Shown here: one piece after another, positions 1-64,000 of the stretch
Position numbering within the stretch: the first letter of the stretch is position 1
Layout of the letters: each line of letters opens with the position of its first letter
From: Clostridia bacterium
Lineage (GTDB): Bacteria; Bacillota; DSM-521; Neomoorellales; SLTJ01
NCBI GenBank assembly: GCA_004347685.1
Contig: SLTJ01000016.1
Location: 1 to 64,000 of the forward strand
Length of the DNA stretch: 64,000 bases
Direction: 5' to 3'
Position numbers and translations under genes: made by a program
The notes under the pieces: generated by a model
The model's input: only the letters and a program-made list of their open reading frames with translations
Databases searched by the model: none
What the model was told of the DNA's origin: nothing

Positions 1-123
1 GGCAGGGAAACCCCAGCGCGTTCCTCTCCCGTGAGAATTTATATTGGAGTAACCCTTGGCTTTCAGTTCATGGCAATACCCGTACGAACTGGGTTATCCC
101 CAGTTTGCATCTTACAGTATGGC

Positions 124-158
124 TGGCCCGCCATGTGCCTGCGTGGTATGGCGGGCCA
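124..158. terminator. Strong hairpin, possible terminator of an upstream gene
   Basis: An 11-bp perfect inverted repeat (TGGCCCGCCAT at 124-134, ATGGCGGGCCA at 148-158) has a 13-nt loop and a weak T-rich tail (cttattt). Two smaller hairpins flank it: 87-93 pairs with 99-105, and 241-247 pairs with 261-267. No convincing coding frame was found in positions 1-528, so this stretch is read as intergenic DNA after a gene lying outside the window. Confidence 0.45.
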
Positions 159-432
159 TAGCGTCTTATTTAGGTATCTTGCTGGTTCTCACTGGTCAGA
201 GCAGCCAGCATAAAAGCCCGGGGGCAGGGTTAAGTTAATAAGGCCGGTTTCGCGCTGGCCCCGGCCTGCTCCCTCAACTACCTGCGGTCCCATGGTGAGA
301 AAAGGGCAATTTCCAGAAGCCCCGACGGCTGGCGCTGGCCTTCCCGGTACCGGTTCCGGCCAGGGAAGAAAAACTTCTAATTTGAGACTGTCGGGCTCTC
401 TGCGGCGTCAGGAGAACCGCGGCGCGAGGATG

Positions 433-492
433 AGAGGATTTGGATCTGGAACTTGCGCAGCAAGTTGCTGCCAGATATCCAACCTCTAACCT
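433..492 (+). repeat. Hairpin plus heptad element, copy 1
   Basis: A long imperfect inverted repeat runs from AGAGG at 433-437 to CCTCT at 483-487. Its apex is a perfect stem, AACTTGC paired with GCAAGTT. The right arm runs into two 7-nt units, CCAACCT CTAACCT (479-492), just upstream of the spoIVB ribosome binding site. The apex region (about 445-469) closely resembles 60807-60831 in copy 7, so these are dispersed copies of one element. Confidence 0.6.
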
Positions 493-528
493 ATGATTGC
501 ATCGGGGGAGGTGAGGGGTGGGTAATTC

Positions 529-1878
529 TTGTTTCGACGACCCAGGGTTGTTATTCACCTTGGCTATATACTTATTGTCTTTCTGATCATATCCCTGGCC
601 TTGGCCGCAGGGGTGCGGCGGATACCGTATGAGCACCACGTTATGGTGGGGGAGGAATTGCCCTGGCGGGCGGTTTTCCCCCCTTACGTGGCGGCCCGCC
701 TGGCTCCCAGCCCGGCCCAGGGGCAGGCGGGGCCGGAGATTCTCGGCCTGAGCCAGGGGAGGCCGGTGGCCAGAGAGCCGGGACGGGCCAGCCTACAGTT
801 GTATCTATTCGGTTTGCTCCCGGTAAAGACGGTGCAAGTGGATGTCCTGCCACCGGTAGAGGTCGTGCCCGGTGGCCATTCCATCGGCGTTCTTCTGGAA
901 AACCAGGGGGTAACGGTTGTCGGCTATGCTCCCATCCTGGAGCCGGGTGGGAAAGAGGCTTACCCGGCGCGGGATGCCGGCGTGCTGCTGGGGGATGTGC
1001 TCCTGGCCGTAAACGGCCGTGAGGTACGCAGCGACGAGGAAACGGCCGGGCTGATTGACCGGGCCGGGGCCGGCGGCCGGCCTGTAGAGTTAAAGGTCAG
1101 GCGGGGCCGTCAGGTACTCCAGCTTTCGGTTCCCCCGGCCAAATGTGCGCAAACCGGTCGCTTCCGCATTGGCATGTACATCCGCGACAGTGCGGCCGGG
1201 GTGGGGACCCTGACTTTCTATGACCCGAGGCGGCAAGCTTACGCGGCCCTGGGCCATGCCGTCACTGACAGCCTCAGCCAGGACCAGGCCCAGGTAGAGG
1301 GTGGGCGGATAGTACAGGCCTCAGTGGAGGGTATCCAACCGGGCCACCGGGGCCAGCCGGGCGAAAAAATCGGATTTTTTGCCGGCGGGAAGTACTGGGG
1401 TACCATTGACCGGAACACCCCTTTCGGCATCTTCGGCCGCCTCACCACCTCCCTGCCCCCCGCGGTCTATAATCATCCGGTACCGGTGGCCATGGATTAT
1501 CAGGTGCACACCGGGCCGGCGCAGATCCTGACGGTAGTAACGGGTACGGCGGTGGAGGCCTTTGACATCACCATTGACGCCGTGATCAGCGAAGAAAAGG
1601 AGCGGGGGCGGGGGCTGGTGATCCGCATTACTGACCCCCGGCTGCTGGTCGTAACCGGGGGGATAGTGCAGGGGATGAGCGGCAGCCCTATTCTGCAGGA
1701 GGGCCGTCTGGTGGGGGCCGTGACCCACGTCTTCGTCAACGATCCCACCCGCGGCTACGGGGTGCTGGCCCAGTGGATGCTGTTGGAAACCGATCTTTTC
1801 GGGGTGAAAGTACCTGACCTGGGCTGTCTGCCGGTGCGGCCGGGCGAGGCGGAGCATGATTACTTGTTGCCAGCCTGA
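529..1878 (+). CDS. spoIVB: SpoIVB peptidase, stage IV sporulation
   Basis: This is an S55-family serine peptidase. In Bacillus it is made in the forespore, secreted into the intermembrane space and triggers activation of pro-sigma-K. The 449-residue protein has an N-terminal hydrophobic anchor (about residues 7-28), a PDZ domain (about 110-205, with a GVLLGDVLLAVNG-like stretch) and the C-terminal S55 domain containing the catalytic-serine motif GMSGSPI. The start is TTG at 529, preceded by the GGGGGAGGTGAGG stretch at about 505-517. It lies directly ahead of spo0A, the usual clostridial and Bacillus order. Length and motifs are normal for the family. Confidence 0.95.
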   Translation: MFRRPRVVIHLGYILIVFLIISLALAAGVRRIPYEHHVMVGEELPWRAVFPPYVAARLAPSPAQGQAGPEILGLSQGRPVAREPGRASLQLYLFGLLPVKTVQVDVLPPVEVVPGGHSIGVLLENQGVTVVGYAPILEPGGKEAYPARDAGVLLGDVLLAVNGREVRSDEETAGLIDRAGAGGRPVELKVRRGRQVLQLSVPPAKCAQTGRFRIGMYIRDSAAGVGTLTFYDPRRQAYAALGHAVTDSLSQDQAQVEGGRIVQASVEGIQPGHRGQPGEKIGFFAGGKYWGTIDRNTPFGIFGRLTTSLPPAVYNHPVPVAMDYQVHTGPAQILTVVTGTAVEAFDITIDAVISEEKERGRGLVIRITDPRLLVVTGGIVQGMSGSPILQEGRLVGAVTHVFVNDPTRGYGVLAQWMLLETDLFGVKVPDLGCLPVRPGEAEHDYLLPA

Positions 1879-1882
1879 CGTC

Positions 1883-1890
1883 TGTCGAAA
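1883..1890 (+). promoter_or_regulatory. Candidate Spo0A binding box (0A box)
   Basis: TGTCGAAA matches the core 0A-box consensus TGTCGAA exactly. It lies just after spoIVB and about 100 nt upstream of the proposed sigma-H promoter of spo0A. A second weaker match (cGTCGAA, 2006-2011) lies inside that promoter. In B. subtilis spo0A is autoregulated through such boxes; that it applies here is inference. Confidence 0.45.
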
Positions 1891-1985
1891 GCCTTTTGTC
1901 CCTGACCTCCAATTGTAGCTGACGCAAGGCTAACCTTGGCGGCAATTGTCGCCGGGAAGAAATGTTTGGGGCTTTTTCTGCGGCG

Positions 1986-2014
1986 GGAGGAAAAACCAAC
2001 CAGACGTCGAATTG
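1986..2014 (+). promoter_or_regulatory. Candidate sigma-H promoter of spo0A
   Basis: The -35-like GGAGGAAAA (1986-1994) fits RnAGGAWWW. After an 11-nt spacer, GTCGAATTG (2006-2014) fits RnnGAATWW with one mismatch at the last base. It lies about 200 nt upstream of the spo0A start. The sporulation promoter of spo0A in B. subtilis is sigma-H dependent, which supports this reading. The 332-nt gap 1879-2210 otherwise holds two degenerate heptad units at 1902-1915. Confidence 0.5.
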
Positions 2015-2210
2015 AATTTTTGGATGGGATGGAAGGAAATTTTTGGTAGCAAGTGCGTAACTGGAATGTCCCCTTATTTGGGACAGGCCTTCCCTGGGTG
2101 CGGAGTAATTTCCTAGGATAGCGGACCTGGCGCCGGTCAAGCTTGGGGGGTGGAGGGCAGCGCCATAAACCTGCTGCAGTCTATTTCAGGAATTGGTGGG
2201 AGGTCGGCAG

Positions 2211-2978
2211 ATGGGTGAGAAGATAAACGTAATGATTGCTGATGACAATAAAGAATTTTGCGAGATACTACGCGAGTATCTTGACCGGATGGATGATTTC
2301 AATTTGTGTGGGGTAGCGTATAACGGTAACGAGGCGTTGCGGCTTATCGAGGAAAACGAGCCGGACGTAGTGCTGCTGGACATAATCATGCCGCATCTGG
2401 ACGGAATCGGGGTTTTGGAGCGGGTGAGCCAGATGAGCCTTTCGCACCGCCCTAAGTTCATGGTGGTCAGTACCCTGGGCCAGGAGGCCATGACCCAGCG
2501 GACGGTCCAGCTCGGAGCGGACTATTACCTGCTGAAACCCTTTGACCTGAACATTTTGGAAGCCAGAATCCGCCAGTTGCTTAACGGGAGATCCGGCCCG
2601 AGCCAGGTAAACGTAAGGGGGCGGAACCTGGATGTGGAAGTAACCAAGATTATCCATCAGATCGGTGTGCCGGCCCATGTCAAGGGCTACCAGTACCTGC
2701 GGGAAGCCATCCTCCTCGTCATTGAGGATGTGGGCCTGCTTGGCGCTGTGACTAAAGAGCTGTATCCGATGATTTCCAGGAAATACCAGACTACCCCCAG
2801 CCGGGTGGAGCGGGCCATCCGCCACGCCATTGAGCTGGCCTGGGATCGCGGCAATGTGGATATGATCAACCGCTTTTTCGGCTATACTGTAAAAATGGAT
2901 CGGGGAAAGCCAACTAACTCGGAATTTATCGCGATCATTGCCGACCGGATCCGCATAGACGGCAAAGCGGTGATATAG
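2211..2978 (+). CDS. spo0A: Sporulation transcription factor Spo0A
   Basis: Master response regulator of sporulation, receiving phosphate from the phosphorelay or orphan kinases. The N-terminal receiver domain (about residues 1-125) carries the acidic pair near IADDN, the phospho-acceptor Asp in [13 protein letters not shown], and the conserved Lys in YYLLKPFD. The C-terminal effector domain (about 150-255) contains the helix-turn-helix around [17 protein letters not shown] and the family-specific [13 protein letters not shown] tail. The ATG at 2211 is chosen because GGGAGGT lies 7 nt upstream; an in-frame GTG at 2193 has no such site. Length of 255 aa is typical. Confidence 0.97.
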
Positions 2979-3132
2979 GCGTCCTGTGTTCTCTCGTTGG
3001 CCTCGGCGGCGGGAAAGCTCGGGAGGCCGGAAATGAATGCCGAGGAATTCGCGGCCAGGTTGCGGCGGCAAGCATGTATGACCAGCAGGTAAAAGTTGCA
3101 TAATAAGGCCGGGCAATACTCCAAGTTCGCTG

Positions 3133-4281
3133 GTGGATGGTGGCGACCGGGTGAAGGCCATTAGCGGGGCGGCCCGGCCGGGACGGTGCACCAAGGATCT
3201 GGTCAGGACCTTGCGGCCGGGCGAAATAGCCATTATTGATCATGAAGACCTGGACGAACTGGCGGTGCAGTCCTTGCTGCAGGCGCGGGTCAAGGCCGTG
3301 GTAAACGCCAGGGCTTCGGCCAGCGGCCGCTATCCCAACCTGGCCCCTGTGGCCTTGCTGCAGGCAGGTGTCCCGGTGCTGGACTGTGTCGGCCCGGGGG
3401 CCCTGTACATTGAACCGGGCCGGCTGGTTGAGCTGGGCGAAGACGGCCTGCGGGTGGATGGCACCACGGTGCTACCCGGTAAATGGTTGACCCGGGATGA
3501 GATTCTGGCCCGGGCTTCGGCCAGCTACGCCAACCTTACGCGTGAGTTCCTCCGCTTCATGCGTAATACCCTGGAGTATGCCGAGGGCGAGCTCCAGGTG
3601 ATGGCCGGGCGGCTCGAGTATGAGCCGTTGCCGGTGAGCATGGGCGGCCGGCACGTGCTCATTGTGGTGCGTGGTCAGCATTACCGCCAGGATTTGCGGG
3701 CCATTGCCCCTTATATCCGCGAGATGAACCCGGTGCTGGTGGGAGTGGACGGTGGGGCCGACGCCCTCCTGGAATACGGTTACCGCCCGCACATAATCAT
3801 CGGCGATATGGACAGCGTTAGCGATCGGGCCCTGGGGTGCGGTGCTTACCTGCTGGTTCACGCTTACCCCGGCGGAGACGCGCCCGGGAAGGCGCGGGTG
3901 GAGCGGATGCATTTACCGGCCAGTATCCTGCCTGCGCCCGGCACCAGCGAGGATGTGGCCATGCTGCTGGCCTATCAAGAAGGGGCGGACCTGATTGTTA
4001 CTGTGGGCAGCCATTCCAGCTTCCTCGACTTCATGGCCAAGGGCCGCCCAGGAATGGCCAGCACCCTGCTGGTGCGTTTAAAGATTGGGTCCCTCCTGGT
4101 GGACGCCAGGGGAGTGAGCAAGCTTTATCCACACCGGTTCAGACTGGATTACTTGCTGGAGATTATCGGGGCCGCGCTTATTCCGTTGACCATCACCCTG
4201 CTGGTGTCGCCGCCCATTTACCAGTTGGTGCGCCTGTTTTTCCTGCAGCTACAGTTGGCCGCGGCCGCGTCCTTGAGGTGA
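3133..4281 (+). CDS. SteA-like membrane-anchored protein (thiamin pyrophosphokinase-like fold)
   Basis: The protein resembles SteA, named in Corynebacterium as a cytokinetic-ring protein. It has an N-terminal TKDLVRTLRPGEIAIIDHEDLDE segment characteristic of the family. A thiamin-pyrophosphokinase-like core follows, including VGVDGGADALLEYGYRP and IIGDMDSVSDRAL (about residues 195-235). One or two C-terminal membrane helices lie at about 335-365. It is encoded right after spo0A and 4 nt before a glycosyltransferase gene, which suggests an envelope or division role. The start codon is uncertain: GTG at 3133 or GTG at 3151, neither with a strong ribosome binding site. The biochemical activity is unknown. 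Confidence 0.75.
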   Translation: MDGGDRVKAISGAARPGRCTKDLVRTLRPGEIAIIDHEDLDELAVQSLLQARVKAVVNARASASGRYPNLAPVALLQAGVPVLDCVGPGALYIEPGRLVELGEDGLRVDGTTVLPGKWLTRDEILARASASYANLTREFLRFMRNTLEYAEGELQVMAGRLEYEPLPVSMGGRHVLIVVRGQHYRQDLRAIAPYIREMNPVLVGVDGGADALLEYGYRPHIIIGDMDSVSDRALGCGAYLLVHAYPGGDAPGKARVERMHLPASILPAPGTSEDVAMLLAYQEGADLIVTVGSHSSFLDFMAKGRPGMASTLLVRLKIGSLLVDARGVSKLYPHRFRLDYLLEIIGAALIPLTITLLVSPPIYQLVRLFFLQLQLAAAASLR

Positions 4282-4285
4282 TTAG

Positions 4286-5065
4286 GTGGCAGGCGTTTCA
4301 GTGCTCATCCCGGCTTATCAGGCCGCCGCTCATATTTACCCGACGGTAACCACGGCCAGGGAGCTGCCGGGGGTGGAGCGGGTGGTGGTGGTGGACGACG
4401 GCTCTACAGATGATACGGCTTCCCTGGCCGAGGCGGCTGGGGCCGTGGTGTTGCGGTTGCCGGCCAACATGGGCAAGGGCGAAGCCCTTAACCGGGGCGT
4501 GCCACTGCTTTCGGGCCGCCTGGTGCTGCTGCTGGACGCCGACCTAGAGGCCTCGGCCGGCCAGGCTTGGCGCCTGCTGGAGCCGCTGGTCCGGGGTGAG
4601 GCTGAGGTGAGCATTGGCGTGCCACTGCCCCGAGAGGAGTGCTGCCAAATCCCCGGAGGCGGTCTCCCAGAAGGGGTAAAGGGCGGCGGCCTGGGGCTGG
4701 CCCGGGGGCTGGCCGCCCTCGGTATCTACGCCTTCACCGGCCGCCGCCTGCAGGCTCCCCTTTCGGGCCAGAGGGCCATGACGCGGCGCGGACTGGAGCG
4801 ACTGCTACCCCTGGCCCGCGGTTTTGGGGTGGAGGTGGCCATGACAGTCCGGGCGCACCGTTTGGGGATGCGGGTGGTCGAGGTGGAGATGCCCTTTACC
4901 CACGCTGTCACCGGGCGCGACCTGCGTGGCTTCTACCACCGGGGGCGGCAGTTCCTGGACATTTCCCGGGCCCTATGGCTTTGCCTCAGGGAATCCCGGG
5001 AGGAGCCGGCAGAACCCCGGGGCGGCAGGATCTGGCGGCCTCGGCAGCCCCGGCAGGGAAATTGA
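4286..5065 (+). CDS. Family 2 glycosyltransferase
   Basis: A GT-A fold inverting glycosyltransferase of the GT2 family. It begins VSVLIPAYQAA, then has the nucleotide-sugar motif VVVDDGSTDDT (about residues 35-45) and the metal-binding LLLDADLEA (about 80). There is no clear C-terminal membrane helix, so it is probably cytosolic or peripheral. The start is GTG with TGAGGTGATTAG just upstream. It sits between the SteA-like gene and an MraY-like polyprenyl-phosphate sugar transferase gene. That suggests synthesis of an envelope or spore-surface glycan; donor and acceptor are not predictable. Confidence 0.8.
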   Translation: MAGVSVLIPAYQAAAHIYPTVTTARELPGVERVVVVDDGSTDDTASLAEAAGAVVLRLPANMGKGEALNRGVPLLSGRLVLLLDADLEASAGQAWRLLEPLVRGEAEVSIGVPLPREECCQIPGGGLPEGVKGGGLGLARGLAALGIYAFTGRRLQAPLSGQRAMTRRGLERLLPLARGFGVEVAMTVRAHRLGMRVVEVEMPFTHAVTGRDLRGFYHRGRQFLDISRALWLCLRESREEPAEPRGGRIWRPRQPRQGN

Positions 5066-5080
5066 AGGCGGTCTGGCGAT

Positions 5081-5941
5081 ATGACCCCTGAAGCTCACAT
5101 TGGTGTGGCCAGCTTGTACCGGGCCCTCGCAGCCTTTGCCCTGGCCTTCCTGGCCACCCGTCTGTTCTTGCCGCTGCATGTGGCCGGGCTCAGGGCCCGG
5201 GGGCTGATTCGGCCCAACTACCGCGGCCAGGAGGTGGCCTGGCCCGGGGGCCTGTTCCTGGTGGTGACCGCTTCCGTGGTCTTCCTGGTCACGGCTGCCA
5301 ACGGTCGGGCCGGGGTGGTGCTTTCCCCGGGCCCGCGGGTGGCGGCCCTGATCGTTACCGTGGTGGTCTTGGCCGGCCTGGGCCTGATTGACGACTTTTT
5401 CGGCGGCACGGAAGCTAAAGGCTTGCGGGGGCACCTCGGGCTACTGCTGGCCGGCCAAGTGAGCACCGGCATTGTCAAGGCTGGAGGCGGCCTGCTGGCG
5501 GCCCTGGCTTTTGCCCTGGTGGCGGTGGACGGAGCGGCCGTTCTGGTGGCGACTTTGCTGGTAGCCCTCATGGCCAACGCCTTCAACCTCCTCGATCTCC
5601 GGCCCGGCCGGGCGGCTAAGGCCTTCCTGGCCGGGGGATTCCCGCTGGCAGCCCTGGGCGGCCCGGCGGGTTCGGTCCTGGCGCCGGCCCTGGGGGCCGT
5701 GCTGGCTTACCTGCCCCATGACCTGCGCTGCCGGGTGATGCTGGGGGATACGGGAGCCAATGCCCTGGGGGCGGCGCTAGGAGCGGCAGCGGTGCTGGCC
5801 CTTTCGCCGGCAGTTCAGGTATTGCTCCTTGCCGGTCTGGTGCTGTTGCACTGGTATGCCGAGAGAGCATCGCTGAATGAGTTCATTGCCCGCCGGCCGC
5901 TACTGCGGTTCCTGGATGAACTGGGGCGGGTTAATCCTTAA
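5081..5941 (+). CDS. MraY/WecA-like polyprenyl-phosphate sugar-1-phosphate transferase
   Basis: A polytopic membrane protein of 286 aa, shorter than MraY (about 320). It retains recognisable family landmarks: GLIDDFFG (the Asp-Asp motif, about residues 103-110), MANAFNLLDLRPG (the asparagine/aspartate motif, about 164-176) and MLGDTGANALG (about 219-229). The family moves a sugar-1-phosphate or phospho-MurNAc-pentapeptide from a UDP donor to undecaprenyl phosphate. The DLRPG version is unlike the usual DGLDGL, and the HHH-type loop is not obvious. Substrate, and even activity, are therefore uncertain. It is not assumed to be the cell's main MraY. Confidence 0.65.
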   Translation: MTPEAHIGVASLYRALAAFALAFLATRLFLPLHVAGLRARGLIRPNYRGQEVAWPGGLFLVVTASVVFLVTAANGRAGVVLSPGPRVAALIVTVVVLAGLGLIDDFFGGTEAKGLRGHLGLLLAGQVSTGIVKAGGGLLAALAFALVAVDGAAVLVATLLVALMANAFNLLDLRPGRAAKAFLAGGFPLAALGGPAGSVLAPALGAVLAYLPHDLRCRVMLGDTGANALGAALGAAAVLALSPAVQVLLLAGLVLLHWYAERASLNEFIARRPLLRFLDELGRVNP

Positions 5942-5990
5942 CCCGGACTAGCCGGAACCGCGCGGTTTTCTTTCCACCTAGCGAAGATGC

Positions 5991-6039
5991 TTGGACTCAA
6001 GTATCCAACCTCCAACTTCTGACCTCTGTTCTTAGGAGG
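5991..6039 (+). repeat. Hairpin plus heptad element, copy 2
   Basis: TTGGA (5991-5995) pairs with TCCAA (6004-6008). Four 7-nt units follow (6005-6032: CCAACCT, CCAACTT, CTGACCT, CTGTTCT) and run directly into the TAGGAGG ribosome binding site of the DUF3866 gene. Confidence 0.6.
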
Positions 6040-6047
6040 GTATGGCT

Positions 6048-7145
6048 ATGGCTTTGAGTTGTGAGCGGGGCAATGTCATCGGGGTAATCAGCCACCGCCG
6101 CGGCCTCACCGAAAGCTTGGTCGGCGTGGCTGGGCGGGTGGAAAAAGCTCTGGGCTATGATTCCCTGACCGGGTCGGTGGAGCCTGGGGACGAGGTATTG
6201 ATGAATACCACCGCCGTCAGGCTGGGGCTGGGCACCGGCGGCTACCACTTTATCATGGCCAATTTGAGCACTGCCGGGATGACCGGCCTGGCCCCGGGCC
6301 GCATCATGAAACTGCGCTATACCCCCTTACAGTTGCAGGTGGAGGCCGCCGAGGAGCGGCAGCCGGAGGCCTTTGGTCCGGAGGCCGGCCTGTCCGGTAT
6401 GCCGGTGGTCTGCTGCTCCCTGCACAGCCAGTTGCCCGGCGTAGTTTTTGGGGCTAGGGCGGCTGCCGGCTCGGAACTGCGCCTGGTCTATATCATGACC
6501 GATGGCGCCGCTTTGCCGCTCACCATAAGCCGCCTGGTGGCCTGGCTGGAGGAAGACGGCCTTCTCAGTGGCACCATTACCGCCGGCCAGGCCTTTGGCG
6601 GGGAGGTGGAGGCGGTGAACCTGTATTCGGCCCTGCTGGCTGCGCGGCTGGTGTTGCGGGCCGAGGTGGCGGTGGTGGCTATGGGGCCCGGGATTGTCGG
6701 AACCGGCAGTGCCTGGGGAACCACTGCTCTGGAGCAGGGCGAAGCGGTGAACGCGGCCCATATCCTCGGCGGCCAGCCGGTGGCTGTACCGCGTCTCAGC
6801 TTCGCTGACCCCCGGCCGCGCCACCGGGGATTAAGCCATCATACCCTGACCGCCCTGGGGCGGGTGGCCCTCACCCCAGCGACGCTGGTGCTGCCGCGTC
6901 TGGACGGTGAGAAGGCCGCGGTGTTACGGTACCAGCTCGAGGAATCCGGCCTCGCTTCCAGGCACTTGGTGGTGGAAGAAGACGGCGCTCCCGGCCTGGA
7001 ACTTCTAGCGGAAAGTAGCGTTCCGGTCACCACCATGGGCCGGGGTCTGGAAGAGGAGCGGGAGTTTTTCCTGGCCAGCACGGCTGCCGGGCAGGTGGCG
7101 GCCCGCCTGGCCAGAGAAGGCCGAGCAGTTCCTACCGGCGCTTAG
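6048..7145 (+). CDS. DUF3866 family protein
   Basis: A 365-aa soluble-looking protein matching the DUF3866 family as I recognise it, often found near NUDIX and spore genes in Firmicutes and Actinobacteria. It starts MALSCERGNVIGVISHRRG and contains several glycine-rich strands such as VVAMGPGIVGTGS (about residues 203-215), plus a histidine-rich segment PRPRHRGLSHHT (about 247-258). The function is unknown. The start at ATG 6048 is chosen over ATG 6042 because TAGGAGGG ends only one base before 6042. It is preceded by heptad copy 2. Confidence 0.7.
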   Translation: MALSCERGNVIGVISHRRGLTESLVGVAGRVEKALGYDSLTGSVEPGDEVLMNTTAVRLGLGTGGYHFIMANLSTAGMTGLAPGRIMKLRYTPLQLQVEAAEERQPEAFGPEAGLSGMPVVCCSLHSQLPGVVFGARAAAGSELRLVYIMTDGAALPLTISRLVAWLEEDGLLSGTITAGQAFGGEVEAVNLYSALLAARLVLRAEVAVVAMGPGIVGTGSAWGTTALEQGEAVNAAHILGGQPVAVPRLSFADPRPRHRGLSHHTLTALGRVALTPATLVLPRLDGEKAAVLRYQLEESGLASRHLVVEEDGAPGLELLAESSVPVTTMGRGLEEEREFFLASTAAGQVAARLAREGRAVPTGA

Positions 7146-7273
7146 ACTGGCGGTTGCTGTATCAGGTCTACCAGCGTTGGATACCGGCGCTGCAGCTCGG
7201 CCAGGGCGGGCAGGAGGTCAGCCGCCCGGCCCCGCCAGAAAATTCCGCGGGGGGTTACGACCAGAATTGGCAA
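7142..7273 (-). CDS. Small hypothetical protein, 43 aa
   Basis: On the minus strand a TTG at 7273 is preceded by GAGGTG at a 6-nt spacing. It opens a 43-codon frame beginning MPILVVTPRGIFWRG and ending DLIQQPPV, convergent with and overlapping the end of the DUF3866 gene by a few bases. The composition looks protein-like (hydrophobic strand, then an amphipathic leucine-rich helix around residues 18-38). The frame is also open upstream of this start. It is not recognised. Confidence 0.4.
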   Translation of the reverse strand: MPILVVTPRGIFWRGRAADLLPALAELQRRYPTLVDLIQQPPV

Positions 7274-7339
7274 AGGAATCACCTCAACAGCAGTATATGA
7301 AGCGCCGGCCCGGGTTATGAAATAATACGGCAGACTGGG

Positions 7340-7367
7340 TTAACCTCCAACTTCTAACCTCTAATTT
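7340..7367 (+). repeat. Heptad element, copy 3
   Basis: Four consecutive 7-nt units (TTAACCT, CCAACTT, CTAACCT, CTAATTT), then CTAAGGA, sit just ahead of the NUDIX gene. No clear partner hairpin is visible upstream of this copy. Confidence 0.6.
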
Positions 7368-7397
7368 CTAAGGAATAAGATGGGCGGGAGGCGGTTT

Positions 7398-7949
7398 ATG
7401 GATCTCGAGGAAACGACTATTTCCAGCTCCAGGATTTATGACGGACGGGTGATAAACCTGCGGGTAGACCGGGTAGCTTTGCCGGATGGCCGCGAAACCT
7501 CCCGCGAGGTGGTGGAGCACCGGGGGGCCGTGGTCGTGGTGGCTATGGACCAGGCCGGTCACGTAGCCATGGTGCGCCAGTACCGGTATCCCTTGGGGCA
7601 GGTGACCCTGGAATTGCCTGCCGGCACGCTGGAACCGGGCGAAGATCCCTTAACCAGCGCCCAGCGGGAGCTGCGGGAGGAAACCGGGCTCGCAGCCACC
7701 GCGTGGGAAGCGCTCATGGCCTGTTATTCCAGCCCCGGCTTCTGCACCGAGAAAATGCACTTTTTCCTGGCCCGGGTGAGCGGTCAGACGGCCCAGGCCA
7801 CGGACGCCGACGAAAATATCGAAGTGGTGAGGCTGCCCCTGGCAGAGGCGGTGCGGCGGGTAGAGGCCGGCGAAATAAACGATGCCAAGACGGCCCTGGG
7901 GATTTTGGCAGTGGCCCGGCGCACGGGGGTGGAGGGGTTAACGCTTTGA
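7398..7949 (+). CDS. nudF: NUDIX hydrolase, probable ADP-ribose pyrophosphatase
   Basis: A 183-aa NUDIX protein of the ADP-ribose pyrophosphatase type, which cleaves ADP-ribose to AMP and ribose-5-phosphate. The NUDIX box is seen as G, then E, then RELREETG (about residues 75-97). The family-typical RQYRYP and YSSPGFCTEKMHFFLA segments are on either side. The start at ATG 7398 is supported by GGGAGG 6 nt upstream; an in-frame ATG at 7380 lacks a site. Its stop overlaps the start of the next gene by 4 nt (TTGA), so they are probably translationally coupled. Confidence 0.88.
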   Translation: MDLEETTISSSRIYDGRVINLRVDRVALPDGRETSREVVEHRGAVVVVAMDQAGHVAMVRQYRYPLGQVTLELPAGTLEPGEDPLTSAQRELREETGLAATAWEALMACYSSPGFCTEKMHFFLARVSGQTAQATDADENIEVVRLPLAEAVRRVEAGEINDAKTALGILAVARRTGVEGLTL

Positions 7950-8623
7950 TCAAGGTGGCCGTGGGGGCGGTGGAGGCGGCGGCAGCGGCAAGCCGGCAGG
8001 AAGTGGTTGTCATTGTGGATATTATTGATATGTCCACCACCCTGGAGAGTGCCATGGAAGCCGGCGCCACAGCCGTGTATGGCGCCGCTCCCTGGCCGCC
8101 GCCGGAATATTGCCGGGTCTGCCCCGAGGCTGTCGGACGGGCGGCCGGGCTGGAGGCCAGGGAACGCGGGAGCGGGGTGGTGGTCGTCGCTGAACCGCGT
8201 GCTGGCCCGGCCAGGGAGCGCCGCCGGCAGGCCGCCGGGGTGCTGGCCGGGTTGCGGCAGGCCGGGGCCGAGGTGGTGGCCGTGGTGCCGAATATGGGCA
8301 AGGAAACGGCCAGAGTGGCCGACTTTGAAGGCAAAGTGGTGGTGGCGGTAACGGCCGCGGGTGGGGTGGCCTTTGACGCTGCCTTTAACCAGGGTGGTAG
8401 GGTGGGGACTGCCACCGTGGCCCGCACCTTGCGCAGCCGGGGGAAGGAGCCGGCGCTGCGCGGGGCGGGGCGGGCCTGGGCCATGTCGGGTGAGGGAGAC
8501 AAGGGAATAACGGTGGTGGCTGCCGGTCCCGGCTGCCTGGAGGACCTGCTGGCCGCCCAGTACGTGGCCCAGTTGCTGTGGGATAGGTGGACGGCCGGTC
8601 TGAACCCTGGCGGGAGCGCATAA
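7946..8623 (+). CDS. ComB-like (2-phosphosulfolactate phosphatase family) protein
   Basis: A 225-aa protein whose start VVVIVDIIDMSTTLESAMEAG (about residues 20-40) resembles the ComB signature VVVIDVLRATST. It also has a GKVVVAVTAAGGVAF strand and a C-terminal GPGCLEDLLAAQYVAQ segment, as in the family. ComB hydrolyses 2-phosphosulfolactate in coenzyme M synthesis. In Firmicutes homologues of this family are of unknown substrate. The key residues are divergent (DIIDMSTT rather than DVLRATST), so the activity is not assigned. The TTG start overlaps the nudF stop and has GGAGGGG upstream. Confidence 0.5.
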   Translation: MIKVAVGAVEAAAAASRQEVVVIVDIIDMSTTLESAMEAGATAVYGAAPWPPPEYCRVCPEAVGRAAGLEARERGSGVVVVAEPRAGPARERRRQAAGVLAGLRQAGAEVVAVVPNMGKETARVADFEGKVVVAVTAAGGVAFDAAFNQGGRVGTATVARTLRSRGKEPALRGAGRAWAMSGEGDKGITVVAAGPGCLEDLLAAQYVAQLLWDRWTAGLNPGGSA

Positions 8624-8655
8624 AATTTACCAGCGCAGCCGCAGGGGGGAGAACG

Positions 8656-9279
8656 GTGAAAACCAGCTACCTGCTCCAGGCCCATTTCCGGGAAAAGGGC
8701 CGGCTTTACCTCCTGAACCTTATCATCCTTACCGCCGGCATCATGACCGGTGCCGTCTCGGTAAAGTTTTTGGGCCATGAAGCCCTGGCCGAACTTGCCG
8801 GCGACTTCGATGCCTTCCTGGCCGGTTCCGGGCAGTACGCCGGCAGCCAGGCCGAGGTGACCCGCCAGGCTCTGTACAACAACCTCCTGCTCTTGGGGGC
8901 CACTGGCTTCTTGGGGCTTACGGTGGCGGGCTTCCCCCTGATCCTGGCCCTAGTGGCCCTGCGGGGTTTCGCCCTCGGCTTCACCGTGGCTTTCCTGGTG
9001 CAGACCAGGGCTTTTTCCGGGATACTGATGGCTTTGTTGGCTGTCCTGCCCCAAAACTTGGTAAATATCCCGGTATTGCTCCTGGCCGGGGTGGCAGCCT
9101 ATTCCTTTTCCCTGGACTTGGTACGGGGCCGCCGGGACCCGCTGATGCCGCTGGGCAGGCGAATACTGCTGTATCTGGCCTTTTTCCTGGCCCTGGCCCC
9201 GGTTTCGGCTTCCGGTTCTCTGCTAGAGGCTTACCTGTCGCCCCGGGCCATCCAGTTGGTGATGCTTTATTTTAGGTAA
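8656..9279 (+). CDS. spoIIM: Stage II sporulation protein M
   Basis: A polytopic membrane protein of the SpoIIM family. With SpoIID and SpoIIP it forms the peptidoglycan-remodelling machine that drives engulfment, SpoIIM being the membrane anchor. About five hydrophobic segments are visible, with a first helix near residues 17-38 and an extended loop rich in Ala and Glu before the second. The GTG start at 8656 follows AGGGGGGAGA; an in-frame upstream ATG at 8587 lies inside the preceding gene. It is followed immediately by xerD, an order common in clostridia. Confidence 0.85.
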   Translation: MKTSYLLQAHFREKGRLYLLNLIILTAGIMTGAVSVKFLGHEALAELAGDFDAFLAGSGQYAGSQAEVTRQALYNNLLLLGATGFLGLTVAGFPLILALVALRGFALGFTVAFLVQTRAFSGILMALLAVLPQNLVNIPVLLLAGVAAYSFSLDLVRGRRDPLMPLGRRILLYLAFFLALAPVSASGSLLEAYLSPRAIQLVMLYFR

Positions 9280-9281
9280 AG

Positions 9282-10175
9282 GTGATGCCGGTGGATATTT
9301 GGGTAGATCAGTTTCTCCATTACCTGGCAGTAGAACGAGGGCTGGCCGACAACACCCTGGTATCCTATGCCCACGACCTGCGCGACTACGGCGAGTTTCT
9401 GGAACAGGAGCAGGTCCCACCGGACAAAGTCACGCCGATGGTGTTGATAGCTTATCTCGTCTCCCTGCAGAAGCAGGGTAAGTCCCAGGCAACCACGGCC
9501 CGGCACCTGGCGTCGCTACGTTCCTTTTATCATTTCTTGGTGGATGAAAAGATCCTCCCGGCCAGCCCGGCCGCCGAACTGGAAAGTCCCAGGCTTCCCC
9601 GCCGCCTGCCGCAGGTGTTGGAGGTGGAGGAGGTAACCCGGCTGCTGGAGCAGATTCAGGGGGATTCTCCCGCCTCGCTGCGGGACCGCGGGATGCTGGA
9701 GCTGGACTACGCCAGCGGCCTGCGGGTATCGGAGTTGATAGGCCTGGACCTGGGCGATTTGGATCTTCAGGCCGCTTACGTGCGGTGCATGGGCAAGGGC
9801 CGGAAAGAAAGGATCGTTCCCGTCGGTGGTCCGGCCTTACAATGGACAAGCCTTTACCTGCGGGAGGGGCGGCCTAAACTGCTCAAGGGCCACGCAGTCC
9901 GGGCCCTTTTTGTGAACCAGCGCGGCGGCCGGCTCACCCGGCAGGGTTTCTGGAAAATACTTAAGAAATATGCCCGCCAGGCCGGACTGGTAAAGAACAT
10001 CAGTCCGCACATCCTGCGCCATTCTTTTGCCACGCACCTGTTGCAGAACGGGGCTGACCTGCGGTCGGTGCAGGAACTGCTGGGGCACGCTGATATTTCC
10101 ACCACCCAGATTTATACCCACCTCAGCCGGGAAAAAATACACCAGGTTTATCGCCAGGCCCACCCACGCGCGTGA
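9282..10175 (+). CDS. xerD: Site-specific tyrosine recombinase XerD
   Basis: A 297-aa tyrosine recombinase acting with XerC (or a paralogue) at dif for chromosome-dimer resolution. The N-terminal SAM-like core-binding domain is at about residues 3-88. The catalytic domain shows the first Arg in YASGLRVSELIGL, the HILRHSFATHLL box (His and Arg), a His in LLGHADISTTQIYTH and the nucleophilic Tyr in QIYTH. A GTG and an ATG start lie next to each other (9282, 9285). Length is typical of XerD rather than of a phage integrase, and it is in a chromosomal housekeeping block. Confidence 0.93.
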   Translation: MMPVDIWVDQFLHYLAVERGLADNTLVSYAHDLRDYGEFLEQEQVPPDKVTPMVLIAYLVSLQKQGKSQATTARHLASLRSFYHFLVDEKILPASPAAELESPRLPRRLPQVLEVEEVTRLLEQIQGDSPASLRDRGMLELDYASGLRVSELIGLDLGDLDLQAAYVRCMGKGRKERIVPVGGPALQWTSLYLREGRPKLLKGHAVRALFVNQRGGRLTRQGFWKILKKYARQAGLVKNISPHILRHSFATHLLQNGADLRSVQELLGHADISTTQIYTHLSREKIHQVYRQAHPRA

Positions 10176-10320
10176 CCGGCTGAGGTAGGCCTCACCAGTC
10201 CTCAGGCCTGGCAAGTACCTAGCCGTAAGAAAGGATAGCGGCCGGATGGGCCTCCGGAAGCCGGGTCCCCTAATTTGGAGCCAATGTTATCCAAACGTTA
10301 CCAATGAAGGGAGCTTTTCA

Positions 10321-11502
10321 TTGACCGGAAAGAGAAGAGCCACCATTATCGTCCTGGATAGTGTAGGCGTGGGGGAGTTGCCAGACGCGGCCGCTTACGG
10401 GGACGTCGGCGCCAACACCCTGGCCCACACGGCGGCTGCCGTGGGCGGGCTGCACCTGCCCCACCTCGCGGCCATGGGGCTGGGGAGCATTATCCCGGTA
10501 GCCGGGGTGTCTCCAGCCACCGTACCCCGGGCCGCCTGGGGAAAAATGGCCGAAGTTTCGGCCGGTAAAGATACCACTACCGGTCACTGGGAGATCGCCG
10601 GCCTCATCTTAGACCGGCCCTTTCCGACTTATCCGCAGGGCTTTCCCCCCGAAGTTATCGAATCCTTTGAGCGGGCCGCCGGCCGCCAGATCCTGGGCAA
10701 CAAGCCGGCCTCCGGCACTGAGATCATCAAGGAACTGGGCGAGGAGCATATGCGTACCGGCCGGCCCATAGTTTATACCTCGGCCGACAGCGTCTTTCAG
10801 ATCGCAGCCCATGAAGAGGTTATTCCCCTGGAGCAGCTTTATGCGTATTGTCATATGTCCAGGGAGATCTTGAGGGGCGAGCACGGCGTGGGTCGGGTGA
10901 TCGCCAGGCCCTTTGTCGGGGAGCCGGGTTCCTTCGTGCGCACGGCCAACCGCCGGGATTTCTCCCTGCCACCCCCGCGGCCAACGCTTTTGGACGCGGT
11001 CAAGGCCGCCGGATTGGAAGTGGCCGGCGTGGGAAAAATTGAAGATATCTTTGCCGGCCGGGGTCTCACCCGGACCGTGCACACAGAAGATAACCAGGAC
11101 GGCATTGAGAAGACCATTGAGTTTATGACGGAAGACTTTGCCGGGCTGATTTTCACCAACCTGGTGGACTTTGACATGCGCTACGGGCACCGCAACGACC
11201 CTGAAGGCTATGCCCGGGCCCTCGAGGAGTTTGACGCCTTTGTGCCGCGATTACAGACCCTGACCGGCCCCGGCCAGTGGCTGGTAATCACCGCCGACCA
11301 CGGCTGTGACCCCACCACTCCCAGCACCGACCATTCCCGGGAATACGTACCCCTGCTGGTCTTCGGCCCGGAGGTTGCCGCCCGGGGCCTGGGAGTACGG
11401 GCCACCTTTGCCGATGTGGCGGCCAGCGTGGCCCATTTCCTGGGAGTACCGTGGGACGGCCCGGGAAACTCCTGGGAGGAAAGACCGGTGGATTCCGATT
11501 GA
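10321..11502 (+). CDS. deoB: Phosphopentomutase
   Basis: Interconverts ribose-1-phosphate or deoxyribose-1-phosphate and the 5-phosphates in nucleoside salvage. It is an alkaline-phosphatase-superfamily metalloenzyme. Family landmarks are [14 protein letters not shown] at the start, [10 protein letters not shown] (about residue 85), [29 protein letters not shown] and [13 protein letters not shown] at 10321 with GAAGGGAG upstream gives 393 aa, the usual length. A longer in-frame start at 10246 would add 25 non-conserved residues. It lies just upstream of a purine nucleoside phosphorylase gene, matching its role. Confidence 0.95.
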
Positions 11503-11525
11503 ACACTATCCTGGGGGCGAATGAG

Positions 11526-12344
11526 GTGAATATTGGCGAGTGCTTGGCGGAGACTGCGACCTACCTAGCTCCCCGTCTGGGAATCTCTCCGGAGATAGGT
11601 ATCATCCTGGGCTCGGGCCTGGGGCTGCTGGCCGAAGCGGTTGAGGGGGCCGTACGCATTCCGTACGGCGATATCCCGCATTTCCCTCACCCTACGGTAG
11701 CCGGCCATGCCGGTAACCTGGTGGCCGGCCTTCTCGCCGGCCAGCCAGTGCTGGTGTGGCAGGGCCGGTTCCACTATTACGAAGGCCACGGGCTGGAGCA
11801 GGTGACCTACCCGGTGCGGGTCATGCAGAAGCTGGGGGTAAGGCGCTTGGTGGTCACCAATGCCGCTGGGGCGGTGAACCCCCTTTTCCAGCCCGGGGAA
11901 ACAATGATCATCACCGACCACCTCAACCTCATGGGCCACAACCCTTTGCGGGGGCCAAACCTGGAGGAACTTGGACCCCGTTTTCCCGACCTGGCTGCCG
12001 CCTACGACCCCCGCTTGCGGGAACTGGCCCGGCAGGCGGCCGCGGAGTTCGGGTTGGCAGTACGCGAAGGAATTTACGCCGCCCTCCCCGGGCCCAGCTA
12101 CGAAACCCCGGCCGAGATCCGCATGCTCCAGCGCCTGGGGGCCGACGCCGTGGGCATGTCCACCGTACCCGAAGTCATCGTCGCCCGCCACGGCGGCCAG
12201 AGAGTCCTTGGCCTCTCCTGCATCACCAACCAGGCCGCCGGGGTGGCGGGACATGCGGTCAGCCACGCCGAAGTGGTCGAGGTAGCCAGCCGGGCCAGCC
12301 GGGACCTGGCCCGCCTGATCAAGGGGGTGCTGGCCGCGGTGTGA
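11526..12344 (+). CDS. Purine nucleoside phosphorylase (trimeric type)
   Basis: Phosphorolysis of purine nucleosides to free base and (deoxy)ribose-1-phosphate, which DeoB then converts. Visible motifs are GIILGSGLG (phosphate loop), FPHPTVAGHAGNL, WQGRFHYYEGH, VTNAAGAVNP, GPSYETPAEIRML and VGMSTVPEVIVARH. The GTG at 11526 gives 272 aa, the usual family size. A TTG at 11499, overlapping the deoB stop as TTGA, is an in-frame alternative. The product is of the PunA/DeoD-II class; the exact symbol is left open. Confidence 0.92.
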   Translation: MNIGECLAETATYLAPRLGISPEIGIILGSGLGLLAEAVEGAVRIPYGDIPHFPHPTVAGHAGNLVAGLLAGQPVLVWQGRFHYYEGHGLEQVTYPVRVMQKLGVRRLVVTNAAGAVNPLFQPGETMIITDHLNLMGHNPLRGPNLEELGPRFPDLAAAYDPRLRELARQAAAEFGLAVREGIYAALPGPSYETPAEIRMLQRLGADAVGMSTVPEVIVARHGGQRVLGLSCITNQAAGVAGHAVSHAEVVEVASRASRDLARLIKGVLAAV

Positions 12345-12459
12345 TTGCCGGACAATAGCTACGGCTGCTGGCAGGTTGTAGTCTTGCGGAATGCGGGTCA
12401 TTGACGGCTGGTAACGGAAGGTTGTAGAATAACAGTAAAAGACCGGGGAGGTATGCTCC

Positions 12460-12752
12460 ATGGGTCAGCCCCAGCCGCCGGCCGGGGAAATTATCCTCAC
12501 CTACGGATCTGGTGGTGGAGATCTTTTCTCCCAGCACCTCCCAGACTGACCGTTTGGTCAAGGCGCAGATTTATGCCCGGCATGGCGTAAGCTACTACTG
12601 GCTGCTGGACCCGGATAAGGAGGAACTGGAAGACTACGTCTCGCAGAACGGCACCTTACTTTCTGCTTGCCAAAGACAACATAGAGGTGCGTTGCCACGT
12701 GCCCGTACTGGTCTGGACTGCTCAAGTAGTCAACGTCTACAAGCGGAGGTGA
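12460..12752 (+). pseudogene. Decayed Uma2-family (DUF820) nuclease gene
   Basis: The middle frame encodes DLVVEIFSPSTSQTDR and KAQIYARHGVSYYWLLDPDKEELE, matching the Uma2 core seen intact at 36307-36885. The N-terminal part (MGQPQPPAGEII) and the C-terminal tail (FLLAKDNIEVRCHVPVLVW, then VVNVYKRR and TGA at 12750) are in other frames. At least two frameshifts and an N-terminal deletion are needed to explain this. It is a dead accessory gene between nucleoside-salvage genes. Confidence 0.7.
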
Positions 12753-12756
12753 GGTT

Positions 12757-13386
12757 TTGTTTTTCTTAGGCCCTTTTTTACTGCTCCTACCGCTTTTATT
12801 CTTTATGCTCATGGTTAACATTTTTACCTTCTCCCTGGCCAAGCTGGGCCTTTCTCCAGTAGGGGCTATTTTCCTGCTCTGGGCCTCTCTAATCGGCAGC
12901 GTGATTAATATTCCCCTTTCCCGGGAGCGGGTGCTGGTGAAGCAACCTCAGCCCTTTTTCTTTTTCAACCATCCCCCGGTTGTGCAGGAACGCGTGATCT
13001 GCATCAACGTAGGCGGGGCCGTAATCCCCCTCATTTTTTCTCTCTACCTGCTTTTCGCTCGCGCGCCCCTCTGGCCCACCTCGGTTGGGATAACCGTCGT
13101 GGCCTTGGTGACCAAGATACTGGCCCGGCCGGTGCCGGGGGTCGGTATCTCCCTGCCTGCTTTCATCCCCCCGCTGGTGGCTGCAGCGGTGGCCATCCTG
13201 ATCGGCGGCCCCCATGCCCCTCCCGTAGGTTACATTTCCGGTGCTTTAGGCACCCTGATCGGGGCGGATCTCCTCAACTGGCGGGCCATCCGCAGCCTCG
13301 GCGCCCAGGTGGTAAGCATCGGCGGCGCCGGGGTGTTCGACGGCATTTTCCTGGTGAGCATCGTGGCCGCCTTCCTCAGTTGGTGA
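12757..13386 (+). CDS. DUF1614 family membrane protein
   Basis: A 209-aa protein with about six to seven hydrophobic segments, beginning FFLGPFLLLLPLLFFML. Conserved-looking stretches in the C-terminal half are AFIPPLVAAA, GYISGALGTLIGADLLN and GGAGVFDGIFLV. These fit the DUF1614 family, whose function is unknown. The start is TTG at 12757 with GGAGG (12746-12750) at a 6-nt spacing. That site lies within the remnant of the preceding Uma2 pseudogene. Confidence 0.7.
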   Translation: MFFLGPFLLLLPLLFFMLMVNIFTFSLAKLGLSPVGAIFLLWASLIGSVINIPLSRERVLVKQPQPFFFFNHPPVVQERVICINVGGAVIPLIFSLYLLFARAPLWPTSVGITVVALVTKILARPVPGVGISLPAFIPPLVAAAVAILIGGPHAPPVGYISGALGTLIGADLLNWRAIRSLGAQVVSIGGAGVFDGIFLVSIVAAFLSW

Positions 13387-13532
13387 TTCCCCAGGTTAAT
13401 AGGCCGTTGGGGCGATACGAATAGCCTTTTAGGTGATGGATTTAGTCTGATATGAGAATGGCCTTACAACGGGCAGAACCAGCAATTGGCTGCGGTTACC
13501 TGGGGTTGAGTTTTGTTCGGGGAGGTTTTCGG

Positions 13533-14858
13533 TTGCGCGCGGTAGACATCATTGAGAAGAAGAAGCAGGGGCGGGAGCTGGTGCCGGAGGAGATCGCTTT
13601 CTTGGTAGAGGGGTATGTGCAGGGAGAAATCCCGGACTACCAGGTGGCGGCCTGGCTGATGGCGGTTTGCCTGCGGGGAATGGGTTCAGTCGAGACGGCG
13701 GCCTTGACCCAAAGCCTGGTGCATTCCGGGGAAGTCCTGGACTTAAGCTCCATCCCCGGCGTCAAGGTGGACAAGCACAGTACCGGCGGGGTGGGGGACA
13801 AGACGACTCTGGTGCTGGCACCCCTCCTGGCCAGCGCCGGCCTGACGGTGGTAAAGATGTCGGGACGCAGCCTGGGCTTTACCGGCGGCACCATTGACAA
13901 GCTGGAGGCCATCCCGGGGATCCGCACCCGGATGTCCTGGGAGGAAGTGGTAGCCCAGGCCCGGCGGGTGGGGGTGGTGGTCGTGGGCCAGTCGGAGAAT
14001 CTGGTGCCGGCGGATAAGAAGCTCTACGCCCTACGGGACGCCACGGCCACGGTGGACAGCGTGCCCCTGATCGCGGCCAGTGTCATGAGCAAGAAGATCG
14101 CCGCCGGGGCTGGGGCTATGGTCCTGGACGTGAAGGTAGGGGACGGGGCCTTTATGCGGACCGAGGCGGAGGCCCAAGAGCTGGCGAAAGTCATGGTGCA
14201 CCTGGGCCGCGAGGCCGGACGCCAGGTGGCGGTCCTGCTCACCTCCATGGACGAGCCCTTGGGGACGGCCGTGGGCAATGCCTTGGAGGTGGCTGAGGCG
14301 GTGGAAACCCTCCAGGGCCGGGGGCCGGACGACCTGCGGGCACTCTGCCTGGAACTGGGGGCCACCCTGCTGGGATTAACCGGTAGGGCAGTCAGCCTGG
14401 ACGAGGGGCGGGGGGTACTGGCCGGGCTCCTGGACAGTGGGGCCGCCTGGGACAAATACCGGGAATGGGTGGGAGCCCAGGGCGGCGACCCAGACCCAGC
14501 AGCCCTGCCGGCGGCGCCCGTACGCCAGCCCTTTCCGGCGCCCGCCACCGGCTACGTGCGGGAGATCAGGTCCCGCCTGGTGGGCCAGGCCGCGGGTTTG
14601 CTGGGCGCCGGCCGGGGGCGGCTGGATGAGGTACCCGACCCGGCGGCCGGGATTGTCCTGGCGGTGAAAAGAGGCGATCGGGTGGAGGAGGGCCAGCCCC
14701 TGGGTTACTTGCATACCCGCCGGCTGAAAACCCTGCCTGAGGCCACGGAAATGGTGCGGTGCGCCTTTGCCATCGGTCCCACGGCCCCGGAGCCCCAGGC
14801 CCTGGTACGTGGCCGGGTAGGAGCAGACGCCTCTGGTGAAGGATTTGGCGCGGGGTAA
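13533..14858 (+). CDS. pdp: Pyrimidine-nucleoside phosphorylase
   Basis: Phosphorolysis of uridine or thymidine in nucleoside salvage, functionally linked to deoB and the purine phosphorylase upstream. The glycosyltransferase-3 family layout is clear. The alpha domain begins MRAVDIIEKKKQG. The phosphate and nucleoside motif is KHSTGGVGDKTT followed by KMSGRSLGFTGGTIDKLEA (about residues 80-125). The C-terminal PYNP domain runs to ALVRGRVG. TTG at 13533 with GGGGAGG 7 nt upstream gives 441 aa, typical length. The longer in-frame start at 13452 adds an unconserved extension. Confidence 0.92.
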   Translation: MRAVDIIEKKKQGRELVPEEIAFLVEGYVQGEIPDYQVAAWLMAVCLRGMGSVETAALTQSLVHSGEVLDLSSIPGVKVDKHSTGGVGDKTTLVLAPLLASAGLTVVKMSGRSLGFTGGTIDKLEAIPGIRTRMSWEEVVAQARRVGVVVVGQSENLVPADKKLYALRDATATVDSVPLIAASVMSKKIAAGAGAMVLDVKVGDGAFMRTEAEAQELAKVMVHLGREAGRQVAVLLTSMDEPLGTAVGNALEVAEAVETLQGRGPDDLRALCLELGATLLGLTGRAVSLDEGRGVLAGLLDSGAAWDKYREWVGAQGGDPDPAALPAAPVRQPFPAPATGYVREIRSRLVGQAAGLLGAGRGRLDEVPDPAAGIVLAVKRGDRVEEGQPLGYLHTRRLKTLPEATEMVRCAFAIGPTAPEPQALVRGRVGADASGEGFGAG

Positions 14859-15032
14859 TTTCTGACCCCTCGATCTTCTCCAACTCGCCCTGCGTTGTTT
14901 ACTTGATACCGTCAAGGGTTTAGAGGGCCATGGTGGTTTTTCCTGGGGCAAGGCCATTGAGTTTCCCTCAGTGATTATAAATAACATGGTCAGGTATGGA
15001 GTGGCGAACCAGTTTTTGCCTTGGCTCCACCC

Positions 15033-15061
15033 GCATAATTTACCCGGTCTGGCCCATATTA
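15033..15061 (+). promoter_or_regulatory. Candidate sigma-G (forespore) promoter of dacF
   Basis: GCATA (15033-15037) fits the -35 GHATR. After 17 nt, CATATTA (15055-15061) fits the -10 CATNHTA. It lies 40 nt upstream of the dacF start. In B. subtilis dacF is transcribed by forespore sigma factors, in agreement. Nothing else was recognised in the 242-nt gap 14859-15100. Confidence 0.5.
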
Positions 15062-15100
15062 ACCCCGAGGCCATTTCTCGAAGTGAAAGGGGATATCGTC

Positions 15101-16273
15101 TTGCTGCGCCAGGCGGGGAGCAGAATCGTTGTTACTGTTATCATTGCCGTCACCGTGCTATGGGCCGCGGCTCCCGGTCGGGTGGCCCTGGCGGCCACCC
15201 TGGAAGTGAAGGCCAAGGGAGCCATCCTCATGGAAGCGGATACCGGACAGGTGTTGTGGGAGCAGAATGCCGATGCTCGCCTGTATCCGGCCAGCATGAC
15301 CAAGATCATGACCATGATCCTGGTGCTGGAGGCGGTGGAGCAAGGGCGCTTGAGCCTCAACGACGAGGTGGTGGCCAGCGAGCGGGCGGCCAGCTTCGGC
15401 GGCACCCAGGTCTGGCTGGAGCCGGGCGAGAAATTTACGGTGGAAGAATTGCTGAAAGCCGTGGCCGTGGGTTCGGCCAACGATGCTTCGGTCGCCCTGG
15501 CGGAGCACCTGGCCGGGTCTGAGGAAGCCTTTGTGGAGAAGATGAACGAAAAGGCCCGGGCCATCGGTGCCACCAATACCCATTTTACCAATTCTCACGG
15601 TCTGCATGACCCGGATCTCTCCACCACTCCCCGGGATATGGCCATCGTGGCCCGCTACGGTCTGCGTTTCCCCCAACTGCTGGAGCTGACTTCCATGAAA
15701 GAGTACACTTTCCGGGAAGACCCAAAGCTGGTCCTGTATAACACCAACAAGCTGCTCTGGTCGTATGCCGGGGTGGACGGAATCAAAACCGGCACCACCT
15801 CTGAAGCCGGGCGCAATTTGTGCGCCACGGCCAAACGCGACGGCCTGCGGCTCATTTCCGTGGTCATGGGCTCGGATGTCCCCAAGGGAAACTTTTCCGA
15901 GAGCACAAAGGTATTGAGTTACGGATTTGCCAGCTACGAGTTCCGGGAGTTTTTCCCGGCCGGGGCCGTGGTAGGGGAACCGAAGGTGGATAAGGGACAG
16001 GTAGACAAGGTCCCGGTGATCGCCGAGCGCCGGGTAGGCGCGGTAATCCCCAAGGGGCAGAAGGAAGGGGTCCAACTAGAGCTGCAGTTTCCGGACCAGG
16101 CCCGAGCCCCCCTGCCGGCGGGCATGCCCCTGGGACAGGCCGTGGTGAAACAAGGGGATCGGGAACTTGACCGCGTCACCCTGCTGGTGGCGGAGGAAGT
16201 GCCTAAGGCTACTCTCTGGCAGGAAATGGGCAAAGTCCTTACCAGTACCTTTACTATTTCCCCCGATGCTTGA
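15101..16273 (+). CDS. dacF: D-alanyl-D-alanine carboxypeptidase (DacF-like)
   Basis: A secreted low-molecular-weight penicillin-binding protein that trims the terminal D-Ala from peptidoglycan stem peptides. It has an N-terminal signal peptide (residues about 1-30, ending near VALAA). The S11 peptidase domain shows all three active-site motifs: SMTK (in YPASMTKIM), SAN (in VGSANDAS) and KTG (in GIKTGTTSEAG). The C-terminal PBP5-type beta domain starts at about residue 285. TTG at 15101 follows AAGGGGAT; the longer frame start at 14996 would place 35 odd residues before the signal peptide. Placement beside spore genes and the sigma-G-like promoter suggest a spore-cortex role. Confidence 0.9.
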   Translation: MLRQAGSRIVVTVIIAVTVLWAAAPGRVALAATLEVKAKGAILMEADTGQVLWEQNADARLYPASMTKIMTMILVLEAVEQGRLSLNDEVVASERAASFGGTQVWLEPGEKFTVEELLKAVAVGSANDASVALAEHLAGSEEAFVEKMNEKARAIGATNTHFTNSHGLHDPDLSTTPRDMAIVARYGLRFPQLLELTSMKEYTFREDPKLVLYNTNKLLWSYAGVDGIKTGTTSEAGRNLCATAKRDGLRLISVVMGSDVPKGNFSESTKVLSYGFASYEFREFFPAGAVVGEPKVDKGQVDKVPVIAERRVGAVIPKGQKEGVQLELQFPDQARAPLPAGMPLGQAVVKQGDRELDRVTLLVAEEVPKATLWQEMGKVLTSTFTISPDA

Positions 16274-16304
16274 CAGAACAGGCTTCTAACCCTACCGTGG
16301 TCAG

Positions 16305-16341
16305 AGCTTCAGGAGCAAGCCTTCCTGAAGCTTTCTTGTTT
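16305..16341 (+). terminator. Rho-independent terminator after dacF
   Basis: AGCTTCAGGA pairs with TCCTGAAGCT across an 8-nt loop and is followed by a T-rich tail (ttcttgttt). It closes the dacF unit and separates it from the downstream toxin-antitoxin pair. Confidence 0.8.
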
Positions 16342-16344
16342 CAC

Positions 16345-16373
16345 TTGACTTTTGTGGGCTGATGATGTATTAG
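16345..16373 (+). promoter_or_regulatory. Candidate sigma-A promoter of the VapBC-like pair
   Basis: TTGACT (16345-16350) and TATTAG (16368-16373) are spaced by 17 nt, just after the dacF terminator and about 30 nt upstream of the antitoxin start. Confidence 0.5.
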
Positions 16374-16403
16374 TATCTAGAGGTATATATGGAGGTGTAA
16401 CCT

Positions 16404-16661
16404 TTGGCCCTGGCAAAAAAAGTGATGGTGCTTTTTGATCCGCAGGAATATAAAAGGGTGGAAAGGCGCGCCGCGCTCAAAGGTATTTCGGTGGGGAGAT
16501 TTATCCGGGAAGCAGTGGAAAAGGCCTTGGCTGAAGAAAAAGAGCCGCCTGAGGCTATCAGGCTGGCTGCGGCCCGGCGGCTGATTGAGGCCCAAGAGCC
16601 AGTAATCGAGTGGGAGGAGTTGGAACGCCGCCTGGAACGGGGGCACCTATCAGATGGCTGA
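16404..16661 (+). CDS. Ribbon-helix-helix type antitoxin (VapB-like)
   Basis: An 85-aa basic protein with a predicted N-terminal strand (KKVMVLFDPQEYKRVERRA) followed by helices (GISVGRFIREAVEKAL), as in ribbon-helix-helix regulators. Its C-terminal tail is acidic and helical, suited to bind a toxin. It starts at TTG 16404 after GGAGGTG and overlaps the PIN-domain gene by 8 nt. The pair therefore forms a typical type II toxin-antitoxin operon, probably autoregulated at the promoter just upstream. Confidence 0.75.
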   Translation: MALAKKVMVLFDPQEYKRVERRAALKGISVGRFIREAVEKALAEEKEPPEAIRLAAARRLIEAQEPVIEWEELERRLERGHLSDG

Positions 16662-17097
16662 GGCGTATTTCATTGATACCAACATAATCATGTATGCCAG
16701 GGGAAAAGAGCATCCTTACAGGGAATCATGCTCCCTAATTCTCCTAAAAATTGCCGATGGCTCCTTTCAAGATGTTTATGGTACCCCGGTGGTGGATACC
16801 GAGGTTTTCCAGGAAATACTTTATCGTTACGGCATGGAACAAAGATGGACAGTAGCGCTCTCAGTTTGCCGCGACCTGATGGCTATCGGGGTAGAACTCC
16901 TGCCGGTGGGTATGAAGGAAATAGAGGCGCTTCTGGACATAACCGAGAAGTATGCCGGCCAGCGGATCAGCCCCCGCGATCTCGTCCATGCCGCGGTCAT
17001 GGCAGCTAACGGGATAGGCAATATCATCACTGCTGATACCCATTTCGATCTGATCGGGGAAATAAGGCGCATTGACCCCGGGGAAGTGACGTGGTAA
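16654..17097 (+). CDS. PIN-domain ribonuclease toxin (VapC-like)
   Basis: A 147-aa PIN-domain protein. The acidic residues expected for the metal site are visible as Asp in FIDTNIIMYA, Glu in VDTEVFQEILYRY, Asp in SPRDLVHAAVM and Asp in ITADTHFD. VapC toxins cleave tRNA or rRNA when freed from their antitoxin. It is translated from an ATG overlapping the antitoxin gene. The downstream gene is convergent, so the unit contains just these two genes. Confidence 0.85.
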   Translation: MAEAYFIDTNIIMYARGKEHPYRESCSLILLKIADGSFQDVYGTPVVDTEVFQEILYRYGMEQRWTVALSVCRDLMAIGVELLPVGMKEIEALLDITEKYAGQRISPRDLVHAAVMAANGIGNIITADTHFDLIGEIRRIDPGEVTW

Positions 17098-17172
17098 GTA
17101 TTACTTTCTTAAACGCGGGTCTCAGGTAAGAAGCCCACACCGTCTAAGCGGTAGGAGTATGAGGATAGAAAT

Positions 17173-17200
17173 GGAGGGGGCCGGCATCCCGACCCCCTCT
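17173..17200 (-). terminator. Possible terminator of the cytochrome gene
   Basis: GGAGGGGG (17173-17180) pairs with the CCCCCTC stretch (17193-17199). It lies just after the minus-strand stop of the cytochrome gene. The tail on the minus strand (catttctatcc) is only weakly T-rich. Confidence 0.45.
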
Positions 17201-17226
17201 GACTTACCTTGGTACCCACAACAGGC

Positions 17227-19326
17227 CTATTTCAGCAGTTCTTCCGCCTTGGCCAGGTCGGCCTCAAGTTGGGCAAAGGCTGCCTCCACGTATTTCATGT
17301 TGTGGATGCCCTTGCTGCCGTCGTTCTCGAAGATCTCGACGTTCTTGAAGGCTGCCGTCACGTACGGCTCGGCTCCTTTTACTTTGGTGCTGTTAGGATC
17401 TGCCTTCTTCAGATCGTCGAACTTCTTCTGGACAGCTTCCTGGCGAGCCTTCAGAGGCTCGAACTCCTCTTCGTTCTTCGCCTGGATGGCCCGCCACGCG
17501 GCTTCACCCTGCTTGACGGCCTCGGTTAATGCCGGGTCTACCTTGCCGGTTTCTTCATTAATATCCGAGGCCGGCCCGAACTCGGTGTGGCAGTTGCCGC
17601 AGGCGTTGTAGGTAGTGGTAGCTCCGTGGCTGGTGATAGGCACCACGCCGGGCTTAAAGGTGTGGTTGCCCTCGAGCATATGGCAGCTCACGCAGTCAGC
17701 CTGCTTGGCTGCACCAACGTAAGCCTTGGAGCCGTCGGGCTTGTAAATGGGCCCGCCTTTGACCATAACGGTGCCGGACGGATGGTGATCCGGCGCATCG
17801 TGGCACTGCATACACGTGGTCAGCGGGTCCTCCCGTAACTGGAATTCCTTACCGGTATTGCTGTGCGGGTCGTGGCAGACCACGCAGGTGATGCCGTTAC
17901 GGTCTTCCTTGAGGGCACCCTTCATGAAGTCGTCATAGGTCGGCGGCGTTTCGCCCTTCTTTTGGGCGACAATATAGGTGGCGGAATGGCACCCCAGACA
18001 GCGGTCGCTGTAGTGGTAGCCGGGAGCGTTTACCGCGTCAATCTCGTGGGCAAAGAGCCCCAGGTGACCGCCGGTATTCTCCTCGCCTTCCGGCACCCAC
18101 ATTTTCTTCATGGCTCCGGTCTGACGGTCGTCGCCGTGGCAGGAGGAGCACATGTCCACGCTGGTGCTCACCTTGGGCTTAACCTGCATGGGGTTCTTCA
18201 CATGCTCGGCTCCTGGTCCGTGGCAGGATTCGCAGGTGATGCCGTTCTCGGCCCAGTTGCCGGTCTCTTTGTTAAATCCGGCCGTGTGGCATCCGGCGCA
18301 GGTGTACTCCCGGGGATCGGCCTTGACCCACTGCCGCTTCTCGTTGTCCCAGGTGGCCGGCAGGTACATGAGCTTGCCGTCAATCTCTCCCACGTACCGC
18401 TGGCCGCCCTCCAAGCCATTGCCCACTATGTAGCGGACGTCTTCCCATTTGAAGTACTTGTTGGTGGAGAAATCGCCCAGGACGATGGCGCCGGGGGAGT
18501 CGGGATCCTGCAGCATCTTGCTGTGGCGGGTCTGCTGCCAGGAATCGTAAGCGTCTGGATGACACCCTTTGCAGGTGGTGGAGCCTACATAGCCCGGCAG
18601 GGCCAGGTCCTTATTCAGGCCGAGCGTTTTACCACCTGCAGCCGGCGTAGCCGGAGCCGCGGCACTCCCGCTTCCTGCAGCCGGGGCGCCCTTACCGGCA
18701 CCCATGGTGATCCCTTTGGCCCGGTCATAGTCTACCCACAGGCCCAGGGATTCGGCCACAAAGCGGACCGGGACGAAGACTTTACCGCCCACCAGAGTGA
18801 CGCCCACGGTTACCTTGGCTTCCTGTCCGTTGACGCTGGCGGCCTTGGTCTTGGCTGACATGGTTACCTTACTGTTGCCGAGGGCGATAGTTACTTCCTT
18901 GGCCTTGTTGTCCCACGAGGTCGAGCCGCCGATCAAGGACGCCAGGGCCCTGCCCTCTATCAGGGTGTTGCCGTTTACGGTGACACTGGCCAGCTTGGCC
19001 GTCTTATTGCCGCAGGTGACACTGATCTCTTTGTTGGCCGGAGCACTCGCGGCAGGTTTGGCGGCCGGCTGGCTGGCCTTGGCCGGCGCTGACTCCTTGG
19101 ACGCTGCTGGGGCCTGCTCTTTGGCCGGGGCGGCCGGTTCCTTGGTTGGGGCTGCTGCCGGCTCCTTGCCCGGGGCGGCCGTGGGGTTTGGCACGCCATG
19201 GCATGAAGCACAGTTACTGCCAAAGGTGGGCTTGGCCGCCACTTGGCTGCCGTCCAGGGCTACTGCGGCTAGCGCCACCATGGCGAGGACCCCGATCAGG
19301 ACTGCGGCTACTAACGATTTGCGCAA
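17227..19326 (-). CDS. Decaheme c-type cytochrome with N-terminal stalk-like domain
   Basis: A 699-aa secreted protein. A signal peptide (LVAAVLIGVLAMVALAAVAL) is followed by one CXXCH (CASCH), then an Ala/Pro/Lys-rich linker. A copper-amine-oxidase-N-like stalk domain comes next (EGRALASLIGG, VFVPVRFVAESLGLWVDY; about residues 120-220). Nine more CXXCH motifs follow between about 265 and 590 (CKGCH, CAGCH, CESCH, CSSCH, CLGCH, CVVCH, CMQCH, CVSCH, CGNCH), ten in all. The C-terminus (about 610-699) is helical and charged. This suggests an extracytoplasmic electron-transfer protein, perhaps wall-associated through the stalk domain. The TTG start follows AAAGGAGGG. A second in-frame ATG at 19374 also has AAAGGAGGT upstream. 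Confidence 0.85.
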   Translation of the reverse strand: MRKSLVAAVLIGVLAMVALAAVALDGSQVAAKPTFGSNCASCHGVPNPTAAPGKEPAAAPTKEPAAPAKEQAPAASKESAPAKASQPAAKPAASAPANKEISVTCGNKTAKLASVTVNGNTLIEGRALASLIGGSTSWDNKAKEVTIALGNSKVTMSAKTKAASVNGQEAKVTVGVTLVGGKVFVPVRFVAESLGLWVDYDRAKGITMGAGKGAPAAGSGSAAAPATPAAGGKTLGLNKDLALPGYVGSTTCKGCHPDAYDSWQQTRHSKMLQDPDSPGAIVLGDFSTNKYFKWEDVRYIVGNGLEGGQRYVGEIDGKLMYLPATWDNEKRQWVKADPREYTCAGCHTAGFNKETGNWAENGITCESCHGPGAEHVKNPMQVKPKVSTSVDMCSSCHGDDRQTGAMKKMWVPEGEENTGGHLGLFAHEIDAVNAPGYHYSDRCLGCHSATYIVAQKKGETPPTYDDFMKGALKEDRNGITCVVCHDPHSNTGKEFQLREDPLTTCMQCHDAPDHHPSGTVMVKGGPIYKPDGSKAYVGAAKQADCVSCHMLEGNHTFKPGVVPITSHGATTTYNACGNCHTEFGPASDINEETGKVDPALTEAVKQGEAAWRAIQAKNEEEFEPLKARQEAVQKKFDDLKKADPNSTKVKGAEPYVTAAFKNVEIFENDGSKGIHNMKYVEAAFAQLEADLAKAEELLK

Positions 19327-19386
19327 TGGTTTTCCCTCCTTTAAGAATGAATAAAGGTCGCTGCCCTTACACATTTTATATTTCAC

Positions 19387-19800
19387 CTCCTTTCGCCAAC
19401 ATTTGGCAGGTCAGGAGCAGGTCGAGTTCAGGTTCCAGGCTGCGGATCCTCCTACCTTCCGGGCTGGTGCTTGTCTGGTTGCTGATCATAGTTATCAATA
19501 TTCGTCTTGTGAGAACTTGATCTTAACGGCCTGCATTGCCTGACGTCTATATATTTAAACGCTGCCGGCCATTTTCCTGCCTCCGGCTAGTACTTTTTAC
19601 CCAGTTTTTATTGGTCGGGGTGAAATTGTTGAAAGGAATTTGGCCTTCCTTAGCGAATTGATAAAAGCGATTGTGATGACGTGGCTGCGATTTGGGTACT
19701 CCGAGGGGTACCCTGATGGCTGCGTTGGCAAGCTTGGCGCGGGTATCAGGTGTATGGCTGATCGGTAAGGTTTCAGTAATGTTATTGAAGGGATTTTTTG
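19387..19800. other. Intergenic region without a recognised gene
   Basis: This 414-nt stretch lies between the divergent cytochrome and rnhB genes and must hold both promoters. No clear coding frame was found. A minus-strand frame (19547-19813) and short plus-strand frames have no ribosome binding site or family resemblance. Base composition is visibly more AT-rich than the flanks. Confidence 0.5.
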
Positions 19801-20412
19801 ATGGCCCTCTCATATGATCTTGAGGAGGCCCTCTGGCGCCGGGGTATGCGCCTGGTGGCCGGGGTGGATGAGGTTGGCCGCGGACCCCTGGCTGGGCCGG
19901 TGGTGGCGGCCGCCGTGGTTTTTGCCGGCCCTGTTTTCCTGCCTGGCCTCAATGACAGCAAGAGGGTGAGTCCGGGACGGCGGGTGTGGCTGGCCGGGGA
20001 AATCAAGGCCCGGGCCCTGGGCTGGGCGGTGGCGGCAGCCTCGCACCGGGAGATTGACCGGCTTAACATCCTCCAGGCTACCTACCTGGCCATGCGCCGG
20101 GCCCTGCGGCGGTTGCAGTTACAGGTAGAATACGTACTGGTGGATGGATTTGCCATTCACGGCCTGGGTGTGCCGCAGGAAGGCGTGGTGGGCGGGGATG
20201 CGCTGAGCCCTTCCATTGCCGCGGCCTCGGTGCTGGCCAAAGTCACCCGGGATCACCTGATGGAAAGGCTGGACCGGTTTTATCCGGTATACGGGTTTGC
20301 CCGCAATAAGGGTTATCCGACGCCTGGGCACCTGGAGGCCCTGGCGCGGTACGGGCCGTGCCGCCTGCACCGGTGTTCCTTTGCGCCCGTGCGAGCAGTC
20401 ATTGGTCTGTAA
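19801..20412 (+). CDS. rnhB: Ribonuclease HII
   Basis: Cleaves the RNA strand of RNA-DNA hybrids and excises misincorporated ribonucleotides. The 203-aa protein shows the family-defining VAGVDEVGRGPLAGPVVAAAV (Asp-Glu metal site, about residues 20-38), the catalytic Asp in VLVDGFAIHG, and SIAAASVLAKVTRD. The start is ATG at 19801 with GAAGGG upstream; a TTG immediately before it is the alternative. In many Firmicutes rnhB is close to yraN. Here the nuo operon lies between them. Confidence 0.95.
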   Translation: MALSYDLEEALWRRGMRLVAGVDEVGRGPLAGPVVAAAVVFAGPVFLPGLNDSKRVSPGRRVWLAGEIKARALGWAVAAASHREIDRLNILQATYLAMRRALRRLQLQVEYVLVDGFAIHGLGVPQEGVVGGDALSPSIAAASVLAKVTRDHLMERLDRFYPVYGFARNKGYPTPGHLEALARYGPCRLHRCSFAPVRAVIGL

Positions 20413-20429
20413 CGCGTGACAATGGCAGC

Positions 20430-20488
20430 GAGGTGGAGGCGAATTCCAACCTCTAACCTCCAAACCCCAACTTCTGCTCTTAAGGAGG
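20430..20488 (+). repeat. Hairpin plus heptad element, copy 4
   Basis: GAGGTGGA (20430-20437) pairs with TCCAACCTC (20445-20453) with one bulge. Five 7-nt units follow (20446-20480: CCAACCT, CTAACCT, CCAAACC, CCAACTT, CTGCTCT), then TAAGGAGG. Unlike other copies, this Shine-Dalgarno-like sequence is about 70 nt upstream of the next clear start (20558). A GTG at 20491 opens a short overlapping frame that may be a leader. Confidence 0.6.
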
Positions 20489-20557
20489 TGGTGCGCGGGA
20501 AGGTTCAGGTGATGGTCCCTTGGTTGCCGCAAGAAGTTAGGCGAGGGGAGAGGTGCA

Positions 20558-22453
20558 ATGGGGGAGGTTGTTTTCAACAGTTGGCGCAAGGACGCGGTAC
20601 CGCTTGAATTCGGCACTCAGACCAGGGAAGAAATCAAAGCCCTGGTTGGCTGGGGCGGACTAGCTCTTATGGATTCCGGAGTCAACGTGGTGGAGCTTTT
20701 GCGGGCTTACCTGGTGACCATCCAGGAAGAATCCTGCGGTCGCTGTATTCCCTGCCGGGTTGGCTCCAAGGTTGTCCTGGATACTCTCACCCGTATCTGC
20801 CGGGGGGAGGGCCAGGCCGAGGATCTGGATTTGCTCGAGCGGGTAGCTGTCCTGGCCAGGGACGGATCGTTGTGTGAAATAGGGCGGTCTTTCCCCATCC
20901 CGTTATTGGATGCCCTGGCGAAGCAGAGGGAAAGCTTTGTCAGGCTCATTGAAGGAAAGTCGGCTGTAACCCGGAACGGCTACCGGTACCACAAGATTGT
21001 CACTGCGCCGTGCCTGAACGGCTGTCCGGCCCATATCAATATCCCCAGGTATATAGAGAAAGTCCATGAGGGCGACTTTGAGGCGGCGCTGGCCACGATA
21101 CGTGAGTGGACCGTCCTGGCGGGGGTTCTGGGGCGAGTGTGCGTCAATCCTTGTGAAAATAATTGCAGACGCAATTCCCTAGACGAGCCGGTGGCCATCA
21201 GGTGTCTGAAACGGTTTGTGTCCGACTACGAGCTGGACAAGAGGAAAAAGCCGGTGTTAAGCCACCAGAAACCTTCCGGGCTGGAGGTGGCCGTTATCGG
21301 CGCGGGTCCGGCCGGCCTCAACGCGGCCTACCAGTTGGCCCGCCGCGGCTATAGGGTAACCATCTTCGAGGCCCTGCCGGTGGCCGGAGGCATGCTGGCG
21401 GTAGGTATTCCGAGCTACCGCCTGCCGCGGGATATTCTGGCGCTGGAGATAAGGTTAATCGAGGATATGGGCGTGGAGATCAGGCTCAATACCCGGGTGG
21501 GGAAAGACATCAGCTTCAGTGAGCTGACCAGTAAGTACAAGGCGGTCTTTGTCGCGCCCGGCCTGCATGAGAGCAGCGAGATGGGGGTGGCGGGCGAGAA
21601 AGAAGGATATGCCGGCTTCATCCCGGGCGTACAGTTCCTGCGGCAGGCCAACCTGGGCCGGCCCACGGGCATGGGGCGCCGGGTGGCCGTGGTCGGCGGC
21701 GGTAATGTGGCCATGGACTGCGCCCGCGTGGCCTGGCGGCTGGGGGCAGAGGAGGTATACCTTATCTACCGGCGGTCGCGGGCCGAGATGCCAGCCAACG
21801 CGGTGGAGGTGGATGAAGCCGAGAGGGAAGGTATCCAGTACCATTTCCTGGCCAACCCCACCCGCATGCTGGCTGAGGACGGTAGGGTCACGGGGGTGGA
21901 ATGCATCCGCATGGAGCTGGGCGAACCGGACGCCAGCGGCCGCCGGAGCCCGGTGCCGGTAGCGGGGTCGGAGTTTGTCATGGAGGTGGACACCCTGATC
22001 CCAGCCATCGGGCAGGTGGCTGATCTGGGCTTCCTGGAGGGGGTGCAGACCACTAGACGCAACACCATCCAGGTGGACCCCCTCACCCTCCAGACGAATA
22101 TCCCCGGTGTCTTTGCCGGTGGGGACGCGGTGCACGGGGCGCGGACGGTTATTGAGGCTATTGCCACGGGCAACCGGGCCGCCATCTCCATTGACCAGTA
22201 CCTGCGGGAGGGTAAGGTGACCTCTACTGAAGCCGATGCCTCCCAGGCCCTGCTTGATGCCCTGGGCGTTTTTGAGCCGGGCGAGCAGACCGGCCTGGTG
22301 GGGGGCTGGCACCGCTACGAGGAAGTATGCCGTCCGGTGGAGGAAAGGTGCGGCAGTTTCTGTGAAGTGGACTTGGGCTTTACTAATCAGGTGGCGGTAA
22401 AGGAAGCCGACCGCTGCCTGCGCTGCTACCGCGTGGCCTTGGTAGTCACGTAG
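20558..22453 (+). CDS. NuoF C-terminal cluster domain fused to a GltD-like FAD/NAD(P) oxidoreductase
   Basis: A 631-aa fusion. Residues about 1-120 correspond only to the C-terminal 4Fe-4S part of NuoF, with ligands C60, C63, C66 and C106 (CGRCIPC). The NADH/FMN and SLBB domains are missing. Residues about 140-215 form the cysteine-rich GltD-type domain (LNGCPAHINIPRYI, CVNPCENNCRR). After that come an FAD dinucleotide fold (VIGAGPAGLNAAYQLARRG) and an NAD(P) fold (VVGGGNVAMDCARVAW), as in glutamate synthase small subunit and NfnB-like proteins. It is the first gene before nuoA, so it is likely an alternative electron-entry subunit, perhaps using NADPH. The electron donor is inferred, not shown. 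Confidence 0.8.
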   Translation: MGEVVFNSWRKDAVPLEFGTQTREEIKALVGWGGLALMDSGVNVVELLRAYLVTIQEESCGRCIPCRVGSKVVLDTLTRICRGEGQAEDLDLLERVAVLARDGSLCEIGRSFPIPLLDALAKQRESFVRLIEGKSAVTRNGYRYHKIVTAPCLNGCPAHINIPRYIEKVHEGDFEAALATIREWTVLAGVLGRVCVNPCENNCRRNSLDEPVAIRCLKRFVSDYELDKRKKPVLSHQKPSGLEVAVIGAGPAGLNAAYQLARRGYRVTIFEALPVAGGMLAVGIPSYRLPRDILALEIRLIEDMGVEIRLNTRVGKDISFSELTSKYKAVFVAPGLHESSEMGVAGEKEGYAGFIPGVQFLRQANLGRPTGMGRRVAVVGGGNVAMDCARVAWRLGAEEVYLIYRRSRAEMPANAVEVDEAEREGIQYHFLANPTRMLAEDGRVTGVECIRMELGEPDASGRRSPVPVAGSEFVMEVDTLIPAIGQVADLGFLEGVQTTRRNTIQVDPLTLQTNIPGVFAGGDAVHGARTVIEAIATGNRAAISIDQYLREGKVTSTEADASQALLDALGVFEPGEQTGLVGGWHRYEEVCRPVEERCGSFCEVDLGFTNQVAVKEADRCLRCYRVALVVT

Positions 22454-22462
22454 GGAGGTGAG

Positions 22463-22825
22463 ATGGTGTTCGGCGAATACTTTGATGTGGCCTTTTTCTT
22501 TGTGGCCGGCGTGGTGTTGGTATTGTTGATCTACCTTTTGAACTGGTTCTTCGCTCCCCGCACCAGGCATACCGAGAGGCGGGATACGTCCTACGAGTGC
22601 GGCGACGAACCGGTGGGCAGCGGGTTCGTCAACTATGACATCCGCTTTTACCCCTTTGCCCTGCTCTTTGTTCTCTTTGACGTGGAGGCCATTTTCCTTT
22701 TTGCCTGGGTGGCGGCCTTCAAATCCTTGGGCCTTTTCGGCTTCGTTGAGGTAATGGTCTTTATCGGTGTTTTGGTAGCTGGTTTGCTTTATGCGTGGAA
22801 GAAAGGAGCCTTGCGATGGGTGTAG
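22463..22825 (+). CDS. nuoA: NADH-quinone oxidoreductase subunit A
   Basis: A small membrane subunit of complex I (120 aa, three predicted transmembrane helices). The conserved loop between helices 1 and 2 is visible as [20 protein letters not shown], followed by [14 protein letters not shown]. The ATG follows GGAGGTG. It overlaps nuoB by 10 nt. Confidence 0.93.
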
Positions 22826-23400
22826 ATGACAGGTGGAAAGGCTATCACGAAACGGACCCCGGCCCCCTGGGCAACCTGCTTACCAAGGTGGCCGACCTGC
22901 CGGGCGGCCAGGTCCTGGTGGGCGCAGCCGACGCCTTGGTGGACTGGGGCCGCAAGTGCTCCATCTGGCCGCTGACCTTCGGCCTTGCCTGCTGTGCCAT
23001 CGAGATGATGTCCACCGGTGCTTCCCGCTATGACATTGACCGTTTTGGCTCCGGGGTCTTCCGCCCGTCGCCGCGCCACGCCGACGTGATGCTGGTGGCC
23101 GGGACCATCACCTACAAGATGGCCCCTCGCGTGCGGCGGCTGTATGAGCAGATGCCGGCGCCGAAGTGGGTGATCGCCTACGGCAACTGCGCCTGCAGCG
23201 GCGGTCCCTTCAACACCTACAGCGTGGTGCAGGGCATGGACGAGATCGCGCCTGTGGATGTATACATCCCCGGATGCCCGCCCCGGCCGGAAGCCCTGCT
23301 TTACGGCCTGATGAAGCTGCAGGACAAGATCATGGCGGAAAGCCTGACCAGGAAGGGGGTACCGGTGCTTGAACCTGTGCGAGATCGGCAGGGAGCTTGA
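22816..23400 (+). CDS. nuoB: NADH-quinone oxidoreductase subunit B
   Basis: A peripheral subunit carrying the N2 4Fe-4S cluster next to the quinone site. Ligand motifs are LACCAIEMM (tandem Cys), NCACSGG and [13 protein letters not shown] 22816 with AAAGGAG upstream gives 194 aa; a longer frame start at 22795 overlaps nuoA further and lacks conservation. The two preceding reading frames and nuoC are tightly overlapped, showing one operon. Confidence 0.95.
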
Positions 23401-23830
23401 AAGAAGGTATGACGGCTTGGTTCGGGTGGTCCAGGAGAACCCGGACCTGGTGGTGGAAGTGGCCAGGGAAAAATTGCTGGAGGTCTGCCGCTTCCTGAAG
23501 GATACCCCGGACTTCGAGTTTAACTTCCTGATCTTTATTACTGCCGTGGACCGGGTGGATTACCTGGAGGTGGTCTACTGCCTGCGCTCCATGAGCAATT
23601 TCCGCCAGATCATGCTCAAGGTGCAGGTGCCGGCCGACAATCCGGAGGTGCCTTCCCTTACCGGCATCTGGCCGGCGGCTGGCTTTGATGAGCGGGAAAC
23701 CTACGACCTGCTGGGAGTCAGGTTCTCCGGCCACCCGGATCTTACCCGCATTCTCCTGCCGGATGACTGGGAAGGACATCCGCTGCGGAAAAGTTACCCG
23801 GTGGATAAGCGCCCGGTCAGGACGTACTAG
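23369..23830 (+). CDS. nuoC: NADH-quinone oxidoreductase subunit C
   Basis: A 153-aa subunit C of the peripheral arm. The family signature is near the C-terminus as [31 protein letters not shown], together with PLRKSYPV. The start is TTG at 23369 with an AGGAAGGGGG stretch upstream, overlapping nuoB by 32 nt. It is separate from nuoD (not a nuoCD fusion). Confidence 0.93.
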
Positions 23831-23843
23831 GGGGTGAGGGAAA

Positions 23844-25016
23844 ATGCAAACTACCCACGAAATGGTTGTCAACCTGGGGCCGCAGCACCCCAGCACCCAC
23901 GGGGTCATGAAGCTGGAGGTGGTCATGGACGGCGAGTATATCGTCGACTGCAAGCCGGTTATCGGGCAGTTGCACCGGGGGATGGAAAAAATGGCCGAAG
24001 GCATGCTTTATGGTCAGTTTATCCCCATCACCGACCGGCTGGACTACCTTTCCCCCGCCTGCAACAACCTCTCCTATTGCCTGGCCGTAGAGAAGTTGCT
24101 GGGCATTGAGGCGCCGGAACGGGGCAAGTACATCCGGGTGATCATCGCCGAAATGCAGCGCATCGCCAATCACCTGGTGGCCCTGGGGAGCTGGGGTCTG
24201 GATCTGGGTGCCTGGACCATCTTGCTCTATACCTTCCGCGATCGCGAGATGCTGCTGGACCTCTTTGAGATGTTCTGCGGCCAGCGTATGACCCTGAACT
24301 GCTTCCGGGTCGGGGGGACCACCTATGACCTGCCCGATGGCTTTGTCGAGAAGGCGCGGGAGTTTCTGGAGGTCATTCCTTCCCGTATTAATGACTACGA
24401 GGCCCTGTTGACGAAAAACCCCATCTGGATGACCCGTCTCCGGGACGTGGGGGTTGTCTCGGCTGAGGACGCCCTGGCCTACGGCCTTACCGGGCCGAAC
24501 CTCCGGGCCAGCGGGGTGAAGTGGGACCTGCGCAAGGTTTACCCGTATGAAGTCTATGACCGGATGCAATTCGATGTGCCGGTGGGCAGCCGCGGTGACT
24601 GTCTGGACCGCTACTATGTGCGCATCCAGGAGATGCGCCAGAGCTGCCGCATCGTCCAGCAGGCCCTGGATCAGCTCCCGCCGGGGGATATCATGGTGGA
24701 TATGCCGACCATTGCCCTGCCTAATAAGGAGGAATTCCCGAATAACTTCCCCGAGGTGGTGCGCCATTTCCACCTCCTGGTACAGGGGTATGCCCCGCCC
24801 GAGGGAGAAGTCTATCTGGGGTACGAGAACCCCAAGGGCGAGCTCGGCTTTTATCTGGTAAGCGACGGCTCCGGCTATCCGTACCGGCTGAAGATCAGGT
24901 CCCCGTCCTTCATCAACATGCAGATTTTCCCTAAAATCATGCGGGGAGCTATGCTGGCCGACGTGATCGCCATCCTGGCCAGCTTTGATCCGGTGCTGGG
25001 GGAAATTGATCGTTAA
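23844..25016 (+). CDS. nuoD: NADH-quinone oxidoreductase subunit D
   Basis: The 390-aa 49-kDa-type subunit that forms the quinone pocket with NuoB. Landmarks are LGPQHPSTHGVMKL at the N-terminus (His of the quinone site), GQLHRGMEKMAE, NNLSYCLAVEKLLGIEAPERG, EMQRIANHLVALGS and the terminal DPVLGEIDR, equivalent to the hydrogenase-like C-terminus. There is a clear ribosome binding site (GGGGGTGAGG) ahead of ATG 23844. Confidence 0.96.
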   Translation: MQTTHEMVVNLGPQHPSTHGVMKLEVVMDGEYIVDCKPVIGQLHRGMEKMAEGMLYGQFIPITDRLDYLSPACNNLSYCLAVEKLLGIEAPERGKYIRVIIAEMQRIANHLVALGSWGLDLGAWTILLYTFRDREMLLDLFEMFCGQRMTLNCFRVGGTTYDLPDGFVEKAREFLEVIPSRINDYEALLTKNPIWMTRLRDVGVVSAEDALAYGLTGPNLRASGVKWDLRKVYPYEVYDRMQFDVPVGSRGDCLDRYYVRIQEMRQSCRIVQQALDQLPPGDIMVDMPTIALPNKEEFPNNFPEVVRHFHLLVQGYAPPEGEVYLGYENPKGELGFYLVSDGSGYPYRLKIRSPSFINMQIFPKIMRGAMLADVIAILASFDPVLGEIDR

Positions 25017-25030
25017 AGGGGAAGAGGAAT

Positions 25031-25462
25031 ATGGCACTAGGTTTGCGTGATGTGGCTCTGGTGGTGGAATTGCTCCGGGGCCTGGGGGTTACCCTGAGGC
25101 ATTTGTTCAAGCCCACGGTTACCATCCATTACCCGACCGAGCGGCGGGAGGTTTACGAGCGTTACCGGGGACTGGTGCGGTGGGACAAGGAAAAGTGCGC
25201 CGCCTGCGCCCTGTGCGCCCGCTTTTGCCCGGTTAAGGCCATCACCATTCAAACTGATGACGGGGAAGACGGGAAGAAAACCGTGAAGTATTACCAGATA
25301 GATGCGGCCCACTGCATGTACTGCGGTTTATGCTCGGAAATCTGCCCGGTGGGAGCCCTCTCCCATTCGCCCTATCATGAGCTGGCGGCCTACAGGCGGG
25401 AAGATACCATTTATGCCCAGGAGCGCCTGAGCGGGGCGCCGCCGATTACCATGTACCGGTAA
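25031..25462 (+). CDS. nuoI: NADH-quinone oxidoreductase subunit I (2x 4Fe-4S)
   Basis: A 143-aa ferredoxin-like subunit with two 4Fe-4S motifs (CAACALCARFCP and CMYCGLCSEICP) carrying clusters N6a and N6b. It begins with an amphipathic segment and the HYPTERREVYERYRG stretch typical of NuoI. It is placed before nuoH, whereas the common order is H then I. As nuoG and nuoE are absent, N6a would have to receive electrons from another partner such as the GltD fusion or FdhA; this is inference. Confidence 0.94.
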   Translation: MALGLRDVALVVELLRGLGVTLRHLFKPTVTIHYPTERREVYERYRGLVRWDKEKCAACALCARFCPVKAITIQTDDGEDGKKTVKYYQIDAAHCMYCGLCSEICPVGALSHSPYHELAAYRREDTIYAQERLSGAPPITMYR

Positions 25463-25477
25463 GGAGGTGTTGACAAG

Positions 25478-26524
25478 GTGTGGTTGTACCAGTTTTTTTA
25501 CCAGCCCGGTGAATGGGCGCGGGGGATCTACCAGGTCATGGAAAATTGGGCGGTGCGGATAGGGATGGGTATCCAGTGGATTCAGTTGATTGACATGATA
25601 ATCGTGGCCATCATCCTTATCGCCTTCATTTTCCTGGACGTGATGTTTCTCACCTGGCTCGAGCGCAAAGTCGCCGGACATATCCAGGTGCGGCACGGCC
25701 CCATGCGGACCGGACCCCACGGGATCATCCAGCCGGTGGCTGACGCCATCAAGCTTTTGTTCAAGGAGCCCATGGCCCTGCCGGGGGTAGATAACCTTAT
25801 TTACCTGATCAGTCCCCTGATGATGTTCGTTGGCGCCATGCTGATCTATATTGTCATTCCCTTTAGTCCGGGCTGGGTGGTGGCGCCCATGGACTACGGC
25901 CTGCTCTTCGCCTTTGCCGCCAGCGGCCTATCCTCCTTCTTCGTCATGGCCGGCGGCTGGTCCTCGAACAATAAGTGGTCGCTCTTGGGCGGCATGCGGG
26001 CCGCGGCCATGACTCTGAGTTATGAGGTGCCGCTGATCCTGGCGGCCATCGGGGTGGCCCTGGTATCCGGTGGCCTCAGCCTGGTGGGTATCGTAGAGAG
26101 CCAGGCCGGCATGTGGAACATCATCCGCCAGCCCCTGGCTGCGGTACTTTTCCTGGTGGCCTCCCTGGCGGAGATGAACCGCGGTCCTTTTGACCTGGCG
26201 GAAGCAGAGCAGGAACTGGTGGCCGGCTACCTGACCGAGTACTCGGGCATGCGCTTCGCCATGTACTACTTGGGCGAGTACACGCACCTCCTGGCCGGCG
26301 CCGCCCTGTTTACCACCCTTTTCCTGGGTGGCTGGCAGGGGCCGTTGCTGCCGCCCATCCTCTGGTTCCTTATTAAGATACACGTGATGGTCTTCGTGTA
26401 TATGTGGATCCGCTGGACCTACCCGCGCATCCGTATCGACCACCTGATGGCCTTTAACTGGAAGTTTGTGCTGCCCCTGGCCCTGATCAATTTGGGTGTA
26501 ACAGGGCTAGTACTTGTGCTCTAG
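25478..26524 (+). CDS. nuoH: NADH-quinone oxidoreductase subunit H
   Basis: A 348-aa membrane subunit linking the quinone site to the antiporter-like subunits; about eight transmembrane helices. Motifs are WLERKVAGHIQVRHGPMRTGPHG, DAIKLLFKE, EMNRGPFDLAEAEQELVAGY and RWTYPRIRIDHLMAFNWK. The GTG start at 25478 has AAGGAGG at about a 10-nt spacing. Confidence 0.95.
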   Translation: MWLYQFFYQPGEWARGIYQVMENWAVRIGMGIQWIQLIDMIIVAIILIAFIFLDVMFLTWLERKVAGHIQVRHGPMRTGPHGIIQPVADAIKLLFKEPMALPGVDNLIYLISPLMMFVGAMLIYIVIPFSPGWVVAPMDYGLLFAFAASGLSSFFVMAGGWSSNNKWSLLGGMRAAAMTLSYEVPLILAAIGVALVSGGLSLVGIVESQAGMWNIIRQPLAAVLFLVASLAEMNRGPFDLAEAEQELVAGYLTEYSGMRFAMYYLGEYTHLLAGAALFTTLFLGGWQGPLLPPILWFLIKIHVMVFVYMWIRWTYPRIRIDHLMAFNWKFVLPLALINLGVTGLVLVL

Positions 26525-26540
26525 GAAGAAGGGTGAGAAC

Positions 26541-27062
26541 ATGGACGGTCTTTTTTACCAGATATCCTTTTGGGTGCTGGCGGTTATCACCGTGCTCTCG
26601 GCCCTGATGGTCACCACCATGCAGAACCTGACCCGGGGGGTAATCTTTTTGGTCTTCTTCTTCCTGGGCATAGGTGGACTGTACTTTCTCATGCAGGCCG
26701 AGTTTCTGGCCCTGGTGCAGGTGGTGGTCTATGCCGGAGCGGTGGCGGTTCTCTTTGCCTTTGTGATCATGCTCACGCCCCGGGTGGCGGAAAGGGAAAT
26801 CAAGCAGAGCCTCAACCTAGGGGCCGGCTTTATCCTGGCCGCCCTATTCCTGGCGCTCGTCCTTTCCCTGCTGCTGGGTCAGCCCTGGCCGGAACTGGCC
26901 GCCCCGGGGGCCGGGACCATTACCCTGGGGCAACTGGGTCAAGCCCTTCTGGGCGAGTACCTCTTGCCTTTTGAATTGGTGTCGGTGGTCCTGCTGGTAG
27001 CCCTGGTGGGGGCGGTAGTCATTGCCGGGAGGAACGCCGGGAGGGGGGAACGTAAGTCGTGA
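26541..27062 (+). CDS. nuoJ: NADH-quinone oxidoreductase subunit J
   Basis: A 173-aa subunit with five predicted helices and the conserved helix 3 region ALVQVVVYAGAVAVLFAFVIML. ATG 26541 is preferred over an upstream in-frame start at 26514, which overlaps nuoH. The stop overlaps the GTG of nuoK by 4 nt. Confidence 0.92.
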   Translation: MDGLFYQISFWVLAVITVLSALMVTTMQNLTRGVIFLVFFFLGIGGLYFLMQAEFLALVQVVVYAGAVAVLFAFVIMLTPRVAEREIKQSLNLGAGFILAALFLALVLSLLLGQPWPELAAPGAGTITLGQLGQALLGEYLLPFELVSVVLLVALVGAVVIAGRNAGRGERKS

Positions 27063-27361
27063 GCCCTGCTCATTACCTGGCCCTGGGGGCTGTCATCTTT
27101 GCTATTGGGGCCTTTGGCATGTTTACCCGCCGCAACGTGGTCTTTATCTTCATGAGCCTGGAGATCATGTTTGCCGGCGTGGGCGTGACCTTGGTGGCCT
27201 TCTCTCGTTTCCTGGCCCCGGCGGTGGCGGGACAGGTCTTTGTGATCTTCGTCCTGACCGTGGCCGCGGCCGAGACGGCTCTGGGGCTGGCTATCTTCCT
27301 GGCCCTTTCCCGGAGCCACGAGACCGTAAACGCCGACGAAGTCAGCGAACTAAAGGGCTAG
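27059..27361 (+). CDS. nuoK: NADH-quinone oxidoreductase subunit K
   Basis: A 100-aa Mrp-C-like subunit with three helices. Its two conserved membrane glutamates are in the SLEIMFAGV and TVAAAETALGLAIFLAL stretches. GTG start 27059 overlaps nuoJ; the GGGAGGGGGG stretch upstream is the ribosome binding site. A short 67-nt gap with one degenerate heptad unit (27399-27405) separates it from nuoL. Confidence 0.94.
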   Translation: MSPAHYLALGAVIFAIGAFGMFTRRNVVFIFMSLEIMFAGVGVTLVAFSRFLAPAVAGQVFVIFVLTVAAAETALGLAIFLALSRSHETVNADEVSELKG

Positions 27362-27428
27362 ATAGACAGAGGCGCTGGTCGCACCCTGGGATCAGCCGCC
27401 AACTTCTAGTCAGTAAAGGGTGGTGAAT

Positions 27429-29318
27429 ATGATCCAATATGCCTGGCTGATAACCGTGATGCCCTTGGCCGCCTTCTGTATCATCTTGGGGCTGACCTAC
27501 CGCCAGAAGATGGCCAGCGCCCTGGTGGCCATCTTCTGCATGGGCGTTTCCCTGGCCCTTTCCTTGGGCGTATTGCTGGCCGTCGTGCACGGGGGCGAGG
27601 CCGAATTGAGCCTGACCTGGTTTACCCTGGGGGACTGGCGCTTTGAGGTAGGGGTGCTGGTGGACCCCATGGCCGCGGTCATGTTCGTGGTGGTGTGTTT
27701 CATCACCTTCTTCGACATGATCTACTCTATCGGATACATGCACGGCGACCCCGGGTTTTCGCGGTTTTTCGCCTTCCTTTCCCTCTTTGCCTTTTCCATG
27801 CTGGGCCTGGTAGCGGCCAACAACTTCCTGCAGATTTTTATCTTCTGGGAATTGGTGGGCCTGTGCTCCTACCTCTTGATCGGCTTCTGGTACGACCAGC
27901 CCGGCGTGGCCCTGCCGCCTCCGTCGGCCGGCATGCGGGCCTTTATCACGACCCGCATCGGTGACGTGGGCCTCTTGATCGGTATTCTCATGCTGGCCGC
28001 GGCCCTCCCTACCCTCAACTTCCGTGAGGTATTCGCGGCAGTGGGGGCCGGACAGGTTCCGGCCGGCCTGGCCACAACGGCCGCCATCTTGCTCTTCATG
28101 GGGGCGGTGGGCAAATCGGCCCAGTTCCCGCTGCATACGTGGTTGCCTGACGCCATGGAAGGCCCGACTCCGGTCAGCGCCCTGATCCACGCGGCGACCA
28201 TGGTGGCCGCCGGCGTGTACCTGGTGGCCAGGCTCATGCCCATCTTCAATGCCGGGTCCGCGTCCCTGGAGGTGGTGGCCTATATCGGCGGCTTCACCGC
28301 CTTGCTGGCCGCCAGCATCGGCATAGTATTCCCGGACTTCAAGCGGGTTATCGCCTACTCCACCATCAGCCAGTTGGGCTATATGTTCATGGCCCTGGGG
28401 ATAACCGGGGCGGCCACGGCGGGTATGTTCCACCTCACCACCCATGCCTTCTTCAAGGCCCTGCTGTTTCTGGCCATCGGCAGCGTCATCCACGCGGCTG
28501 AATCCCAGCACATGCGGGACCTGGGTGGCTTGCGGAAATACATGCCCGTCACTGCCTTTACCTTCCTGATGGGGGCCCTGGCCCTGTCTGGGATACCACC
28601 CTTCGCCGGGTTCTGGAGCAAGGACGAGATCATTTACTCGGCGGTGGAGCACGGGCAGACCGGCCTGGCGGTGCTGGGGCTGGTGGTGGCCTTTATGACC
28701 GCCTTCTATATTTTCCGGGTCTACTTCGGCACCTTTGGCGGCGAGATCCCGGAGCACCGGCGCCACCACCATTACCATGAGGCCCCGCCTACCATGACCG
28801 TGCCGCTGATCGTGCTGGCCATCATGGCCATCGTGGTGGGCTGGGTCGGCACTCCCTGGGCTAATTACTTTGCCGCCTTCCTGGCGCCTGAGGAGCACCT
28901 GGCAGCCGGGCCGGACAGCACGGCTCTTACCCTGATGGCCATCTCCACCGTCATTGTCGTGGTGGCCATCCTTTCCGCCTGGCTGGTGTACGGCCGCAAG
29001 CGGGTGCCAGACGTGGACGCCGAACCCCTGGCCCGGGGTATTCCCTGGCTGCACAAGTTCCTGATCAACAAGTGGTATATCGAGCCTTTTTACTACGGGG
29101 TTATCGTCCGCTACGGAGCTGTCGGGCTGGCCTATGTCGCGGCCTGGTTTGACCGCCACGTGATAGACGGCATTGTGAACGGCATTGCCGCTATCGTGGG
29201 GGGCGTGGGTCAGGGCCTACGCCATGTACAGTCCGGCTATCTGCAGTTTTATGCTATGGTAATCTTCGCGGCTGTGGTAATCGTGGCCGTATATATTGCC
29301 TTATTTGTAACGGTGTAA
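27429..29318 (+). CDS. nuoL: NADH-quinone oxidoreductase subunit L
   Basis: A 629-aa antiporter-like proton-pumping subunit. It shows the Glu of FWELVGLCSYLLIGFWY, the lysine of MGAVGKSAQFPLHTWLPDAMEGPTPVSALIHAATMV, and TTHAFFKALLFLAIGSVIH. The C-terminal part contains the long lateral helix region and final helix. ATG at 29429-type alternatives do not exist; the ATG at 27429 follows AAAGGG and two in-frame GTGs lie just before it. Confidence 0.95.
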   Translation: MIQYAWLITVMPLAAFCIILGLTYRQKMASALVAIFCMGVSLALSLGVLLAVVHGGEAELSLTWFTLGDWRFEVGVLVDPMAAVMFVVVCFITFFDMIYSIGYMHGDPGFSRFFAFLSLFAFSMLGLVAANNFLQIFIFWELVGLCSYLLIGFWYDQPGVALPPPSAGMRAFITTRIGDVGLLIGILMLAAALPTLNFREVFAAVGAGQVPAGLATTAAILLFMGAVGKSAQFPLHTWLPDAMEGPTPVSALIHAATMVAAGVYLVARLMPIFNAGSASLEVVAYIGGFTALLAASIGIVFPDFKRVIAYSTISQLGYMFMALGITGAATAGMFHLTTHAFFKALLFLAIGSVIHAAESQHMRDLGGLRKYMPVTAFTFLMGALALSGIPPFAGFWSKDEIIYSAVEHGQTGLAVLGLVVAFMTAFYIFRVYFGTFGGEIPEHRRHHHYHEAPPTMTVPLIVLAIMAIVVGWVGTPWANYFAAFLAPEEHLAAGPDSTALTLMAISTVIVVVAILSAWLVYGRKRVPDVDAEPLARGIPWLHKFLINKWYIEPFYYGVIVRYGAVGLAYVAAWFDRHVIDGIVNGIAAIVGGVGQGLRHVQSGYLQFYAMVIFAAVVIVAVYIALFVTV

Positions 29319-29331
29319 GGGAGGGAGATCG

Positions 29332-30786
29332 TTGGTACCCTGGCTTTCGCTCATGCTCTGGTTGCCGTTATTGGGGGCGCTGATTATTTTTTGCCTGTCC
29401 CGGGAACGGCAGCAGCCGGCCAAGGTGGTGGCCCTGGTCTTTTCCTTAATTGAGCTAGCCATTTCCCTGGGGCTCTATTTCGGGTACGACCGGGCGGCCG
29501 CCGGCTTTCAGTTTGCGGAGAAATACAGTTGGGTGGCGGCCTTAAACATCAACTATCACGTGGGGGTAGATGGTCTCAGCCTCCCCATGGTGATCCTGAC
29601 CACCTTTATTTTCTTCTGTGCCATACTGGCCTCCTGGGGTGAGAACCGCCGGGCCAAGGAGTACTTCTTCCTGGTGATGATCTTGGAAACGGCTGTCCTG
29701 GGGGTATTCACCTCCCTGGACCTGTTCCTTTTCTTCCTTTTCTGGGAGCTGGAACTGATCCCCATGTACTTCCTCATCGGGATCTGGGGTTCGGACCGGC
29801 GTGAGTACGCGGCCATGAAGTTCATCATATACACGATGACCGGGAGCGCCTTCATGCTGGCCGGCTTTCTGGCCATGTACTTTCTGGCGCCCACGCCTAC
29901 CTTTGACATGATAGAGCTGGCCCAGGCAGGTTTTACCCCGGCGGTGCAGGGGCTGCTGTTTATTCTCATCTTCCTGGGCTTTTCCGTGAAGCTCCCCATG
30001 GTGCCCTTCCACACCTGGCTGCCAGATGCCCACGTGGAAGCGCCGGCCCCCATCAGCATGGTGCTGGCGGGCGTCCTATTGAAGATGGGCGGCTACGGCT
30101 TGATCCGCATTAACGCCGGGCTGCTGCCGGAAGGGTTGAAGCTCTATGTCCCGTACCTGGCCGTGCTGGCGGTGATCAGCGTCATTTACGGCGCGTATGT
30201 GGCCCTGGGGCAGAAGGATCTCAAGACTATGATCGCCATGTCCAGCGTCAGCCACATGGGTTTTGTCCTCCTGGCCATTGCCGCCATGACGCCCATGGCC
30301 CTAAACGGGGCCGTGCTGGAAATGTTCGCCCACGGCACGGTTTCGGGCCTGCTCTTCTTCTGCATCGGCCTGATCTACGAGCGCGCCCATACCCGCCAGA
30401 TCGCCGAACTTACCGGCGGCCTGGCCGTCCAGGTACCGCGCATTGCCGTGGCCTTTATCGTGGCCAGTCTGGCTTCCTTGGGATTGCCGGGGATGAGCCA
30501 GTTTGTCGCTGAATTCTTGGTCTTCCTGGGGTCCTTCCCCGCCCTGCAGGTGCCGACCATTATCGCCACCACCGGGATCGTCTTCACCGCCGGCTACTAT
30601 TTGTGGACGGTGCGGCGGATCTTCTACGGTCCGCTGAATCCTAGGTGGGCGCACCTGGAAGATATGAACAAGGCCTACGAATTTATCCCGCTGGTAGTGC
30701 TGGTGGCTCTGACGGTGTTGGTGGGCCTCTACCCGAACATCATCATCAACTGGAGCGATACCAGCCTGGTAGCTCTCGGGCTCTAG
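29332..30786 (+). CDS. nuoM: NADH-quinone oxidoreductase subunit M
   Basis: A 484-aa antiporter-like subunit. The conserved Glu is in LFWELELIPMYFLIGIWG, and the pump lysine region is GFSVKLPMVPFHTWLPDAHVEAPAP. The later segment is MIAMSSVSHMGFVLLAI. The start is TTG at 29332 with GGGAGGGAG upstream, 13 nt after nuoL. Confidence 0.95.
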   Translation: MVPWLSLMLWLPLLGALIIFCLSRERQQPAKVVALVFSLIELAISLGLYFGYDRAAAGFQFAEKYSWVAALNINYHVGVDGLSLPMVILTTFIFFCAILASWGENRRAKEYFFLVMILETAVLGVFTSLDLFLFFLFWELELIPMYFLIGIWGSDRREYAAMKFIIYTMTGSAFMLAGFLAMYFLAPTPTFDMIELAQAGFTPAVQGLLFILIFLGFSVKLPMVPFHTWLPDAHVEAPAPISMVLAGVLLKMGGYGLIRINAGLLPEGLKLYVPYLAVLAVISVIYGAYVALGQKDLKTMIAMSSVSHMGFVLLAIAAMTPMALNGAVLEMFAHGTVSGLLFFCIGLIYERAHTRQIAELTGGLAVQVPRIAVAFIVASLASLGLPGMSQFVAEFLVFLGSFPALQVPTIIATTGIVFTAGYYLWTVRRIFYGPLNPRWAHLEDMNKAYEFIPLVVLVALTVLVGLYPNIIINWSDTSLVALGL

Positions 30787-30802
30787 TTAGGAGGTGAGTA
30801 GT

Positions 30803-32254
30803 GTGAACTGGTGGCTTTTCAGTCCAGAGATTGTGGTGGCGGTGGTGGCTTTGCTGGTTTTGCTGGCTGACCTGGCGCTGCCGGATGCGGCCTCCCGTAA
30901 AGGCCTGGGGGTGCTCGGCCTGGTGGGCGCGGCCGTGGCCCTGGTGCTAACCGTCTTCTTTGCCCTGCACGGGGCGGCGCCGGCCGAAGTCTTCGGCGGG
31001 CTGCTGGCCTTTGATACCATCGCTGTCTGGTTCAAACTCATATCTCTGGCCACGGCCTGTCTGGTGTTCCTGTTTTCCTTCAGCTACCTGGACCGCTGGG
31101 TCGGGCGGCGGCAAGGTGAGTTTTACTGGCTGATCCTGACCGCCCTGCTGGGGATGATGGTCACGGCCGCAGCGCAAGAGCTCGTCACCATCTATGTGGG
31201 CATCGAGCTGATCAGCCTCTCCTTCTACGCCCTGGTAGGCTACCGGCGGGACGAGAAGGAGTCCACCGAGGCCGCCCTGAAGTATTTTCTCCTGGGTTCC
31301 TTTGCCATTGCCCTGTGGCTGTACGGCGCGGCCATTATCTACGGCCTGAGCGGCTCCACTTATCTCGTGGAGATCGCCGCCGGCCTTTCCGGGAATTTCG
31401 GTCCCCTGGCTTTCGCCGGGATGTTCCTCATGATCGTGGGCTTCGGCTTTAAGACGGGGCTGGCGCCCTTTCATATGTGGGTGCCGGATACCTATCAGGG
31501 AGCGCCCACGCCGGCGACGGCCTATCTCGCCGTAGGCTCCAAGGCCGCCGCCTTTGCCGTTTTCATGCGGGTCATGGCCACAGCCTTCGGCTCCCATTAC
31601 GCCGACTGGGCCGTGCTCCTGGGCATAATCGCGGCCGTTACCATGACCTGGGGCAACATCGCCGCCCTCCCTCAGACCAACATCAAACGCATGCTGGCCT
31701 ACTCCGGCGTGGCCCATGCCGGCTATACCCTGGTAGGCATTGTCGCTCTAAGCAGCGTCGGCGCGTCAGCGGTGATGTTCTACCTCTTTGGCTATCTTTT
31801 TGCCAACCTGGGGGCCTTTGCCGTGGTGGTGGCCTTTGCCAACCGCACCGGCAGTGAGACCATCGGCGATTATGCCGGATTGCGCTGGCGCAGCCCCTTC
31901 CTGGCCCTGGGCCTGGCCATCTGCCTGCTCTCCCTGGCGGGGATCCCGCCCCTGGCCGGCTTCCTGGGCAAACTGTACCTCTTTGTCGGCGCTATGCAGC
32001 AGGGCGGGTGGTTGATGACTCTGGTGATAATCGCGGCTATCAACAGTGCCGTCTCCCTGTTTTACTATGTCAACGTCATTCGTACCATGTACTTTTTGCC
32101 GGCACGGGATGAGACGCCGATCGCGGCGCCGGCCGGCGTCAGCGTGACGGTGGTGGTGGCTATGGCCGGGGTGCTGCTGGCCAGCTTCTACTTTCAGCCC
32201 ATTATCTCCAGCCTGGGGGCAGGCGCCGCGGCCGTGCTGTCCCTGGTGCCGTAA
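30803..32254 (+). CDS. nuoN: NADH-quinone oxidoreductase subunit N
   Basis: The third antiporter-like subunit (483 aa). It contains YVGIELISLSFYALVGYRR, FGFKTGLAPFHMWVPDTYQGAPTP, MLAYSGVAHAGY and GIPPLAGFLGKLYLF. GTG 30803 with AGGAGGTGAG upstream is preferred over GTG 30794. This closes a nuoABCDIHJKLMN set; nuoE, nuoG and the catalytic half of nuoF are absent. Confidence 0.94.
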   Translation: MNWWLFSPEIVVAVVALLVLLADLALPDAASRKGLGVLGLVGAAVALVLTVFFALHGAAPAEVFGGLLAFDTIAVWFKLISLATACLVFLFSFSYLDRWVGRRQGEFYWLILTALLGMMVTAAAQELVTIYVGIELISLSFYALVGYRRDEKESTEAALKYFLLGSFAIALWLYGAAIIYGLSGSTYLVEIAAGLSGNFGPLAFAGMFLMIVGFGFKTGLAPFHMWVPDTYQGAPTPATAYLAVGSKAAAFAVFMRVMATAFGSHYADWAVLLGIIAAVTMTWGNIAALPQTNIKRMLAYSGVAHAGYTLVGIVALSSVGASAVMFYLFGYLFANLGAFAVVVAFANRTGSETIGDYAGLRWRSPFLALGLAICLLSLAGIPPLAGFLGKLYLFVGAMQQGGWLMTLVIIAAINSAVSLFYYVNVIRTMYFLPARDETPIAAPAGVSVTVVVAMAGVLLASFYFQPIISSLGAGAAAVLSLVP

Positions 32255-32266
32255 GGAGTTACGGCC

Positions 32267-32626
32267 GTGCCTGACCGCCGCTCCCTGGGGAAGCTGGGGG
32301 AAGATGCCGCCTGCCGGTTCCTGGCTTCCAGGGGATACGAAATTGTGACCCGTAACTTCCGCTGCCGCCTGGGGGAACTGGACATCGTCTGCCGCCAGGG
32401 CCAGACAGTGGTTTTTGTGGAAGTGCGGGCGCGGAGCTCAGCCTCCTTCGGCCTGCCTCAGGAGTCAGTGGTGGGGCCCAAGGAGCGTAAAGTGCGGCAG
32501 GTGGCCCAGGTCTACCTGCAGCAGGCGGGCCTGGGAGAGGCCAGATGTCGCTTTGACGTGGTGGCGGTACAGGCCGACCGGCAGGGGCGCATAGAGAAGG
32601 TGGAGCACTTTCCAGATGCGTTTTAG
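32267..32626 (+). CDS. yraN: YraN family (UPF0102) nuclease-like protein
   Basis: A 119-aa protein of the UPF0102 family with a restriction-endonuclease-like fold. It begins RRSLGKLGEDAACRFLASRGYEI, then RCRLGELDIVCRQGQTVVFVEVRARS (the acidic D-x-EVK-like core) and the family-typical KERKVRQVAQVYLQ. Its biochemical role is unsettled. GTG start with AAGGAG upstream lies only 12 nt after nuoN, so it is probably cotranscribed with nuo. Confidence 0.9.
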   Translation: MPDRRSLGKLGEDAACRFLASRGYEIVTRNFRCRLGELDIVCRQGQTVVFVEVRARSSASFGLPQESVVGPKERKVRQVAQVYLQQAGLGEARCRFDVVAVQADRQGRIEKVEHFPDAF

Positions 32627-32763
32627 GCGAGTGTTGCATTACTGTGCCTGGGGCGGCAGGGCCTGGCAGCCCGGCACTCAACAAGGTGGCGGGCAGGGGC
32701 GCAGGTTGCTCAACCGGTCTTGGCGACCAGGCCTCGAGCGAGTTTCAAGGTTGGGGACGGGGA

Positions 32764-32825
32764 TTGGAGGCAAACAGGACATCTGTTTCTCCAACCTCTA
32801 ACTTCCAACCTCCAACCTCTAGATA
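32764..32825 (+). repeat. Hairpin plus heptad element, copy 5
   Basis: TTGGAG-gc-AAACAG (32764-32777) pairs with CTGTTT-c-TCCAA (32783-32794). Heptads CCAACCT, CTAACTT, CCAACCT and CCAACCT run from 32791, followed by CTAGATA and AAGGAGG, the fdhA ribosome binding site. This is the clearest copy. The 216-nt gap 32627-32842 holds nothing else recognisable. Confidence 0.65.
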
Positions 32826-32842
32826 AAGGAGGTTAGCTAAGA

Positions 32843-35551
32843 TTGGTCAACCTGGTTATTGACGGTAGGCAAATGTCCGTCCCGGAAGGCACCACCATCC
32901 TGGAGGCGGCCCGGGAAAACGGCATTTATATTCCTACCCTTTGTTACTATCCTGGGCTGTCGGCCCAGGGGCACTGCCGTATGTGCTTGGTGGAGGTGGC
33001 CGGGGCCGCCAAGCCGGCGGCGGCCTGTGAGACGCCGGCTTTGGAAGGGATGGTGGTTTCTACCAATACGTCCCGGGTACAGGAGATGCGGCGTGGTATC
33101 CTGGAACTGGCCATTGCCGCCCACCCGGTTAACGGCTGTTACGTCTGCGACCGCGCGGGCAACTGCGAGTTCCAGAACTTCGTTTATAGCCAGGGCCTGG
33201 AGGGCTGCGGCCTGGCCACGGATACCTACGGCGGCTATGCGGTCAAGGACAATCCCTTTATCGTGCGCGACTATGAGAAGTGTATCCTCTGCGGCCGCTG
33301 CCTGGCCGTGTGCCGGGAAGTGCAGGGCCGGTTCGTCTACGACTTGGTGGGGAGCGGCTTTAATGCCCATATCGCCCCCACGGCCGGCGGCGCGGAGGTG
33401 ACGGCGGCGGAGGCCGGCTGCGTTTACTGCGGCCAGTGCGTCCAGGTCTGCCCGGTGGGGGCCCTGGTGGAGCGAAATCGCCGCTACCAGGTACGGGAAT
33501 GGGAGATGCGGAAAGTCCCCAGCGTTTGCTCCTACTGTGGCGTGGGCTGCAACCTGGAACTGTATGTAAAAGGAAACAAGATAGTCAAGGTCATGGGTCG
33601 GGATAACCCAGAGGTGAACCAGGGCTGGCTGTGCGTCAAGGGCCGCTTTGGTTACGACTATATCCACAGCCCCGAGAGGTTGACCATGCCCCTGATCCGG
33701 GACGGGGAAAAGGGCGAGGGCAAATTCCGGGAGGCCACCTGGGACGAAGCCCTGGATACGGTGGCCCGGAACCTGGGGCTTATTCGCGACACCGACGGGG
33801 CCGACGCCATCGGCGTGCTCTGCTCCGCCAAGTGCACTAACGAGGAGAACTACCTGTTGCAAAAACTTGCCCGCGCGGTGATTGGCACCAACAACGTTGA
33901 TCACTGCGCGCGTCTCTGACACTCCTCCACCGTTGCCGGTCTGGCAACAGCATTTGGGAGTGGCGCCATGACCAATTCCATCGCTGACGTGGAAAGAGCG
34001 GACTGCATCCTGGTGATCGGCTCCAACACCAGCGAGAACCACCCGGTCATCGCTCAGAAGATCAAACACGCGTCACGCTTCGGCGGCACCAGGGTTATTG
34101 TCGCCGACCCTCGGGAGATCGACCTGGTGGATGTGGCCCACCTGTGGTTGCGGCAGAAGCCAGGTACGGATCTGGCCCTGATCAACGGCCTGCTGCACGT
34201 AATCGTGGCCGAGGAACTTTACGACGCCGAGTTCATCGCGAGCCGCACTGAAGGCTTTGAGGCGGTGAAGGAGGCGGTGGCCCAGTACACGCCGGAATCA
34301 GTAGCCGAGGTCACCGGAGTGCCGGCCGGGGATATCCGCCAGGCAGCCAGGCTCTATGCCACCAGCCCCCGGGCCAGTATTTATTACGCCATGGGCATTA
34401 CCCAACACACCAGCGGCACCGACAACGTCCTCGCCCTGGCCAACCTGGCCCTGGCCTGTGGTCATATCGGCAAGGAAGGCACCGGGGTCAACCCCCTGCG
34501 CGGCCAGAGCAACGTCCAGGGAGCCTGCGACATGGGGGGCCTGCCCAACGTCTTCACCGGTTACCAGTCGGTAGCGGACGAAAACCTCCGCCTTAAGTTC
34601 GAGCAGGCCTGGGGAACAGGCCTGCCGGGCAAGCCGGGCCTGACCCTGGTGGAGATGCTGGAGGCGGCGATCGCGGGCAAGATCACGGGCCTGTATATCA
34701 TGGGCGAAAACCCGGCACTCACCGAGCCGGACTCCGCCCACGTGGAAAAAGCCCTGGCCAGCCTGGACTTCCTGGTGGTGCAGGACATCTTCCTCACCGA
34801 GACGGCGAGATACGCCGATGTGATTCTTCCCGGAGCGGCCTTTGCCGAAAAGGAAGGCACCTTTACCAACACCGAGCGCCGGGTGCAGAAGCTGGAAAAG
34901 GCCTTTGACCCGCCGGGTGGGGCGCGGGCCGACTGGGAAATCATCATGGATGTCGCCAACCGCATGGGGTACCAGATGGATTATCAGGGGCCGGCGGCCA
35001 TCATGGCCGAAATCAACCGCCTCACCCCTAGCTACGGCGGCATCACCTACCGCCGCCTGCGGGGGTCCAATGGCCTGCAGTGGCCCTGTCCCAGCGAGAA
35101 CCATCCCGGCACCCCGACCCTGCACCGGGAAACCTTCACCCGAGGCAAGGGCAGGTTCACCGCCGTGGATTACCGGCCCCCGGCCGAGGTGCCGGATGAG
35201 AGCTACCCCTTTATCCTCACCACCGGCCGGGTGCATTTCCATTACCATGCCACCATCAGCCGCCGGGCAAAGGGGTTGGAGGCAGTCTGCCCGGAGCCCA
35301 TGGTAGAGGTAAACCCCGAAGACGCGGCCCGCTTGGGCCTAGCAGACGGCGACCGGGCGCGGCTGACCTCCCGCCACGGGCAAATAGAGGTTAAGGTGAC
35401 TCTGACCACGCGGGTTAATCCAGGGGTGGTCTTCTTGAACTTTCACTTTGCCGAAGCCCCAGTGAACAGGCTCGTGGGCACGGCCCTGGATCCGGTGGCC
35501 AAGATTCCCGAGTACAAGTCGCTGGCGGTGAAGGTGGAGAAGGCAGGGTAG
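32843..35551 (+). CDS. fdhA: Formate dehydrogenase alpha subunit, selenocysteine-containing
   Basis: A 902-aa molybdenum or tungsten bis-MGD formate dehydrogenase read through an in-frame TGA (33917-33919) as selenocysteine 359. The context [13 protein letters not shown] is the family's active-site sequence with Sec. An N-terminal NuoG-like region carries a 2Fe-2S site (C34, C45, C48, C62), the His-Cys3 cluster (H94, C99, C102, C108) and two ferredoxin clusters (C147/150/153/157 and C193/196/199/203). The catalytic domain follows, with its own cluster (C229, C232, C236, C264). TTG start with AAAGGAGG. It would oxidise formate or reduce CO2. Its place after nuo suggests electron exchange with that complex or with a soluble partner, which is inference. 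Confidence 0.93.
33917..33948 (+). promoter_or_regulatory. UGA selenocysteine codon and bacterial SECIS hairpin
   Basis: After the TGA at 33917-33919 and a 12-nt spacer, GTTGCC (33932-33937) pairs with GGCAAC (33943-33948). The loop is GGTCT. The GGTC in the apical loop at this distance matches the E. coli fdhF SECIS that SelB recognises. Confidence 0.85.
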
Positions 35552-35587
35552 GCGGGACTGGTGTAGGTACAATCTGCCATAAATAGC

Positions 35588-35612
35588 GAAGGGGGCCGTT
35601 CAGGCCCCCTTC
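35588..35612. terminator. Bidirectional-type terminator hairpin
   Basis: A perfect 10-bp inverted repeat (GAAGGGGGCC and GGCCCCCTTC) with a 5-nt loop lies 36 nt after the fdhA stop. It also overlaps the end of a small minus-strand gene. It has no long T tract on either strand. Confidence 0.65.
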
Positions 35613-35761
35613 CATGAGGTAAGTATTTCGGTCATTTGCTCCACCTCCTCCAGGGGCAGTTCTTCGGCTAGTTGCGCTTGCACCTGGGCCTCTTCTTCTC
35701 GAGTGAGCACCAGGTAGCTATCAAAGAAGCCGGCCAACAGTTGCATCCGGGCCGGGTCCAC
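35600..35761 (-). CDS. Small protein resembling the C-terminal tail of Rpn-type nucleases
   Basis: A 53-codon minus-strand frame from GTG 35761 (GAAGGAGG just upstream, short spacing) to a stop inside the hairpin at 35600-35602. The sequence (QLLAGFFDSYLVLTREEE, then EELPLEEVEQMTEILTSW) resembles the C-terminal region of Rpn-family recombination-promoting nucleases as I recall them, but the nuclease domain is absent. It is therefore either a remnant or a small stand-alone protein. Confidence 0.4.
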   Translation of the reverse strand: MDPARMQLLAGFFDSYLVLTREEEAQVQAQLAEELPLEEVEQMTEILTSWKGA

Positions 35762-35794
35762 CAGCCTCCTTCGTGGTGGGCGGGGTTGGTAACA

Positions 35795-36323
35795 TTATAC
35801 CACTTCAGCCCTGCGGGAGGAAGGCACTTCTTCTTCCTGTTCCCAGCTCCTTTCCCCTTTCATTTCCAGACCCTCTCCGCGGCCGCTTTCCACGCCTTCA
35901 TTAATATCCCTTATGGCAGCAGCTAAAGCATCTACGCTGTGCGGACCGCCTTCTGCGCAGGTCTGGCATCTGCCTACGCCGGCGCTGTTGTTGCTGTTTT
36001 GGGGAGCCCCGGCCATCCGATCTATTCCTTCGCGGTGATCGGAGCACTCTCCGAGCGTTTCCATGGGGTGGATAATTTCAGCGGCAATGGCGCCGGCTCG
36101 CCTTTCGGCATCCTCTGCGAACTGGATGGTAAAATCGCCGTTCTCGATCTGGACGACCAGAACAGCATGACCTTTTATCACCATATCGAGCAGAGCCGGC
36201 CCAGCGGCGGCTCGCGCCTTGAGGGTGGTCGGCAATGATCACCGGAACGAAGACCAGACCGCAGTTGGGCAGGTTGAGCAGTTGCAGATTAGGTAAAATA
36301 GCAACTTCAGGCGATGGGAGCAA
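35795..36323 (-). pseudogene. Unrecognised gene, probably frameshifted
   Basis: Two overlapping minus-strand frames look like one protein. The upstream frame (from TTG 36323) reads LPNLQLLNLPNCGLVFVPVI followed by IADHPQ. The downstream frame (TTG 36235 to the stop at 35795) continues with AAAGPALLDMVIKGHAVLVV and QIENGDFTIQFAEDAERRAG. The second frame lacks a ribosome binding site of its own, so a frameshift near 36205-36235 is likely. The tail is low in complexity and acidic. No family was recognised. Confidence 0.35.
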
Positions 36324-36885
36324 ATATATCTTCAGCCTCTACTTCCAGCCCGGCCAGCACCAGGGATCTTACGCGGCCGTGTACTTCTGCCCGCTGGTTG
36401 AGAATAAACTTTCCTTCCTGTCCCTGGTGTATCTCGATACTCTTGTCCTCCGGGTCCACCAGCCAGTATTCCTTTACCCCGTGCCGGGCGTAGCTCCGGG
36501 CCTTTTTTTTCAGGTCATAGTAACCAGTGGATGGTGAGATGATCTCCACCACCAGGTCAGGGGCACCGTTTATCCGGGTTTTCTCAATAATATGCAGACG
36601 CCCTCTAGAAATAAAGAGTATGTCTGGCTGGTAAGTTTCTGTCTCTTCCAGGTAAACGTCAATGGGAGCGGTGAAAACCATTCCCAGGTTTTTCTCCCTG
36701 GCAAAAAGATACAGGTATGTCTGTAGGCGTATGCTGATGGCCTGATGAAAGGTACCGGGCGCCGGGGTCATAACCAAATGGCCTCCAATCAGTTGGTAGG
36801 GCGCCCCTTCGGGCAGCAAAACATAATCGGCGTAGGTGTAAACGTCCCGGGGAGGGACAACCATCTCCTTCACCGACATACCCAT
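36307..36885 (-). CDS. Uma2 family (DUF820) endonuclease-like protein
   Basis: A 192-aa protein of the Uma2 family, a restriction-endonuclease-like fold very common in cyanobacteria and some Firmicutes, with unclear biological role. It shows TYADYVLLPEGAPYQLIGG (N-terminal), a TYQPDILFISRGR strand with the family Asp, APDLVVEIISPSTGYYDLKKK and ARHGVKEYWLVDPEDKSIEI. ATG at 36885 has AAAGGAGG upstream. It is an intact paralogue of the pseudogene at 12460-12752. Confidence 0.85.
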   Translation of the reverse strand: MGMSVKEMVVPPRDVYTYADYVLLPEGAPYQLIGGHLVMTPAPGTFHQAISIRLQTYLYLFAREKNLGMVFTAPIDVYLEETETYQPDILFISRGRLHIIEKTRINGAPDLVVEIISPSTGYYDLKKKARSYARHGVKEYWLVDPEDKSIEIHQGQEGKFILNQRAEVHGRVRSLVLAGLEVEAEDIFAPIA

Positions 36886-36900
36886 CCCAAAACCTCCTTT

Positions 36901-37224
36901 CTTGCCCTATTGTATTCATTGTAGCACAGCAATCAGGCAACGACAAGGAAGTTACAACTGGCAAGTATGTTGATCAACGGATAGCTGTGTTTAGAAAGGT
37001 GTACGCCAAACGCTGGGTCATTTACCGCCAACTTGGCTTTGAGACCAAACCTCTAACCGAGCTGGGATCCCAGGGAGAATTTGATATGTAAGCTTCCCAA
37101 GGATCAACTGCGTTCAGCCGCAAACAGAGATAGGCCAGGGGCCTGTCGGGTGAGGAGCGCCGGCCTTCCAGCCCGGATACGTACCCGGTCATTGCGAGGA
37201 ACCTTCCTGCGGGACAGTCAGGAA
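36901..37224. other. Intergenic region with a short open frame
   Basis: No gene was recognised. A plus-strand frame without start or ribosome binding site (about 36909-37092) reads KYVDQRIAVFRKVYAKRW, then VIYRQLGFETKPLTELGSQ, ending at TAA 37090. It looks protein-like and could be a remnant of an unidentified gene. A promoter for the Uma2 gene must lie at the right-hand end of that gene. Confidence 0.3.
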
Positions 37225-38595
37225 TCAGAGCAACGTGGCGGTTGTGTTGCTTAGCGATCCCAACCGCTTAAAGAACAGTATCCCTTTGGCCGCCCGTTTT
37301 CTGCGCGATACGTTACTGATGGCTTGCAGGTATTCGGTTATTATTTCGTCCCGGATCTCGATTTGGTCGAGAGCAATCCCCCACCCCGCTCCAATCACAA
37401 AACGTGGGAAAGGAAGCACTCTGGTGTACACGATTATTCCCGGCCTGGTGGAAGCGCTCATACTCAGGTCTACCAATCGCAGCTTCCTTTCGCGGACGAT
37501 CAGGTCCTGCAACACTATAAAACTTGAACCGACTTTCTCAATCTGAAAGAGCGAGATAAACGCTTCTTCCATAGCCCGGTAAATCAGCCTGTCCAGGTCC
37601 TCTAGCGGTGGGTTGTTGCGCATGAAGTGCTGGACAATGCTCCTCCCATGTCTTCGCCAGTCATAGAGGGCATGATCCAGCAACAAGGCTTGATCTTCCC
37701 AGCTCTCGAAAACCAGGATGTTTCCCTTACCGAGCATGCCCAGTTCCTTGGCGGCGCCCTCCAGTTCATTGCGCATGATTTCCTTGATCGCCTGAGAATT
37801 GATTACCCTTATTCGTTCCCGCAATCGCCGATACTCTTCAATAAGGGTTTTGTCTTCAGGTGAGGGGAGGTTTGCGTTCCCTTCATTTTCTCCCGCTGCG
37901 TGCGGCAAAGTGATGGACAGGTCACCAGGTGGCAAGTCCTGTTTCAGCGCTTCCGCGATCGCGGCACGCAAACTCTCGTAGCGGGCCCTGCTCACCGCAC
38001 TGATCAATAAGAAGTCCGGGGTCAGTTCCACCGTCCCGAATACTGCGTGCCCAGTATCGGTTTTGACAGCCTCTTTTCCCTTATAATTCCAAAAATAGCT
38101 TGAAGTAGTATCTTTCGACAAGAAAAACTCTCCACACCTTTGCATTGCTGCCACCAGCGCGTCATTCTCGTGCCATGGCTCCCACTTTTCCTCATAAAAC
38201 GCCACCGGAGAATAATAGCCATTCCGTCCAGGATTGGGTGCCACTACCCTCGCGGCTCCAAAGGGTTGGCAACAATGGCCAAAAGCATGCCCGCTGCCAC
38301 AGGGACAGGGGGCTGCCGGTTCTAACGGATGGAAGATCACCATCTGCGCCTTGTCAGCAGAAGTAACATAGACATCCCGCAACTCAAGGAGAACCGTATG
38401 GTAGCCCAAGAATCCGCTCTTGTTTCGTACAAGGTCGCGATTTCTTGCCAGCGCCTCCTCGGTTATCGGTAACTGCCTAGATGGCACTTCAGTTGTCAAC
38501 TTCCTCTCTCCGTGTCGATAAGCCCCGGAAGGTGATCCCTGCTCCTCGCTGCCGGCAGCCAGTTGCTTTTTGGTTTCGTCCTCGACTAAAGCCAC
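37225..38595 (-). CDS. SEC-C motif protein of unknown function
   Basis: A 456-aa protein with a zinc-binding SEC-C motif (CPCGSGHAFGHCC) at about residues 98-110. The rest shows a helical charged middle (EEYRRLRERIRVINSQAIKEIM) and no domain I can name. The GTG at 38595 with GAGGGGAG upstream is chosen; the frame continues upstream to 38730 without conserved features. It lies 186 nt downstream of, and in the same orientation as, the large helicase locus. It might work with it, but there is no direct evidence. Confidence 0.6.
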   Translation of the reverse strand: MALVEDETKKQLAAGSEEQGSPSGAYRHGERKLTTEVPSRQLPITEEALARNRDLVRNKSGFLGYHTVLLELRDVYVTSADKAQMVIFHPLEPAAPCPCGSGHAFGHCCQPFGAARVVAPNPGRNGYYSPVAFYEEKWEPWHENDALVAAMQRCGEFFLSKDTTSSYFWNYKGKEAVKTDTGHAVFGTVELTPDFLLISAVSRARYESLRAAIAEALKQDLPPGDLSITLPHAAGENEGNANLPSPEDKTLIEEYRRLRERIRVINSQAIKEIMRNELEGAAKELGMLGKGNILVFESWEDQALLLDHALYDWRRHGRSIVQHFMRNNPPLEDLDRLIYRAMEEAFISLFQIEKVGSSFIVLQDLIVRERKLRLVDLSMSASTRPGIIVYTRVLPFPRFVIGAGWGIALDQIEIRDEIITEYLQAISNVSRRKRAAKGILFFKRLGSLSNTTATLL

Positions 38596-38781
38596 TCTAG
38601 CTCCCCTCTCTTGTCCATATTCTACCACGTTTGCGGGAATGGGGGCAATACCCCCGGTTGACGAACTGGCCGGGGAATTCCTTCGGGCCGCTGCCCAAGG
38701 GTATGTAATGCAGGATAAGAGAGACAGCACAGCGCAGGCAAAGCCTGCGCCAAGGCTTTAACCACGGGGGTTTTCCCGGTC

Positions 38782-41700
38782 TTATTGAGGGGCGGCCTTG
38801 GCAAGGAGCTTGATACCCCCAGCTCTACCCGGCTCAATACCCATTTCATCAAGAAGTCGCCATAACGGTTCCATCACCTTGCCGGGGTTCCGATAGAAGG
38901 CGCTACCCCTGATACGCCAGAACTTCCAGCCCGCCCTTTCCAGGATCATTTGCCGTGCCCGGTCTTCTTCCCACTTTTCGATGCCGTGCCACTTGTCGCC
39001 GTCACACTCCACCGCGAGCCTGGACCGGAGGCCCTCGATGACCAGATCTATCCGGTATCCCTTCGTGGGTGTGCCCACCCTTACCTGGGGCCGGACGGTG
39101 TAACCCCGAGCGATGATTAGGCGGTAAACGTCGCGCTCGAATTCGGACTCGAAAAGGTGCTCTACCTCTTGCTCCTTTCGGGTGACGCGGGCGGGGTCGA
39201 GGCAGTACTGCAGCAGCCGGGCACGCACGCAGTTGGGGTTGAGATCCTCCAAGCCGACGGAGTGGAATAACCACATCTGGTCCCGCGCCCGGCTGGCCGC
39301 CACGTTGAACCGCTGCATGTCGGAGCGTTTGACCAGGCCACCGATGCGCACGTTGGGGGCCGCTACCATCGAGAGGAACATCACGTCCCGTTCGTCCCCC
39401 TGGAAGGCGTAGGCGTCCCCGCAGACGATCCTGCGGTTTATCATTTCTACTTCGCCCAGTTGCTCCCTCAATAGTTCTTCTATCAGCCGGGCCTGTTCTT
39501 CACCCTGGAGGGAAATCACTCCCATCGTCCTACCAATATATTCCGGCCTCTTGCAAAGCTCGGCTACTTTTTCTACCAGCGCTCTGGCCTCCGGCTCATT
39601 GATTGCCCTGGTCCCTTCATCCCGCCAGCCTTCCGGGACACGCACGGCAAGCACCGGCGGCTCGAGGATTTCGGAAACCTGGGGGAGGCGCAGGGGCTGT
39701 ATCTCGCCTCCGTACATCAGGTCGTTGCTGAACTGGATGATTTCTGGCTCTGAGCGGAAGTGCTCCTTCAGCATCAGGTGGCCGGGGAAGACGATTTGCG
39801 CCATGTCATAGAGGCTGGTCTGCAGGTCAAACCTCCCCGCCTGCGGGATCCCCTGCAGATGGCGCTCCATAAGCTGGTGCACCTGCGACTGCTCGATGCC
39901 GATGGCCTCGGGGCTGATCTGGTTATCATCCCCCACGATCACCGCCTTTTCGGCCCTGAAAAGGAGGGAAAGGCTGAGTATGTCGCTCTGGCTACTTTCG
40001 TCCACGATTACCACGTTAAAACGTTCCCCAGCAGGAGGGAGGTTTTCCAGGATGCGGTGGACTGGCATGATCCAGACAGGCACTGCGTCACGGGCTTCCT
40101 GCATTTCCCTCCTGGCTACCTGGCGGTGCCAATCGGCGTACTTACCGGTGATTTCCGAGACTGCTGGGAAGTACCTGGGCCCGGGCCGGCGGGACTGTAC
40201 CGACGCCGGTTGGCTTAAGTCGCTGCTTCAGACCCTCCGCGCCAACCGGGCTAGGTACGAGCTAAGCAGCATCCAGGGTTATTTCGATGGAATCCGGGAC
40301 TACCTGGCCACCCGGGGCAGCGCCGCCGCGGGAGAATCGTTCCACAACTCCTGGACAGAATTGCTTGCGGCCATGGAGAATAGGGATGCCTCCCGCTGGG
40401 AGGCCGTCCTCCAAGAGTTGCACCGCCTGGCGGCATTAAAGCCGATGCTGCAAGAAAGGGACGCCCTCCTGGACAGGTTGCGTGCCGTATCTCCCCGCTG
40501 GGTCGCCCGTATCCTCGCCCAGGGCGGCCGCGGGGAGCCGCTTTCCCTTCCTGCCGGGTGGCGGAGGGCCTGGACGTGGAGGCGTGCCGACTCATGGTTA
40601 CGCCGCCTGCGGCACGAATACGATGTAGAGGCGATGGAGAACCGGTTACAGGCAGCGCGGGACGAGGAGGCCCGAGTGCTGGCCGAGCTGATCGCCAAGG
40701 AAGTTTGGCTCCACCAGTTGACTCGGGTTACCGAATCCCAGAGACGCAGCCTTCTTGCCTGGGTACAGGCCGTAAGGAAAATCGGTAAGGGGTGTCTTGA
40801 GATGAAAAGTTTTCCGCAATCGTGGATATTGCTTCGTCCAACTCTTTCGTCGAGCGGGCGTCACCACCCAGGAGGCTTACACACAGCGGGGCGATCTGGG
40901 GGGCCTCCTTCTTGAGCTTATCTCCCAGGACCCGTAACGCCCTTTCGGTGTGGCTGGTCACCAGGACCCTCTTCCCGTGGGCCAGCAGGTGGCAGATGAG
41001 GTTGACTATGGTATGGCTCTTGCCCGTGCCAGGAGGGCCCTGCACGACCACCCCGAAATTTCCGGCCGGACGCCTGGCTATTTCCTTTTGTTCCTCATTG
41101 GCCGGAAGGGGGAAAAGCAGATCCTCTCCGAATCCTTGCCATTCTTCCGCCAGGGACTCATCCGGACCCGGCGCGTCTGCGGCGACCAGCGCCGCCAGGG
41201 GGCGCGGTATGGCCATGCCTTGGCGCACTGCCTCTATGATGCCTTGCAGTTCTCTCTGCCACATCGTGCCGGCGCGGCGGCGGAGGAAGATTACAGGGGC
41301 GTGGTATACGGTGGGTACCGGGGGAAAATCCGTCGGGTTGCTCGCCTTGTCCTCCATACTGCACCGGCCGTCGGGGTCAAGGATATGTACCAGTTCAGTC
41401 AGCAAAGGCTCAGCCACCGTCGACTCTCTTGGATCGACGATGTTCTCCTGAAAGGCTCTCTCCCATGTGACTAGTTTATCAAGATTAGGCAGCGAAGGGG
41501 GGAGCATATCCGTCTCCAGGAAGGTCCCCACCTCCGCTGGCACCAAGAAGAAAACCCCTTCAGCAGGATCGAATAATAGTTCTACCCTGGTCACCAGCAG
41601 CGGGCGGCGGACCCGGTAGCCGTCGCACCTCCATGTAAGCAGGCCATGCCCCCAAACGAGTTCGAGCGCTTCCCCTTCCCTCTGTATCCTCTGGTAAAGG

Positions 41701-42320
41701 GTAAAAAGCTGGCTGTAAAGGCGCTGGATTTTTAGCCGGGGGAGGGCCACATCCGCCCAGGGCTGCCATTGTTCCCGGAGCCAGGCATCCCATGCCGCCA
41801 CCCGCTCGGGGGAGTCCTCGAAACGAATCTCCGCCCTTTTTTCAAGCTCCTCCCAGCGAGCATAGGCACTGTCAAGTTCCCTTTGAAGTTCCTGTCGCCG
41901 GCGGTCCGTTTCCTCCAGATCGGCCAGCTCGTTTTCTACTCGCTCCATTAGATCCGGTAATCGATCCAACTCGTTCCGCTCGGATGGTGACAGCTCCTCA
42001 ATTTTCGCCTTGTGTGTGGGCGGTTTGTCCGGCTCGCTACCCGGCCTTTCGATCCACCGTTCAAGGACCTGGGGAACAGGCGGGGGAGGCGGGATGATCT
42101 GCTTATGCACTTCCAGCCAGGCATTAGGATCTTTGCCGGTGCCATGTAGGAAACATCCCTCAGCAGCCGGGAGGTTGAGTTCCCACCACAGGGTGTCACC
42201 GTAATCCGCCACGTCCCTGATAACAGGCACCGCAAGGCTCTTTGCGGCCTGGAGATACTCAAAGACTTGAAGTACCTTCTGGGCCACGTCGCCGACATAG
42301 GACCCTGCTTGTCTCGCCAC
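38782..42320 (-). pseudogene. SF1 helicase with C-terminal Vsr/DUF559-like nuclease, disrupted by an internal inversion
   Basis: The N-terminal part (42320 down to about 40793, about 509 codons) has a coiled-coil region and Walker A GPPGTGKSHT. The C-terminal part (40149 down to 38782) has motif II VIVDESSQ, GDDNQISP, AFQGDERDVMFLSMV, NVAASRARDQMWLF, then a nuclease-like tail RIDLVIEG with LAVECDGDKWHG. The middle of the protein is not encoded on this strand. It is found in the opposite orientation at 40150-40792. Upstream GTG 42320 has AGAAGGTG at 8 nt. As assembled, no full-length product can be made. Confidence 0.75.
40150..40792 (+). other. Inverted central segment of the helicase gene
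   Basis: This plus-strand frame (ending LLAWVQAVRKIGKG at 40792) encodes a long helical segment rich in Leu, Arg and Glu, as expected between helicase motifs I and II. If 40150-40792 is flipped back, the minus strand reads KIGKG then TGKYADWHRQVARREM in frame, restoring a GKGTGK-type sequence. The other junction is left off by one base. Imperfect inverted repeats lie at the two ends (CTTACCGGTGATTT at 40141-40154; its partner is near AAAATCGGTAAG at 40778-40789). Confidence 0.7.
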
Positions 42321-42517
42321 GAGGAAACACCTTCTCTATTAATAGGACTTCGTTTTGATACTTTCTTTCTACATTTTACTTTTGTTACCTGCCTCATCCA
42401 TCATTACCCACTGAGATTTCGCACTTCCGTTGCCGTGCAGGCAGAGTACGGCGGTGCGGTCGTTTTCCACTCATAGAAGAACTCTCCTTTTGACGGTATC
42501 TAAAGGACTAAACTATA

Positions 42518-42544
42518 AGGACGGTGGCTAGCCGCCCGTCCTTC
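42518..42544 (-). terminator. Terminator-like hairpin between DUF1015 and helicase genes
   Basis: AAGGACGG (42518-42525) pairs with CCGTCCTT (42537-42544), with an inner GGC/GCC pair. It is located after the minus-strand DUF1015 gene. The 291-nt gap 42321-42611 holds nothing else recognisable and is AT-rich near 42350-42400, where a helicase promoter may lie. Confidence 0.5.
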
Positions 42545-42611
42545 CAACTCTTGCCGCCATTGAAAGTCTAAGCGTTTTTTACTTGCCAGTGCCGGCAGGT
42601 ACTACCGTATT

Positions 42612-43964
42612 CTAACCCAGCCGGTTGAGCACTAGGCCGGTTACGAGCTTGGGCCAGAAGTAGGTGGATTTCTGGGGCATTTTTTGCCCGGCGCGGGCCA
42701 GGGAGACTACCTGGTCAAGGGTTGGAGGATTTAGTAGGAATGCCATCTCGGTCCGGCCCGACCGGACTGCGGCAATGGCTTCTTCTGCCTGATGGGTAAA
42801 CTCCAGGTTTTTTTGCGGATCCACCCCCAGGATACCTTCCAGGACCAGTTTGTGCAGCACCGGCACGTCCAAGGGCCGAGGGGGTGTCCCGGTCTGGCCC
42901 GGAGGGTCTCCCGCCGGCCTGCCTCCGGCAGCTTTTCCCTGCAGGCTGCCAGGGACCCCTGGCTCCGCGGCGCCCCCCTCTCCGGTTTCATCCTGGTTCT
43001 CCCATGCTCGCCACAGGAGATATACCCTCTCTCCACCCAGGTACATACCAAAGGCGTGGCCCTTTTCCCCTGCCTCCTTGAGGAGGCCCAAAAACTCAGC
43101 AATGCCCCGGGCCAGGTCGTACGCGGTCACGGAGAAACTCTCCTCTACCCGGCGCAAAACCTCCGCCGGGCGAGGCGGAGGGATACGGCATACCAGCCGG
43201 TGGGTGGGCAGGATCAGCAGGCCGGGATCGAACATGTTGGTGAGGGCCATCATCACGTGGGCGGAGCCGGGGTCGCCGGCCTCGCGGTGATACTGCAGGG
43301 CCGTCTCATACCGGTGGTGGCCGTCGGCGATATAGATGGTCTGCGGCGCCATGAAGGCCCGGACTTCACGTATTACCTGCTCTTCTTTAATCACCCACAG
43401 GCGGTGGCGGATGCCGCCCTCGTCTACGGCCTCGGCCTGCGGCAAACTGCCGCTGACCACCTGCCGGAACATTTCATCTACCCTGTGCCCGGGGTCCAGA
43501 TAGAGCCCGAAGATAGGGCTGAAATTGGCCCGGCAGGTACGGAGCAGGGCTAACCTGTCGGCCCTGGCCTGGGGCAGGGTATCTTCGTGAGGGAGCACCT
43601 CTCCCTCGCCATAATCCGCCAGCCGCACCCTGGCCAGGAAAGATGAACGGCAAAAATCGCGGCCCTGCCAGGTAAACTCCTGCCGGTAAGAGTAGAGGGC
43701 CGGGCTTTCTTCTGGCAGCAAGACCCCCTCCTCCAGCCACTGCTGCAGGTAACTGCTGGCCCGGGTGTAGCGGTTGTTCTGGGGCGTGTCATCGTCCCCG
43801 ATTCTGCCTAGCTCCAGGCGGATGACATTGTACGGATGCCGGCGGTGATATTCTTCCTGAGCGGCGGCAGTGATCACGTCGTAAGGCGGGGCAATAACAT
43901 CGTCCAGCTTCTCAATGCGGCTCAGGTCATAGCGCAGGCCCTGAAACGGAATAACAGTTGCCAT
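42612..43964 (-). CDS. DUF1015 family protein
   Basis: A 450-aa protein of the DUF1015 family, often next to serine-biosynthesis genes, with unknown function. It begins VIPFQGLRYDLSRIEKLDDVIAPPYDVI and contains YIADGHHRYETALQYH (about residues 205-222), the conserved core of the family. A Gly/Pro-rich low-complexity stretch occurs at about 330-365. ATG 43964 with a GGAGGC site is preferred to an in-frame start at 44042. Confidence 0.85.
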   Translation of the reverse strand: MATVIPFQGLRYDLSRIEKLDDVIAPPYDVITAAAQEEYHRRHPYNVIRLELGRIGDDDTPQNNRYTRASSYLQQWLEEGVLLPEESPALYSYRQEFTWQGRDFCRSSFLARVRLADYGEGEVLPHEDTLPQARADRLALLRTCRANFSPIFGLYLDPGHRVDEMFRQVVSGSLPQAEAVDEGGIRHRLWVIKEEQVIREVRAFMAPQTIYIADGHHRYETALQYHREAGDPGSAHVMMALTNMFDPGLLILPTHRLVCRIPPPRPAEVLRRVEESFSVTAYDLARGIAEFLGLLKEAGEKGHAFGMYLGGERVYLLWRAWENQDETGEGGAAEPGVPGSLQGKAAGGRPAGDPPGQTGTPPRPLDVPVLHKLVLEGILGVDPQKNLEFTHQAEEAIAAVRSGRTEMAFLLNPPTLDQVVSLARAGQKMPQKSTYFWPKLVTGLVLNRLG

Positions 43965-44067
43965 TTTTTGCCTCCAGAGTTTTTCTGATACCGTTATTTT
44001 ACCAGGAAAACCTGATGGGGAAAAGGGCCAGGTGCGGCGCAAAACTTCTTTTTAAACTTATCGGCTA

Positions 44068-44096
44068 TGGTTCAGCCGGAAAAAAAGTGATATAAT
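44068..44096 (+). promoter_or_regulatory. Extended -10 promoter before the amidohydrolase gene
   Basis: TGATATAAT (44088-44096) is an extended -10 with a perfect TATAAT. The -35 is weak (TGGTTC, 17 nt upstream). A CGGCT / AGCCG inverted repeat (44062-44078) overlaps the -35 region and could be an operator. Confidence 0.6.
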
Positions 44097-44175
44097 AGCA
44101 AAAATAAACCGGCCCGGACCGTGAAGATGCGACAGGCGGGACGTGAGTGGAAAGACCGAAAGGAGCTACTGCAGA

Positions 44176-45033
44176 GTGCAGGTTTTCGACAGTCATGTTC
44201 ACATCGTGGTGCCTGAGTGGTTATCACCGCAAGCCGTGGCCAGCATGAGCAGCCTGGCCCCCGACTTTGCCCGGCGGCTGGAGATACAGGCCGAGCCGGC
44301 CCGTCTGCGGGCCTTCCTGGAGGCTGACGGGATAGAGGGGGCCTTTATCATCATGTCCTGGCACGATTTGCGCCCGGCGGGGCGGGATACCAATCTTTAT
44401 CTCGCCGAATATTGCCGCCGCGAAGCCGATTTTTTTGTCCCCATCGCTTACCTGGAGCCTTTGACTATCCCCGACCCGGCCGAGCTGCTGGAAGACCTGG
44501 TGGTGAACTACGGCATGCGCGGCCTGAAGCTGCACCCTCCTTCGGGGTTTTATCCCAACGATTCGCGCCTTTACCCTTTGTATGCCAAGGCGGCGGAGCT
44601 TAACATCCCGGTTTTCTTACATATTGGTTCCAGCACTTTACCCGGCATGCGACTGAAATACGCCCGGCCCATCTACCTGGACGACGTGGCCGTAGATTTC
44701 CCCGATTTGACCATCATCATGATACATGCCGGCCGGGGTTACGACTATGAAGCCGCCTTCTGCCTGGCCAGGTTGCACCCTAATATGATTCTAGACATCA
44801 CCGGCCTGCCACCCAACAGGTTATTACAATATTTTCCTGAATTGGAACGGCTGGCCGAGCGGGTTCTCTTCGGGTCTGATTGGCCGACCTTTCCTGCCAC
44901 TCCCGGCAGCAACGCGGCAGCCATCCGCAACCTGCCCTTGGCCGAAAGCAGCATTACCATGATCTTGCGCGAAAACGCCCGTCGGCTCATGGCCAGGCAC
45001 AATATGTCCGGCAGCCTTCTTAACTTTTCTTGA
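44176..45033 (+). CDS. Amidohydrolase family protein (ACMSD-like)
   Basis: A 285-aa metal-dependent hydrolase or decarboxylase of the amidohydrolase-2 type. Metal-site motifs are FDSHVHI at the N-terminus, RGLKLHPP (about residue 113), FLHIG (about 150), MIHAGRG (about 186) and LFGSDWPTFP (about 235). The substrate is not predictable; relatives include ACMSD and 4-oxalomesaconate hydratase-type enzymes. GTG 44176 with AAAGGAG upstream is preferred; GTG 44143 is an in-frame alternative. It has its own promoter upstream of the tig-clpP-clpX group. Confidence 0.8.
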   Translation: MQVFDSHVHIVVPEWLSPQAVASMSSLAPDFARRLEIQAEPARLRAFLEADGIEGAFIIMSWHDLRPAGRDTNLYLAEYCRREADFFVPIAYLEPLTIPDPAELLEDLVVNYGMRGLKLHPPSGFYPNDSRLYPLYAKAAELNIPVFLHIGSSTLPGMRLKYARPIYLDDVAVDFPDLTIIMIHAGRGYDYEAAFCLARLHPNMILDITGLPPNRLLQYFPELERLAERVLFGSDWPTFPATPGSNAAAIRNLPLAESSITMILRENARRLMARHNMSGSLLNFS

Positions 45034-45140
45034 CAGGCCAGCGGGCATTTGTTAAGATTACTCTACCGAGATGGCAGCAGGAAATTGGACACTTGCAGCG
45101 AAGTCTTTGTAAAGCTGGTAAGGTGTTAGAGGGGGATAAG

Positions 45141-46433
45141 ATGCAGACCCAGGTGGAGAAAATAGATGGGAGTCGGGTCAGAATACAGATCGAAGTAGAG
45201 CCAACCGTTCTAGACCAGGCTCTGGAGCGGGCTTATCGCAAGCTGGTGAAACAGGTAGCGGTCCCTGGCTTTCGCCGGGGCAAGGTGCCACGCCGGGTTC
45301 TGGAGAACTACATCGGGCGTGAACCCATATACACCGAGGCCGTGGATATGGTTGTGCCGGAGGCTTATAAAGAGGCGGTGGCGCAGGGTAACGTGGAGCC
45401 CGTAGGCCAGCCCGAGCTGGAGATTGTCAAAATGGAGGAAGGCCAGCCTTTTGTTTTTACGGCTACGGTGGAGGTCAAGCCAGAAGTCACCCTGGGTCAA
45501 TATAAAGGGCTAGCGGTAGAGCGTCCGCAGATAGAAGTTACCGAGGCGCGGGTTGAGGAGCAGTTACGGCTGCTGCAGCAGCGCTACGCCCGGATGGAGG
45601 CGGTAGAAGAGGGCTTTGTGGCCGAGGGTGATCTGGTGACCTTGGACTTCCATGGCACGGTGGATGGGCAAACCTTCCCCGGCGCAGATGCGGAAAACTA
45701 TACCCTGGAGGTAGGTAAGGACAGGTTTATGCCCGGCTTCGCCGAGCAACTGGTCGGCGCCAGACCGGGTGAGGAAAGGGAGATCAGGGTCCACTTGCCG
45801 CAGGATTACGTAAACGAAACGCTGGCTGGCAAGGAAGTTATCTTCAGGGTGACGATAAAAGAAGTAAAGCGCCCGGTCCTTTCCGACCTTGACGATGAGT
45901 TTGCCAGGGATGTGAGCGAGTTTGATACCCTGGAGGAATTAAAGGAGGATATCCGCAAGCGCCTGTATGAGCGGGCCGAGGCCCAGGCCCGGGAGAAAAC
46001 GCGTCAGCAACTGGCAGAAATGGCGGCCCAGAATGCCACTCTGGAAATTCCCCCGGCTATGGTGCAAATGCAGGTTGAGGCGGCTGTCCGCGATCTCCAA
46101 GCCCGGCTGCAAACCCAGGGATTAACTCTGGAAGATTACCTGAAGCTCACCGATACCTCAGAGGAGGAGATGCGACAGGCGTTTGCCGTTGAGGCCGAAC
46201 AGCGGCTGCGGCGGCGGCTGGTCCTGGAGGCCATCGCCAGGGAAGAGAATATCCAGGTTATAGAGACGGAAATGGAGCAGGAAATTGCGGGGCTGGTAAA
46301 GAATGATAACCGTGCCCCGGATGCAGTCCGCCGTGAGCTGGCGGAGCAAGGGGTTCTCGATATACTGGAAGAAAACCTGAAGGTCAGCAAAGCCCTTGAT
46401 TTTTTGGTAGCTCAAAGCCAGGAAAAGGAGTGA
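45141..46433 (+). CDS. tig: Trigger factor
   Basis: A ribosome-associated chaperone and prolyl isomerase of 430 aa. The ribosome-binding signature is GFRRGKVPRRVLENYIG (about residues 41-58). The FKBP-like domain is at about 150-240 (VTLDFHGTVDG, VGKDRFMPGFAEQLVGA), followed by the helical C-terminal domain. ATG 45141 with AGAGGGGGA upstream gives normal length; the frame is open upstream to 45030. It precedes clpP and clpX as in most Firmicutes. Confidence 0.96.
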   Translation: MQTQVEKIDGSRVRIQIEVEPTVLDQALERAYRKLVKQVAVPGFRRGKVPRRVLENYIGREPIYTEAVDMVVPEAYKEAVAQGNVEPVGQPELEIVKMEEGQPFVFTATVEVKPEVTLGQYKGLAVERPQIEVTEARVEEQLRLLQQRYARMEAVEEGFVAEGDLVTLDFHGTVDGQTFPGADAENYTLEVGKDRFMPGFAEQLVGARPGEEREIRVHLPQDYVNETLAGKEVIFRVTIKEVKRPVLSDLDDEFARDVSEFDTLEELKEDIRKRLYERAEAQAREKTRQQLAEMAAQNATLEIPPAMVQMQVEAAVRDLQARLQTQGLTLEDYLKLTDTSEEEMRQAFAVEAEQRLRRRLVLEAIAREENIQVIETEMEQEIAGLVKNDNRAPDAVRRELAEQGVLDILEENLKVSKALDFLVAQSQEKE

Positions 46434-46441
46434 GATGATCA

Positions 46442-47038
46442 TTGAGCGTTTTTGTCCCGATGGTAGTGGAACAGACGAACCGGGGCGAGCGGGCTTATGA
46501 CATTTATTCTCGCTTGTTGAAGGATCGGATTGTTTTTATCGGCAGCCCGATAGATGATCATGTGGCTAACCTGGTCATTGCGCAGTTATTGTTCCTGGAG
46601 GCTGAAGACCCGGAAAAAGACATCAGCCTCTATGTCAACAGTCCCGGCGGCTCTATTACCTCGGGGATGGCGATATTTGACACCATGAATTATATCCGCC
46701 CTGATGTGTCCACCATCTGCGTGGGCCTGGCCGCCAGTATGGCCGCCTTTCTGATGGCCGCCGGGGCCAAGGGTAAGCGCTTTGCCCTGCCCCACAGCGA
46801 GATTATGATTCACCAGCCGATGGGGGGAGCTCAAGGCCAGGCGGTAGATATCGAAATTCACACCAAGCGCATTTTGCGGGTAAAGCAGGACTTGAATACT
46901 ATTCTGGCCGAGATTACCGGGAAACCCTTGGAGCAAATTGAGCGGGATACCGACCGGGATCATTTCATGACCCCGGAGGAAGCCCGGGATTACGGGCTGA
47001 TCGACCGGGTGATTACCCGGCGAGAGCTTCGTAAATGA
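46442..47038 (+). CDS. clpP: ATP-dependent Clp protease proteolytic subunit
   Basis: A 198-aa serine protease that forms the ClpP barrel. The catalytic Ser is in [14 protein letters not shown], the His in [14 protein letters not shown] and the Asp in the [10 protein letters not shown] region. It begins [22 protein letters not shown], typical of the family. The TTG start at 46442 has AAAAGGAG upstream, 8 nt after tig. Confidence 0.97.
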
Positions 47039-47057
47039 ACGCAAGAGAGGTGGCACA

Positions 47058-48311
47058 ATGTACAGGGACGACAAGGGTCAGCTTAAATGCTCCTTTTGTG
47101 GTAAGCTGCAGGATCAGGTCAAGAAGCTGGTGGCCGGACCGGGGGTCTATATTTGTGATGAGTGTATAGAGCTATGCAACGAGATCATTGAGGAGGAACT
47201 GAGCGAAGAACTAAACTACGAGATGGGGGAAATCCCCAAACCGCGGGAAATCAAGGAGATACTTGACCAGTACGTGATCGGGCAGGAGCAGGCCAAGAAG
47301 ACTCTGGCCGTGGCCGTGTATAACCACTATAAACGCATCCACATGGGAATGAAGGTAGATGAAGTAGAGCTGCAAAAGAGCAACATTCTCATGCTGGGTC
47401 CGACCGGCAGCGGCAAGACCTTACTAGCACAGACCCTGGCCCGCATCCTGAATGTCCCCTTTGCCATCGCCGATGCCACCTCTCTCACTGAGGCCGGATA
47501 TGTGGGTGAGGATGTAGAAAATATTCTCCTCAAGTTGATCCAGGCGGCTGATTACGATGTGGAGAAAGCAGAGAAAGGTATTGTCTATATTGACGAGGTT
47601 GACAAGATAGCCCGGAAGTCCGAGAACCCGTCTATCACCCGGGATGTTTCCGGGGAAGGCGTGCAGCAAGCGCTGCTGAAAATCCTTGAAGGTACCGTGG
47701 CCAGCGTGCCGCCTCAGGGAGGGCGCAAGCATCCGCACCAGGAGTTCATCCAGCTTGACACGACCAATATTCTTTTTATCTGCGGCGGGGCCTTTGACGG
47801 TGTTGATAAGATAATCCAGAACCGCATCGGGAAGAGCGGCCTGGGCTTCGGGGCCGACGTGCGGCCGAAGCAGGATCGCCAGGTGGGCGACCTGTTACGA
47901 CAGATCATGCCCCAGGACCTGCTCAAGTACGGTTTGATTCCCGAATTTGTAGGCCGGCTGCCAATCGTGGTCACCCTGGACGCCTTGGATGAAGAAGCCT
48001 TAATCCGTATCCTCACTGAACCGAAAAACGCCATTGTCCGCCAGTACCAGAAGCTGTTTGAGCTGGACGGGGCGGCCCTGGAGTTCAAGAATGAGGCTTT
48101 GGAGGCCGTGGCCAAGGAGGCCATTAAGCGCAATACCGGCGCCCGCGGCCTGAGGGCCATCCTGGAAGAAATAATGCTGGAAATCATGTACGAGCTTCCA
48201 TCCCGTGCCGATGTGAGCAAGTGCATTATCACCAAGGAAGTAATCTCCCGCCAGGAAGCCCCCATCCTGCTGGCGGTGGAACGGAAGAAGAAAAAGGAAG
48301 AGACGGCCTGA
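47058..48311 (+). CDS. clpX: ATP-dependent Clp protease ATP-binding subunit ClpX
   Basis: A 417-aa AAA+ unfoldase partner of ClpP. The N-terminal zinc-binding domain is CSFCGK with CDECIELC. Walker A is [10 protein letters not shown], Walker B is [10 protein letters not shown], and the ClpP-binding IGF-type loop appears as the [12 protein letters not shown] stretch. The pore-loop GYVGEDV is present. Length is standard. It is the end of the tig-clpP-clpX unit and is followed by a good terminator. Confidence 0.97.
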
Positions 48312-48346
48312 GACGAGGTATTCCTGCCAGCGAAGCGACAAAGTGT

Positions 48347-48373
48347 AAGTCCCCCCGGCGAGGGGGCTTTTTT
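48347..48373 (+). terminator. Rho-independent terminator after clpX
   Basis: A CCCCC / GGGGG stem with a short loop, extended by an AAG/CTT pair, is followed by TTTTTT (48368-48373). It ends the clp transcript before the catabolic island begins. Confidence 0.85.
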
Positions 48374-48435
48374 ACTTTATGCGTGTTCCTGGAGGTCACG
48401 TTATCATCCGCATATGTTCTCAGGCCAAATTGTTG

Positions 48436-48450
48436 ATGAAAAATGTTCAT
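48436..48450 (+). promoter_or_regulatory. Inverted repeat upstream of the carboxylase cluster, possible operator
   Basis: ATGAA (48436-48440) and TTCAT (48446-48450) form a symmetric site in the AT-rich 234-nt gap 48374-48607. A -10-like TATGAT is seen at 48490-48495 without a good -35. It could be bound by the PucR/CdaR-type regulator encoded downstream; this is a guess from position. Confidence 0.3.
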
Positions 48451-48607
48451 TATTTTGTTTCCGGAGGACGTAGTATGGTGTCGTAGTTTTATGATAGAGT
48501 TGGGATAAAGAAAGAAACCAATAAGCAAGAGGTGGTGAAAATATTTTCGTGAAGGCATTTGTTTTTGTAAATCTTGGCGGACAGGAAAGCGGAAGGAGGT
48601 AGTGCCG

Positions 48608-50659
48608 GTGGGCAGGCGAGTAACTGTAGATATAGATACAGGGGGCACCTTTACCGACGGCTTTTTTGCCTGCGGCGAGGACTTTGAGAAGGTGAAGGTG
48701 GATACAACCCCTCATGACCTTACGGTATGTATCGCCAATTGCATTGATGAAGGGTCCAAGAAGTTAGGTTATGACAGCATGGCTAAAATGTTGCGCGACA
48801 CAGAGATAATTCGCTATTCCACCACGGTAGGCACTAACGCCCTTATCCAACATACCGGGCCAAAGTTGGGGCTGATCGTTTCTAAGGGTTATGAAACCAC
48901 CCTGTATCGGGAGCCCGACGGTCGTCCTCCGGTCTTCGATTTTGTCATAAGCCCGGATATGGTGATCGGAATTACCGGGGAGATAGGTTCTAACGGGGAG
49001 GAAGTCATCCAGGTAGATAAAGAAGAAATACGGGCCGCAGTAAAACAACTTCTGGAGCTTGGCGCGCGAATAATTGCCGTATCTCTACTTAATTCCCATC
49101 TGAATCCCATTCATGAAAAAACTGTAAAAGAGACGGTAGAAGAAGATTACCCCAAACACTATCTTGGTTCCGTACCAGTTTTGTTGGGCAGCGAGACTAC
49201 CAGCCGCGGGGACAATGCCCTTCGTACCAACACCGCTCTGGTGAATGCCTATCTACACAGAGATATGGTCAGGTATCTATATAAGGCCGAGGACGATTTG
49301 CGCAAGCTAGAGTACGGCCGGCCCCTTCTTATTGACCACGCTACCGGGGGAGCCGCCCGAGTGGCCAAGACCAGGGCCATTGACACGTATAGTTCCGGGC
49401 CAGCCGCCGGTGTCCTGGGAGCGGCCCAACTATGCCGCACCTTCAACCTGCGCAAGGTGGTCACCCTGGATATAGGCGGCACCAGCAGTGACATTGCCTT
49501 AATCATTGACGGGAAGAATACGTATTCCCTCACCCCACAGATAGAAGGCATTACCGTTAGTAGCCCGGCTGTAAATGTGCTGGCCATCGGAGCCGGCGGC
49601 GGATCAATCGCCCGGGTTGCAGGCGGTGTTCTCACAGTGGGGCCGGACAGCGCCGGCGCCATGCCTGGACCGGTATGCTATGGCTTTGGCGGTATGGAGG
49701 CTACGGCCACGGATGCCTGCCTGGCTTTGGGCTACATCGCCCCGGACTATTTCCTGGGGGGCCGGCGGAAGTTGGATAAAGGGGCCGCATTGGAAGCCAT
49801 CCAGCACCAGATCGCTCAACCCCTGGGGATAAGCCTGGAGGAAGCCTCCCTCCGCATTAAACAGGGCATTGAGGCCAATGTGGCCCGCTCTATTTCCGCC
49901 TTACTAAAACAACATGGATACGTCAACCCGGAGGAGTTCTGCCTCTTTGTATACGGCGGGGCTGGCGGCCTTTTCTGTGCCGGCATAAGCCAGCAACTGG
50001 GTGTCAAGCGTGTATATACCTTCCCCTTTAGCGCCGTTTTTTCGGCCTTCGGTTCGGCCAGCATGGATGTGCTCCACATCTATGAGGAGTACTTCCGATT
50101 TCGGCTGGGGCCCGGACCGGGGCCGGACCTTGAAGCCCTTAATCGCGTGTTGGCCGGCATGAAGCAGAGGGCCGTCCGGGATATGCGCGGCGAGGGTTTT
50201 GCGGCAGATCACATTGCTTTTTCCCTGGAATTGGAGGTTATCGCGGAAGGGTTTGAAGAAGCCTTCATGTTCACCGCACCTGTGTCCGAGATTAAGGGGG
50301 CTCAGGATATAGGGCTCCTCTACCAGGCCTTTGTTTCCGCCTCAGGGGCCAAGGAAGGGGAAGTGGTTCTCTTGCGGCTGAAGGCCACCGCACCTGTGGC
50401 CCACTATACCATGCCCAAGCGTAGGTTAGGTGGGACCGACCCTTCGCCGGCCCTCAAGACCATACGGGAGGTGTACTGGGGTGGAGACGGGAGGCAGGCG
50501 ACCCCGGTCTACGAGCGTGAGAGGCTGGAGCCCGGCCACGTGGTAGCTGGTCCGGCTATCATTGAAGCCGATGACACCACTTACGTTTTTCCTGAGGGCA
50601 TGGTGTACGTGGTTGACGAGTACATGAGCGGCATCATTGAACGGAGGGCCCAATCATGA
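48608..50659 (+). CDS. HyuA-like ATPase subunit of a ketone-carboxylase-type complex (first copy)
   Basis: A 683-aa member of the hydantoinase A / oxoprolinase family with an ASKHA-type ATP site. Phosphate-1 motif is DIDTGGTFTDGF (about residues 8-19) and phosphate-2 is TLDIGGTSSDIALI (about 287-300); a glycine-rich AIGAGGGSIARV and GPGPVCYGFGG-like region follow. Family members hydrolyse ATP in hydantoinases, 5-oxoprolinase, and acetone or acetophenone carboxylases. The GTG 48608 has GGAAGGAGGT upstream; GTG 48602 is too close to that site. With the next three genes the layout is HyuA, small Zn subunit, HyuA, HyuB, as in apcABCD. That favours carboxylase over hydantoinase; the substrate is unknown. 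Confidence 0.8.
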   Translation: MGRRVTVDIDTGGTFTDGFFACGEDFEKVKVDTTPHDLTVCIANCIDEGSKKLGYDSMAKMLRDTEIIRYSTTVGTNALIQHTGPKLGLIVSKGYETTLYREPDGRPPVFDFVISPDMVIGITGEIGSNGEEVIQVDKEEIRAAVKQLLELGARIIAVSLLNSHLNPIHEKTVKETVEEDYPKHYLGSVPVLLGSETTSRGDNALRTNTALVNAYLHRDMVRYLYKAEDDLRKLEYGRPLLIDHATGGAARVAKTRAIDTYSSGPAAGVLGAAQLCRTFNLRKVVTLDIGGTSSDIALIIDGKNTYSLTPQIEGITVSSPAVNVLAIGAGGGSIARVAGGVLTVGPDSAGAMPGPVCYGFGGMEATATDACLALGYIAPDYFLGGRRKLDKGAALEAIQHQIAQPLGISLEEASLRIKQGIEANVARSISALLKQHGYVNPEEFCLFVYGGAGGLFCAGISQQLGVKRVYTFPFSAVFSAFGSASMDVLHIYEEYFRFRLGPGPGPDLEALNRVLAGMKQRAVRDMRGEGFAADHIAFSLELEVIAEGFEEAFMFTAPVSEIKGAQDIGLLYQAFVSASGAKEGEVVLLRLKATAPVAHYTMPKRRLGGTDPSPALKTIREVYWGGDGRQATPVYERERLEPGHVVAGPAIIEADDTTYVFPEGMVYVVDEYMSGIIERRAQS

Positions 50660-51000
50660 CGAGGAAGGTGCAGATTACCGAGTATTTAGACATTGACCTG
50701 GAACGGGAAATGTGGTGCTGCAACCGCTGCGGCCGCGAACTCATTTCGGCCCGCACCAGTTACAAGCAGGGCTGCCTCGTATACGAACGCGAACCCAGGG
50801 ATATATACAATCCCCTGGTGGACGAGGCTTTTAGTTTTGCTCCCAACCCGGACTGGCTCAGGTATCTGGAGTTTTACTGCCCTGGCTGCGGCACCATGAT
50901 TGAGGTGGAGGCATTGCCTCCGGGTCACCCCACCACCTATGACATAGAACTTGACGTTGACGCCCTGAAAAGAAAGTGCTCCGGAGGTGGCCAAGAGTGA
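50656..51000 (+). CDS. Small zinc-ribbon subunit, acetone-carboxylase gamma-like
   Basis: A 114-aa protein with two CXXC pairs (C22/C25 in CNRCG, C75/C78 in CPGCG), as in the small gamma-type subunits of acetone and acetophenone carboxylases. It starts with MTRKVQITEYLDIDLE, characteristic of that family as I recall it. It overlaps the preceding HyuA-like gene (ATGA) and the next one (GTGA), so all three are translationally coupled. Its presence is the best evidence that the cluster is a ketone carboxylase and not a hydantoinase. Confidence 0.75.
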   Translation: MTRKVQITEYLDIDLEREMWCCNRCGRELISARTSYKQGCLVYEREPRDIYNPLVDEAFSFAPNPDWLRYLEFYCPGCGTMIEVEALPPGHPTTYDIELDVDALKRKCSGGGQE

Positions 51001-53132
51001 AAACAAGCATCAATATTGACGTCGGCGGTACCTTTACCGACTGCTTTATCGTCCGGGATGGCACTTTCTATATGGTAAAGACGCCTACGACGACTTATGA
51101 CCTTTCGGTAGGGTTTATGCGGGCCATCAGGGAAGGTGCGGCCCTCATCGGCATCTCCGTTGATGAGTTGTTACAGGAGACGGAAATCGTCCGGTATTCG
51201 ACTACAGTAGCCATGAACAGCTTGATTCAACGGGAGGGTTCTCTACTGGCCCTGATTACCACAGCGGGGTTTGAGGACGTCATCCATATGGGCAAGGGTG
51301 CCCAGTGGGCTGACGGCCTTACGCCACGGGAGATGCGAAACCTGGGCCGCATGGAAAAGCCCGAACCGCTTGTCCGCCGTGACATGGTGGTAGGGGTGAA
51401 GGAGCGCGTTGATTCCTTTGGCAACGTTCTCATGCCCCTTGACGAGGAAGATTTCCGCGAAAAGCTCGATTTCCTGGTAAACAAAGGGGCCAGGGGATTT
51501 GTGGTCAGCCTGCTCTGGGCCCACGTTAACCCGGTCAATGAGCGCCGTATCAAGGAAATAATCAAGGAAGAATACCCGGAAGTCTACCTCGGAAATATGC
51601 CGGTGGTGCTTTCCAGCGAGGTGCTGTCCAAGGCCCGCGAATATCCCCGGACTATGGCCGCTGTCCTGAACGCCTATTTGCACCAGTCAATGGCTGAGGA
51701 ATTGAACAATATGGCCGATGAACTGCGCTCCATGCAATTCCGTAAACCCATGATGTTGATCCATAACGACGGCGGTATGGCCGAAGTATATCGTACCACT
51801 GCCATCCAGACCTACAACGGCGGGCCGGTGGCCGGGCTTATCGGCAGCGCCCACGTGGCCCGGCTACACAAGTATAACAATGTAGTTGTTTCTGACATGG
51901 GCGGTACCAGTTTTGACCTGGGCCTCATCATTGAAGGGAGTGCCCGCTTTTACGCCTTTCAGCCGGTCATTGACCGGTGGATGGTAGACATAACCATGCT
52001 GGAGACCGTATCTATCGGAGCCGGCGGGGGCTCCATTGCCTGGATGAACGAGGTAGCCGGGAAAAAGCTGGAAGTTGGCCCCATGTCAGCCGGATCCATG
52101 CCCGGCCCGGTCTGCTACGACCAGGGCGGGATCGAGCCCACCGTCACCGATGCCGATGTAGTCCTGGGATACATAAACCCCGAGTATTATCACGGCGGCC
52201 GCATGCGCCTGAACAAGGATAGGGCAGCGCAGGCCATCAGGGAAAAGATCGCCCGGCCCCTTGGACTGGAGGTGGAAGAGGCCGCCCTTTTGATTAAGAA
52301 CATCATTGATAGTCGGGCTGCCGATGCCATCTTTAAAGAAACGGTGTTGCGCGGTCATAACCCTGAGGATTTTATTCTTTTTGCCTTCGGGGGGGCCGGG
52401 CCTACGCATTGCTGTGGCTACGGTTTCCGCGCCGGGGTCCCCAGAATCATGATTTTCCCCTATTCGCCGATTTTCTGCGCCTTTGGTTCGACTACTATGG
52501 ATACAATCCACGTTACCGAGCAGTCCCGGCGGGTGCCTTTGCTCTTACCCGGCGGCCAGGAGTACACGTCGGACTACGCCGCCTTTAACAGGGTGGTCCG
52601 GGAGTTGCAGGAAAGGGCCCTGAAGGAAATCCGTCTGGAAGGTCTGCCTACGGAGGATGTCCTTTTTGCCCTGGAGCTCGGTATGAAGTTTGGTGGGCAG
52701 ATCCACTCGCTGCGTATTACTTCCCCGCGGATGTTTGTTAACTCCCCCGAAGATGTCAAGGCTGTTTACGAAGAGTTTGCCAGGGAGTATGCCCGTGTTT
52801 ATAGCCCCTTCTCCCTCTACCCTGAAGGCGGAGTGGATATTGAAAATTTTTCCCTGAAGGCCATCGTTCCTCAACCCAAACCGGAACTGCCGGTGTTTGA
52901 GCTAAAGGGGACGGTTCCGCCTCGGGTGGCCCTTAAGGGCCGCAGGCCGGCATACTGGGAGGAATATGGTGGTTTCCACCAGACTCCCGTATACGACCAG
53001 AGGCTTTTGGAGTGCGGGAATATCATTGAGGGGCCGGCTATCATAGAAGGGGAAGATACGACCACGGTCCTGCCTCCCGCTACCCAGATGCGAGTTAACC
53101 GGTACCTGAATTGCGAAATAGAGAAATTATAA
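50997..53132 (+). CDS. HyuA-like ATPase subunit (second copy)
   Basis: A 711-aa paralogue of the first HyuA-like protein. It has NIDVGGTFTDCF (about residues 6-17) and VSDMGGTSFDLGLI (about 299-312) ATP-binding motifs, then SIGAGGGSIAWM and PGPVCYDQGG. GTG 50997 overlaps the small-subunit stop and is preceded by GGAGGTGG; the upstream start at 50976 is inside the previous gene. Two non-identical HyuA chains with one HyuB-like chain is the composition of the acetophenone carboxylase core, which spends two ATP per carboxylation. Whether both sites are active here is not known, though the motifs look intact. Confidence 0.8.
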   Translation: MKTSINIDVGGTFTDCFIVRDGTFYMVKTPTTTYDLSVGFMRAIREGAALIGISVDELLQETEIVRYSTTVAMNSLIQREGSLLALITTAGFEDVIHMGKGAQWADGLTPREMRNLGRMEKPEPLVRRDMVVGVKERVDSFGNVLMPLDEEDFREKLDFLVNKGARGFVVSLLWAHVNPVNERRIKEIIKEEYPEVYLGNMPVVLSSEVLSKAREYPRTMAAVLNAYLHQSMAEELNNMADELRSMQFRKPMMLIHNDGGMAEVYRTTAIQTYNGGPVAGLIGSAHVARLHKYNNVVVSDMGGTSFDLGLIIEGSARFYAFQPVIDRWMVDITMLETVSIGAGGGSIAWMNEVAGKKLEVGPMSAGSMPGPVCYDQGGIEPTVTDADVVLGYINPEYYHGGRMRLNKDRAAQAIREKIARPLGLEVEEAALLIKNIIDSRAADAIFKETVLRGHNPEDFILFAFGGAGPTHCCGYGFRAGVPRIMIFPYSPIFCAFGSTTMDTIHVTEQSRRVPLLLPGGQEYTSDYAAFNRVVRELQERALKEIRLEGLPTEDVLFALELGMKFGGQIHSLRITSPRMFVNSPEDVKAVYEEFAREYARVYSPFSLYPEGGVDIENFSLKAIVPQPKPELPVFELKGTVPPRVALKGRRPAYWEEYGGFHQTPVYDQRLLECGNIIEGPAIIEGEDTTTVLPPATQMRVNRYLNCEIEKL

Positions 53133-53153
53133 CAACGGAAGGGAGTGTTTCCC

Positions 53154-55217
53154 ATGGCAGCACCAAGCTGGCAAGAATTGTTAGCCTGGATTTACCCGGT
53201 GCCACCATCACCAGAAGAGGTGGAACTGGCCAGGGCCATTAAGCCGGGTGAGTACGAAATTTACACGGAAAAGCTCAATAACATCTGCCTGGAGGCCAAG
53301 GAGGTCTTCGTCAGGTGCGGGGTGGCCTCTACCATCCTGGCCGGGGATAACATAGTTGGTCTTTATAGCGCAGACGGCGACCTGGTTACAGCCTGGTGTG
53401 GCACCTACCTGCACGCCATAACCTCCCAGTTGCCTATCAAGTATATTCTTAAATACTACCGGGACGATCCTAGCGTTGGCATTAACGAAGGTGATGTGTT
53501 TTACGTCAACGACGCCCTCTACGGTGGCATCCATAACGGTGATCAGATCGCCATCATGCCGATTTTCCACGAAGGCGAACTCATCGCCTGGTCCTGTGCG
53601 GCCGTCCACGAGCCGGAAAGCGGAGGTACGGACCCGGGTAGCTTCCCGGTGAATGCTAAGAGCAGGTATGACGAGGGGTTGAAATTGCCTCCTATAAAGA
53701 TCGGCCACGACTACCAGCTCCATGGCGACGCTCTGGAAATGATCGCTAACATGCTTGGGAGGGCGCCGCGGATGAGTATCCTTGATTTGCGGGCCAGAGT
53801 CAGCGGCGCGGACCGGATGCGGTTGCGGATCCAGGAACTGGCCCGGGACCGGGGGGCAGAGTTCCTCCGGGGCCTGTTTCGCAAGTCAATCATGGACGCG
53901 GAAGAAGGGGCGAGGAAGAGGATTCGAAGCTGGAATGACGGTGTATACCAGGCGGTAGTTTTTAGCGATGTCTATACAGCCGACCCGGCGCTAACCAGGA
54001 TTTTTTTGACTATGTACAAGAAAGACGACCGGCTGATCTTTGACTTTACCGGCACTTCCCCGGAGAACCTTTCCTACTCCCATTCCACCGCAGCAGCAGC
54101 CGTAGCCCATGCGGCTACATATATCTATGCTTACCCCTTCTGGGACCTGCCCATTTCCTGCGGTACCTTTGCGCCCTTTGAATGGGTATTTCCCGAAGGT
54201 ACTGTACTTAATCCTACGCCTACGGCCGCCGTCTCCAATTCTGTAGGCATAGATGCCGGGGTCATGACGGTCCTTCCCATTGTTTTCTCCAAGATGATGT
54301 TTTCCAGTGAAGAAAGGCCCCTGGTTAACGCTTCTTCGGGGGCCTGCGGCCCGTACCCGCTGGTTTCGGGTGTTAACCAGTGGGGAGTGCCTATCGCCGA
54401 TCTCCATAGCTTCATGATGAACTCCATGGGCCAGGGAGCCCGCTCGGATAAAGACGGCATGGACAACTACGGCTTCGTCTGGTGCCACCCGGGGAGGTTT
54501 ACCGACGTAGAGGAAGCCGAAAACGAGTGGCCAGTGTTCCATCTTTCCCAAAGAACCCTGCCCGATACCGGCGGCCCCGGAAAATACCGCGGCGGGGCAG
54601 GAAGCGAACTTATGCTGGTTCCCCACCATGTTCCCTACGTTGTATTTATCACCTTCGGCAGCGGCGGATCCGTGGCCAACGCCAGCCAGGGGCTTTTCGG
54701 CGGCTATCCGGCTCCGGCCGTTGCCTCCTCGGTGCTGGTGAAAAATACGGATCTGCGCCGGAGGATGCCCGCCGGCGGCCAGGGTGTCCCGGCTACCATT
54801 CGTGACCTGGCCGGTCAGAAGTCCCTGAAGGGTGAATATGAATTCCGTGGCCCGCTCCCGCCCACAGTTTGCGGTCAGGATGACATTTACGCCTCGGCCC
54901 GGGGCGGCGGGGCCGGCTATGGAGATGTGCTGGAGCGGGACCCCAGACTGGTCATAGAGGACTTGAGGAAAGGAATTATTACCCCCCAGGCAGCGCGGGA
55001 GGTATATCATGTTATCTTTGACCCAGATTCTCTAACCCTAGATCCGGAAGCCACGGAGTGCGCTCGGCAGCAGGAGCGGGAAAACCGCCTGCGGCGGGGC
55101 AGGACCTATGACGATTTTATGGCCGAGTGGCTGCAGAAGCGGCCCAAGGAAGAAATAATACAGGTCTACGGCACCTGGCCGGACGCAAAACCAGTGGCTC
55201 CGGTAATCAGACTGTAG
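53154..55217 (+). CDS. HyuB-like subunit (carboxylase / hydantoinase B family)
   Basis: A 687-aa HyuB-family protein. It shows SINEGDVFYVND-like GDVFYVNDALYGGIHNGDQ (about residues 119-137), WSCAAVHEPESGGTDPGSFP, DLRARVSGADRMRLRIQEL and a glycine-rich GGPGKYRGGAGSELMLVPHH (about 477-496). The family houses the substrate and carboxyphosphate chemistry in the ketone carboxylases. ATG 53154 with GGAAGGGA at 9 nt is chosen; a GTG at 53145 is in frame. It is 21 nt after the second HyuA gene and 13 nt before the CoA-ligase-like gene. Confidence 0.8.
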   Translation: MAAPSWQELLAWIYPVPPSPEEVELARAIKPGEYEIYTEKLNNICLEAKEVFVRCGVASTILAGDNIVGLYSADGDLVTAWCGTYLHAITSQLPIKYILKYYRDDPSVGINEGDVFYVNDALYGGIHNGDQIAIMPIFHEGELIAWSCAAVHEPESGGTDPGSFPVNAKSRYDEGLKLPPIKIGHDYQLHGDALEMIANMLGRAPRMSILDLRARVSGADRMRLRIQELARDRGAEFLRGLFRKSIMDAEEGARKRIRSWNDGVYQAVVFSDVYTADPALTRIFLTMYKKDDRLIFDFTGTSPENLSYSHSTAAAAVAHAATYIYAYPFWDLPISCGTFAPFEWVFPEGTVLNPTPTAAVSNSVGIDAGVMTVLPIVFSKMMFSSEERPLVNASSGACGPYPLVSGVNQWGVPIADLHSFMMNSMGQGARSDKDGMDNYGFVWCHPGRFTDVEEAENEWPVFHLSQRTLPDTGGPGKYRGGAGSELMLVPHHVPYVVFITFGSGGSVANASQGLFGGYPAPAVASSVLVKNTDLRRRMPAGGQGVPATIRDLAGQKSLKGEYEFRGPLPPTVCGQDDIYASARGGGAGYGDVLERDPRLVIEDLRKGIITPQAAREVYHVIFDPDSLTLDPEATECARQQERENRLRRGRTYDDFMAEWLQKRPKEEIIQVYGTWPDAKPVAPVIRL

Positions 55218-55230
55218 GGAGGTAACATAC

Positions 55231-56547
55231 ATGGAAGACCGCCTCTACTGGAATGAAGCCGTACAGGGCCTGTCGGAGGAGGGGTTGCGCCGCCTTGAGA
55301 GTGAGAGACTGCTGGCTCAATTACAGTATACCCTGCCACGGTCTCCCTTTTACCAGAGGAAATTAAAGGAGGCCGGTGTGGAGCTCGGGGATATTAAAGG
55401 CATCGAAGACCTTCCAAGGCTCCCCTTTACTTATAAGGATGAGCTGCGCCGCAGCCAGGAGATCTCCCCGCCCCTGGGAGAGCACGCTTGCGTCTCCATG
55501 GAGGAAGTTGTACGCATTTATTCTACCAGCGGCACTACGGGCCGGCCGAGCTTCATTGGCCTTACCAGGAACGATGTTGCTGTCTGGAACGAGATTTCGG
55601 CACAAGTTTACTGGACAGCGGGACTCAGAATGACCGACCGGATCGTTCTGGGCTTACCTGGAGGCTTTTTTGTGGCTAGCGCTATTCCTGGCGGTTTTGA
55701 AACCATTGGGGCTGCGGTAATACCGGCCGGTGGTTCCACCGACAGGGTCATCAGCGCCTTTCAAAACCTCAAGGCCGAATGTCTTTTTGGCACGCCGTCC
55801 TACGCTATATACCTGGAGGAGTACCTTCTAAGCAAGGGTATTGATCCCCGCAGCCTGGGGATTAAACGGATTTATGTTGGCGGCGAGCCCGGCGGTGGGG
55901 TGCCACATATCCGCCGGCGCATCGAGGAGGCCTTTGGGGCTGATCTCCTGGAACAGATGGGCAACGGCGATATGGCTCCGGCTATTTTCAGCGAGTGCCA
56001 GTACAAAACTGGGATGCATTTTTGCGCCCAGGGATACGTGGCGATGGAGATTATCAACCCGGACACGGGGGAAAGCCTGCCCCTGAAGAAAGGAACAAAG
56101 GGCGAACTGGTATACAGTTCCTTGCAGCGGGAGTGTATACCCCTTTTCCGGTTCCGTACCCGCGATCTGGTGGAAGTGACGGAGACCAACTGCCCGTGCG
56201 GGAGGTCAAGTGTAGCCATTCGCTGCATAGGCCGCACCGACGACATGATAATCGTCCAGGCTGTCAACGTATTCCCCTCGGCGGTGCGGGATGTAGTAGC
56301 CAGCTTCCGGCCCCGGACCAACGGCGAGATGTTGATAGTCCTTGACGAACCTGGACCGCAGGTAAAGCCACCAGTGAGGATCCAGGTAGAATACGGGCCG
56401 GAGGCCGGGGACCTGTCCCAGCTCAAGCAGGAACTGGAACAACATATCCGGGAGAAGCTGATTTTCCGGGCTGATGTTGAACTTGTCCCGGCCGGCACCT
56501 TGCCGAGGAGCGAGTATAAGGCCAGCCTGGTAAGAAAACCAAAGTAA
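55231..56547 (+). CDS. Phenylacetate-CoA ligase-like acyl-CoA ligase
   Basis: A 438-aa adenylate-forming enzyme of the PaaK type. AMP-binding motifs are YSTSGTTGRPSFIGLT (about residues 91-106), GEPGGGVPHIRRRIEEAFG (about 217-235) and FRTRDLVEVT. A CPCGRSS stretch and the C-terminal GRTDDMIIVQAVNVFPSAV (about 336-354) follow, as in PaaK. It probably activates the acid made by the carboxylase to its CoA thioester. This parallels benzoylacetate-CoA ligase beside apc in Aromatoleum, or acetoacetate activation after acetone carboxylation. The actual acid is unknown. Confidence 0.8.
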   Translation: MEDRLYWNEAVQGLSEEGLRRLESERLLAQLQYTLPRSPFYQRKLKEAGVELGDIKGIEDLPRLPFTYKDELRRSQEISPPLGEHACVSMEEVVRIYSTSGTTGRPSFIGLTRNDVAVWNEISAQVYWTAGLRMTDRIVLGLPGGFFVASAIPGGFETIGAAVIPAGGSTDRVISAFQNLKAECLFGTPSYAIYLEEYLLSKGIDPRSLGIKRIYVGGEPGGGVPHIRRRIEEAFGADLLEQMGNGDMAPAIFSECQYKTGMHFCAQGYVAMEIINPDTGESLPLKKGTKGELVYSSLQRECIPLFRFRTRDLVEVTETNCPCGRSSVAIRCIGRTDDMIIVQAVNVFPSAVRDVVASFRPRTNGEMLIVLDEPGPQVKPPVRIQVEYGPEAGDLSQLKQELEQHIREKLIFRADVELVPAGTLPRSEYKASLVRKPK

Positions 56548-56565
56548 GACATTTAGATTATCAGT

Positions 56566-56617
56566 ACGCGGCCTTCTCACCCGGGTGTCCCGCGGCGTCA
56601 CCTGGGTGATGCCGCGT
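56566..56617 (+). terminator. Long inverted repeat between the ligase and UroD-like genes
   Basis: ACGCGGC (56566-56572) pairs with GCCGCGT (56611-56617), and inside it TCACCC pairs with GGGTGA. There is no T tract. It may be an attenuator, processing site or weak terminator that separates expression of the carboxylase genes from the UroD-like gene. A TAAGGAGG right after it has no start at the proper distance. Confidence 0.45.
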
Positions 56618-56684
56618 TTAAGGAGGATTTTAAGAAGGTTTGTAGAAAGTAAATTTATCCTACATGATCAAGGAGATGACGGCT

Positions 56685-57713
56685 GTGCTGCCGAGAGAGC
56701 GGGTGCAACGCTTCTTCCGTGGCCTGACGGTTGACAGGCCGCCCTTTATCCCCCTGATCTATACCCTGGCTGCGGAGCTGGCCCAGGTGCCTGTAAGGGA
56801 GATGGCCACCAATCCCACCAGATTGGCCAATGCCCTTTCAGCCTGTCAAAAACTTTTCGGTTTTGATGCGGTCACGGCAGTTTTTGACCTCACCCTGGAG
56901 GCCGAAGTCCTGGGGGCCGAAGTCCTGGGGGCCGGGGTGGAGTGGCCGGAAGGTGGCTGGCCCTGTCAGGCCGCGGGCGAGGTGGATGTCAGGCTGGTAC
57001 CGCCGGCCGAGCTTCTGGCTTCAGGCAGACTGGGGGCCGCCGTCGAGGCCGTCAAGAGGCTAGCTGCCACGCCGGGGCGCCAAGCGGCCGTGGTGGCTGT
57101 CGTTACCGGACCGGTAACCTTGAGCGTATATCTTGGCGGGCAGGATTGTCTCGCCGGTTGCCTGCGGGGTGAAGCGGCTGCGGAAAGGATATGGCGGCTT
57201 AGCCAGGAGATGGTCACGGTCAGGGTACGCCACCTGGGCGAAATGCAAGTAGATGCGGTCCTGGTGTGCGAACCGGAAATTGGACAGATGCCCATTGAAT
57301 TCTTGCCGCAGGCGGTCAGCGCCTTTACGCCTATTTGGAATACCGTTCGGTTTTACGACCGGCCGGCCATTCTTTATGCGAAGCCCGACGGCAATATCGT
57401 CGAGCACCTTATGAAGATACTACCCCAGGGGCCCGTAGGTCTGATTTGGTCCGCGGCGGCCAGGGATACCTTGCCTTCGGTGGCCGAAATGGCAGCCAAG
57501 TATAACACCTATCTGGGATTGGGTCTGGGGGCAGAAATGTTTTCTCCTGCCTGCACCGACAGGCAGGGTTATCTGAAGGAAGTGGAACGGTTAGCCGGCA
57601 GTATTTCCTGCTTTTACAGTACGGCTGAGGAAATACCCCCGCATACGCGGCCGCAGGAAATTCAGGCCATGATGCAGGAGCTTTCTTCTTATTGCGCCGC
57701 CAAGGCGGGTTGA
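56685..57713 (+). CDS. Uroporphyrinogen decarboxylase family protein, methyltransferase-like
   Basis: A 342-aa UROD-superfamily protein. It begins LPRERVQRFFRGLTVDRPPFIP, as in MtaA/CmuA-type corrinoid:coenzyme methyltransferases. It also has VVTGPVTLSVYLGG (about residues 135-148) and YAKPDGNIVEHL (about 231-242). It lacks the usual heme-pathway context, so it is more likely a methyltransferase or an enzyme of unknown reaction than HemE. GTG 56685 with AAGGAG at 9 nt fits better than ATG 56664. A 15-bp direct duplication (GAAGTCCTGGGGGCC twice, about 56905-56934) repeats the residues EVLGA. Confidence 0.65.
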   Translation: MLPRERVQRFFRGLTVDRPPFIPLIYTLAAELAQVPVREMATNPTRLANALSACQKLFGFDAVTAVFDLTLEAEVLGAEVLGAGVEWPEGGWPCQAAGEVDVRLVPPAELLASGRLGAAVEAVKRLAATPGRQAAVVAVVTGPVTLSVYLGGQDCLAGCLRGEAAAERIWRLSQEMVTVRVRHLGEMQVDAVLVCEPEIGQMPIEFLPQAVSAFTPIWNTVRFYDRPAILYAKPDGNIVEHLMKILPQGPVGLIWSAAARDTLPSVAEMAAKYNTYLGLGLGAEMFSPACTDRQGYLKEVERLAGSISCFYSTAEEIPPHTRPQEIQAMMQELSSYCAAKAG

Positions 57714-57782
57714 TTTGTTTGGGAGATCCCACTTTTTTTACCTGTTTTACCTGGGCGCGTTTTTTGCTAGGGGGTGACACCG

Positions 57783-60125
57783 GTGGCAGGCCTTTCCCAA
57801 CTTGACGTATATAAACTGATGTCCCTGCGCCAGGCGAGCCTGCACATCTTCGCGGCCATGCAGGATGGGGGAGTCGTTGCCCTTGTTCCAGAAGAAGCTG
57901 GGAAGCTGGCGGATTGCGAGGTGTCTCTGCTTATGCTGGTTGATAAGCAGAGGAATGAGCTTATTCCCTGTGCATGGCAAGGATTGGAAATAGTGAACAG
58001 AGAACTGATGGGTGTCCACATGGGTAAGGGGATGCTTGGCAGGGTTGCCTTATTGCGCCGGCCGGAAGCATGTTACTATCCGAACATGGACCTTTTCCTG
58101 CACTACCTGATGCAGCCAGAAGAACTGAAGGCGGCCCTGGCTGTCCCGATCACCTATGGGCAAGAGGTCGTTGGCGTCCTAACTGTCGGCAGTCACCTCT
58201 GCCGCGCCTTTGATTTTGCCACCTCCTGGATCCTTGGGGAACTGGCGAAAGACATAGGGATCGCGCTCAAGTTTTGCGATCTCCTTGATTTATTTAAGCA
58301 GCGGAGCCGGCAGGTATCCTCCCTGGTGGAGCTTTACGAGGTCATGGGTAGCCTGGGATTAGAGGGACAGGTTGAACAGGGTCTGGGAAAGATATGCGAG
58401 ATCATGGACGTAGAAATGGCCGGCTATGTGGCAGCCAGGGACAGTCAAGGGCTTGACCCTTCTTCCTGGACTTTTTTTCCGGTGGATGTCTTGCCAAGGG
58501 GGACCTTCGCCAGCCTCTTGCCCCTGGCCGAGGAGGTATTCCGTATCGGGAAGCCGATGGTATGCAACCGGTTCCACCCCAGCTACTGGAACGGCGAAGA
58601 TAGATTTATCAGGGTGCACGAACTACGCAACCTCTTGCTCCTGCCGCTGGAATTTGATCAGAGGAGAACAGGTGTCTTTTATTTGGGCAACAAGAGGGAG
58701 GGACGGTTCTGCAGGGACGACTTGAGCCTGGCCCAACTTTTTGCGAGGCACCTGGCTATTTTGGTGGAAAACAGGCGCCTGTACCAGGAGCAGAAACGGC
58801 AATCAAACCTAATGTATGAGCTGAAACAGGCGGTGGAGCAGCAAAACGAGAAGCTGAAGCGGGTCCTGGCAGTCCACGACGAGCTTATCCAACACGTATT
58901 GCGTGGGGATGAAATTGACGATATTACTAGAAGCATCAGCAATCTGGTTGGCAACCCGGTTATAGTGCGGGACCGATTCTTGAAGATTGTCTCCTGCACG
59001 GATACCACTTTTTTGTTTAATGATGCCCTGACAGGCGAGCAAGTACGCAGGTATTTTCAGGAAACAGAAGCCAACCGCAGGCCGGTATACATCTCCAGTA
59101 AAGAAGTGCCAGGAATAGGTAAACCGCTGTTGATAGCGCCCATCACGACGGGAGGAAATACCCTGGGGTTTATTTCTGTCATTGACGCCTGCCATCCCTT
59201 AGGGGAGCTGGAGGCAATGATTGTTGAGCAAGGGAGTACGGTCCTGGCGTTGAAGATGGTGCAGCAAAGGGTTGCCTTGGAGGTAGAGCAGCGACTTAAG
59301 GGGGATTTCATCGAGGACCTCCTTGCCGGAGCCATCAGCGACCCGGAACAAGTGTACCGGCAGGCCATGCTGCTGGGTTTGAACCTTGAAGTTCCACACC
59401 AGATTATATTGGTGAGCGTTGAAGGCAGGCCGGTAGCTGACTTTGATTTCAGAGGGAGGCTTATAGAATATATTCATAAAGCTATAGGCCAGCGACTACC
59501 GGACAGCCTGATCGTAGGTAAAGGAGAATTAGTGGTCATTCTAATCCCGGCTGCCTACAGCAAGGGAAGTACCCACCAGGGTACGGCCAGGCAGTTGGGA
59601 GAGAAGATAATGGTTGCTCTAACGAAGGCCTTTCCGGATATATACCCAATTGTAATTATAGGTCGCCCATGCCAGAAGCTTATGGATTACCAGAGCAGTT
59701 ACCATGAAGCCAGAAAACTGGTTGAGATATCTAGGTCTGCCTCCTATGCCGGTAGGGTGATCACCTATGAAGATCTGAAGGTGGAAAGGCTTCTGTTGGA
59801 AATGGCCGATAAGGCGTATGCCGGCAATTTCATTGATGAAATCCTGGGGGCTCTCATCGAGTATGACAAAAAGCATAATAGTCACCTGGTGGAAACCCTG
59901 ACAGTTTACCTGCGGAATGATTGTAGGCTAGACCTGGCGGCAAGGGAGTTGTTCGTTCACAAGAACACACTGAAGTACAGGTTACAAAGGATCAGAGAGA
60001 TTACCGGGTTAGACATCCAGGACGCAGAAGTCCGTTTCAAGCTATTGTTGGCCCTTCGGATGTATTCCCTTGGTGGATATCGTGGCCAGGGCCAAACCGG
60101 CATACGAAGCAGTAGCATGCCCTAG
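57783..60125 (+). CDS. GAF-domain PucR/CdaR-family transcriptional regulator
   Basis: A 780-aa regulator. Two GAF-like sensor domains (about residues 15-165 and 180-330) are joined by a coiled coil (EQKRQSNLMYELKQAVEQQN, about 330-365). A CdaR-type middle domain (about 370-650) and the C-terminal PucR helix-turn-helix follow (DCRLDLAARELFVHKNTLKYRLQRI, about 715-745). Such proteins usually activate catabolic genes in response to a small molecule; relatives include regulators of purine, sugar-diacid and aromatic use. It is encoded in the same direction as, and just after, the carboxylase, ligase and UroD-like genes, so it is the likely local regulator. Start GTG 57783 follows TAGGGGG. Confidence 0.8.
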   Translation: MAGLSQLDVYKLMSLRQASLHIFAAMQDGGVVALVPEEAGKLADCEVSLLMLVDKQRNELIPCAWQGLEIVNRELMGVHMGKGMLGRVALLRRPEACYYPNMDLFLHYLMQPEELKAALAVPITYGQEVVGVLTVGSHLCRAFDFATSWILGELAKDIGIALKFCDLLDLFKQRSRQVSSLVELYEVMGSLGLEGQVEQGLGKICEIMDVEMAGYVAARDSQGLDPSSWTFFPVDVLPRGTFASLLPLAEEVFRIGKPMVCNRFHPSYWNGEDRFIRVHELRNLLLLPLEFDQRRTGVFYLGNKREGRFCRDDLSLAQLFARHLAILVENRRLYQEQKRQSNLMYELKQAVEQQNEKLKRVLAVHDELIQHVLRGDEIDDITRSISNLVGNPVIVRDRFLKIVSCTDTTFLFNDALTGEQVRRYFQETEANRRPVYISSKEVPGIGKPLLIAPITTGGNTLGFISVIDACHPLGELEAMIVEQGSTVLALKMVQQRVALEVEQRLKGDFIEDLLAGAISDPEQVYRQAMLLGLNLEVPHQIILVSVEGRPVADFDFRGRLIEYIHKAIGQRLPDSLIVGKGELVVILIPAAYSKGSTHQGTARQLGEKIMVALTKAFPDIYPIVIIGRPCQKLMDYQSSYHEARKLVEISRSASYAGRVITYEDLKVERLLLEMADKAYAGNFIDEILGALIEYDKKHNSHLVETLTVYLRNDCRLDLAARELFVHKNTLKYRLQRIREITGLDIQDAEVRFKLLLALRMYSLGGYRGQGQTGIRSSSMP

Positions 60126-60166
60126 CTATATACGCAGGTCTGTGTGAAATCGGGTGGGGAGGAATA

Positions 60167-60715
60167 GTGGTGCTGGTTCTTATGGTCAATGGCAGCCCCC
60201 GGCGGGAAGGTAACACAGATATCCTGCTGGCCGAGGTGGCCCGTTCGGCCCAGGCCAATGGGGCTGAAGTGGAACAGGTGATTCTGGCGGAGAAAAACAT
60301 CGAGGCCTGTAACGGCTGTCTTTCTTGCGAAGCCGTAGGGGAGTGCGCCATCTCAGACGACATGGATGCCCTTTACCCCCGCCTCCGCCATGCTGACGCC
60401 ATTGTCCTGGGCACGCCGGTTTACTTCTGGACGGTCAGCGGTCTCCTGAAACAATTTATGGACCGTACCTATGGTTTGCACTACCAGCGGGACCTGACGG
60501 GCAAAATCGGCGCCGCCGTGGTGGTGGCCGGACGGGCCGGGGGCAGTACGGCTTACGAAACCATCATGGCGTTCTACCAGTTGCACCGCATGTATCCTGC
60601 CGGCGGGGTGATAGCCTACGGCTTGGCCGCCGGGGAAGTCCGCCACGACAGGGAAGGTATGGAGCAGGCCCGCCGCCTGGGCCGTCTCTTGTATCGGCTA
60701 CATGGCAGCCGGTAG
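60167..60715 (+). CDS. NAD(P)H-dependent FMN reductase / iron-sulfur flavoprotein
   Basis: A 182-aa flavodoxin-fold protein. The FMN phosphate loop is LVNGSPRREGNTDILL-like (VNGSPRREGNTD, about residues 8-19). The cysteine motif CNGCLSCEAVGECAISDDM (about 48-66) is the compact 4Fe-4S motif of iron-sulfur flavoproteins (Isf type), and TPVYFWTVSGLLKQFMDR follows. It may supply or drain electrons for a redox step of the island, but this is only suggested by position. GTG 60167 has GGGGAGGA upstream. Confidence 0.8.
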   Translation: MVLVLMVNGSPRREGNTDILLAEVARSAQANGAEVEQVILAEKNIEACNGCLSCEAVGECAISDDMDALYPRLRHADAIVLGTPVYFWTVSGLLKQFMDRTYGLHYQRDLTGKIGAAVVVAGRAGGSTAYETIMAFYQLHRMYPAGGVIAYGLAAGEVRHDREGMEQARRLGRLLYRLHGSR

Positions 60716-60782
60716 GCGGGTAAGTGCTGGGTAGACGCCCACGACGCCCGCGGCGTCATCAGCAGAGGATGAAATTGACGGC

Positions 60783-60869
60783 GAGGTAGGAGGCCAGAAT
60801 TCCAATCTGGAACTGGCGAAGCAAGTTCCTACGAGCCTCCGACCTCTGACCCCCTGCCTCCGATAACCT
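60783..60869 (+). repeat. Hairpin plus heptad element, copy 7
   Basis: GAGGTAGGAGGC (60783-60794) pairs with GCCTCCGACCTC (60835-60846), 11 of 12 positions. The apex resembles copy 1 (about 21 of 25 bases, 60807-60831). Heptad-like units CCGACCT, CTGACCC, CCTGCCT and CCGATAA follow from 60839. Unlike the others this copy is not in front of a start codon; it separates the flavoprotein gene from the convergent DUF3782 gene. A GACGCC / GGCGTC hairpin lies just upstream (60743-60757). Confidence 0.6.
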
Positions 60870-60887
60870 GCGTATGTCTTGAGTGAG

Positions 60888-61637
60888 CTACGCCCACTCA
60901 AAGCTCTGGACTACCATGATCTCTTTTTCCCGGCATTTTGTCAGCATGGCCGAGGTGGCGAAGTGGGTAATGAAAACCTTGACCACTTCTTTCCCGTAAT
61001 GGCTTTTTACAACCTCTGTTTTTCTTTCAAGCTGCCGTATTTTGGCCGAACCGCTTAACCGCAATTCAGCTTCGCCTACGATTACCACTTCCTGGCCGTT
61101 TCGTTTCCCCAGGCCGAGAACATTTATCTCTTCCCCGGCAATTTCGGCTCGAACCAGTCTTTCGGTTATTTCTATCCCGTGCTGCCTCAGGTAGGCCGGT
61201 AGAACCCTGTAGGCTTCGTTCTCCAGGGCATAGCTTACGCTCCTGGCCAGTCCGCCCAGATCGGTCCTGGTGGCGCCAATGGCCCGGGTTAACTTCTGCA
61301 CTTCTACTTCGGTGCGTTTCTGGGCCTCAGCCAGCTCCTCGAGCTTTCGCTCGGTGCGTTTCTGAGCCTCAGCCAGCTCCTCGACCTTTCGCTCGGTGCG
61401 TTTCTGGGCCTCAGCCAGCTCCTCAATCTTTTGCTCGGAACGTTTCTGGGCCTCAGCTAACTGCCCTAGCTTGCCCCCGATGTCCTTGACAATATTTCTA
61501 AGTTCACGAAAGTCCTTTTCCTTAACCAGATCTTCATATCCTGCTTCTACAGTATCCACCATGACTTGGGCCAGAACAGCGGCCTGATCTTCGGAAAAAG
61601 TTTTTCCCAACTTGGTTTTTACTGTCTCAACATGCAC
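60888..61637 (-). CDS. DUF3782-type coiled-coil protein with nuclease-like C-terminus
   Basis: A 249-aa protein. The N-terminal third is helical. Four tandem copies of a 14-residue repeat of the form LAEAQKRTERKLEE (about residues 63-118) form a coiled coil. The C-terminal part has LGGLARSVSYALENEAYRVLP, EINVLGLGKRNGQEVVIVGE and AELRLSGS, the PD-(D/E)XK-like core of the DUF3782 family as I recall it. Function is unknown. GTG 61637 is used; the ribosome binding site is weak. It is transcribed opposite to lonB and convergent with the island. Confidence 0.65.
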   Translation of the reverse strand: MHVETVKTKLGKTFSEDQAAVLAQVMVDTVEAGYEDLVKEKDFRELRNIVKDIGGKLGQLAEAQKRSEQKIEELAEAQKRTERKVEELAEAQKRTERKLEELAEAQKRTEVEVQKLTRAIGATRTDLGGLARSVSYALENEAYRVLPAYLRQHGIEITERLVRAEIAGEEINVLGLGKRNGQEVVIVGEAELRLSGSAKIRQLERKTEVVKSHYGKEVVKVFITHFATSAMLTKCREKEIMVVQSFEWA

Positions 61638-61748
61638 CAGTATTTCCCATCACCCCCACCCTGCTATCACTTCCATTTTACCTGCGTGGGCCGCCTGTGT
61701 CAAAGATTTTCGTCAGGCTGATATCTACTTTCCCGGGTTCGCGGTGAC

Positions 61749-61777
61749 GCATTTTTCCCCGGCGAGCGGAGATAATA
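61749..61777 (+). promoter_or_regulatory. Candidate sigma-F promoter of lonB
   Basis: GGAGATAATA (61768-61777) matches the sigma-F -10 consensus GGNRANAHTR at every position. GCATT (61749-61753), 14 nt upstream, matches the -35 GYWTA at four of five. It is 31 nt upstream of the lonB start. lonB is sigma-F dependent in B. subtilis. Confidence 0.5.
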
Positions 61778-61808
61778 ATATGGGAAGATGTGGAAAGGAG
61801 ATGGAAGC

Positions 61809-63494
61809 ATGAATGGCTGGCCTGCTGGCTTCGGCAGTTTGCTGGCGTTCCTGCAGTTGTTTTTCCTGCTGGTAATTGGTACGTATTTCTGGAACCAGTT
61901 GCGCTCCCAGCAGGGGAATCGGGTAGCAGTGGAGAAGGAATCACGAAAAGAGCTGGAGAAGCTGCAAAAAATGCGGCAGATAAAGCTTTCCGAGCCCTTG
62001 GCCGAGAAGACCAGGCCGCAGAAATTTGAAGAGATAATCGGCCAGGAGGACGGAATCAGGGCCCTGCGGGCCGCCCTCTGCGGTCCCAACCCGCAGCATG
62101 TCATAATTTATGGCCCTCCGGGGGTGGGCAAAACGGCGGCGGCCCGGCTGGTGTTGGAAGAGGCCAAGAGGAACCCGCTTTCCCCTTTCGGCGAGCAGGC
62201 CAGGTTCGTGGAAGTTGACGGGGCTACGGCGCGCTTTGACGAGAGGGGGATTGCGGATCCTTTGATCGGTTCGGTCCATGATCCGATTTACCAGGGGGCT
62301 GGGCCGATGGGCATGGCCGGGATCCCCCAGCCCAAGCCAGGAGCCGTAACCAAGGCCCACGGTGGGGTGTTGTTCATTGACGAAGTCGGGGAACTGCACT
62401 CCATCCAGATCAACAAGCTGCTCAAAGTCCTGGAAGACCGCAGAGTGATGTTGGAGAGCGCCTATTACAGCTCGGAGGATACCAGTATTCCGGCGCATAT
62501 CCATGATATTTTCCAGCAGGGCCTGCCGGCTGATTTCCGCCTGGTGGGGGCTACCACCCGGCTACCGGAGGAAATACCCGCGGCTGTCAGATCCAGGTGC
62601 CTGGAGATATTCTTCCGCGGGCTCCTGCCGGAACAGATCGGGATAATTGCCCGCAATGCAGCGGCCAAGATACAGTACCGACTGGAGGAGGAGGCGGTGG
62701 AGGTAATCCAGAAGTACGCCACCAACGGCCGGGAGGCGGTGAACATGGTACAGATTGCCGCCGGCCTGGCTCTGGGTGAGGGCCGGGGCTCTATTTGCCG
62801 GGAGGATATGGAATGGGTAGTTAACAGTGGCCAGTACTCGCCGCGGCCGGAACGAAAGATTCCGCCCCTGCCTGAAATCGGCGTGGTCAACGGTCTGGCG
62901 GTTTACGGACCTAACCTGGGTACCCTGATTGAACTGGAAACCAGCGTGACCCTGGTAGAAAGGGGCCGGGGGCAGGTGATAGTTACCGGGGTGGTGGAGG
63001 AGGAAGAAGTGGCCAGCGGCAACGGTAGGAAAAGCCGCAGCAAGAGCATGGCCAAGAGTTCGGTGGAGAACGTCCTTACGGCCCTGCGGCGCCACCTGGA
63101 CGTTGATCCCCGGGACTACGACATTCACGTAAATTTCCCGGGAGGGATCCCTCTGGACGGCCCCTCGGCCGGAGTGACCATTGCCACCGCCGTTTACTCA
63201 GCCATCAAACGCATCCCGGTTGATAACGGGGTGGCCATGACCGGAGAGGTATCCATTCGCGGGGCCGTCCGGCCTGTGGGTGGAATCATCCCCAAAATAG
63301 AGGCAGCCAGACAGGCCGGGGCCAGAAAAGTGCTGATACCGAGGGGGAACTGGCAGCAGATGCTGGCCAGGACCCCGGGCCTCGTGGTGGTAGCGGTGGA
63401 TAACCTGCGGGACGTGATCAATGAGGCACTTGTCTGGCCGGAAGAGCGGGTTTACCAGGTATCCTGTTCGGCTCTGCCAGCCGCGCGCCTGTAA
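61809..63494 (+). CDS. lonB: Sporulation Lon-like protease LonB
   Basis: A 561-aa membrane-anchored Lon-like AAA+ protease. An N-terminal hydrophobic helix (about residues 8-26) replaces the long LonA N-domain. The AAA+ module has IIYGPPGVGKTAAA (Walker A, about 97-110) and VLFIDEVGELH (Walker B). The proteolytic domain has catalytic Ser453 in GPSAG and Lys496 in the PKIEAA stretch. ATG 61809 with AAAGGAG at 8 nt is preferred; ATG 61788 is in frame. It is directly upstream of lonA as in Bacillus, but separated from clpX by the island. Confidence 0.93.
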   Translation: MNGWPAGFGSLLAFLQLFFLLVIGTYFWNQLRSQQGNRVAVEKESRKELEKLQKMRQIKLSEPLAEKTRPQKFEEIIGQEDGIRALRAALCGPNPQHVIIYGPPGVGKTAAARLVLEEAKRNPLSPFGEQARFVEVDGATARFDERGIADPLIGSVHDPIYQGAGPMGMAGIPQPKPGAVTKAHGGVLFIDEVGELHSIQINKLLKVLEDRRVMLESAYYSSEDTSIPAHIHDIFQQGLPADFRLVGATTRLPEEIPAAVRSRCLEIFFRGLLPEQIGIIARNAAAKIQYRLEEEAVEVIQKYATNGREAVNMVQIAAGLALGEGRGSICREDMEWVVNSGQYSPRPERKIPPLPEIGVVNGLAVYGPNLGTLIELETSVTLVERGRGQVIVTGVVEEEEVASGNGRKSRSKSMAKSSVENVLTALRRHLDVDPRDYDIHVNFPGGIPLDGPSAGVTIATAVYSAIKRIPVDNGVAMTGEVSIRGAVRPVGGIIPKIEAARQAGARKVLIPRGNWQQMLARTPGLVVVAVDNLRDVINEALVWPEERVYQVSCSALPAARL

Positions 63495-63707
63495 CCTAGG
63501 CAGCAAGCTTGAGGCCGGTGGAGGCCCCGGGCGGCAACAGCCCCGGGGAGCAGCCTTGGAAAAAAACTAGGGTTGCAGGGAAGGACATCTCTGGCGTAGA
63601 ATACACCACAAGGACAAAGTTGAGGTGAGGGTATCCCGGTCTGCTGGTTTTGGCCACGAGACCCCACCTAGAGCCATATGCCCGAAACAAACGAAGGAGG
63701 TGCCCCT

Positions 63708-64000
63708 TTGCCTGACCTGCGGATTAAGGAATTACCCTTGCTGCCGATAAGGGGTGTGCTTGTTTTCCCATATATGGTCATCCATCTGGATGTCGGCCGG
63801 GAAAGGTCTATGGCGGCCATTAACCGGGCCATGATGCGGGACCATCTCATCTTCCTGGCCATGCAAAAAGAAACTCAGGCCGAAGAACCCAGTGAAGAAG
63901 GCATTTACAGCGTCGGTACCGTAGCTGAAATAAAGCAACTGCTGAAATTGCCCGGCGGTACCGTGCGCATTTTGGTGGAAGGATTGGGCCGGGCGAAGAT
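63708..64000 (+). CDS. lon: Lon protease LonA, 5-prime part (runs off the window)
   Basis: About 97 codons of the Lon N-terminal substrate-binding domain: LPLLPIRGVLVFPYMVIHLDVGR at the start, then GIYSVGTVAEIKQLLKLPGG and VLVEG-like RILVEGLGRAK at the window edge. TTG 63708 with AAGGAGG 7 nt upstream is the likely start. An in-frame ATG at 63678 exists, but no ribosome binding site precedes it. The 213-nt gap after lonB holds a CCCCGGG-type hairpin (about 63525-63548) without a T tail. Confidence 0.92.
   Translation, partial: MPDLRIKELPLLPIRGVLVFPYMVIHLDVGRERSMAAINRAMMRDHLIFLAMQKETQAEEPSEEGIYSVGTVAEIKQLLKLPGGTVRILVEGLGRAK

Follow-up and report, generated by a model that had tools for sequence, protein, structure and literature searches.

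The window analysed here, a stretch of 64,000 nucleotides of a contig from a Clostridia bacterium (SLTJ01000016.1), carries on its minus strand a large gene for a helicase-nuclease, the middle of which lies in the opposite orientation. The parts of this gene are referred to below as N (N-terminal part), M (flipped middle block) and C (C-terminal part), and the segment missing between N and M as D. A slash in a sequence marks a breakpoint. The locus comprises the following features:

38782-42320, minus strand: whole broken gene (helicase-nuclease)
40793-42320, minus strand: N, 509 aa, an open frame from a GTG at 42320, with AAA_11
40792-40793: junction 1, where N meets the far end of the flipped M and where D was lost
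40776-40789, plus strand: right arm of an imperfect inverted repeat, GGAAAATCGGTAAG
40150-40792, plus strand: M, 643 bp (about 214-215 codons), open on the plus strand
40141-40156, plus strand: left arm of the imperfect inverted repeat, CTTACCG..GATTTCC
40149-40150: junction 2, where the start of the flipped M meets C
38782-40149, minus strand: C, 455 aa, with Walker B, AAA_12 and MTES_1575

All three frames were free of stop codons and frameshifts; as the initial annotation had described, N (to 40793) and C (from 40149) were open on the minus strand and the middle frame was open on the plus strand. N ended just past the Walker A motif and the motif following it (QGPPGTGKSHT... LVTSHTERALRVL), could be aligned to homologues up to ...IAENFSSQD, and matched the Pfam domain AAA_11 (E 6e-10). 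C, whose Walker B motif reads VVIVDESSQSD, matched the helicase domain AAA_12 (E 3e-18) and the Vsr-like nuclease domain MTES_1575 (E 2e-31). Between them, the two parts thus displayed the SF1 helicase domains and the C-terminal MTES_1575 nuclease that define this architecture. The GC content of M at the three codon positions (0.66, 0.51 and 0.75) resembled that of its flanks (0.69, 0.43 and 0.67 in N; 0.66, 0.39 and 0.75 in C), and nothing comparable to the plus-strand coding frame was present on the minus strand of M. The plus-strand frame of M is not due to chance.

A genome scan returned 80 homologous loci, to which a search for relatives added more. The closest relative, L023, from an uncultured Thermoanaerobacteraceae bin, shared about 79-80% identity with C and 51% identity with M over 214 aa (E 5e-69). 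In L023, M stops at base 1004 and C begins at base 1005, within KGTGKYA, and the two share both strand and frame. Indeed, M and C were found on the same strand in all 50 homologous loci carrying both pieces, with a gap of exactly 0 nt between them in 41 of the 50. The proposal that 643 bp (40150-40792) are inverted within a helicase-nuclease gene was therefore borne out, the block having a counterpart in full-length homologues that always lies on the strand of C. The breakpoint, placed at 40149/40150 (KIGKG/TGKYA), proved accurate to about one base: the rejoined sequence reads ...AAGGGG/ACCGGTAAG... and that of L023 reads AAAGGG/ACTGGTAAG. Moreover, most aligned homologues exhibited GKG/TGK at the point where M and C meet. 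No second strain or near-identical copy was found among the relatives, and the genomes of the same family lacked the gene. The sole relative on a viral contig stood at 48%, and every plasmid relative was below 60%. No RNA families were found at the locus.

At the N side, the initial annotation had recorded that the junction was off by one base. This frame mismatch is real, and it arises because about 1.0 kb, namely D, is missing there, a loss that had been overlooked. In the 47 homologues with all parts, D spanned 328 to 451 aa, with a median of 344 aa (about 1.0 kb); it was present in all well-matched full-length homologues and absent from the window. A shorter, D-less gene as the ancestral form was ruled out, since the well-matched full-length homologues all carry D; a short spacing was confined to remote helicases of smaller size, among them L011, which is 29% identical and does not match M. 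In the strain's own genome (3.12 Mb, 99% complete), D gave no significant match with the L023 part, the whole L103 segment or a 14-sequence profile. As a control, the neighbouring M probe from L023 matched this genome with an E value of 1e-67. The close D probe covers the last third of the segment only (121 aa, L023), and the remainder was searched with distant relatives. That D is gone from the gene is certain; its loss from the rest of the genome is probable, with less certainty. No second copy of the gene was found in the same genome, where, besides itself, the DNA of the locus matched nothing but a 258-bp repeat lying outside the gene.

Imperfect inverted repeats had been reported at both junctions. 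They do exist, with CTTACCG (40141-40147) pairing with CGGTAAG (40783-40789), and GATTTCC (40150-40156) pairing with GGAAAATC (40776-40783), but they are no more prominent than the inverted repeats that occur by chance elsewhere in the region: a repeat finder with a 12-nt minimum reported five inverted pairs there, the junction pair not being among them. The intact coding sequence, GGTAAGGGGACCGGTAAG (KIGKGTGKYA), contains GGTAAG twice in direct orientation, and homologues largely retain it as GKGTGK. The CTTACCG and CGGTAAG arms are a by-product of this coding repeat: the two GGTAAG copies were separated at the breakpoint, and the flip reversed one of them.

With such repeats at its junctions, the locus invites comparison with invertons, which it resembles in having a short inverted segment within a gene and short inverted repeats near the ends of that segment. 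The initial annotation had accordingly raised the possibility of a reversible switch, that is, a programmed inversion (phase variation) turning the gene on and off. However, un-flipping M leaves a hole of ~340 aa (median 344 aa missing) and an N side that is out of frame, so that neither orientation yields a complete gene. This failure of a flip to restore the gene is a strong argument against a switch and sets the locus apart from invertons, as do the missing 1 kb and the origin of the repeats in a coding direct repeat. A crossover at the CTTACCG arms would give KIGKYAD, four residues short of the KIGKGTGKYAD of the relatives, and the rejoined sequence corresponding to the homologues is GGTAAGGGG/ACCGGTAAG, which is not what a crossover between the inverted repeats would leave. 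Moreover, a single orientation was observed among the relatives (50 out of 50), and no serine recombinase (Resolvase family) was found on the contig of the locus (C11), the 8 matches being on other contigs. Reversible switching is thus highly improbable. Scarcely conceivable is a shuffling system in which D would be stored elsewhere, for instance on an element missing from the assembly, with recombination rebuilding the gene when defence is needed. The gene is permanently off and not phase-variable, and the attractive reading as a reversible defence switch is corrected to that of an ordinary null mutation.

The locus is best explained as a natural inversion-deletion null allele, to which we assign a probability of about 0.8. 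The initial annotation, which had offered a natural inversion switching the gene off, was right about the inversion and the position of its breakpoint, and incomplete with regard to the deletion. From an original order N - D (about 1.0 kb) - M (643 bp) - C, the gene would have passed to N - reversed M - C with D removed. A fragment could have been released by a pair of double-strand breaks, one inside D and the other exactly at the boundary of M and C; trimming would then have removed about 1 kb altogether from the two ends at the break in D, and the genome's Ku and end-joining ligase would have sealed the freed fragment in backwards, all in one episode. Both junctions use the same cut point between M and C, with no base lost or gained relative to L023, and at junction 2 the C side starts exactly at the cut of M's other end (GGGG/ACC), as expected if one clean break gave both ends. 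No shared base was present directly before either junction, in a comparison from which the strain's ancestral D is absent.

In the strain's own genome, a gene for Ku (PF02735, E 4e-57) sits directly beside one for an NHEJ-type ATP-dependent ligase (TIGR02779, 264 bits for a cut-off of 228). In Streptomyces, Ku- and ligase-dependent repair produces deletions from 191 bp to more than 23 kb (PMC5869714). The locus shares with NHEJ scars (Ku and LigD) and inversion-deletion pseudogenes its clean novel junctions, a kilobase-scale loss, and Ku and ligase in the genome (PMC5869714); it differs from them in that the freed fragment would also have been reinserted in reverse, by a repair pathway that is itself deduced. 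We consider end joining a plausible, if unproven, mechanism, with somewhat better than even odds. As for the layout of the repair genes, the Ku gene overlaps a stand-alone 318-aa ligase gene in L110 (positions 290-2073; G000:C7, around 79358-79903), forming a compact two-gene end-joining operon.

A natural null allele could also have arisen by template switching during replication, in which the fork swaps strands and returns, copying M backwards and skipping D. Inversion with deletion is the natural outcome of such an event, and short inverted matches (GATTTCC and GGAAAATC) are located close to the block's ends. Both switch points would nevertheless have to coincide, base-adjacent, at the boundary of M and C. 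Furthermore, neither junction resumes at the GATTTCC match, nor at any matching repeats, and junction 2 lacks the 9 nt GGTAAGGGG that should follow GGAAATC; this route is rather unlikely. The same inversion-deletion pattern is itself a warning of a sequencing or assembly artefact, because multiple displacement amplification (MDA) makes inverted chimeras with deletions, an inversion with an intervening deletion accounting for more than 85% of cases (PMC1855051). A chimeric junction pair of this kind would mean that the true gene is intact in the cell, which would fit the undecayed frames, and the assembly is a draft in 54 contigs. Yet an artefact needs two independent false junctions 643 bp apart that agree, to the base, on one cut point between M and C. 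Moreover, ambiguous bases are absent from the window, the junctions have no long repeat that could have misled an assembler, and the searches for D gave no match on other contigs. The assembly, 99% complete in its 54 contigs with 0.16% contamination, is also unlike a typical single-cell amplified genome. An artefact is accordingly quite improbable.

Returning to the natural inversion-deletion, we compared the rates of change of the window's parts with those of L023. Against 63 homologues, the mean score was 54 bits for M of the window and 50 bits for M of L023, and 355 and 357 bits, respectively, for C. A long decay of the flipped block was ruled out by this relative-rate comparison. If real, the event would be recent, because the similarity of M and C to homologues matches that of L023 and the frames are free of stops and frameshifts; that the intact appearance reflects an artefact is the less likely reading. 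Walker A and Walker B now lie on separate, incomplete frames, and about 550 intervening residues are lost from the protein. As the break falls between these two motifs, no helicase can be made. The locus thus offers a well-resolved, apparently recent case of gene scrambling, likely by repair of a double break, in a bacterium whose genome carries both Ku and an end-joining ligase. For annotation, it means that 38782-42320 should be given as a single pseudogene rather than split into two or three genes.

The broken gene is an ordinary pseudogene of a large SF1-type helicase that carries a Vsr-like (MTES_1575) nuclease domain at its C-terminus. The same succession of an SF1 helicase and a Vsr-like nuclease is found in the PADLOC candidate PDC-S37, in ProA (NF058533) and in Hhe (NF042953, PDLC02194). 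PDC-S37 matched both N and C, with an E value of 1.5e-47 in C, where ProA reached 3e-47; the intact relative L103 scored 231 bits with PDC-S37. The scores of C lay far below the cut-offs of ProA (161 bits for 1500) and Hhe (103 bits for 2000), and those of the intact L103 were also below them (238 bits for 1500 and 146 bits for 2000, respectively). By these scores, the gene, of which the copy here is broken, is evidently a distant relative of the anti-phage proteins ProA and Hhe and not a member of either family. Its intact relatives are helicase-nucleases that consist of one large protein, and by analogy a defence role of the family may be presumed. A literature search on PDC-S37 found nothing.

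Close to the broken gene, a frame at 36307-36885 on the minus strand encodes a Uma2-family putative restriction endonuclease (PF05685; PADLOC candidate PDC-S03). Directly downstream of the broken gene lies a 501-aa frame with one SEC-C motif (37225-38730, minus strand). A 258-bp match (window positions 38526-38781) was observed where the helicase gene ends and this SEC-C gene starts, with about 84-86% identity to three other copies (L002, L003 and L004) on other contigs (C49, C21 and C50). In L002 and L003, the repeat adjoins a frame whose product is repetitive and coiled-coil-like. The true start of the SEC-C frame may be later than annotated, because its first ~70 codons lie in this dispersed repeat. 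Elsewhere, on contigs C15, C49 and C54 of G000 (L113-L115), three serine recombinase genes were found with an identical Pfam score of 115.6 bits, which suggests a repeated mobile element or prophage.
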